Virus record (IMG/VR): IMGVR_UViG_3300046009_001247
Location: 1 to 30,011 of that record
Strand: one strand, 5' to 3'
DNA from: a virus
DNA length: 30,011 nt
Shown here one piece after another: positions 1 to 30,011 of this stretch; within the stretch, counting starts at the first letter, position 1, and each line of letters opens with the position of its first letter. The position numbers and the translations under genes were made by a program. Below the pieces are notes generated by a model, which searched no databases, was not told the origin of the DNA, and saw only the letters and a program-made list of their open reading frames with translations.

Positions 1-282
1 AACAAACGGTTTCAGCGCCGATTTCAGTTCCACAATACGCTCGTGCCACTCTTTAAGCGTCCGCGCTTGGTTCGCCAGCATCTCCGCAGCATCATTTAAC
101 TCATACACATACCCAAGCGCCCGTTCGCGCGCGTCGTTCCCGCTCACAATGCTGCAAGCGAGTTCCGCTTCAAGTTCCGCAATCCGTCGCGCCTGCGCCT
201 CTAATGCGTCGGCGGCTTCGTAGTGAATGCCTCCGGTTTGTGATAAGCGCAGCCGTGCGATTAGGTGGGTGTAGTCAGTCAT
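1..282 (-). CDS. Partial coiled-coil hypothetical phage protein
   Basis: The reading frame opens at an ATG at 282 and stays open for 94 codons to the left edge, so the C-terminus lies outside the window. It begins MTDYTHLIARLRL and continues with an EAADALEAQARRIAELEAEL stretch, then further heptad-like Leu/Ala/Glu-rich sequence, typical of small phage accessory proteins that look like the N-terminus of Ea22-type proteins. A good Shine-Dalgarno (GGGAGAG) lies just upstream. It sits downstream of the terminator candidate at 296-321, so its expression may depend on read-through or on another promoter. Function is unknown; the Ea22-like resemblance is only from the general 'LIARLR...EAADALEAQ' pattern. 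Confidence 0.75.
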   Translation of the reverse strand, partial: MTDYTHLIARLRLSQTGGIHYEAADALEAQARRIAELEAELACSIVSGNDARERALGYVYELNDAAEMLANQARTLKEWHERIVELKSALKPFV

Positions 283-295
283 TCTTTCTCTCCCA

Positions 296-321
296 GAAAA
301 AGACGGCGGCCTAAGCCGCCG
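296..321 (-). terminator. Rho-independent terminator candidate ending the left early operon
   Basis: Read on the minus strand, a perfect 7-bp stem CGGCGGC / GCCGCCG with a TTAG loop is followed directly by TCTTTTTCT. It starts 12 nt after the stop codon of the 208-aa gene. GC-rich stem plus U-rich tail is the classic intrinsic terminator form. Confidence 0.75.
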
Positions 322-332
322 CCTCTCTATCA

Positions 333-959
333 TCAGCCGCGACGACGACGGCCAGTGTCTGCGGTAGAGCCATCGACCGATTCGGCCGGCGCACCGTCGA
401 GCGAAATCCATTCGATCACGTCAAACACCGGAGTGTAGACGCGACCGTAGGACTTATGCTGATAATATTCCGAGCCGAGTTTCACGACGGCCACCGGCGC
501 GTCCTGATTCTTCTCGACCTGATCGGCAACCTTCATGGCAAGCTGGTGCATAGCGCGCTTACCGCCAACGGACGTAACCGTGTAGCGGGCTTCTGTGCCA
601 GCATCCTCACCATCGAGGCACTTGACGCTCATGCCGACCTGCGGCTCCCATCCACGCTTAGCGCCAGGCGGGGGCACGTCCAGTTCGGGAAGCGGCTCCG
701 TAATGGACACCATCTTCTCGCCAAGAACTTCGCCTTCACCCCAAGCGATGAAACCGTGGACAAACGAGAACGGATTAACCGCCCAGCGTCCATCTTTGTC
801 GATCTCAGTCTGATCCGCGCCGTAAACCCAATGGCCAGTCTTATCCATTTTCAGAATGACCGAACCGACGCCAGCGTCAGTATCGAGTTTACGCAGCGAC
901 TCAGCCAGAGACGCAGCGGTGGGGAGATTGGCGTTGCCGAACTTCACAATATTAGACAT
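333..959 (-). CDS. Conserved phage protein, possible ssDNA-binding protein
   Basis: The product is 208 aa, predicted soluble, beta-rich in the central part, and ends in a basic tail (TGRRRRG). No catalytic motif is visible. It starts 2 nt after the RecB/Cas4-like nuclease gene, with an AAAGGTC Shine-Dalgarno. In phages, nucleases of this DUF2800-like type are commonly paired with a single-strand DNA-binding protein, so an ssDNA-binding or annealing role is an inference from context. A segment near residues 45-75 (GHWVYGADQTEIDKDGRWAV) is the most distinctive part. The gene is followed by an intrinsic terminator, making it the last gene of the promoter-proximal minus-strand early unit. Confidence 0.8.
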   Translation of the reverse strand: MSNIVKFGNANLPTAASLAESLRKLDTDAGVGSVILKMDKTGHWVYGADQTEIDKDGRWAVNPFSFVHGFIAWGEGEVLGEKMVSITEPLPELDVPPPGAKRGWEPQVGMSVKCLDGEDAGTEARYTVTSVGGKRAMHQLAMKVADQVEKNQDAPVAVVKLGSEYYQHKSYGRVYTPVFDVIEWISLDGAPAESVDGSTADTGRRRRG

Positions 960-961
960 GA

Positions 962-2047
962 CTAGACCTTTAGCTTAGAGAAGGCAGAACGGATGTCCTT
1001 GCCTATTGTAAGCACGGCAGGACGGGGATCGCTCTCCGGCGCTATCGTGTTACCTGTTGACATGGAAACGGTAAAACCTTCCGGCATCGCAATATGACGC
1101 TTTTTAAGCGCCTTTTCGATTTGTGCCGGCGATTTTAATTCCATGAACTCCGTGAAACCCAATCCCATTTCATTAAAAGTCGCTTCCGCCGTAACAGGAT
1201 CAGCCCATTGGCGAGTGGCCCGTTTGGGCACGAGTTTCCACCCCGGCACTGGCGCGTTATTTTCCAGCATCGTCTGGGCCAATTCACGGACGCTTTTAGC
1301 CCACTCTTCCGCAAGGATCGCCATCGCCAAAGCATTGCCGACTTTCTCCACATCAATAGCTTTAACCTTAGTCGCAACAGCGCGCTCAAGCTGACCTGTA
1401 AGCAAGGGGCAGACAGGCTTAGCCGAACACCAACGGCAATGATCGCCAGCGGCAAACGGCGCGTCGGGCTTGAAAGATTGCTGCACAGCATCATACAGCG
1501 TGCGCTCGAACGCCTTGATGCGGCCGGGCGTCGTAAGCCAACGCTTTACATACGGCGGCTGCACGATAATCAGTTCGATCTCGTCAATGCCTTCAAACAC
1601 CCAGCGCAATGCTTCCGTCCGCATTCCTGCGGCGGCGTAGAACATGAGCTGTTCATTTTCTTCGGCGTCTACCGCGACGCCATCCCCAAACTTCCAGTCG
1701 AGGACTACCGCACGATTGCGAATACGGCCAGCGAGATCGCAAGAACCGTAAACTCCGGCAAGAAAGTCGTTAAAATGGACTTGCACCTCCGTAACAAACT
1801 CAAGCTCGTTATTAGGGTCGATCTCGTTAAGCGCGTCAAGTGCAAGGATTAACTTCTCATTATCAGGATAATCTTCAACCTTTGCGCCATGCGACAAGAT
1901 CATGTGCATGGCGTCGTGCAGACGCGAGCCTTCTTCCGCGTAGCTGCTTGTCGGTTTAGGGGGCAGTTCCGCCACTAACTTACGAGAGCCAGGGCATTTA
2001 ATAAGACGCTTGGCGGACGAGCCGCCGACGATGTTGCTATGGGCCAC
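962..2047 (-). CDS. RecB/Cas4-like PD-(D/E)XK nuclease with Fe-S cysteines (DUF2800-type)
   Basis: The 361-aa product has the hallmarks of the DUF2800 branch of RecB/Cas4-like nucleases. Visible motifs are an N-terminal CPGS around Cys18, an E-x4-H element (Glu39/His44), Asp104 in GSCDLAG, the catalytic VVLDWKFG with Asp117 and Lys119, and a QLMFYA helix (Gln133, Tyr137). Three further cysteines, 204, 207 and 213 (CRWCSAKPVC), together with Cys18 match the four-cysteine 4Fe-4S pattern of Cas4 and AddB nucleases. The likely role is DNA end resection for phage recombination or replication. The start is GTG at 2047, two bases after the methyltransferase stop, with a GAGGA Shine-Dalgarno overlapping that stop. 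Exact substrate and polarity cannot be read from the sequence. Confidence 0.88.
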   Translation of the reverse strand: MAHSNIVGGSSAKRLIKCPGSRKLVAELPPKPTSSYAEEGSRLHDAMHMILSHGAKVEDYPDNEKLILALDALNEIDPNNELEFVTEVQVHFNDFLAGVYGSCDLAGRIRNRAVVLDWKFGDGVAVDAEENEQLMFYAAAGMRTEALRWVFEGIDEIELIIVQPPYVKRWLTTPGRIKAFERTLYDAVQQSFKPDAPFAAGDHCRWCSAKPVCPLLTGQLERAVATKVKAIDVEKVGNALAMAILAEEWAKSVRELAQTMLENNAPVPGWKLVPKRATRQWADPVTAEATFNEMGLGFTEFMELKSPAQIEKALKKRHIAMPEGFTVSMSTGNTIAPESDPRPAVLTIGKDIRSAFSKLKV

Positions 2048-2049
2048 GA

Positions 2050-2568
2050 TTAGTCCTCAAAGTGATACGAAAGCACGGGCGGCGTTAAGTTAGACCAGTC
2101 CCACATAAACCAAGCGTGATTAAACGACGGCGATGATTTGCTGTCCTCAAACCACTGTATGCGTTTTGTCAACACGATCTTGCGCGTAAACGCTATGTTC
2201 TCCGCAAATAAATGACGGCGTGATTTGGCATGGTCAAAGTCAGTTCGCAATAGCATGGCGACTAGACCGCCGTTTTCGCGGGTCAATTTCAACGCCCGCT
2301 CAATAAATTCAGTAGCTACAGAATACGGCGGATTAGTTATGATGGCGTTAACCCTAAACGGCCGTTCTTGCGTAAAAAAGTCTTCGCCGGCTTGAATGTC
2401 CGTAGAGTGATACGCGCCAAGCGCTTTGGACATTTTTCCAGAACCGCAAGCCGGTTCCCAGATTACAGCTTTCTTAGGAAGATAAGGAATGAGGGCTTCA
2501 GTGACCCATTCCGGCGTTTCATATTGATCAAACGCCACGCGGGCGTAACCGCTATCTCTTTGGCTCAT
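2050..2568 (-). CDS. Small SAM-dependent DNA methyltransferase (NPPY type)
   Basis: The 172-aa product carries motif I as WEPACGSGKMSKAL (residues 37-50) and motif IV as NPPY (79-82), the signature of amino-methyltransferases acting on adenine N6 or cytosine N4. A leading YETPEWVTEAL segment (motif X-like) is also typical of phage methyltransferases. At 172 aa there is little room for a separate target-recognition domain, so specificity may be low or non-standard. No restriction enzyme gene is adjacent, which suggests a solitary protective or regulatory methylase. It is the first gene after the minus-strand promoter candidate, with an AAGGTGA Shine-Dalgarno. The alternative is a methyltransferase acting on a non-DNA substrate; NPPY argues for nucleic acid. 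Confidence 0.85.
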   Translation of the reverse strand: MSQRDSGYARVAFDQYETPEWVTEALIPYLPKKAVIWEPACGSGKMSKALGAYHSTDIQAGEDFFTQERPFRVNAIITNPPYSVATEFIERALKLTRENGGLVAMLLRTDFDHAKSRRHLFAENIAFTRKIVLTKRIQWFEDSKSSPSFNHAWFMWDWSNLTPPVLSYHFED

Positions 2569-2597
2569 TGGATTTCACCTTACCTTTCAGTGATTCA

Positions 2598-2627
2598 ACA
2601 CTAGACTTTTCTTTACGGATATGTCAA
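2598..2627 (-). promoter_or_regulatory. Sigma70-like promoter candidate for the minus-strand early genes
   Basis: On the minus strand a perfect -35 TTGACA (2627-2622) is followed after 18 nt by TAGTGT (2603-2598), which keeps TA...T of the -10 consensus. It lies in the 69-nt gap between two divergent operons and would start a transcript about 20-25 nt ahead of the methyltransferase ATG at 2568. No comparably convincing rightward -35/-10 pair was found in the same gap for the plus-strand operon. Confidence 0.55.
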
Positions 2628-2637
2628 GAGACTTTTT

Positions 2638-2955
2638 ATGCTAGAGAAAGACATCGAAAAATATTTCATGCGCCGCGTCGCTCAGGTCGGCGGTCGAGCC
2701 TATAAGTTCGTATCGCCGTCGAACCGCGGCGTCAGCGACCGCGTGGTCTGTTTACCTGACGGCACGACGCACTTCATAGAACTGAAGCGCCCCGGCGGCA
2801 AACTCAGCGAATTACAGCGACGATTTGCAATCGAGATGATGACGCTCAGTCAGAACTACGATTGTCTCTGGTCTAAAGAAGAAGTTGACAAATGGATCTC
2901 CGACCATACCAGCACGACGCCGCCGATTTCCTTTTCAGTCGTGACCGGGCCATGA
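2638..2955 (+). CDS. VRR-NUC domain nuclease
   Basis: The 105-aa product is a stand-alone VRR-NUC (a PD-(D/E)XK superfamily) nuclease. The core spans residues 3-65: Glu5 in the first helix, GVSDRVV with Asp34, then HFIELKRPGGKLSELQ carrying Glu48, Lys50 and Gln60. Small phage VRR-NUC proteins are generally found beside SNF2-like helicases, as here, and are thought to cut branched or structured DNA in replication or recombination. The start is ATG with a modest AAGAG Shine-Dalgarno. Its last 64 nt overlap the helicase start in a different frame, which suggests coupled translation. Confidence 0.9.
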   Translation: MLEKDIEKYFMRRVAQVGGRAYKFVSPSNRGVSDRVVCLPDGTTHFIELKRPGGKLSELQRRFAIEMMTLSQNYDCLWSKEEVDKWISDHTSTTPPISFSVVTGP

Positions 2956-4178
2956 TCCTCGCGCCAGTCGGCGCGGGCAAGACAGCGATTACATTAACCG
3001 CAATGACCGAAATGATTATTCATGGTCATTGCGACCGCTGGCTTGTGTTAGCGCCGAAGCGCGTTTGCACCGATGTGTGGCCGGTCGAGGGGCGCAAATG
3101 GGCTCCTGAATTTAACATCGCCGTCGCAGTCGGCACGCCCGCGCAACGTAAGAAAGCGTTCAAATCCGACGCCGACATTGTTGTAACCAACTACGACAAC
3201 ATCCCCTCCATCAACCCGACCGGCTTCGGCGGCATTATCTTCGACGAGTTGACGCGGCTGAAAAACCCGTCCGGCAAGCGATTCAAGCATCTTCTTAAAA
3301 TCCTCGACCAGTTCAAGATCCGCTGGGGTTTGACGGGATCGTTCACGTCAAACGGTTTAGAAGACGTGTTCGGCCAGTGCAAAGTCGTCGACCAGACGCT
3401 GCTAGGACGCAGCAAGGGCGCGTTCCTACAGCAATACTTCTATTGCGTGAACCGCGACTTTGGCCAGTGGGAGCCGCTGCCGCAAGCGCTGCCAAAGGTC
3501 ATGGAGGCGATCAAGCCGGCGACTTATGTGCTAGAGCCTGGCGAGTATAAGGACAAGCTGCCGCCGCTCCACGTCGTGCAAATGCGCTGCGATCTCGACG
3601 ACCGCGAGCCGTATGAAAACATGAAGAGGGAATATGTGCATGAAGAGATCACGGCTCCAACAGCGGCTGCTGTCACAAACAAACTTCAGCAGCTTACGTC
3701 CGGCTTCGCTTATGATAGCCAAGGCGTTGCTAAGTGGTTTGGACGCCAAAAGTTTGAATCTCTCCGAGACATCATCGACGAAAACCAACGCGACAACACC
3801 ATCATCGTCTACAATTACAAAGAAGAACTAGCCGAGCTGCAACGCGAGTTCAACGTCGCAACGATTGATGAGCCTGACGCCATAGAGCGCTGGAACGCTG
3901 GCAAAATCGAATTGCTGGCAATCCATCCCAAGAGCGCTGGTCATGGGTTGAACCTTCAGTTCGGCGGTAACAAGATCGTCTTTATCTCGCTACCGTGGTC
4001 GCTGGAGCTGTTCGAACAAACGGTCGGCCGTCTGCATCGCAGCGGACAAACGCGCGATGTGTGGTGCTACATCATCATGTGTAATAAAACTATTGACGAA
4101 AGGATCTTGTCTAGTTTACAAGACAAGAAATCTTTAGCGGAAATCGCCCTTGCAGAACTTAACGTGGAAAACCCTTAA
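2892..4178 (+). CDS. SNF2-like superfamily 2 DNA helicase/translocase
   Basis: The 428-aa product has a Q-motif-like LRPYQHDA at residues 3-10, Walker A APVGAGKT (24-31), a motif II variant FDELTRLKN (Asp118/Glu119, with DELT in place of DEAH/DEAD), motif III-like WGLTGSFTSN, and in the C-terminal RecA fold a motif V/VI pair SAGHGLNLQF...LEQT-type QTVGRLHRSGQ. The HRSGQ ending is typical of the SNF2 and phage DEAD-helicase group. It is compact, with no extra accessory domain. It overlaps VRR-NUC by 64 nt and is followed by a 69-aa gene overlapping its end by 29 nt. The likely role is replication initiation or recombination together with the nuclease. Confidence 0.92.
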   Translation: MDLRPYQHDAADFLFSRDRAMILAPVGAGKTAITLTAMTEMIIHGHCDRWLVLAPKRVCTDVWPVEGRKWAPEFNIAVAVGTPAQRKKAFKSDADIVVTNYDNIPSINPTGFGGIIFDELTRLKNPSGKRFKHLLKILDQFKIRWGLTGSFTSNGLEDVFGQCKVVDQTLLGRSKGAFLQQYFYCVNRDFGQWEPLPQALPKVMEAIKPATYVLEPGEYKDKLPPLHVVQMRCDLDDREPYENMKREYVHEEITAPTAAAVTNKLQQLTSGFAYDSQGVAKWFGRQKFESLRDIIDENQRDNTIIVYNYKEELAELQREFNVATIDEPDAIERWNAGKIELLAIHPKSAGHGLNLQFGGNKIVFISLPWSLELFEQTVGRLHRSGQTRDVWCYIIMCNKTIDERILSSLQDKKSLAEIALAELNVENP

Positions 4179-4359
4179 CGATCAGTTAGCTGATCTTACC
4201 GAGACAGAAGTGAAAGATCTTCTGGAGGAAGAGATGCGTCACGCCCGGCGCTCTACGATCCTAGTGCGACTGCATCAGCGCTTCACAGTGCTGAGAATGT
4301 TGAGAGAAAGGGCGGCCATTATGGAGATCATAAACGATGACACCTCAAGAACTGCTTAA
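4150..4359 (+). CDS. Small hypothetical protein of the early operon
   Basis: The product is 69 aa, alpha-helical and charged, with an acidic first half (LADLTETEVKDLLEEE) and an Arg-rich second half (RHARRSTILVRLHQRFTVLRMLRERA). The start is TTG at 4150, inside the last codons of the helicase; no ATG or GTG is available that keeps the N-terminal helix (the next Met is residue 28). It overlaps the following gene by 23 nt. Position between helicase and DUF6378-type genes, tight overlaps and a protein-like helical pattern support a real gene. Function is unknown; a small helicase partner is possible but speculative. Confidence 0.65.
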   Translation: MQNLTWKTLNDQLADLTETEVKDLLEEEMRHARRSTILVRLHQRFTVLRMLRERAAIMEIINDDTSRTA

Positions 4360-4741
4360 AGACGCCAGCGCCATCATCGACCAGCGCGGTGAAGGTTACG
4401 GCGGCATTGAAAACAATTTCCAGCTCGCGGCGGATCTTGCCAGCTTGCGTCTGGGGCGTGATTTTCACCCTTACGAAATCGCTATCATCCTTGCTTGCGT
4501 TAAGAACGCACGCGCTTTCGCGTCACCCGATCACATGGACAGCCACATTGACGCGGTGAACTATGAACTGTTCGCAGCGACGTTTGCGGCGGATTACACC
4601 GCTACCAAAGCCGGCACAGAATTCATCGACTATCAGAAGAAGGCTGACCGTAAGCCGGCCAAAGCCTTAAAGCCGACACGCGCTGCGGAGCTTGCCGTAG
4701 TCCACGACCATGTTGGCCAACTCGCTGCCCTTGGGGAGTGA
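4337..4741 (+). CDS. DUF6378-type phage protein
   Basis: The 134-aa product has the features of the phage DUF6378 group: an N-terminal ELLKDASAIIDQRGEGYGG, then an NNFQLAADLASLRLG helix, a region of YEIAIILACVKNARAF, and HIDAVNYELFAATFAADYTA. The family's role is not established; the compact all-helical 'RGxxYGxxxxNF' pattern resembles MazG-like or nucleotide-binding all-alpha folds, which is inference only. The C-terminal 40 residues (KKADRKPAKALKPTRA) are basic and low complexity, perhaps a flexible tail. It is the last gene of the rightward operon and runs up to the hairpin at 4790-4814. The ATG is preceded by GGAG at a 10-nt distance. Confidence 0.8.
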   Translation: MTPQELLKDASAIIDQRGEGYGGIENNFQLAADLASLRLGRDFHPYEIAIILACVKNARAFASPDHMDSHIDAVNYELFAATFAADYTATKAGTEFIDYQKKADRKPAKALKPTRAAELAVVHDHVGQLAALGE

Positions 4742-4789
4742 ACGTAATTCCTTGGCGGCTCTGGTTTGGCGTTCCGCTGAGTAATTGAC

Positions 4790-4814
4790 GAGCGGGGGAC
4801 ATGCGCCCCCGCTC
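4790..4814. terminator. Hairpin between convergent operons, candidate bidirectional terminator
   Basis: A perfect 9-bp stem GAGCGGGGG / CCCCCGCTC encloses a 7-nt loop. It lies in the 88-nt gap between the end of the rightward early operon (stop at 4741) and the end of the leftward late operon. No run of T follows on either strand, so termination efficiency is uncertain; position and stability make it the best candidate for insulating the two convergent transcripts. Confidence 0.55.
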
Positions 4815-4829
4815 ACAGACTGACAACCG

Positions 4830-4904
4830 CTAGAACTTGCCAGCGTCAAGATCAGCAGCAGTCTCTTCGACGGTCTTAGGTTTGGCAACTTCGGCCTGCC
4901 TCTT
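4830..4904 (-). other. In-frame open extension after a TGA stop
   Basis: Directly after the TGA (4907-4905) of the short membrane protein gene, the same frame stays open for 24 codons, ending at TAG (4832-4830). The predicted residues read KRQAEVAKPKTVEETAADLDAGKF, a charged, protein-like tail with no rare-looking composition. This could be the original C-terminus cut off by a nonsense change, a read-through extension, or chance. Confidence 0.4.
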
Positions 4905-5081
4905 TCAATCTTGAATCTTAGAACCGCCCGTGACGTTCCAGTCTTTAGCGGCGACAAGACCCAGACCGACAAGCGCCGTCTGTAGATCATCCCAGTTAAC
5001 GGTCTTGGTCTGATACGCGTGCCACAGCACGGTCAGAAGAGCGAGAATGCCGCTGAAGGTCGTGTAGGGGTTGTTGATCAT
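4905..5081 (-). CDS. Short membrane-like protein of the lysis module, possible holin
   Basis: The 58-aa product begins MINNPYTTFSGILALLTVLW; residues about 8-24 are hydrophobic, and a second apolar stretch covers LQTALVGLGLVAAKD (about 35-49) before VTGGSKIQD. Short proteins of this layout, ending AAKD..VTGG, are common next to phage lysis genes and usually left as hypothetical or holin-like. The ATG lies one base after the endolysin TAA, with an AGAAGG Shine-Dalgarno within the endolysin's last codons. The frame is closed by TGA but would otherwise continue to TAG at 4832, giving 82 sense codons plus the TGA codon. It is the last gene of the late operon. A holin role is inferred from position only. 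Confidence 0.7.
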   Translation of the reverse strand: MINNPYTTFSGILALLTVLWHAYQTKTVNWDDLQTALVGLGLVAAKDWNVTGGSKIQD

Positions 5082-5082
5082 T

Positions 5083-5709
5083 TTATTTCCTTCTGCAAAG
5101 TTGCCGAACCAAGTCCTGAATCTGGGGGTTGCTTGTCAGGGAAACGGCAAGCATCTGATCGAAGCGGGCTTGGAGATCATCGTCGGCAGGGGGAGCAACG
5201 GGATCTTGCGCAGCGATAAGGGCGGTGCGATAGGCGTCCGCAATCTGCGCTATCTCTTTGGCGCGATCAGTCCCGTTAATGATCCGCCGCGCGTTGATGT
5301 AGTCGCGCTTATTGTCGTTAATGTAGTCGTCTAGTTTCTTGCCTGTGAACAGCCCCTTGGTCATGCCATCAAACAGCACGAACAGCGACGAGTCCCATTC
5401 CAGCGCCTTGTCCGGCGTCTTGTCCAAACCGTATTTAGCGTAATTGTCTTTCCAGGTTAGCTGGACAAGCCCTCTGCCGTAATAGGGCCAGTAAGGCTTA
5501 GACTTGAGATAAGCCGTCGAGCCGTATTCTTTAATTGGCTGCATCGTGTGCGCCGTTTCCCATTTGACGGTCGCGAGGACATACGCCAACTGGTCGAGAC
5601 TGACGGTCGAATAGTTGATGATCTTTTCCATGCCTTCGACTTGGCCCTGCGACAGCTTGCCGCCGAATAGGCTGTTACGCACATCGTCGAAGAATATCTG
5701 GAAGTTCAT
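5083..5709 (-). CDS. Endolysin, GH19 chitinase-like muramidase
   Basis: The 208-aa product matches the glycoside hydrolase 19 fold used by many phage endolysins. Visible are the catalytic-glutamate region WETAHTMQPIKEYG, with Glu51 and Glu61 as the probable acid/base pair, and the GH19 signature YGRGLVQLTWKDNYAKYG (residues 77-94). It is expected to cleave the peptidoglycan glycan backbone at lysis. No signal peptide or signal-anchor is visible, so release would need a holin. The last 50 residues (after about 155) fall outside the catalytic core and may be a small C-terminal helical region. It overlaps the upstream membrane/coiled-coil gene by 4 nt (ATGA-type). Confidence 0.92.
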   Translation of the reverse strand: MNFQIFFDDVRNSLFGGKLSQGQVEGMEKIINYSTVSLDQLAYVLATVKWETAHTMQPIKEYGSTAYLKSKPYWPYYGRGLVQLTWKDNYAKYGLDKTPDKALEWDSSLFVLFDGMTKGLFTGKKLDDYINDNKRDYINARRIINGTDRAKEIAQIADAYRTALIAAQDPVAPPADDDLQARFDQMLAVSLTSNPQIQDLVRQLCRRK

Positions 5710-5969
5710 CGGTCAGCCTTTGTGCTGAGCATGTCACGAATTTTATCAAGACGTTCAAACACTTGGTTAAGCGTCAGGTTAAACTCTTCGCGCGTTATAT
5801 AGCGCCCGGCAACCAGCACTTCAATCTGTCCGACTTTTTCCGCCAGCTCTTTGTCGGCCTCTTGGAGATCCTTCACAGCCGCCCAGACCGTATTAAGCGT
5901 CCAACCGCCCAGCACGCCAATCACGCCAATGGCTACGTCAAAAAGAACTTGGTATTCGACCATGATCAT
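5706..5969 (-). CDS. Membrane-anchored coiled-coil protein, putative holin or spanin component
   Basis: The 87-aa product has one N-terminal hydrophobic segment (about residues 5-31, including VAIGVIGVLGGWTLNTVW) followed by a heptad-rich charged half (LQEADKELAEKVGQIEVLV and FERLDKIRDML). One membrane segment plus a long coiled coil just upstream of an endolysin fits a class-III-like holin or an inner-membrane spanin; no Rz1-type lipobox partner is visible nested inside it. The ATG at 5969 overlaps the preceding TGA (ATGA). An in-frame ATG at 5963 is an alternative start. The exact lysis role is inferred. Confidence 0.75.
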   Translation of the reverse strand: MIMVEYQVLFDVAIGVIGVLGGWTLNTVWAAVKDLQEADKELAEKVGQIEVLVAGRYITREEFNLTLNQVFERLDKIRDMLSTKADR

Positions 5970-8551
5970 CTCGCCATCGCGTTGCGGTTTTGGCTGTCAG
6001 CCATTGCGTTGAAAATCGACACAGATCCTAATGCCGCTGGCACGCGCGGCTTAGCTGGCGCAGCCTTTGTAGACAACGGTTTAGACCGTCCTGTCTCAAG
6101 AATGCGCAGCATCCGTTCTGGATCTTCCGCGATAAGTTTAGCCATCAACGCTGACACGCGCGATTCTTGACGTTTTTTAAGAAATCGTTGCGTGGCATGG
6201 ATAAGATTGTAGGGATACGACAGTGGGTTATACCATTGAAAAGCGGCTTCTTCGCCAACCTGTTCGCCGAGATTGGATGGTGCCTTAGCCGCCAGACGTT
6301 CCATTTGCTTCATGCGCTGGATGTCATCAATGGCGACTTTAAGATCCGTCTTTTGCGCGTCGGTAAATCCGCTGATGTCAGCACGAAGCTGCGCGTCTGT
6401 TTTAGGCGCAATCTTTTCAACTTCTTTGAGCCGCAACTGATCCGTCGCCAGTTCACGCAACGCGTCGTATTGTTCTTTACCGACTGCGCCAATGATAGCC
6501 CGGCGCTGGCTGTCCAGCATCTCAAGCGCGGCTTTAGGCTCGCCAGCGTTGACATTGGTAAGCACGCGGTCTGACACTTCTTTGGCCAGAGCCTCAAGCG
6601 CTTCCGGCGATTTACGCAGCCGCTCTTTAAGGAAGCTCATTTCCTGCGATGACTTTACGGCGCTGTCCACAAGCGCTCGCCAGTCCGTCTTTTTGAGCGC
6701 CGTCGCTTGATCGGTTAGATCAGCGATACCTTTCTGCATTCTAACCGCATTGCGCTGAACTTGCTCAATAATATCATTAACATCGGAGCCTATTATATCT
6801 AACGGCTCACGATATTTTTCAGCAAAAGATGCTAACGCTTTGGGGTCGACGATGCCATCTTTAACGGCTTCTTTACGCGCCATTGCGAGAACAGCATCAT
6901 TTACGTCCGACATGACCGCCGGATTATCGCCAAAGGTCGTCGCAAATTGCCGTGCATTGCGGCCATCAGACAAAAATTTAGCTACAGTCGTATCGGGCGG
7001 TAGAACCGTTTCATTCTTGATATTTGTCCGAAATAAATCGCCAGACACGCCCGTCCGGTAAGGCTTTACTATTTTATCGACAAAAGCTTTATTAGCATCT
7101 TTCCATGCTGCACGCGCTTCTTCGGGTATAGTTTCGCTGGACTCAACAATATCGGTCAGTCTTTTTTTAAGCCCAAGCAAATGCGCTTTACGCGTATTGG
7201 CCTTAACATCGTTAGGAGAAGCCCTAAAAACGGAGGACAATTCAGCGTTTATGGCTTTGTTAAGTTTGCCGATTGAGCGGAATGATGCCATAACCGGCGC
7301 GGCTTCAGTAGGTTCGGCAAAATATCCCGCGCCTTCACCCAGCGAAACCCAATCACCTTTTGCCTGTGGACGCAATTTAGATATGGATTCGGCCAAGGAT
7401 TCTGGGACAGTGGCCGGCGAAAACTCTGCCGTCGGGTCCGCAAGAATGCGTTCAGCTTGCTTCACAACAGGGGCGATATCTTCTTTTGCGGCACCCCATT
7501 TGCCAGCAAACGGTTTTTTGAATGCTTCGCTGACTTCCTGGCTGGCGAGTTCTTCGCCTTTTTTTGCCGCCGCTTGAATGCCTACGCCACGTTCAAACAG
7601 ATCCGTCGCCGGAAGCTGCTTTTGAAGTGCGCCAAGTTTAACTTCAAGCGCTTTGCGTTCTTCAGCCAGATTGCGTAACGGCACATCGCGAATAATGCGC
7701 GGGTTAGCCATCTCTTCTGGCGACAGCGCGCCGGCGCGGTCTTGAATAGCCGCATCAACGCGGGCCAACTGATCGCGGATAGCCGCCGCCTGTTGCGCCG
7801 GTCTGGCGGCAAGCGCACGGGCTTCCGGTGTTTCAACGCCAGCATAGCTTTTCTCAAGCGCCGCCAAGCCAGGTAACTCGACACCGCCCGCCGCCGCCGC
7901 TTCCGCAAGAGTCGGCGCAGGCATACCTGGCGTGCGAGGAATTTGAACACCCTGCTCATAGGCGGCACGGATCTCAGTCGGCGCTGCGGGGCCAGTCAAA
8001 GCCGCGAGTCTATTCTGAACAGCCGCTTCATCGCGGGTAATAGGTAGCAAACGATTAAGCCCGGCGCGGGTAGCGCCGAGAGCGCCTTCGCCAGCGGCTC
8101 TCGCGCCAGCGCCGACAATACCACCGACCGCCGGTAAGCCCATAATGTCCGTAGCAAAGCGCCCTGGTTCAGTAGCGGCCGTCATAAACGCCGCTTTAGG
8201 TGAACCGTAGGCTTGCGCATAGTTTTGAAAAATGTCCGCCGGCAAGCCGCGCAACTGTTGCTGCGCCTGCACGTCGCCCATCGCGGCTTGACCAGCCATC
8301 ATCGGTAATACGACTGCGCCGCGCGCCACATCGACCAGCGGCTGCACAGGACGTTCGGCAATCTGTTTAGCCGCGACCGTTCCGCCAGCGCCGATCATAG
8401 CGCCAATGTCCATAAGGCCGCCTAGCGCTTCAGACACTGGACCATATTCAAACGGTTTGGCCGCCGGGCGTTGCTCAAATATAGACGGTCCCGCATCGAA
8501 CTGATCGAACGGATTAGCAGCACCATCGAACTGATCGAACGGGTTAGCCAT
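5966..8551 (-). CDS. Large internal virion / DNA ejection-type protein
   Basis: The 861-aa product begins with two copies of an NPFDQFD motif (residues 3-9 and 13-19), a repeat seen at the N-terminus of large podovirus internal or ejection proteins. Residues about 45-155 are Gly/Ala-rich with apolar stretches (IGAMIGAGGTVAA, GIVGAGARAAGEGALGA), and most of the rest is a long helical, Lys/Glu/Ala-rich body. No enzymatic motif was recognised. It follows the transglycosylase-bearing protein without a gap. The order small Ala/Gln-rich protein, transglycosylase protein, large protein recalls the T7 gp14-gp15-gp16 ejectosome and the P22 gp7-gp20-gp16 set, with the domain assigned differently. Function is inferred from size, order and composition. 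Confidence 0.72.
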   Translation of the reverse strand: MANPFDQFDGAANPFDQFDAGPSIFEQRPAAKPFEYGPVSEALGGLMDIGAMIGAGGTVAAKQIAERPVQPLVDVARGAVVLPMMAGQAAMGDVQAQQQLRGLPADIFQNYAQAYGSPKAAFMTAATEPGRFATDIMGLPAVGGIVGAGARAAGEGALGATRAGLNRLLPITRDEAAVQNRLAALTGPAAPTEIRAAYEQGVQIPRTPGMPAPTLAEAAAAGGVELPGLAALEKSYAGVETPEARALAARPAQQAAAIRDQLARVDAAIQDRAGALSPEEMANPRIIRDVPLRNLAEERKALEVKLGALQKQLPATDLFERGVGIQAAAKKGEELASQEVSEAFKKPFAGKWGAAKEDIAPVVKQAERILADPTAEFSPATVPESLAESISKLRPQAKGDWVSLGEGAGYFAEPTEAAPVMASFRSIGKLNKAINAELSSVFRASPNDVKANTRKAHLLGLKKRLTDIVESSETIPEEARAAWKDANKAFVDKIVKPYRTGVSGDLFRTNIKNETVLPPDTTVAKFLSDGRNARQFATTFGDNPAVMSDVNDAVLAMARKEAVKDGIVDPKALASFAEKYREPLDIIGSDVNDIIEQVQRNAVRMQKGIADLTDQATALKKTDWRALVDSAVKSSQEMSFLKERLRKSPEALEALAKEVSDRVLTNVNAGEPKAALEMLDSQRRAIIGAVGKEQYDALRELATDQLRLKEVEKIAPKTDAQLRADISGFTDAQKTDLKVAIDDIQRMKQMERLAAKAPSNLGEQVGEEAAFQWYNPLSYPYNLIHATQRFLKKRQESRVSALMAKLIAEDPERMLRILETGRSKPLSTKAAPAKPRVPAALGSVSIFNAMADSQNRNAMAR

Positions 8552-10180
8552 TTAGCGCCCCAGAATTTTAGCGGCCATGCCAGGCCCATACTTAGCATCA
8601 AATGCCGACGCTAGGTTAGGGTTTGCACGAAGATATTCTACAGCCGCCGGAGGTGCGCTGACAGGAGCGGCAGTTTCACCGGCTTGCCCGCGCGACGGCC
8701 GTTCTGCCGCCGCGCCAGCCGGCGTAGCCAGACCCTGAAGCCGCTCTAGCTGAGGTGCAGGTTTATACGGAATGTCAGCGCGACGCGCCAGCATTCGGAC
8801 AGATTCATCAAACCGCGCCAGACGGTCGCCCACTGGGACCGCCGTATCATCCAGACCACCAATGGCGTCCATGACAAATTTACGATCTTCATCTGTAAAG
8901 CTTTTGCCGCCCAGACTACCGCCAATTTTATCGAGAAGCGCGTTCTTTTGCGCGGAGCTTAACCGTGATTCGCCTCGTGTGCCCGGCGTAGAAATACCAA
9001 AAGCGCGAGCCAGACCATAAAGAACTTGTGTGGGTCGCCCGCCGCCGACACCCTCCAGCAATTGTGCCGGTCGGCTGTTTCCCGTTTCGGGATCATATTC
9101 AATTGCGTTCAAGAAACTAAGCGCGCTCTCCTGACCTTCGCGCTTAGTAGATCCTAACGGCTCTAGTCGCTGCGGCTGCAAACGCGGCGGCGCGCCCTCG
9201 CCGGCAGTAACTCCGCTCATTTGACGATTAGCCCATGCAGCTACTTGCCCGGCTGTTTTTCCTTTTAGAACTTCAGGATTAGCGCGGATAGCGTCAGACG
9301 ACACTAATTGCTCTACAGGCGTATTAGGATCTGCTTTCAACACATTTATCGCGCCGCCAGAGCCTAAGAAATGCGCCAGCCGAGTATTGCCCGGCGTCGG
9401 CGCAAGATTAGCGCGCGACAAAGCATTTTTATTTTCTTGCGTAAAAGTATTCAGCATAGGAACTTCGATAGGCGTTCCGTCGCTAAGCTTAGTGCCTCTT
9501 TGAGCAAGAATACGCGCATCCGTAAGACCTTTAGCCTGATCAGGAAAAGTCTTGCGGTAAGTGTTTACAAAAGTGCTGTCGATAAACTGCCCTAAACCTT
9601 GCGCGCTAGAACGCGGATTTCGTCCAGTTCCTTCTTTTTCTGCAGTACGCGCCTGTTCTTCGGGGTAGATATATTTAGGCGCGCGGCCTATGCCAGATTC
9701 AATATACGCACCTGTTCCTTCCGGCCCTTTTTCAATCTTGCGCTCCGCAAGTTTTTCAGATGGAATAGTTAGGCGGTTATAAAGATCTTCATTCCATTGT
9801 TGGCCTCGCAACCAATCGGTAAATTCGGGGTCATATTTTTCGAATTTACTCGCTGCTTTCAAAAAATCTTCCTGTGACGCTTTAGGGCCAAGCGCCGAGA
9901 ACGTGCGGTGCAATTTGTCAGCAAGCAATTTTTCTTGCCCTGCTTCGGCTCTAATGTCCGCTTCTCTGCCCTGTCTCTGCGCGGTTTCCGCCGCCCGCTG
10001 TGAGGCTTCCGCTGCGCGTTGCGCTGCGAGATCCTGATAATATCCGCGCAACGCCATTTGCTGCATCTGCGCGTCAGCCATTTCTTGCTGACGGATTTGC
10101 GCCATGAAATTGACCGGGTCGATTGTAGCGCCACCACTAACTTGCGGCACCATAGCGGCGATGTCGTAGCGAACAGGCAT
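8552..10180 (-). CDS. Internal virion protein with lytic transglycosylase domain
   Basis: The 542-aa product has a Gln/Ala-rich coiled-coil N-terminus (about residues 25-80) and then an SLT-like lysozyme domain at about 178-305. The signature is EGTGRNPRSSAQGLGQFIDSTF followed further on by LARANL-like and LAHFLGSGGAINVL segments; the probable catalytic Glu is in AEKEGTGRNP. The C-terminal part is Pro/Ala/Arg-rich. It probably opens the peptidoglycan locally during DNA injection. The start is taken as the ATG at 10180, which overlaps the previous TAA as TAATG; an in-frame ATG at 10192 would add four residues but lies inside the preceding gene. Confidence 0.85.
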   Translation of the reverse strand: MPVRYDIAAMVPQVSGGATIDPVNFMAQIRQQEMADAQMQQMALRGYYQDLAAQRAAEASQRAAETAQRQGREADIRAEAGQEKLLADKLHRTFSALGPKASQEDFLKAASKFEKYDPEFTDWLRGQQWNEDLYNRLTIPSEKLAERKIEKGPEGTGAYIESGIGRAPKYIYPEEQARTAEKEGTGRNPRSSAQGLGQFIDSTFVNTYRKTFPDQAKGLTDARILAQRGTKLSDGTPIEVPMLNTFTQENKNALSRANLAPTPGNTRLAHFLGSGGAINVLKADPNTPVEQLVSSDAIRANPEVLKGKTAGQVAAWANRQMSGVTAGEGAPPRLQPQRLEPLGSTKREGQESALSFLNAIEYDPETGNSRPAQLLEGVGGGRPTQVLYGLARAFGISTPGTRGESRLSSAQKNALLDKIGGSLGGKSFTDEDRKFVMDAIGGLDDTAVPVGDRLARFDESVRMLARRADIPYKPAPQLERLQGLATPAGAAAERPSRGQAGETAAPVSAPPAAVEYLRANPNLASAFDAKYGPGMAAKILGR

Positions 10181-11742
10181 TAGAAGAACCATCCGGTTTC
10201 TTGTTGCGGGCCGTAATTCATACCGGCGTTTCTATTAAACGCCGTAGGGCTGTTATACATGCGCCCAGCTAACATAGCATTCATCGGAGCCGCCGCCACG
10301 CCTTGAAGCGCCTGACTGAGCGCGGTCGCGCCGCCCATGTAGCCGGTCGCACGCGCCTGCGCGGCGTTCTCCAGACCCGTGCCAAGCGCTTGTCCGGTGC
10401 CAAGCGAAATATTGGCGAGCTGCGGAGCGGTGCCCGTGTAGACATTCGCCAGATTGGTGCCGGTGCCAGAGTAGACATTGGCGACGTTCTGGCCGGTGCC
10501 CAGCACATTAGACGCCAGATTAGCGCCTTGCTGCGCCTGAAGGTTCGCAAGGTTCTGGCCTGTGGCGGACTGTATGTTGCTGACGTTCTGGCCGGTCGTG
10601 CCGTAGATGTTCGCCAAGTTCGGCGCAAGCGCGCCATAGACGTTAGCGACGTTCTGGCCCTGCGCGCCATAAATATTGGCTAAGCTACCTGCGCCCGTTC
10701 CAAAGATATTGGCAAGGTTCTGGCCCTGCGCGGCCTGAAGATTGGCGACGTTCTGGCCCTGAGAGCCATAAAGCCCCGCGACGCCCGTGCCCAGATTGCC
10801 GGCGGCCTGCGACATGACGTTAGCTGCGCCCTGACCAGCGCCAGCAAGACCCTGAAGGCCCGCAGCCACCGCCTGACGGTTAGCCATGAAACGGTTATAC
10901 GCGTTGGCGTATTCTTGGCTTCCGGCTTCCTGACCATAACGCGTTGCGGCTTTCAAAGCCGCGCCAGACCCGCGCATACCAGACGCGCCAGACGCCGCTT
11001 GCATAGCCCGCTGGCCTTCGCCAAATCGGAAGGCGTAGCCTGGGTCCATTTCCAACTGTGCAAGCGTCGGCTGCTGCATAAACGAGCCGTAACCCGGCGC
11101 GTTAGGGTCGCCGCCAACACCATATAAAGCGGCCATAGTATTCTGTGCGGCCGTTCCGGTGTTGTAATACGGAAGCTGATAGCCGGCCTGCGCGCCATAC
11201 GCACCGCCAAGAGCGCCGACACCCTGACGTGTGCCCTGCTGGATAGCCCGCATAGCCTGCCCTGTGCCGCGCTGTAGCGCGCCGGCACCTTGCCCCATGC
11301 CCATCTGAATAGCGTTAGCGGCTTGCTGAGCGCCGCCCGTCAGCGCACCAATCTGACCGCCCGCGCCGCCGTAAAGTGCCTGTTGCTGTGCGGTCTGCGC
11401 CTGAAGCAACGGATTAATGGCGGCTGCGCGTGCCGCTTCAAGTTCGGCCGAAGCGGCGGTCGTGCCGCCACGAAGAAGATCCTGCGCCTGCTGCGACGAC
11501 GTGCGCAGCGACTCCAGTGTCGGAGCCTGCGCGCCCGTGATCGCCTGCGCCGCTTGGCCTTGACCGCGAAGGATGTCCTGACGAGCCTGTTCGGCCTGTT
11601 GCGCCTGAATGAGCGCCGATAGAGTAGCAGCCTGAGACTGCGCGGCAGAAGCTTTTCCTGCGGCCTGCGAGCCAAAAAATCCGCTGGCAATGCTACCCAG
11701 CGCTTGACCACCCATAAGCGCCGCAAATAATGGTAAAGCCAT
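10180..11742 (-). CDS. Ala/Gly/Gln-rich internal virion-type protein with 11-residue repeats
   Basis: The 520-aa product starts with a Gly/Ala-rich apolar region (MALPLFAALMGGQALGSIAS), followed by long Ala/Gln-rich helical sequence. A second Gly-rich part is followed by an array of about eleven 11-residue repeats of the form GQNVANVYGAL (about residues 329-453). Repeat period 11 fits a right-handed helical coil. The C-terminus ends GWFF. Its place just ahead of the transglycosylase and the large internal protein suggests a third ejection-type component, comparable by position to T7 gp14 or P22 gp7. No enzymatic motif is seen. Composition is unusual for the operon, so database similarity may be low-complexity driven. 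Confidence 0.72.
   Translation of the reverse strand: MALPLFAALMGGQALGSIASGFFGSQAAGKASAAQSQAATLSALIQAQQAEQARQDILRGQGQAAQAITGAQAPTLESLRTSSQQAQDLLRGGTTAASAELEAARAAAINPLLQAQTAQQQALYGGAGGQIGALTGGAQQAANAIQMGMGQGAGALQRGTGQAMRAIQQGTRQGVGALGGAYGAQAGYQLPYYNTGTAAQNTMAALYGVGGDPNAPGYGSFMQQPTLAQLEMDPGYAFRFGEGQRAMQAASGASGMRGSGAALKAATRYGQEAGSQEYANAYNRFMANRQAVAAGLQGLAGAGQGAANVMSQAAGNLGTGVAGLYGSQGQNVANLQAAQGQNLANIFGTGAGSLANIYGAQGQNVANVYGALAPNLANIYGTTGQNVSNIQSATGQNLANLQAQQGANLASNVLGTGQNVANVYSGTGTNLANVYTGTAPQLANISLGTGQALGTGLENAAQARATGYMGGATALSQALQGVAAAPMNAMLAGRMYNSPTAFNRNAGMNYGPQQETGWFF
10385..10758 (-). repeat. 33-nt coding repeats (11-residue units)
   Basis: About eleven degenerate tandem units, each near 33 nt, encode variants of G-Q-N-(V/L)-A-N-(V/I/L)-(Y/Q)-x-x-x. 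The marker gttctggcc (plus strand), encoding GQN, recurs at this spacing, for example near 10481, 10552, 10579, 10651, 10717 and 10750. Units differ at silent as well as coding positions, so the array is old enough to have diverged but keeps its period. Confidence 0.8.
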
Positions 11743-11745
11743 AGC

Positions 11746-12012
11746 TTAGTTCCTGCCGATCATGGGCGTTACGGGTTGAGATGATATAGCAACCACTTCA
11801 TTACGGAAAGACTCAGTCGCGGCCGCGCCCTGCCGGACTTCTTTGGCGACCTCAATTTGAAGCATGGGCATGGCCGTGATGGCGCACATCCATTCGTCAA
11901 TTTCCTTGCCCGTGTTCGGATTAACGCCGCGAAGCAGCGTGAACCACGCGCATTTAAGTTGCAGGCAGTCCTTTTTAACCAAAGGGCAAAAGGTTCCGTT
12001 TTTAAGTTCCAT
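11746..12012 (-). CDS. Small cysteine-containing virion-operon protein
   Basis: The 88-aa product has four cysteines, at 9, 16 and 21 (FCPLVKKDCLQLKCAWF) and 43 (EWMCAI), an arrangement that could bind a metal such as zinc or an Fe-S cluster. The rest is helical (MLQIEVAKEVRQGAAATESF). Similar small Cys-containing proteins are common in podovirus structural operons and have no assigned role. The ATG overlaps the upstream fibre stop as TAATG. It may be an assembly chaperone for the fibre or for the ejection proteins on either side; that is speculation. Confidence 0.75.
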   Translation of the reverse strand: MELKNGTFCPLVKKDCLQLKCAWFTLLRGVNPNTGKEIDEWMCAITAMPMLQIEVAKEVRQGAAATESFRNEVVAISSQPVTPMIGRN

Positions 12013-13562
12013 TAGTCTTTCGTCGCTATAATAACATCCACATATTGCACAGTAAGATCTATAGCCGTGCCAGTAAAGCTATGACTATGACCGCCGCCGC
12101 CGCCCGTGCTGCTATTGCTGACCGTAATACCGGTCGTTTTAGTTTCGGTATTTTGCGTGGTGTTTGTGCTTTGCGTAAGAGACGCATAGCCAGAACCTGC
12201 CGCACCACCTACAGTAACTGCATGAAAATGGCCTGGGTCAGATACTGTCGCCGTATGCGTGTGCGACGGAATATCGGCCGTCGTAAGCGTATAACTGCCA
12301 ACTGTGCCGCTAACAGCTTGAGATGTAAACGCCGTTGTAAACGCGACAGAACCGCCTGACGACGCGGTGCCAGAAACAACGCGAAGCGCTTTGTTATTAT
12401 GGCTTGTTGATTTAGTCCACCCAGTTGGAGCGGCCGTCTGCGCGAACAGCATGGCGGTGCCGGCCGGAATATTGACCCAAGGGCCGGAGAAAGATGTCGC
12501 GGTAAGCGTTCCACTAACGGAGCTATTACCAGTAATCGTCGCGCCGCCGGCAGAAACTGTTAATCCGTTAGACGCCGTTAAAGTGCTACTAGCGGTAAAC
12601 GTGCCTGTAACAGTGCTATTTCCTGTAATGGCAGCGCCGCCAGTAGCAACAGTTAGCCCATTTGATACGGAAATTCCGTTATTTGCTGAGATGATGCCAG
12701 AAGCGCCAAAAGTCCCCGCGACAGAACTATTGCCCGTAATAGATGCGCCGCCAGCCGTGACTGTGAAACCATTAGACGCGGTTAATAAATTGCTAACGCC
12801 AAGCGTTCCACTAACGGAGCTATTTCCGGTAATAGACGCGCCGCCCGAAGATACGGTTAACGCCCCGCTAATGCCAAATGTCCCGGTAATAGAGCTATTT
12901 CCGGTGACATTGATAGGGCTGCTAAATGTCGATGTTCCTGTGCTGGCGATAGTAAGGCGTGTAACGCCGTTAGTTTTTACGACACAGTTGCGCGCATCTT
13001 TAACGTCAAAAGTAGAGTTAGTGGCGTCGGCAGATATAAGTGTCCGTGAAGTTCCATTAGACGAAAGCTGAATACGCCCATTATCATCTATGTCAAGTGC
13101 TTCCGTCGGCGCGACAGTTCCTATGCCAACCGCTCCTGAAGAAGTGATTACGAACGGCGTTAGATCAGGATCGGTGCTGTCTTGAACGCGCAAAACATCG
13201 CCCGTGCCGGTCTGCGTTATTTTAAGCGCCGGTGACGATGAGTTTGTTGATATGGTGACGTTACCAGTTAAAACTGGAGATACTGCCGTCGTTGGAGCGG
13301 CTATGTAATCAACGACCCATATTTCGACATCATCGGCATCGGTCAACTTAAATTTATACGCGGCTTCCCCAAGCCAAATATTAGCCTCCCCCCGCGAATC
13401 GAGAATAATTGGGTTAGTGTTCGGCGTAGACCCAGCCGAGTCCGTATATGTGGCTTGTGGCGATGTTGTGCCGGCAGCATAAGTATAAACCTTACCCCCG
13501 ACCAATGGCGAACCGTCAGCGCCAATAAATTGCGTTTTAGGGATCGGAGTAATGACAGCCAT
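12012..13562 (-). CDS. Tail fibre with collar-type, HxH-rich tip
   Basis: The 516-aa product has an N-terminal attachment-type domain (residues 1-90: TQFIGADGSPLVGGKVYTYAAG, NPIILDSRGEANIWLGE), of the kind found on many podovirus fibres and tailspikes. A middle part carries Ser/Thr/Gly-rich repeats (about 215-350). The C-terminal tip (from about 360: NIPAGTAMLFAQTAAPTGW) is a tail-collar-like domain. His-x-His motifs HTHT, HFH and HSHS there resemble the metal-binding knitted fibre tips of the T4 gp37 type. It should be a receptor-binding appendage. It lies among the tail genes, just downstream of the jelly-roll-like protein, whereas the S74 fibre lies among head genes. Confidence 0.85.
   Translation of the reverse strand: MAVITPIPKTQFIGADGSPLVGGKVYTYAAGTTSPQATYTDSAGSTPNTNPIILDSRGEANIWLGEAAYKFKLTDADDVEIWVVDYIAAPTTAVSPVLTGNVTISTNSSSPALKITQTGTGDVLRVQDSTDPDLTPFVITSSGAVGIGTVAPTEALDIDDNGRIQLSSNGTSRTLISADATNSTFDVKDARNCVVKTNGVTRLTIASTGTSTFSSPINVTGNSSITGTFGISGALTVSSGGASITGNSSVSGTLGVSNLLTASNGFTVTAGGASITGNSSVAGTFGASGIISANNGISVSNGLTVATGGAAITGNSTVTGTFTASSTLTASNGLTVSAGGATITGNSSVSGTLTATSFSGPWVNIPAGTAMLFAQTAAPTGWTKSTSHNNKALRVVSGTASSGGSVAFTTAFTSQAVSGTVGSYTLTTADIPSHTHTATVSDPGHFHAVTVGGAAGSGYASLTQSTNTTQNTETKTTGITVSNSSTGGGGGHSHSFTGTAIDLTVQYVDVIIATKD
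12490..12900 (-). repeat. Fibre shaft repeats of about 31 residues
   Basis: At least five copies of a unit containing GGASITGNSSVSGTL followed by LTASNGLTVS-like sequence recur at about 31 residues (one is 37). In DNA the block encoding ITGNSSV(S/A)GT recurs near 12505, 12605, 12720, 12810 and 12890. The pattern fits a beta-helical or triple-beta shaft with variable number of units. Confidence 0.7.
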
Positions 13563-14159
13563 TTATCCACCTACTAGACTTGTAACGGTCAGAATGACCG
13601 AAGGAATGGCGGGGATATTCCCCGACGCAGTAGTGGCTAATATTGAGACGTTCGTATTTGTCGTTTCCCAATATAGCTCAAAATAATCGCCTGCGGTTAG
13701 ACTTACCACGAAATTCCACGCCGCGACATAGGCGTTACTAGACCCCGATAATGTAATTTTGGTCGCTGAATCCGGCACCGACGTTCCGTTTACACTTAGC
13801 CATATATGAACACCTTTAGAGCTGGCGTTAGTGCTAATGAATTGCGCCGAAAACTGTATATTGTAAGTTCCTGTATTGTCTACATAAACACGCGAATTTG
13901 GCGTGCCTATATAAACACCGTATTGCAGCGGGCCATCGTTAATTTTACTGGCGACGCTATTCAATTTCATTGCGTAGGCGGTATTAGCCGCCGCCGCAGT
14001 CTGCGTCGTCGTATCGTAATATGACCCATACCGACGGCCATTTTCAACGGACACATAGATATTATAGAACCAACGATACCATTCGCGGGTTACATAATCC
14101 GTTATTTTGTCCCAGATTGGAACACGCGCTGCCGGAATGAGCGTATTGTTATCAGGCAT
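13563..14159 (-). CDS. Virion-associated protein with C-terminal beta-sandwich
   Basis: The 198-aa product has an N-terminal helical/aromatic region (RVPIWDKITDYVTREWYRWFYNIY) and a C-terminal beta-rich domain (about 60-198). Strand-like elements TGTYNIQFSAQF, GVHIWLSVNGTSVPDS and AGDYFELYWETTNTNVSI resemble the C1q/TNF-like jelly-roll heads often seen on phage fibres. It overlaps the gp10-like gene by 8 nt and abuts the HxH-tipped fibre, so it is probably a tail or fibre-adaptor component. No direct family match can be claimed from sequence reading alone. Confidence 0.75.
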   Translation of the reverse strand: MPDNNTLIPAARVPIWDKITDYVTREWYRWFYNIYVSVENGRRYGSYYDTTTQTAAAANTAYAMKLNSVASKINDGPLQYGVYIGTPNSRVYVDNTGTYNIQFSAQFISTNASSKGVHIWLSVNGTSVPDSATKITLSGSSNAYVAAWNFVVSLTAGDYFELYWETTNTNVSILATTASGNIPAIPSVILTVTSLVGG

Positions 14160-15879
14160 TGGTCGGGTCCATTATGAGTTCAGCGCCCATAATGGCGATT
14201 TTAACCGGATCAGTGCCTGACACCTCATACACGCGATCACGAAGTTTTAGTGTCATTCCAAGCCGCCGCCAAATTGTGCGGTAGCCAAATTGACCGATTT
14301 TGCCCATAGATTTCCAATGTTCATTTGACCAGTTATGGCCCCCATCATCGGACCATCTAAGCATGACTTGAGGATTAACGCCGACGGCTAATTCTCCAGC
14401 TTGCGTGATAATATAATCGCCGTTTTCAGTAATTAACCAATCTAATGCTTCTGTCGCTAAATGTTTTCGCTCTAGGTAAAAATAATCTTCGCCTTCCAAC
14501 CCCACGCCGGTTTCGCAGTCAAGCTGAAGGCTATGCTGCGCAGTGCGCTTTAAGTTGTTTTGTCCTGCCGGAAGCGCCCGCCAAGACCGAAGCCATTTCA
14601 TAATCGACCCGGCTTCGGTGTAAATTGTTGAATCGTAAGCGTAAATACCTCCGCCGACATAATCGCCGATGACAATTTCATTGTTAAAGTTCATTTGGCA
14701 ATTGCCGCGATGCCGCGTAAATGCGCTATTTTCCCAGCCGGCGCGCTCGTGCCAGACGCCAGTAGACACGTCATACACCCATGTCGTGTTGGCGGTCGGG
14801 AAGTTCAGCACATAGAAGCTATGGCCATCCTGCTGATATGTATACGCCACAGCGTCAGCAAGCGTCGAATATTGTTGAATCTGCCATTCAACGGCGTGCG
14901 TAGAAATACGTTCGCCGGAATAGCCTTTCGAGCGGTAAACGATGCCGTTACCGCGCGCGTCGCGACCTAGCCAAAACAAACCATTGTCAAGTTTGGCGAC
15001 CGAATAAGCAGCTAGACAGCCGATTTCGTTAAACGCGCCTTGAATGCGCCCAAGCGGAAAATCTGGAGTTCCGGCGTCATACCAAACCTCAACCGAATTA
15101 ACGCCAAACAGCCAGATTTCCCGATGATCGACAATTAGCGTGACGAGATTATCGGGCGAACCCTCGGCGCTGGCGAACGCCAAAGCATCAACAGACAAAC
15201 CATTATAGGATTCAGTCACCCAAAATCGTTGGCTGTTAGGTTCGCTAAAGACAAAATAGCCGTCGATAAATCCGACACCAATCGCCCCAGGAAAATCTGG
15301 ATCGGTAATCTCGCTAAAAAGCGGAGAAAAAGTTAAGTCGACGGTAGCCGTGGCAGTTGCGTTAGCTGATAGCTCGAATGTAGTGCCGTCCGTAATGCTA
15401 AGGACTGTTGTGCCGTCAGGGATTCCAGATCCGGTCACCGGAAGCCCGACCCAAATCAGCGATGTGTCAGCAGTCGTGACGGTAGCGTCACCATTAGTCG
15501 TGTCGCAGCTTAATGATACGTTAGTGTTATTGTAGATATATCCGTGCGCACCAGCCGCTATGAATAGCTGCGTGCCATTGTCGACCATATTAACAGGACC
15601 GGAACCTACAACGTCGCCTAAATCGGTATAAATCCAATTAGAATCAATTCGATATAGTTTTGTGCCGGAAACAGCGTAACCATAATCGCCGTATTGCCAA
15701 AGTCCCCGAACAGGGCCGCCGGGGAATACCGTAAGTTCGCGCAATCCTGGAGCGCGTTGAAGCCATGCAGCCTCCTTGCCTCCTTCCGGTACAATCTCTG
15801 GGTAAAGATTGACCATGCGGCTATCAGCCGCGTTAGGACTGCGCAGGACATAAGACGAGCCTAAGATCGGCGTCTTCAT
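14152..15879 (-). CDS. P22 gp10-like packaged-DNA stabilisation / tail hub protein
   Basis: The 575-aa product begins with the gp10-family pattern LGSSYVLRSPNAADSRMVNLYPEIVPEGGKE, followed by APGLRELTVFPGGPVRGLW and repeated propeller-like strand blocks. In P22 such proteins form the hub below the gp4 ring, close the head after packaging and hold the tail needle and spikes. Residues about 125-190 (CDTTNGDATVTTADTSLIWV ... SITDGTTFELSANATATATV) look like an inserted beta domain common in phage tail proteins. The start overlaps the gp4-like stop as TAATG; it sits next to the gp4-like gene as in P22. Confidence 0.88.
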   Translation of the reverse strand: MKTPILGSSYVLRSPNAADSRMVNLYPEIVPEGGKEAAWLQRAPGLRELTVFPGGPVRGLWQYGDYGYAVSGTKLYRIDSNWIYTDLGDVVGSGPVNMVDNGTQLFIAAGAHGYIYNNTNVSLSCDTTNGDATVTTADTSLIWVGLPVTGSGIPDGTTVLSITDGTTFELSANATATATVDLTFSPLFSEITDPDFPGAIGVGFIDGYFVFSEPNSQRFWVTESYNGLSVDALAFASAEGSPDNLVTLIVDHREIWLFGVNSVEVWYDAGTPDFPLGRIQGAFNEIGCLAAYSVAKLDNGLFWLGRDARGNGIVYRSKGYSGERISTHAVEWQIQQYSTLADAVAYTYQQDGHSFYVLNFPTANTTWVYDVSTGVWHERAGWENSAFTRHRGNCQMNFNNEIVIGDYVGGGIYAYDSTIYTEAGSIMKWLRSWRALPAGQNNLKRTAQHSLQLDCETGVGLEGEDYFYLERKHLATEALDWLITENGDYIITQAGELAVGVNPQVMLRWSDDGGHNWSNEHWKSMGKIGQFGYRTIWRRLGMTLKLRDRVYEVSGTDPVKIAIMGAELIMDPTNA

Positions 15880-16589
15880 TAGTAATTTCCAGCGTATATA
15901 TTGTAGCGCTGACGAGTGCCAACGATGCTGTAAGGCAACGCCATGATGTCGTCAGGGTTATTAATGCGCTTCAGATTGCGCTTGCTATACATCGCGATCC
16001 GCTGCACTTGCGCGGACGGCTCGACGCCAAATTCCGGGGCCATTTCACAAGCCAAATTATAACGAAAAGCACGAAGATAGCCCGGCGGAAAAGTCAGCGA
16101 TGTCGACAAAAGCGCCGGCTGCGATAGCTCCTCGACCGAAATGAAATGCCACTCTAGCTCGCGAAGCGGCTTGGGGTAGACATACATATCAATGTCGGGA
16201 AACGTATTGTTGACGAATATGACCTGCGGATAGGTCGACGTGACAGTCTTGACGGCGATACCGTCATACTGCTGCTGATTAATGAATTTTATGCCGTAGG
16301 ACACATTGGTCTGCGGGTCACGAAAATAAGTCGCATCATCCAGCAGAACAGGTCGATTGCCGACGAAATTACCCGTAGGGCCGAGCGTCCGGTTAAGTTC
16401 GCCGGACGGCCACAGAAATGTTTGATCCTGCGTCGAAAAGACCGCCAGACGCTCCGTGTTCCACGAGTCGATCATCTGGTTCAGCGCCATCAGCGCGTCC
16501 TGCGCCGTCTCCGCTGAAGGCGTTTCGCCTTCTGCGAGGACGCCCAGAAGTCTCAGCGCCCCGTTGATCTGATCGTACGCTGTCGTCAT
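15879..16589 (-). CDS. P22 gp4-like head-to-tail adaptor
   Basis: The 236-aa product shows the P22 tail-accessory-factor pattern: N-terminal YDQINGALRLLGVLAEGETPSAE, ALMALNQMIDSWNTERL, a loop region, WPSGELNRTLGPTG, then IDMYVYPKP and a C-terminal RAFRYNLACEMAPEFGVEPS helix. These proteins form the ring under the portal and seal the filled capsid. In P22 gp4 also has a muramidase activity; no such catalytic pair is evident here. The ATG lies inside the preceding small gene, which overlaps it by 197 nt in another frame. A GGAAAGG element sits about 10 nt ahead of the ATG. Confidence 0.88.
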   Translation of the reverse strand: MTTAYDQINGALRLLGVLAEGETPSAETAQDALMALNQMIDSWNTERLAVFSTQDQTFLWPSGELNRTLGPTGNFVGNRPVLLDDATYFRDPQTNVSYGIKFINQQQYDGIAVKTVTSTYPQVIFVNNTFPDIDMYVYPKPLRELEWHFISVEELSQPALLSTSLTFPPGYLRAFRYNLACEMAPEFGVEPSAQVQRIAMYSKRNLKRINNPDDIMALPYSIVGTRQRYNIYAGNY

Positions 16590-16695
16590 TCGGATCGAAC
16601 CTTTCCCAGCCGTTCTCTTCGTCGGCTTCGGCTTCTAAATCTAGCGTGGCGATCTTAACGCCATGATGCTTATGACGCAAATATATTACCGCCAT
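16393..16695 (-). CDS. Small virion-operon protein overlapping the gp4 adaptor gene
   Basis: Read from the ATG at 16695, preceded by a GGAG Shine-Dalgarno at 5-nt spacing, the product is 100 aa. The first 36 or so residues (MAVIYLRHKHHGVKIATLDLEAEADEENGWERF) look like a small conserved phage protein in which a VxLKHxxHGxKVA opening leads to an NGWERFxP end. From about residue 36 the frame runs inside the gp4-like gene out of frame for 197 nt, and the remaining Arg/Gly-rich sequence (GRPRRRRNAFSGDGAGRADG) has the look of a shadow reading. The true gene may have lost its original stop. It overlaps the DUF115-type gene by 26 nt. Confidence 0.65.
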   Translation of the reverse strand: MAVIYLRHKHHGVKIATLDLEAEADEENGWERFDPNDDSVRSDQRGAETSGRPRRRRNAFSGDGAGRADGAEPDDRLVEHGASGGLFDAGSNISVAVRRT

Positions 16696-17515
16696 TTGGG
16701 CTCCATTCATATTTATCTTCGTAAAGGCCGTCTTTGCCGTTTACGTCTTCTAAATGCTCTTTTAACGCTTTTGATACGGCGGCGATAGACCAGTCATCAT
16801 GGGCGATTAACGCCCGCAAAAGGCCGCCGGACTGTTCTTTATAAACCTGCGGAAATTCGCGCAGAATGTTTGCCAGTTCTTGAGCCTGAACAAGAAACGG
16901 GGGAGTCGTTCGATAATCGACGCCGGCGGCGCGGACGATAAGCTGATGCTCACGGTTCTCATTTAAATAAGCATGATCCCTATCAATAAACGAGCTTTCA
17001 CAGCCAAAATATGTGACGTCTTTGTAGCCCAAAATACCGGAAAGAACCGGCATACTAGCGGCAGTTGTAGAACCGCCAAATAAGCCAGACTTAACAACAG
17101 GTTGCATGTGAAAGAGCCGAGGCGATGGATACCGCGCAACAATGCTAGGATGGCACCACGAAGAGAAAAGGCTGTCTTTGACCGTGCTGGGGTCAGGCCA
17201 ATGCTCTAAATTTGTTTCTGCGTCGACGCTGACTAACGTAGCCTTTATGCCGTGTTCCGCAAGCCAAGACGACGTTCGGTTTATGGCCCAGATGTCTCCC
17301 GGCCACGTTTTAAACGTCTCTACATGGTCGAGGATCGACGGACCGCCGCCAATGATGGCTAATGGCCGACCATGTAGTCCGCAAGGCTCGATATGCGGAC
17401 ACGCTACATTGGCTAGAATATTGGCGTGCAAGTCCGCGAAAGACTGCTCTTGAACGCCAATAAAGTCGATACGGAAAGGGGTTTCCCCCTTCCCGTTTGA
17501 TTCAGGCGCTATCAC
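16670..17515 (-). CDS. DUF115 / Maf-like protein, putative sugar transferase
   Basis: The 281-aa product has LAIIGGGPSILDHVETFK (GGGPS at 56-60), AINRTSSWLAEHGIKATLVSVDA, and later STTAASMPVLSGILGYKDVTYFGCESSF, which is the layout of the DUF115 group. That group includes the MptE pyrophosphokinase-like fold and the Maf motility-associated flagellin glycosyltransferases. The glycine-rich loop and the 'xxAAxxxLxxxGYKDVxxxGC' segment are the strongest signs. Its presence between coat-associated and adaptor genes suggests virion or surface sugar modification, but substrate and activity are inferred. The start is GTG at 17515 overlapping the upstream TGA as GTGA; an upstream GGAG-like sequence is not obvious. 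Confidence 0.78.
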   Translation of the reverse strand: MIAPESNGKGETPFRIDFIGVQEQSFADLHANILANVACPHIEPCGLHGRPLAIIGGGPSILDHVETFKTWPGDIWAINRTSSWLAEHGIKATLVSVDAETNLEHWPDPSTVKDSLFSSWCHPSIVARYPSPRLFHMQPVVKSGLFGGSTTAASMPVLSGILGYKDVTYFGCESSFIDRDHAYLNENREHQLIVRAAGVDYRTTPPFLVQAQELANILREFPQVYKEQSGGLLRALIAHDDWSIAAVSKALKEHLEDVNGKDGLYEDKYEWSPNGGNIFAS

Positions 17516-17760
17516 GCAGAGCCTTTCATCAGACCTAGAGCGACAAGTGTGGCGCGGATCTCTTCCAACTGAGCAACCGCCGCGCTAAAGGCGGTCGCCG
17601 TGGAATAGCCAACACCGCCAGTCGTCGCGGTCGTCAGAGTAAGAGCTGCCTGATCTGCGCTGGCGCGCTGCGCGATGCCGTTAGTTCCATAGAAGCCAAC
17701 GGGGTCCGTCGTGGATTCACCCAAAACGGACATCGCTACGCCGAGTGCTTTACCGGGCAT
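17512..17760 (-). CDS. Small head-associated protein, paralogue 1
   Basis: The 82-aa product shares its core with the next gene: (R)ASADQAALTLTTATT...GYSTATAFSAAVAQLEEIRATLVALGLMKGSA. The N-terminus includes a GFYG motif (residues 22-25). Proteins with this Gly-Phe-(Y/F)-Gly core and a helical AxQxxxIRxxLVxLGL(L/M)KGSA tail recur next to phage coat genes and are likely head decoration or minor virion proteins, although their role is not proven. The ATG has an AAAGGACT Shine-Dalgarno. It is 16 nt from paralogue 2 and overlaps the DUF115-type gene by 4 nt. Confidence 0.78.
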   Translation of the reverse strand: MPGKALGVAMSVLGESTTDPVGFYGTNGIAQRASADQAALTLTTATTGGVGYSTATAFSAAVAQLEEIRATLVALGLMKGSA

Positions 17761-17776
17761 ATCTAAGTCCTTTCAA

Positions 17777-18079
17777 TTAGGCAGAGCCTTTAAGCAGGCC
17801 AAGCGACACAAGCGACGCGCGGATGTTTTCAAGCTGCGCCACAGCGGCGCTGAACGCCGTGGAGGTTGTGAAGCCGTAACCGGCGGCCGTCGCCGTCGTC
17901 AGAGTCAGAGCCGCCTGCGAAGCACTCGCCGGCCGGGTCGTTGCCGTGACGCCGAAAAAGCCAATCGAACCGGACGCGCCGCCGAGAGACACCGGCTGCG
18001 TAGGGCGGCCGACATTAAGCGTTTCATTGACGTTGCCATCGCCGATCTGCTCACCATCACCAATTTTCGGAAGAGCCAT
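17777..18079 (-). CDS. Small head-associated protein, paralogue 2
   Basis: The 100-aa product is longer than its neighbour at the N-terminus (KIGDGEQIGDGNVNETLNVG) but has the same GFFGVTATTRPASASQAALTL core and ENIRASLVSLGLLKGSA tail. The two share nearly all of the last 50 residues, showing a tandem gene duplication with later change. It follows the hairpin terminator behind the coat gene and has a strong AAGGAGT Shine-Dalgarno, so it can be translated well even if transcription is reduced. A capsid decoration or fibre-anchor role is an inference. Confidence 0.78.
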   Translation of the reverse strand: MALPKIGDGEQIGDGNVNETLNVGRPTQPVSLGGASGSIGFFGVTATTRPASASQAALTLTTATAAGYGFTTSTAFSAAVAQLENIRASLVSLGLLKGSA

Positions 18080-18100
18080 GATTTATACTCCTTGTCTGAA

Positions 18101-18124
18101 GAAAAGGGCGGCCCGAAGGCCGCC
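18101..18124 (-). terminator. UUCG-tetraloop hairpin terminator behind the coat gene
   Basis: On the minus strand a perfect 7-bp stem GGCGGCC / GGCCGCC closes a TTCG loop with C-G closing pair, the very stable C(UUCG)G tetraloop, and is followed by CTTTTCTTC. It begins 7 nt after the coat gene stop. It should reduce transcription into the downstream tail genes and stabilise the 3' end of coat mRNA. Confidence 0.8.
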
Positions 18125-18130
18125 ACTTAA

Positions 18131-19327
18131 TTAGCCCCACATACGAACGGCCATCTGCGGACGAATGACGCTGTAGCCATACAGAACGTCAATACGGCAC
18201 GGCAGGCGGTCGTTATTGATGTCATACTGACGCACAACGCGCAGGCTGATACCATTGTGGACCTGACGCGAAGCCATGTCGACGCCCTGCGGGAGCAGGA
18301 GATCGGCCGTGGCGAACGCGATGGCGTCCTTGTGGTAGATCAGGTTCTGAGCATACTGCGTCGACGGCGAGCCAAGGAAGGTAACGGTCTTGCCGGAAAC
18401 CGGCAGAGCGTCGACCGTCGCAAGAGCCTGCGAAGCCGAATACATGGCCGCAACAGTGACCGAAGCCGTGGTGGACGCCGTAACGTCAGCCAGCGCAACG
18501 AACTGGAACAGCGAACCGGTCGACTCGCGGGTCTGCGGATTGACGGCATAGCAGTCCTGAACCGTGAACACGTCGCCGGCCTTAACAATCGTCGAGCCAA
18601 GCCCCGTGATGACAATGGCGGTCGCACCTTCAGTAGTAACCGAAGCATTAACCGTCAGCGTGCCCGTGCGCGAGCCAGTCGTAAACGACTTGATCGACTG
18701 CGACATATTCAGCTCTTCATAGCCGAGGATGCCTTCGCCGAAGATGCCGTTCTTAAACTGCTTCGAGATAGCCGAAACAGGGTTGAACAAGCCCTTCATG
18801 CCTTCGATCAGCGACGCGTTAGCAGCCGGATTGACCGTCGCATAGCGCGGCGACATGACGGCGGCGTTCTCGTTCAGCTTCTGCTGCGCCTGCAACAGAA
18901 CGAGCGAGGTGGCCGGGGTCGTGCCGGGCGTGCCGACCGAGTTGCCAATATATTTGAAGCTATTGGCGACGTCGGCGTCGATGCTGGAGGCGAGCTGCGA
19001 AATACGCGGCTTCAGCACGCGTTCCGCGAAGTCATCCAACTGCATCGTCAGTTCGGCGGTCGTGAAGTTCACGCCGATGTGCTTCTGCGACGAAACGGTC
19101 AGGGTCGTGTACTGCTCGTTATCGTCCTGCACCTGGAGGGCAGCACCGTCCGTGACCAGAGCGCGGTCGGGCAGACGGATGCGCAGGGTCGAGCCGATCT
19201 TAGCGCCTTCAACAGAGAAAGAGTCGTCGTACTGACGATTGACAGTGCGGGTCAGGACAAGATTATTCTCAAGGATCTCAAGAGCCTTGCGAGTAATCAT
19301 ATCAATAGTAAGAAGTGAGTTAGACAT
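18131..19327 (-). CDS. Major capsid protein, P22 coat (gp5) family
   Basis: The 398-aa product has the P22 coat pattern: a helical N-arm (LLTIDMITRKALEILENNLVLTRTVNRQYDDSF), then IGSTLRIRLPDRALVTDGAA, QKHIGVNFTTAELTMQLDDF, and the core segments FKYIGNSVGTPGTTP and GEGILGYEELNMSQSIK. P22 gp5 is about 430 aa, so this is slightly short, consistent with a reduced insertion domain. It assembles the icosahedral shell around the scaffold. The ATG has a GGAGATAAAG Shine-Dalgarno 3 nt after the scaffold stop; it is followed by the tetraloop terminator, a usual way to boost coat dosage. Confidence 0.93.
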   Translation of the reverse strand: MSNSLLTIDMITRKALEILENNLVLTRTVNRQYDDSFSVEGAKIGSTLRIRLPDRALVTDGAALQVQDDNEQYTTLTVSSQKHIGVNFTTAELTMQLDDFAERVLKPRISQLASSIDADVANSFKYIGNSVGTPGTTPATSLVLLQAQQKLNENAAVMSPRYATVNPAANASLIEGMKGLFNPVSAISKQFKNGIFGEGILGYEELNMSQSIKSFTTGSRTGTLTVNASVTTEGATAIVITGLGSTIVKAGDVFTVQDCYAVNPQTRESTGSLFQFVALADVTASTTASVTVAAMYSASQALATVDALPVSGKTVTFLGSPSTQYAQNLIYHKDAIAFATADLLLPQGVDMASRQVHNGISLRVVRQYDINNDRLPCRIDVLYGYSVIRPQMAVRMWG

Positions 19328-19330
19328 TCT

Positions 19331-20110
19331 TTATCTCCGATTCTGCGCTTCCCACTTCTTGATCTGTCTTTGCCGTTCCGCTTCTATCCAATCCGACGTT
19401 GACATTGACTTGAGTGACCGAGGGTCAGTCGTATCGTAACGCGGGCCTGAGTTTGACCGGGTAGCTGTGACAGGAGCAAGAGGCGCGGGCGCGGTTGAGG
19501 TTTTCTTAACCGGCGGATTATCGACCAATTTGGCCTCAATCTTTCCGATCTCTTTTGCCTGCAAAACTGGCGACAGACGGGAAATTCGGCTGGCTTCTTT
19601 TGGATTGGAACCAAGGAAGTAGATCACTTCTGGCCCAATGTCGGAAGCCTGGATAGCCTGAGCCATAATGTCCGTGACGGGGAGATTCGGGTTATACGCG
19701 ACTTGTTCAAAGTCCTCGTAACGATCCCGCGCCTCTTCTTCACGGTCTTTATAGCCGTCTAAGATCGCCTGCTGCTGCTGTGCGGCCTCGCGCTGGGCTA
19801 GAAGCTCTTGAGCGCGCTGATTGGCCAATGCTTCCGCATAAGCCTGAGCGTTTTCAAAATCATCCGGCGCAGGTGGAGGTGCCACAGGCTGTCGGGCCTG
19901 TTGCTCCGCAAGCCTTTGAGCTTGCTCTCTTTCCCATTTGCGCTGTTCTCTTGCAAGGCGCTTGCTTACGATTGCGTCCAGCTCTTCCTGAGAGAACGAT
20001 TTCGTAGGCTGCTGTTCCTCCGGCGTCGTATCAGCAGATTCCGGCGCTGCCGTAGCTTCCGGTTCCGGCGCGGGGCTGATCTCCGCTACAGCCTGTTTTT
20101 CTTCAGACAT
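19331..20110 (-). CDS. Scaffolding protein
   Basis: The 259-aa product is charged and low in hydrophobics: an acidic Pro/Glu/Ala N-terminus (EISPAPEPEATAAPESA), a Gln/Glu/Arg-rich middle with strong coiled coil (SKRLAREQRKWEREQAQRLA, QELLAQREAAQQQQ), and a basic C-terminal end (EAERQRQIKKWEAQ). Position immediately upstream of the coat gene and this composition are the usual signs of a scaffold. The basic C-terminal helix may bind the coat as in P22. A strong AGGAGACG Shine-Dalgarno precedes the ATG. Confidence 0.85.
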   Translation of the reverse strand: MSEEKQAVAEISPAPEPEATAAPESADTTPEEQQPTKSFSQEELDAIVSKRLAREQRKWEREQAQRLAEQQARQPVAPPPAPDDFENAQAYAEALANQRAQELLAQREAAQQQQAILDGYKDREEEARDRYEDFEQVAYNPNLPVTDIMAQAIQASDIGPEVIYFLGSNPKEASRISRLSPVLQAKEIGKIEAKLVDNPPVKKTSTAPAPLAPVTATRSNSGPRYDTTDPRSLKSMSTSDWIEAERQRQIKKWEAQNRR

Positions 20111-20152
20111 TACGTCTCCTACCTGGCTATCCGGCCAGTCGGTTTACAGACA

Positions 20153-20821
20153 TTACGCCTGTTCATGTTCAGCGTCAATGTTTTGCATAAACGCCTCAAA
20201 ATTGCCGATCCATCGGTGTTCACCGGAATGGCCGCAATTTATAGTCGGGTCTATGTAAACACGGCCGCCAAGATCTTGCCAAGTCTTACAAAATACAATG
20301 TCTTCAGACCAAAGCTCGCCATCAACAACGCGCACGTCAAAGACCATGCGATTAGGCTCTGGTTTATGGGGCTCCCGGTATTCAGGCGCGCTATCCCAGA
20401 TCTTCTTTATGGCGTCGGCCCGGATCCGCATAAAACCTGTAGCGGCGCCATCGACTTCTATCAGCCCGTTATCTTCCGGCGTTAAATTCTTGGTTTTGAC
20501 GCTGTAAGTATGGGCCGCGAAAGTTTTTTTGATAATTGGCGCTGCGACAATAGGCGCGTCATGATCTAAAAGTTTGAATAAGTCGCTTGGCGTCCAGTCA
20601 ACATCACAATCTATAAAAATTAGGTCGGTGACTCCGCTATCATGCGCCAGTTTGAATATGTCGTTGCGCGCTCTCTGAACAAGCGCGTCATAAGACATAT
20701 AAACCGGTATTATATTGATATTATTTGCTAACCCTATTTTGCATGTTTCAACTAACGCGGTTGCGTGCCAGACATTGATTTTGCCGTCATAGGACGGCGC
20801 AGCAAGCATCACAGTTCTCAT
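20153..20821 (-). CDS. GT-A fold glycosyltransferase 1
   Basis: The 222-aa product starts TVMLAAPSYDGKINVWHA, has an Arg-rich RARND motif at 50-54, then LIFIDCDVDW with Asp71-x-Asp73 as the putative metal-binding DxD, APIVAAPI, GAATGFMRIRADAI (about 146-159) and SEDIVFCKTWQDLGG near the C-terminus, where the Glu-Asp could be the catalytic pair. This order matches small GT2/Anp1-like enzymes found in phages. Acceptor is unknown: a virion protein, host surface or modified base are options. It sits 42 nt upstream of the scaffold, directly after a second glycosyltransferase (TGA-A-ATG junction, good AAGGGTG Shine-Dalgarno). Confidence 0.8.
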   Translation of the reverse strand: MRTVMLAAPSYDGKINVWHATALVETCKIGLANNINIIPVYMSYDALVQRARNDIFKLAHDSGVTDLIFIDCDVDWTPSDLFKLLDHDAPIVAAPIIKKTFAAHTYSVKTKNLTPEDNGLIEVDGAATGFMRIRADAIKKIWDSAPEYREPHKPEPNRMVFDVRVVDGELWSEDIVFCKTWQDLGGRVYIDPTINCGHSGEHRWIGNFEAFMQNIDAEHEQA

Positions 20822-20822
20822 T

Positions 20823-21542
20823 TCACACCCTTATAGCTTCATATTCGGTTTGTAGCGTGCCGCTATCCGTTTTATTTGCGTGCCCCCGAAATATATCGCA
20901 CCCCGTCATAGGGCAGTCTATCAGCCCGACTAAAGGAAACGATTTGAGACGAGGCAGGTAAAAGGTTTCTTTATCGTATGTCAAGACGATCTTTTTAACG
21001 CCCTTGTCCCTAAGATATGCCGACACAACAAGATCATCGTTCCATGATTTGTCCGCGTATAAATCGAAAAAATCATTGCTAAACATGCCGCGCGTATAAG
21101 ACGCCGATTTGTAATTGTCTAATATATCGACTTCAACATCGACCGGTGGGGTCTGTATTAACCGGCCTCGAATAGTCCCTGAAAACCCAAGCGCAGCGGT
21201 CGGGTATTTTTGCCGGCTTTTGAGGTGATAGGCGACAAGATCGCGATTATATATGATGTCATCATCGACAGTTATTATGATTGTATCAGGGTCAGTTATT
21301 CGCTGTAGCGTAGGTATGATTTTAGTTTTAGGCCCAAGATCGGGAACGCCCTCAAATATTAAGACGTTATCTATAGCCCGCAATTCATCGGGGATAACAT
21401 ATCTTTCGCCTGTAGAGGCGCAAACATCGGGAATGTTTAGATGTATTTCGCAGCCTACGCGCGACAATACTTTTAGCGTTCTAATTAAAGCGCCGGCCAA
21501 TCTGGCCGGCACTGTTGTCATGGACAATATGGTTTTGGTCAT
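20823..21542 (-). CDS. GT-A fold glycosyltransferase 2
   Basis: The 239-aa product begins MTKTILSMTTVPARLAG and carries LGPKTKIIPTLQRI followed by IIITVDDDIIY (DDD at about 92-94), the metal-binding DxD core of GT-A enzymes, then SFP-type LKSFPLVGLIDCPM and a C-terminal Cys/His-rich stretch (TGCDIFRGHAN). The motif order is typical of phage glycosyltransferases with an LGPxTKxxP element. The start is the ATG at 21542, which overlaps the upstream TGA (ATGA); an ATG at 21563 is in frame but lies within the preceding gene. Substrate is unknown; it is likely co-expressed with the next enzyme. Confidence 0.78.
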   Translation of the reverse strand: MTKTILSMTTVPARLAGALIRTLKVLSRVGCEIHLNIPDVCASTGERYVIPDELRAIDNVLIFEGVPDLGPKTKIIPTLQRITDPDTIIITVDDDIIYNRDLVAYHLKSRQKYPTAALGFSGTIRGRLIQTPPVDVEVDILDNYKSASYTRGMFSNDFFDLYADKSWNDDLVVSAYLRDKGVKKIVLTYDKETFYLPRLKSFPLVGLIDCPMTGCDIFRGHANKTDSGTLQTEYEAIRV

Positions 21543-21895
21543 TCGCTGACGCGATTCTCCCAAGGAAGCGGCGGTCTTACCGGCGTATTAGCGCCAATCT
21601 GGCTAACTTGCCAGTTAATATCGGCGACAATCCCCAACTCCATTTGAACAATGTCTTCATCGCTCAAAGTAGGTTTAACCCAGCTCAGAACTTGTTCTTC
21701 GGTCAAATCCGCCAACGGCGTGAACGGCGCGCCAGCAATGTAAGTAACTGACGTAGTGCCGCCGCGCGACGAACCGATATTGTCCTCGTTCTTGCCGCGA
21801 TAAGACCAGCCAATGTTAAAAACAACATCAAACTGGGAAGCATAGACCGGGTAGCACTCAATATCGTTTATTGTCCACGTATAAGAGATAGCCAT
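21539..21895 (-). CDS. Small phage protein, beta-rich (DUF7936-like)
   Basis: The 118-aa product opens with ISYTWTINDIECYPVYASQFDVVFNIGWSYRG, a pattern common in small phage proteins that follow fibre genes. It then has TPLADLTEEQVLSWVKPTLS, MELGIVADI and a Pro-rich tail (VRPPLPWENRVSE). The N-terminal beta region and helical tail are visible, but the role is unknown; an adaptor, chaperone or decoration part of the fibre are possible. The start is the ATG at 21895, one base after the fibre stop, with GAAGGGTG as Shine-Dalgarno; a GTG at 21904 overlaps the fibre. The DUF label is tentative. Confidence 0.72.
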   Translation of the reverse strand: MAISYTWTINDIECYPVYASQFDVVFNIGWSYRGKNEDNIGSSRGGTTSVTYIAGAPFTPLADLTEEQVLSWVKPTLSDEDIVQMELGIVADINWQVSQIGANTPVRPPLPWENRVSE

Positions 21896-21896
21896 T

Positions 21897-24758
21897 TTAT
21901 TCACCCTTCAGCGCGGAAATTTCCGCTTTGAGCTGATCGACTTGAGCCGACAATTCTTTCACGGCGTTAATAACCGGAATCATAAACGAGCCGATGCCGA
22001 CGCCAAGCGTTCCGTCTTTATCCTGGTCAATGACCGGAAAATCGTCGACGCCGGCTTCTTCAAGCGCCTGCTTAACATCCTGAGCGATGAAGCCGTAGTT
22101 AAGAGTTTCCGTGTTTTTGACGTTAACTTCGTTGTAGTGATTCGTCAGTTCCTGCGGGACTTCATTTGAAGGTTTCCAATAGAACGTAACCGGAGTTGTT
22201 TTCTTAATAAAATCCAAACCCAACGATTCAAACGGCGTAACATCGCGTTTTAGCCGGATGTCGGACGAGTAAGTCCATGATTTACCCGTAGCCGAAAAAT
22301 CAAGGTAGTAATAGCTGCCTGTCTTGCCAACCGAGATATAATTGTCGCCTTGGCCTGGCGTAGCTTGCCCAAGCACGATTTGGTTTACCCCGGCCGCTGC
22401 TGAAGCGCGTGCATCGACACCAATGATGACATTGTTAGCGCCGGTCGTCGTGGCCGTGCCCGTGTAGCCCGCGCCCGAACCAATAAAGACGTTACCGTCG
22501 CCAGTAGCGGAACGTCCTGCGCTGGACCCGACGCCTGTATTTGTCGTAGCTATAGACGCCGTAAATAGCGCTTTCCAGCCGACCGCCGTATTGTTAAGGC
22601 CGGTCGTATTGCTGTAAAGCGACTGAGTTCCTACGGACACATTGTTTATGCCGGTAGTGTTCCCACGCAATGCTTCTGTTCCAACAGCAGCATTTTCAAT
22701 GCCTGTCGTATTGCTATACAGAGCGCGATAACCGAGCGCAGAATTATACGATCCTGTTGATGCCGTAAGAGCCTGATAGCCAACCGCAGAACTATAAATG
22801 CCTATGTCGTTAGTGAATAATGATTTCCAGCCAACAGCCGTATTACCTACACCGGTTGTATTAGCGTAAAGCGCTTGAACGCCGACGCCGGTGCCGTACG
22901 CCCCCGTAGTGTTCGTGCGCAAGGCTTGATAGCCAACGGCGGCATTTTCAATGCCTGTCGTATTGCCGTATAGAGCTTGATAACCAAGCGCGGAATTATT
23001 AGACGCCGTGTTGGATAAAAGGGATTCAACGCCGACAGATATGTTAGCTGCGCCAATGCTGTTAGTAAACAATGCTTTCCAGCCAACAGCCGTGTTGTTA
23101 AGGCCGGTCGTATTGCTATAAAGGGCTTGAGTGCCTACAGCGGTGCTACGATAACCCCATACGTTCGAACGTAAAGTCTGATATCCGATAGCAACATTTT
23201 CATCGCCGGTCGTGTTCGAGAATAGGGCTTGATAGCCCATAGCGGTGCCATTTGCGCCGGTTGAATTAGTGTATAAAGCTCTATAGCCTACGGCGGTTTG
23301 ATTGGCGGCTCTATTAGCGTAAAGCGCCTCGCCGCCAACGGCCGTATTAAACGAACCCATTCTATTATCATTAAGCGCGTAATACCCGACGGCTGTATTA
23401 TTGGCCCCTGTAAGATTCTCTTTTAGTGTTTCAAACCCAAAAGCTGAGTTATTGTTGGCGTCGCTATTTACAAGTGCATTATAACCTACAGCGGTATTAT
23501 TCGCGCCGGTAATGTTATTATCCATAGAATCATAACCGACAGCCGTATTGCCGACGCCGGTAGTATTGTTAAACATTGACCTATAGCCAATGGCGACATT
23601 ATTATCGACTTCACTTTTTCGAAGCGCAGATATACCAATGCCGACATTATTAGTGCCGCCGGTGCCTTCACGAAGCGCCGAAACGCCGATGCCGATATTA
23701 TTATTGGAGTAAGTTCTTGCCTGTAACGCATTCAATCCAATAACAATATTCTGCGTTCCGGTAAGATTTTCATACAGCGCTTGATACCCGACAACTGTAT
23801 TACCCCAGCCCGTTGTATTTTTGAACATAGACTGACGGCCAATGGAAATATTATTACTGGCCGTTGTATTGGCAGGCATAGCGTCTGAGCCAATGGCAAC
23901 GTTATAAAGCCCTTCAGTATTAGATTTTAGTGCGTTAAATCCAACGGCCGTATTTTCATCGCCAAAAGTATTTGTTACTAAAGCATTGTAGCCAACGGAC
24001 GTATTTTCCATGCCGGTCGTATTGGCCGCAAGCGCGCTCCAGCCAACAGCCGTATTGCTTACGCCTGTCGAAGTGTTGCGCAGCGCCTGATAGCCTATAG
24101 CTGTCTGACCCGATACGTTGACAGTGCTATAGAGAGCTTCATAACCAACAGAAGTGTTAGTTGACCCGGAGGAATTTAAGAAAAGCGCTTTCCAGCCTAC
24201 CGCCGTATTGTTAAGGCCAGTCGTATTGCTATAAAGGGCTTGAGTGCCCACCGCTGTGCTGCGGTAACCCCAAATATTTGACCGCAATGCTTGATAGCCA
24301 ATAGCAACATTTTCGTCGCCGGTTGTATTTACGCGTAATGTTTCATAGCCTAAACCAGTAAGGCCAGTTCCGGTCGTATTAGCCGTTAAAACGCTGGAGC
24401 CAACCGCTGTATTGGCTGCGACGCCGCCGCCGCTTTTGCCAATAATCATGCCGTTAACCGACATATCCGCGCTGGCGGTTAACGTAGCGCCGTTATACTG
24501 TAAGCCGCTATTGCCAGTAAGGCGCGTGCCGTCAAAATAAGTTATATAGTTAGTAATAAAATTAGCCGCGTTAGTGCCGCCAGATGCGATATTCAATGGC
24601 GATGTAAGCGTAAGGCTGGACGCTGTTAACGCGCGCCCAGCCGTTACGTCAGATACAGCGACTTTTTTAGTCGTTCCGGACTGGACAATAGGTAAGACTT
24701 CCGAGCCGGTGAGCGGGGTTGTTGCAGCCGGAAGAGAGGAAATCTTTACGTCAGCCAT
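21897..24758 (-). CDS. Long repeat fibre with S74 intramolecular chaperone
   Basis: The 953-aa product has an N-terminal attachment-type region (KISSLPAATTPLTGSEVLPI), then about 35-40 repeats of 17 residues (NTAVGWKALFLNSSGST-like) from about residue 115 to 780, and a C-terminal S74 autochaperone from about 830. S74 evidence is SDIRLKRDV with Ser832 and Lys837 as the self-cleavage residues, plus LNYGFIAQDVKQALEE and a final coiled coil (VKELSAQVDQLKAEISALK). S74 domains fold the trimer and are then released. Repeats recall YadA-type head repeats and probably form a long trimeric beta shaft. The gene lies between portal and scaffold, an unusual place for a tail fibre, so a head fibre is possible. 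Confidence 0.9.
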   Translation of the reverse strand: MADVKISSLPAATTPLTGSEVLPIVQSGTTKKVAVSDVTAGRALTASSLTLTSPLNIASGGTNAANFITNYITYFDGTRLTGNSGLQYNGATLTASADMSVNGMIIGKSGGGVAANTAVGSSVLTANTTGTGLTGLGYETLRVNTTGDENVAIGYQALRSNIWGYRSTAVGTQALYSNTTGLNNTAVGWKALFLNSSGSTNTSVGYEALYSTVNVSGQTAIGYQALRNTSTGVSNTAVGWSALAANTTGMENTSVGYNALVTNTFGDENTAVGFNALKSNTEGLYNVAIGSDAMPANTTASNNISIGRQSMFKNTTGWGNTVVGYQALYENLTGTQNIVIGLNALQARTYSNNNIGIGVSALREGTGGTNNVGIGISALRKSEVDNNVAIGYRSMFNNTTGVGNTAVGYDSMDNNITGANNTAVGYNALVNSDANNNSAFGFETLKENLTGANNTAVGYYALNDNRMGSFNTAVGGEALYANRAANQTAVGYRALYTNSTGANGTAMGYQALFSNTTGDENVAIGYQTLRSNVWGYRSTAVGTQALYSNTTGLNNTAVGWKALFTNSIGAANISVGVESLLSNTASNNSALGYQALYGNTTGIENAAVGYQALRTNTTGAYGTGVGVQALYANTTGVGNTAVGWKSLFTNDIGIYSSAVGYQALTASTGSYNSALGYRALYSNTTGIENAAVGTEALRGNTTGINNVSVGTQSLYSNTTGLNNTAVGWKALFTASIATTNTGVGSSAGRSATGDGNVFIGSGAGYTGTATTTGANNVIIGVDARASAAAGVNQIVLGQATPGQGDNYISVGKTGSYYYLDFSATGKSWTYSSDIRLKRDVTPFESLGLDFIKKTTPVTFYWKPSNEVPQELTNHYNEVNVKNTETLNYGFIAQDVKQALEEAGVDDFPVIDQDKDGTLGVGIGSFMIPVINAVKELSAQVDQLKAEISALKGE
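22418..24416 (-). repeat. 51-nt (17-residue) repeat array in the long fibre gene
   Basis: About 35-40 degenerate tandem units of 51 nt encode N-(T/V)-(A/S)-(V/I)-G-x-x-(A/S)-L-x-x-N-T-T-G-x-x variants. Two distant blocks are near-identical at protein level: residues starting DENVAIGYQAL (about 24330 down) and again DENVAIGYQTL (about 23210 down), each running four units through YRSTAVGTQALYSNTTGLNN. Exact matches such as gtcgtattgctataaagg occur in both, indicating segmental duplication or recent recombination between units. Confidence 0.85.
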
Positions 24759-24769
24759 TTATGCAGTCC

Positions 24770-25039
24770 TTATTCGTAAAAAATCGTAACGACGGGGTTA
24801 GTGCCCGCAAGGACGACATATAAACCCTTACTCAAACTAACACCTTCAGCCGGCATTACATAATTGCCTGGCGTTGCGCCAGTAAAAGTATCAATCACCG
24901 TTGGATCCGACGCGGACGCCGTTGCTGAGTCATACACAGCCACAGTCGGGGACGTGCCGCTAGAGACAAAGATGCCTTTCAGCTTAGCATAACCGATTTT
25001 GACCTGCGTAGACGCAGTAAGTTTCATTGAATATGCCAT
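24770..25039 (-). CDS. Small beta-rich virion-operon protein
   Basis: The 89-aa product (MAYSMKLTASTQVKIGYAKLKGIFV ... GVSLSKGLYVVLAGTNPVVTIFY) is a compact beta-strand protein. The pattern of KLKGIFVSSGTSPTVAVYDS, followed by a TVIDTF strand and a KGLYVVLAG strand, recurs in many small phage proteins near portal and fibre genes and suggests a head decoration or fibre-socket protein. No functional assignment is secure. It is 7 nt from the upstream gene and 11 nt from the fibre, whose Shine-Dalgarno (AAGGACTG) overlaps its end. Confidence 0.72.
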   Translation of the reverse strand: MAYSMKLTASTQVKIGYAKLKGIFVSSGTSPTVAVYDSATASASDPTVIDTFTGATPGNYVMPAEGVSLSKGLYVVLAGTNPVVTIFYE

Positions 25040-25046
25040 TTAAGCC

Positions 25047-25403
25047 TCACGCTAAGAATTTAAGTTTATACAGCGTAGACAGATACAGTCCTTCAATCTC
25101 ATCAATGATGTTTTGAAGCGCCGTATCATCTTTGTATTCTTTGCGCTCTTTGCGCACCTCTTCAAGCGAATCTTCAAGAAACTCAACGACATTGTTGGTT
25201 TTCTTGGCCGAATGCAGCGTAATCGGCCCAATCAGGCCGTATCGCCCCTGATAAGCCTCCGCCAGCGTGTCTGCTAGGTCGACAACCGCCGGGTAAAACT
25301 TACCCAAAGCCTTGTGCTTGGCGTAAGAACGTGTGTTCAAGTGCACGGAATGCGTCACGTCGCGCGCTAAGAACAAATGTCCGATCAGATCCGCGCAGCT
25401 CAT
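25047..25403 (-). CDS. DUF5856-like helical protein
   Basis: The 118-aa product is all helical, with LIGHLFLARDVTHSVHLNTRSYAKHKALGKFYPAVVDLADTLAEAYQGRYG at the start and EFLEDSLEEVRKERKEYKDDTALQNIIDEIEGLY at the end. The His/Glu/Asp pattern and four-helix look recall ferritin-like or Dps-like folds, which have been suggested for the DUF5856 group; whether metal is bound here is unknown. The start ATG overlaps the portal TGA (ATGA), so it is translationally coupled to the portal. A portal-assembly or head-associated role is inference. Confidence 0.7.
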   Translation of the reverse strand: MSCADLIGHLFLARDVTHSVHLNTRSYAKHKALGKFYPAVVDLADTLAEAYQGRYGLIGPITLHSAKKTNNVVEFLEDSLEEVRKERKEYKDDTALQNIIDEIEGLYLSTLYKLKFLA

Positions 25404-27517
25404 TGACCCATTCCTTGTATCGGAGCGTTACCGGGGACAATATCGCCCGTATCCAGCGCCGCCGCTATCGTGCCCTGCACAATATCCTGAATTTGCTCTG
25501 GCGACAAACCAGCCTGCATAGCCGAAAGCCGTTTTGTTTCGGCCTCATATGCCTTGATCTGACTGTTCTGCTCGTCAATCGCCAGCTTTTGCATTTCATA
25601 CGACTGCATGAGCTGCTGGATCTGGGCGTTGGTCTGCTCCATCGCCTGCGCCATCTGCTCCATTTGCTGACGCATAACCTGCGCTTCCGGCGACTCGTCC
25701 GTATCGGCCAGAACCTTCGGATCAAGCATCTTCTCGAACCGCTTGGCCATCGTCTCCGCGCCTGGCCAATCCATGTTCTTGACGAACAGATCGCCCGCGA
25801 CTCCCCACAGCGCAGGGTTGGTCTGGAGGATCTGGCCCATCGTGTCCATCGCCTCCTGCTTACGGGTCATGTAGCTGGGGCCAGACGACACATGCACGTC
25901 ATAGGTGCCGACGTTGGGGTTGTAGATCTTCATGATCTCAATACCCTCTTCGTTGACGATTGACCGCACCGCCTCCGGCTGAGCCGGGTTGATGCGCGCC
26001 ATGCCAACTTCGCCCTCGACATTGATGATACGGGCGACGCGCTGCGTGTCGTAGATCTTGGGGATCATGTCCACGAGCTGACGCGCAACGTATTTTACCG
26101 CGCGCGCGAGGTTGTCGACATAATGATAAGTACTCGTGTCGCCTTGCCGCTCCCTAGCGAGGATCGCACGACCCGTCCGCTCGTTGGAAGTCGCCCCAAT
26201 GCTACTATCGTACTGGCCAGTGGTCGACTTGATGTCTTCGCCAGCCCCCACCTTGGCTTGAATAAGGCCCGTTTGAGCCATCGGAGGCTGGGCGCGTTCA
26301 GGTAGCGGTAACGGGTTGCCGGCTCCGTCGGTAACATCGGGATTGACCTCCAGATACGGCCAGTTGTTCGTATTGGCCGTTTTCCAGTTGGTTTCGTAAC
26401 CTTCGAACTGGCCGCCATAGCCGATAAACGGCGCTTTGGGGGCCAGCGCCAGCATTTCCGCTTCCTGGCTGACCCAATAGTTATACATGCGCTGCGCGTC
26501 TTTGGCGTTACGCACAAGACCGCTAATGTAGATCTGACCGTCAACCTCGAACTCGTTGCCGATGACGCGAATCACGGGAATGTATTTACCCGCCCATTCA
26601 CGCTCTTCCAGTACCTCATAGCCGTTGGTCTTGATCCACATGATTTTGCGGCGGTCGCTTTCGCGCGAGCGCAGCGGTTTGCCATAGGCGCTCTTGAGCC
26701 GGCGATCCTCCGGCGTGCCATCGAACGCCGTAATATTGTCCGGGTAAAGGTTCAGTTTGGCGCGCTTGGTATCGACGTAAAAATACTCAGCGATGCGCAC
26801 CGTTTCCTGGCTAACCCACATGCTCAGCGTCTGGTCGCCCACGCCCTGACTCATCATGCCGGTCACAGGCGTCGCGTCAGGATACATGCGCTCGTATTCG
26901 GCCTTCGGAATGTCTTCCGTAATAAAGCACCAGTTCGCGTCCTGACCGCACGGGTCTTGGATCATCGGGTCCATGTAGACGCTGAAGCTGCTACGGACGC
27001 GCGCGATGCGGATGTCCTGCTCGAAAGAGTCTTCTTTCGTGTATTCCGTCAGGATGCGGATATAGCCCTCGCCGTATGTGACCTGGTTATCACAAGCCGT
27101 GTCATAAGCTACGTCGGCGTCGGACATATACTCAATGTGCCGCACGATACCGTCGAAGATCTCCGCGACCTCCGGGTCGGCGTTGTCGTCGGCCGGGATG
27201 ACGCGCGCAGTCGGACGGTTCTGGCGCTGTTCGTTTGTCACGAGACGCACATGCTGCGGCAGCTTATTGATCGTCAGGCACGGTCGCGCGTTGATCGTCT
27301 GCCCCTGCACCGCGCCGCGTGTCGCCAGCACGTCTGCCGGCCACTGCCACGCGTTGTCTGGCGATCCCGCCATAAACCGCAGATCGTCCAGCTCATCTTC
27401 ACGGCTGTCTGAATAGGCCGCCTGCGCCACCGTAAAGCGGTGACGCATGGTGGCCAGACGATCCGTGTCGTCGGCCTCGCTGACCTTACCGGCCGCTACA
27501 ACATCATCACTTGCCAC
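25400..27517 (-). CDS. Portal protein, P22 gp1 family
   Basis: The 705-aa product shows the P22 portal layout: an N-terminal region ([20 protein letters not shown]), the conserved [50 protein letters not shown], a central body, and a Gln-rich C-terminal helical barrel ([20 protein letters not shown]; about 600-650). P22 gp1 is 725 aa, so the length agrees. It forms the dodecameric ring for DNA entry and exit. The start is taken as GTG at 27517, with an AAAGGCAAG Shine-Dalgarno; it overlaps the preceding tiny gene by 11 nt. The next in-frame ATG (27448) would lose 23 residues. Confidence 0.93.
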
Positions 27518-27671
27518 AAGACTTGCCTTTGCTCATGGACGGCTTCTTAGCCGCCGCGCGCTTCGTCGAATACGCGATGGCGACGGCCTGTTTCGGCGGC
27601 TTGCCCGCTTTGATTTCGGCCGCAACATTTTTGCGAAAGGCGTTCTTGCTAGTCGATTTAACTAACGGCAT
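27507..27671 (-). CDS. Tiny basic protein, DUF6496-like
   Basis: The 54-aa product ([20 protein letters not shown] ... [21 protein letters not shown]) matches the small phage DUF6496-like pattern: PLVKSxSxxAF, [21 protein letters not shown]. It is Lys/Arg-rich and ends in SCGK. Its ATG overlaps the previous TAA (TAATG), and its own end TGTGGCAAGTGA includes the GTG start of the portal. It could bind nucleic acid or portal/terminase, but no function is established. It is short enough to be missed by length filters. Confidence 0.8.
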
Positions 27672-27826
27672 TAGCGTTTTCCTTTAGCTGTCTTCGCAGA
27701 TCTCACGAACGCTTTACTTGTCGGTGCGCCTTCTGCGCCTGGCTTGCGCATTTTCTCGCCTGATCCGGCTTTGATGCGCGCGCGCTTCGCGTGAATGTTG
27801 GCGTAGAGCCCAGGCTTACTTGCCAC
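27671..27826 (-). CDS. Tiny basic phage protein, GTG start
   Basis: The 51-aa product (M)[20 protein letters not shown]...[17 protein letters not shown] is a recurrent tiny phage protein form: [21 protein letters not shown], APTxxAF. It is strongly basic, with no hydrophobic segment. The GTG start (27826-27824) overlaps the upstream stop by 11 nt; it ends TAATG into the next tiny gene. The role is unknown; location between terminase and portal suggests DNA packaging or head assembly. It is easily overlooked because of its size and GTG start. Confidence 0.78.
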
Positions 27827-28067
27827 AGTTCCACCTCTTCATGCTGGCCTTCGCCCGCTCCGCGTTCTTAGACTTAGCGACCACGCCGCCCATGCGCGCG
27901 CAGAACGACTTCTTACGGCCCTCGTCGGCCTTGGTCTTAGGGTTGGGAGCCGGCGGCTTCAGCTTGCTGCCCGTCGCGGCGTTATACTTAGCCCGGCCCT
28001 TGGCCGTCAGACCAGCGCCAGCTTTCGTCGACAGCTTCTCGCCACGTCCTACTGACAGCGATACCAT
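27816..28067 (-). CDS. Small basic phage protein, possible DUF6321 family
   Basis: The 83-aa product contains SVGRGEKLSTKAGAGLTAKGRAKYNAATGSKLKPP, a pattern found in many small phage proteins between terminase and portal, then a Lys-rich KKSFCARMGGVVAKSKNAERAKASMKRW end with Cys at about 56 and 81. It is very basic overall, so DNA contact is plausible. The family label is from memory of the GRGExLS...GxTAKGRAKYN pattern and is tentative. The ATG lies right after the terminase stop; its end TGTGGCAAGTAA holds the GTG start of the next gene. Confidence 0.8.
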   Translation of the reverse strand: MVSLSVGRGEKLSTKAGAGLTAKGRAKYNAATGSKLKPPAPNPKTKADEGRKKSFCARMGGVVAKSKNAERAKASMKRWNCGK

Positions 28068-29597
28068 CTAATGTCCCATCCATCCTGAAGAGGCTGCGTT
28101 GCCACCATACGTTACGCGCGGTCTGTTGTCTATGGGCCGCGCCTCCCTGTGCGCCACCGGATACGCGAACGTCACGGCGATAGCGTCGGCGGCGTCTGGA
28201 CTGGCCAATCCTCGCGCCTTCATGTCTTTTTTGCTCTCTAGGAATATAGTCCCTTTACTGTCGGGCTTCATCATTGGGCCGGTCAGGTCGGACTTGAGGA
28301 ATCGGTCGTTTGGTATGCTGGCTGTCTTCAGCCACTCCCGCATGGCGTGCCACATCTCAGCCCGCTTGTTCCCGAACATGATGGGCCTTGAGGACTTGCT
28401 GCCAAAGTTGACGCCCCGGATCTTGTATCGTTGCTCCTTGAGCCGGTCGACGACGCCCGCGCCTAGGCCGCCTTCGTCCACGACGACGAGCGCTGGGCGG
28501 AACTCTTCGATGATGTCGATTACCCGCCCGACCACCTCCATCGTGTCATCGCCCCGGTAGCGACGTATGCCGATGATGTCGCGGCCCTGCCGGATGGCGA
28601 TGACCGTAGCATCAGCGCCGAACCGCGCCGGGTCGACGCCGACGATTATCGGAGCCGTCTGATCCTTCTGTGGCGGCCGTGTCTGCGCGTCCATGACCAG
28701 TGACGACGGTATGAACTGGTCATCCGATGCGTTCGGGAATGCTCCGTAGACCTCGACGTGAGCCTGAGCGCTGTCGGGGCCGTATTCGTCGATAATCTGC
28801 TGATAGACTGCCTTATCAGTTCCCTCCACGCTTCTGGCGTCAACAACCTTGTTTCGCCAGAAGTCGCGCTTGTTGTGGAAGCACTCGTAGAAATATCCGC
28901 TGTTACGGCGGGGGTTGCTAAAGCTAAGCCAAAAACGATTAGGAGTGTTCTCTGTAAAGAAGCCACTGGCCACCGCCCAGATAGAGTCATCAATACCGCT
29001 GGCCTCGTCGAACACCAGCATGACGCCCGCGAAGTTATGCACGCCCGCGTAGCTGTCCGGGTTCTCGGCCGACCATAGCCGCCCCTCCACGCCCCAATAG
29101 CGCGTGCCCAGCTTCAGATCCCGCTCGACCAGTTCCGCGATCCACTTGGCCGGCAGCACGCGGGTAGCGCTCACCTCAAACCAATGGCTGTTAAGGCACA
29201 TTGATAGCCATTTAGTTATCTCGGCCCAGGTGACGCTGCGCAACTGCGCTTCTGAGTTGGCGGACACAATGGTCGTCGAGCCGATTCGGGTCGTCAGCAT
29301 CCAGATCACGAGCCATGAGACGAGGGCCGACTTGCCGATTCCGCGACCGGATGACGTGGCCATGCGGAACGTCTCAAAATCGACTTTTCCGCCGTTCTCG
29401 CGGATGTGCTCACGCAGTTCGGTCAGCACCTCAAGCTGCCACTTGCGCGGGCCTGTGAAGTGCTCCAGCGGCGTGCCGGCCTTACCCCACGGAAACGCCA
29501 TCCTCACGAACGCCACGGGGTCGTTCTTCACCTGCGCCGACCATAGGGTCGCCATCAGCTTCTGTTCTTCGTCCGCTGAGTAGATCGGCACTTGCAT
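28068..29597 (-). CDS. Terminase large subunit
   Basis: The 509-aa product is a packaging motor with nuclease. ATPase motifs: Walker A SGRGIGKS (83-90), Walker B VMLVFDEAS (192-200, catalytic Glu at 198), and a coupling motif SFSNPRR (225-231). The C-terminal RNase H-like nuclease includes IIVGVDPARFGADATV with Asp322, LVVVDEGGLGAG, and DAADAIAVTF. The start at 29597 has an AGGGAGAG Shine-Dalgarno and lies inside the small subunit gene, giving a 116-nt overlap. Residues AFPWGKAGTPLEHFTGPRKWQ (34-54) match the N-terminal pattern of P22-like podovirus terminases. Whether packaging is headful or site-specific cannot be judged. Confidence 0.95.
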   Translation of the reverse strand: MQVPIYSADEEQKLMATLWSAQVKNDPVAFVRMAFPWGKAGTPLEHFTGPRKWQLEVLTELREHIRENGGKVDFETFRMATSSGRGIGKSALVSWLVIWMLTTRIGSTTIVSANSEAQLRSVTWAEITKWLSMCLNSHWFEVSATRVLPAKWIAELVERDLKLGTRYWGVEGRLWSAENPDSYAGVHNFAGVMLVFDEASGIDDSIWAVASGFFTENTPNRFWLSFSNPRRNSGYFYECFHNKRDFWRNKVVDARSVEGTDKAVYQQIIDEYGPDSAQAHVEVYGAFPNASDDQFIPSSLVMDAQTRPPQKDQTAPIIVGVDPARFGADATVIAIRQGRDIIGIRRYRGDDTMEVVGRVIDIIEEFRPALVVVDEGGLGAGVVDRLKEQRYKIRGVNFGSKSSRPIMFGNKRAEMWHAMREWLKTASIPNDRFLKSDLTGPMMKPDSKGTIFLESKKDMKARGLASPDAADAIAVTFAYPVAHREARPIDNRPRVTYGGNAASSGWMGH

Positions 29598-29988
29598 CTA
29601 ATATCTCTCCCTGGATCACCCTTTGTTGCGCCTCTTCTAGCGCCGCGATGATGGATATGCGCTGCTCGACCTGCACCTGCACCGACTGCGGGGCTGTCCA
29701 CTTGTGGACGTGCTTGAGGATGTCCAGCGCCGCCTTCGTGTCGCCAGCGCGCGCCGCGTTGTGCAGCACCTCGGACATTTCCGCTTCGCCCTCGGCGCGT
29801 CCTTTATGCTCAGCATACTCCGCGATGGGGTCGAACTGCACAAGCCTGCGGTATTCCTGGGGGGTCATGCCCGCGGCGTAGGCAAGCGTGTCGCCCTTCA
29901 GCCCTTTGCGGGCGGCGAGATAGATGCGCTCTAGGACGGCTTCCGTCGCCTCTATTTTGCGCGGCTCGTATGGAAGAGATTCGAACAT
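29482..29988 (-). CDS. Terminase small subunit
   Basis: The 168-aa product has an N-terminal IEATEAVLERIYLAARKGLKGDTLAYAAGM segment and LVQFDPIAEYAEHKGRAEGEAEMS, followed by the NAARAGDTKAALDILKHVHKW helical hairpin. This layout is a common small-subunit form that recognises DNA for packaging. The C-terminal 38 residues (DPMVGAGEERPRGVREDGVSVG at the end) run inside the large subunit in another frame, so the family-conserved part may end near residue 130. It is the first gene of the visible late operon; the promoter would be just beyond the right edge. The ATG is at 29988. Confidence 0.88.
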   Translation of the reverse strand: MFESLPYEPRKIEATEAVLERIYLAARKGLKGDTLAYAAGMTPQEYRRLVQFDPIAEYAEHKGRAEGEAEMSEVLHNAARAGDTKAALDILKHVHKWTAPQSVQVQVEQRISIIAALEEAQQRVIQGEILDASADLLSGRRTEADGDPMVGAGEERPRGVREDGVSVG

Positions 29989-30011
29989 AATAAACTTTTT
30001 AGCATGTTACT

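Follow-up and report, generated by a model that had tools for sequence, protein, structure and literature searches.

Putative sugar-transfer enzymes encoded beside virion surface proteins in the structural operon of a P22-like environmental phage

The window, i.e., the whole analysed stretch of 30,011 nucleotides (IMG/VR virus record IMGVR_UViG_3300046009_001247, positions 1 to 30,011), possesses a P22-like operon that includes genes for the portal (PF16510, E 8e-169), coat (PF11651), scaffold (phrog_8865), a tail factor (phrog_12985) and a fibre (PF13884). Three genes with features of sugar-transfer enzymes, all with intact reading frames on the minus strand, lie among them:

21897..24758, minus strand: S74 (endosialidase-chaperone) fibre (PF13884, E 4.6e-12)
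21539..21904, minus strand: DUF7936 protein, which constantly accompanies the S74 fibre (PF25590, E 9.6e-18)
20823..21542, minus strand: GT-C, predicted GT-A-fold glycosyltransferase, KfiA/heparosan-synthase-like (profile and model matches)
20153..20821, minus strand: GT-B, phrog_1574/A197-like GT-A glycosyltransferase (PHROG and profile matches)
19331..20110, minus strand: scaffold protein, flanking gene (phrog_8865, E 7.5e-33)
18131..19327, minus strand: P22-like coat protein, flanking gene (PF11651, E 5.9e-38)
17777..18079, minus strand: par1, small Thr/Ser-rich coat-adjacent protein (par family; 12% Thr)
17512..17760, minus strand: par2, paralogue of par1 (par family; its stop overlaps the DUF115 start)
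16670..17515, minus strand: DUF115/MptE-like putative sugar transferase (PF01973, E 2.7e-6, below the cut-off)
~16393..16695, minus strand: conserved small gene (MAVIYLRH..), boundary gene outside the system

The initial annotation had placed two GT-A-type genes between the fibre and the scaffold, and both were confirmed there, at 20153–20821 and 20823–21542, following the S74 repeat fibre and DUF7936. The third gene, described as coming after head-associated paralogues, does lie between the two par genes and the tail factor gene, with the correction that the small gene intervenes, overlapping DUF115 at its 3′ end and also the tail factor gene. Translational coupling to virion genes had been claimed for all three; it is seen at DUF7936/GT-C (ATGA overlap), GT-C/GT-B (1 nt) and par2/DUF115 (GTGA overlap), but GT-B and the scaffold gene are more loosely spaced (42 nt). 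GT-C starts with ATG at 21542, a longer form being possible from TTG at 21563, and the start codon of DUF115 is GTG. The trio of GT-B, GT-C and DUF115 was not found together outside the species of the window.

The gene GT-B encodes a protein with a significant match to the unnamed family phrog_1574 (E 9e-19). The profile of its family matches A197 of the archaeal Sulfolobus turreted icosahedral virus (STIV; 2c0n, E 6.6e-7) and Mnn9 (E 0.005). The protein carries the motif IDCDVD ... SED ... H; both aspartates of the DxD (D71 and D73) are present in 118/118 relatives, D174 in 117/118 and H198 in 115, the other 3 being gapped at that position. GT-C has no match in Pfam, PHROG or NCBIfam, and a tblastn search of the INPHARED phage collection detected no relative. 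A profile comparison links GT-C to Pasteurella heparosan synthase B (E 6e-6), and its structural model (pLDDT 74) matches KfiA (5z8b; Foldseek E 1.8e-9, TM 0.65/0.75) and many other GT-A enzymes; as modelled, GT-C is a GT-A-fold glycosyltransferase. Its motif is TVDDDIIY, and D93-D94-D95 are invariant among 5 relatives with identity down to 35%.

The DUF115 protein (281 aa) matches Pfam PF01973 (MptE-like) over residues 49–176 with E 2.7e-6, its 27.7 bits falling below the curated cut-off of 34.6 bits. It contains the motifs IIGGGPS ... SVDAE ... FGCESSF. Conservation of the DxD and GGGPS residues, to which the initial annotation had tied the enzymes, is complete for the DxD of GT-B but partial here: GGGPS of the window protein reads GGGPL in both relatives, which keep GGGP and lose the serine. 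A profile search of the PDB gave no match, and the AlphaFold model, built from a three-sequence alignment, is poor (pLDDT 40), with no fold match at E <= 0.001. Neither tblastn of INPHARED nor a search of prokaryote genomes detected a relative, in named phages or in prokaryotes, respectively. The comparison with Maf-type flagellin glycosyltransferases drawn earlier holds for the central domain, but strict Maf membership was rejected on architecture, as a single PF01973-like region replaces the three-domain arrangement.

The par family could not be assigned to a named head-fibre family, Pfam and PHROG matches being inconsistent, and the initial par alignment was too divergent to serve as a scan query. 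In a par scan built without glycosyltransferases, but seeded with par from glycosyltransferase-linked loci and covering loci that are not phylogenetically independent, a sugar enzyme is encoded directly downstream of par in 37/43 non-redundant loci (35 of the GT-B family and 2 DUF115), compared with 0/68 in a coat-scan control. The slot between par and the tail factor in relatives is filled by glycosyltransferases and methyltransferases, and the GT-B-family enzyme there is often fused to, or located beside, a methyltransferase; one enzyme type thus replaces another in the same position. Outside the window, the par-DUF115 pair occurs only at loci L291 and L302. Apart from self-matches, both par1 and par2 of the window match L302 best; L291 comes second with par1 and fourth with par2. 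Identity between the window and these two loci is 49–63% for par and 37–41% for DUF115, the coat being only 35% identical, whereas phages with 92–95% identical coats lack both par and DUF115; the par-DUF115 pair has therefore moved as a module.

DUF115 is most likely a putative phage sugar transferase acting on par1 and par2. A different assignment, with another role at the capsid as a pterin pyrophosphokinase-like (MptE) or nucleotide-binding protein, is the strongest competitor, although we regard it as unlikely. The name of PF01973 comes from archaeal MptE, and the sub-threshold match, the incompletely kept GGGPS and the failure to obtain a structural match from the pLDDT 40 model all leave room for it. 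Its position argues for a sugar transferase, in a slot that relatives occupy with glycosyltransferases and methyltransferases, and so does the fact that PF01973 is also the central domain of Maf, with structural likeness to the sialyltransferase Cst-II (PMC11339370).

The fibre upstream of GT-C contains about 27 YadA-head-like 17-aa repeats (NTAVGxxALxxNTTGxN), and its composition includes 13% Thr and 11% Asn. The S74 fibre, DUF7936 and GT-B form a cassette that occurs in several genome backgrounds. It precedes the scaffold gene in further P22-like loci (L107–L111, L030), it is found in other backgrounds (L011, L112–L114, L121, L133), and fibre and GT-B without the window-type DUF7936 are present in additional lineages (L122–L132, L134, L136, L149). 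In a DUF7936 scan run independently of glycosyltransferases and counted over evaluable loci (the contig ends within the fibre gene of L190), GT-B accompanies DUF7936 of the window type in 11/11 loci and DUF7936 next to other fibres in 0/57; among non-redundant loci it is found in 5 of the window type versus 0/40 others. The co-occurrence with S74 repeat fibres suggested for all three enzymes therefore stands for GT-B, whereas DUF115 pairs with par instead.

The repeat itself was considered as a carrier of an acceptor signature, including NTTG and the density of NxS/T, and rejected. Seven other S74-repeat fibres of cultured phages have an identical repeat consensus, and no annotated glycosyltransferase neighbour was present at eight sampled loci of cultured or named phages with similar repeat fibres. 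Since the same consensus is shared by fibres with and without such neighbours, the repeat constitutes no acceptor signature and the glycosyltransferases are optional.

It could be argued that these genes are passengers (morons) in hypervariable slots beside the fibre and the coat, and that the linkage reflects insertion hotspots and not pairing with substrates. Phages with 92–95% identical coats indeed hold other genes at these positions, e.g., a 2OG-Fe(II) oxygenase (MW202483) and other fibres, and the GC content of the window is mosaic (45–49% in the fibre cassette versus 53.7% overall). Yet GT-B is absent at equivalent positions from all 57 DUF7936 loci with other fibres, the pairs persist across different backgrounds, and the catalytic aspartates are invariant. 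In the glycosyltransferase tree, moreover, fibre-linked (23) and par-linked (63) enzymes are separated by a single change, so that two clades track two partners. We consider the passenger explanation improbable.

T4 alpha- and beta-glucosyltransferases modify phage DNA bases, and the enzymes described here might likewise shield the genome from host nucleases. Some T4-like phages encode distant phrog_1574 kin of GT-B in their replisome regions. In Sinorhizobium phage phiM12 the gene is flanked by those for the sliding clamp and gp46, and in Stenotrophomonas phage DLP6 and Ochrobactrum phage OC it lies near the clamp gene; several environmental phages have further kin among their recombination/replication genes, and for 23/118 GT-B domains no neighbouring virion gene was detected. 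All three window enzymes, by contrast, are encoded within the structural operon in close pairing with the fibre or par, a linkage far more frequent than in the control, and the scanned window proteins of this possibly incomplete record include no hydroxymethylase or thymidylate-synthase-like protein. DNA modification is thus very improbable. A role in altering the host surface, through seroconversion of LPS/O-antigen or through superinfection exclusion, has a precedent in the well-known O-antigen-modifying phage glycosyltransferases (Gtr systems) but appears just as improbable, because none of the three enzymes has a transmembrane stretch (19-aa hydropathy, maximum 1.15), the named window genes include no flippase or bactoprenol glycosyltransferase, and coupling ties the genes to structural ones, with the enzyme type tracking the neighbouring virion protein.

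The glycosylation of virion proteins proposed in the initial annotation is supported by gene linkage across genomes and by intact catalytic aspartates. Since enzyme and surface protein travel together in relatives, the phage most likely sugar-coats its own fibre and capsid-associated proteins. DUF115 pairs with par and not with the fibre; for this reason the predicted acceptors are the fibre for GT-B and GT-C, and par for DUF115, and we infer from these sequences that GT-B, with GT-C, probably modifies the former and DUF115 the latter. Judging by operon position, the three soluble enzymes would be made late in infection, each from a gene that immediately follows the one for its most likely substrate, a virion surface protein. 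GT-B would transfer sugar from a host nucleotide-sugar donor onto the S74 repeat fibre or onto the DUF7936 protein that accompanies it, and GT-C may act as an accessory or extending enzyme. DUF115 would place sugar on the Thr/Ser-rich par1 and par2, a task that a GT-B-family enzyme may perform in most related phages. The resulting virion would bear sugar on its fibre and capsid-attached proteins, which could potentially mask adsorption sites, stabilize the virion or protect it from proteases. That all three predicted enzymes glycosylate their own neighbouring virion surface proteins seems to us rather probable.

A broader proposal strikes us as evenly balanced. According to it, P22-like environmental phages exchange, in the fibre and coat-par slots, a surface protein together with its own enzyme (GT-B, a glycosyltransferase-methyltransferase fusion, other glycosyltransferases or DUF115), giving an exchangeable sugar coat in which DUF115 would be a protein glycosyltransferase. 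Virion glycosylation is known for few phages, and the assignment of enzymes to proteins is mostly open; gene linkage here points, for many phages in public metagenomes, to both the enzyme and its presumed acceptor. It predicts that unrelated enzymes serve the same small capsid protein, and it makes the enzyme-acceptor question directly testable in small podoviruses. If correct, it would also explain the function of the large unnamed phage family phrog_1574.

Several known systems resemble parts of this arrangement. STIV, a virus with a glycosylated coat, requires its glycosyltransferase A197 (PMC10551542). Like GT-B, A197 is a small stand-alone virus-encoded GT-A enzyme, but it belongs to an archaeal virus and its suspected acceptor is the coat itself, whereas GT-B is tied to the fibre or par. 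The mycobacteriophages Che8 and Rita were reported to carry glycans on their major capsid proteins, with phage-encoded glycosyltransferases suspected (PMC11256854); the likeness lies in glycans on a phage structural protein, which are predicted for the window phage. Maravista, a relative, has its glycosyltransferase genes close to the 3′ genome end (PMC11256854), unlike the phage described here, in which each enzyme gene immediately follows that of its presumed acceptor. Maf enzymes share the PF01973 domain with DUF115 and modify Ser/Thr of a surface protein, but they comprise three domains (PMC11339370), while the phage protein is 281 aa long, matches the domain below the cut-off and has no flagellin to act on. 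KfiA and Pasteurella heparosan synthase 2 share the GT-A fold with GT-C; they are polysaccharide polymerizing enzymes, whereas GT-C is encoded in a virion operon and is 17% identical. Bacterial adhesins and glycosyltransferases are also encoded as gene pairs, as in HMW1/HMW1C and in SdgA/B with SD-repeat proteins. There, a dedicated cytoplasmic glycosyltransferase acts on repeat-rich surface proteins (PMC3012730, PMC3794999), although these enzymes belong to other families and their substrates are secreted bacterial adhesins and not virions.

The window is a 30 kb record from a P22-like virus, whose structural operon runs on the minus strand in the order terminase, portal, DUF5856 protein, S74 repeat fibre, DUF7936, GT-C, GT-B, scaffold, coat, par1, par2, DUF115, a small conserved gene, tail factor and DNA-stabilisation protein. 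The three sugar-transfer-type genes from which the initial annotation had proposed virion-protein glycosylation are all confirmed as real ORFs; they are listed here with their neighbours.

20823-21542, minus strand: GT-C, a GT-A-type enzyme
20153-20821, minus strand: GT-B, a second GT-A-type enzyme
17512-18079, minus strand: par1 and par2, small coat-adjacent paralogues
16670-17515, minus strand: DUF115, an MptE-like protein
16393-16695, minus strand: small conserved gene

Starts and stops read directly show that DUF7936 and GT-C overlap at ATGA, and par2 and DUF115 at GTGA; GT-C is separated from GT-B by 1 nt, and GT-B from the scaffold gene by 42 nt. The small conserved gene (MAVIYLRHKHHGVKIATLDLEAEADEENGWERFDP..) overlaps the DUF115 3′ end and extends into the tail factor start in a different frame; in relatives it is a stand-alone gene of 66-67 aa. 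A VRR-NUC nuclease is paired with an SNF2 helicase at 2638-4178 on the plus strand, in the direction opposite to the structural operon.

GT-B matches phrog_1574. A profile built from 12 relatives hits the crystal structure of A197, a viral glycosyltransferase (E 6.6e-7), as well as yeast Mnn9. GT-C is without an entry in Pfam, PHROGs or NCBIfam; its five-sequence profile gave a hit to heparosan synthase B (E 6e-6), and its predicted model resembles KfiA and other GT-A enzymes. DUF115 matches PF01973 significantly, under the cut-off, and its fold prediction gave no usable model. Of the catalytic residues, both Asp of the GT-B family DxD are invariant in 118 of 118 non-redundant domains, with D174 present in 117 of 118 and H198 in all 115 having a residue at that position, while the GT-C DDD is conserved in relatives as low as 35% identity. 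GGGP, D98 (the D of SVDAE), FGCESSF and SGGLLRA are common to the window DUF115 and its two relatives. In both relatives, however, the Ser of GGGPS is lost.

Among loci found with GT-B (L-numbers denote loci from related phages and contigs), close relatives share the arrangement S74 repeat fibre, DUF7936, sometimes GT-C, and GT-B, followed by scaffold; elsewhere the same arrangement lies in very different surroundings. In L011, for example, a GT2-TPR protein (PF00535) and an endolysin come after the cassette. A scan with DUF7936 only, made against circularity, found GT-B downstream of window-type DUF7936 in 11/11 evaluable loci (non-redundant n=5), the upstream repeat fibre being visible in ten and cut by the contig end in L190. 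Beside other DUF7936/fibre types GT-B was found in 0/57 loci (non-redundant n=40). In further lineages (e.g., L122-L132, L134, L136, L149) the repeat fibre adjoins GT-B without window-type DUF7936. The whole cassette has a GC content of 45-49% against 53.7% for the window, as expected for recent import.

A cytidylyltransferase-cupin-like protein, recognized by eye, lies directly upstream of GT-B in L131 (4818-6660), flanked by two S74 repeat fibres, which suggests a phage-made activated donor. Two GT2-TPR-like proteins, similar to that after the L011 cassette, precede an S74 repeat fibre and GT-B in L122 (292-2443). On one 58.6 kb contig (L012 and L194), GT-C and a phrog_1574 gene occupy a replication-type region tens of kb from its S74 fibre-DUF7936 pair. 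Phage MW202483, with a 92.7% identical coat, carries a 2OG-Fe(II) oxygenase, possibly another protein-modifying enzyme, in the pre-scaffold slot that the GTs occupy in the window (L002:7551-8162).

Many GT-B-family genes instead sit between coat and tail factor, directly 3′ of a small Thr-rich par-family protein, often as methyltransferase fusions (MW202691). A par-only scan placed a GT-B-family gene directly downstream in 35 and DUF115 in 2 of 43 non-redundant evaluable loci, against 0/68 with such an enzyme downstream of coat in a coat-locus control, although the query came from GT-linked loci, biasing the scan towards them, and the loci are not independent. Since the difference is large and unrelated enzymes interchange in the slot, linkage by chance is nevertheless unlikely. 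By eye, other occupants are GT2-type-like (L266, L268) and GT4-type-like (L273, L295), with no Pfam match; SAM methyltransferases adjoin the enzymes (L288, Pfam-supported). GT-B and a SAM methyltransferase are fused in one phage (L004:10057-11334) and adjoining in another (L015:6363-7549), suggesting a methylated sugar. Neither a Pfam entry nor a consistent PHROG entry covers the par family (EKIGFYGTTPVVQ..TTTATTT..LGLI), which often follows P22-like coats in metagenome phages.

Both further DUF115 genes (L291, L302) likewise follow par with start/stop overlap. Of all par proteins collected, that of L302 is closest to both window proteins, while the L291 protein takes second place for par1 and fourth place for par2. 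Yet the coats of these two loci share just 35% identity with the window coat, whereas the slot is occupied by other genes in phages whose coats are 92-95% identical. The par and DUF115 genes therefore moved as one unit. The expected co-occurrence with S74 repeat fibres held for GT-B, in several settings, but not for DUF115, which is paired with par.

On a quick FastTree tree, one change separates 23 fibre-linked from 63 par-linked GT-B-family enzymes. Substrate specificity would predict such a split but is not proven by it, because cassettes inherited vertically over long periods would give a similar pattern. Some observations speak against virion-protein glycosylation. In T4-like phages, distant relatives of GT-B are encoded among replication genes, so the family may act there on DNA or on something else; they adjoin sliding clamp/clamp loader genes in phages of Ochrobactrum, Sinorhizobium and Stenotrophomonas whose replisomes are T4-like (L014, L021, L022). 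Eight named phages carrying related repeat fibres were sampled, and none has an annotated GT neighbour; in seven fibres of this kind the repeats are no different from those linked to a GT. The fibre class therefore does not require sugar.

For the window, we hypothesize that soluble, late, cytoplasmic enzymes most likely add sugars to the surface protein encoded immediately upstream, with host nucleotide sugars as donors and attachment preceding virion assembly. The glycans may serve in masking, stability or protease resistance; the evidence at hand favours none of the three.

Precedent for this reading comes from mycobacteriophages Che8 and Rita, whose capsid proteins are reported to bear glycans (PMC11256854), and from A197, which is essential for a virus whose coat is glycosylated (PMC10551542). 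Phage virion glycosylation is already known, as are the A197-, KfiA- and PF01973-type families. The literature searched, with most subscription journals outside it, gave no account of pairing, slot interchange or a capsid-operon DUF115. New are the systematic enzyme-acceptor pairing, the way in which unrelated enzymes replace one another within a single slot, and the presence of DUF115 within a phage capsid operon.
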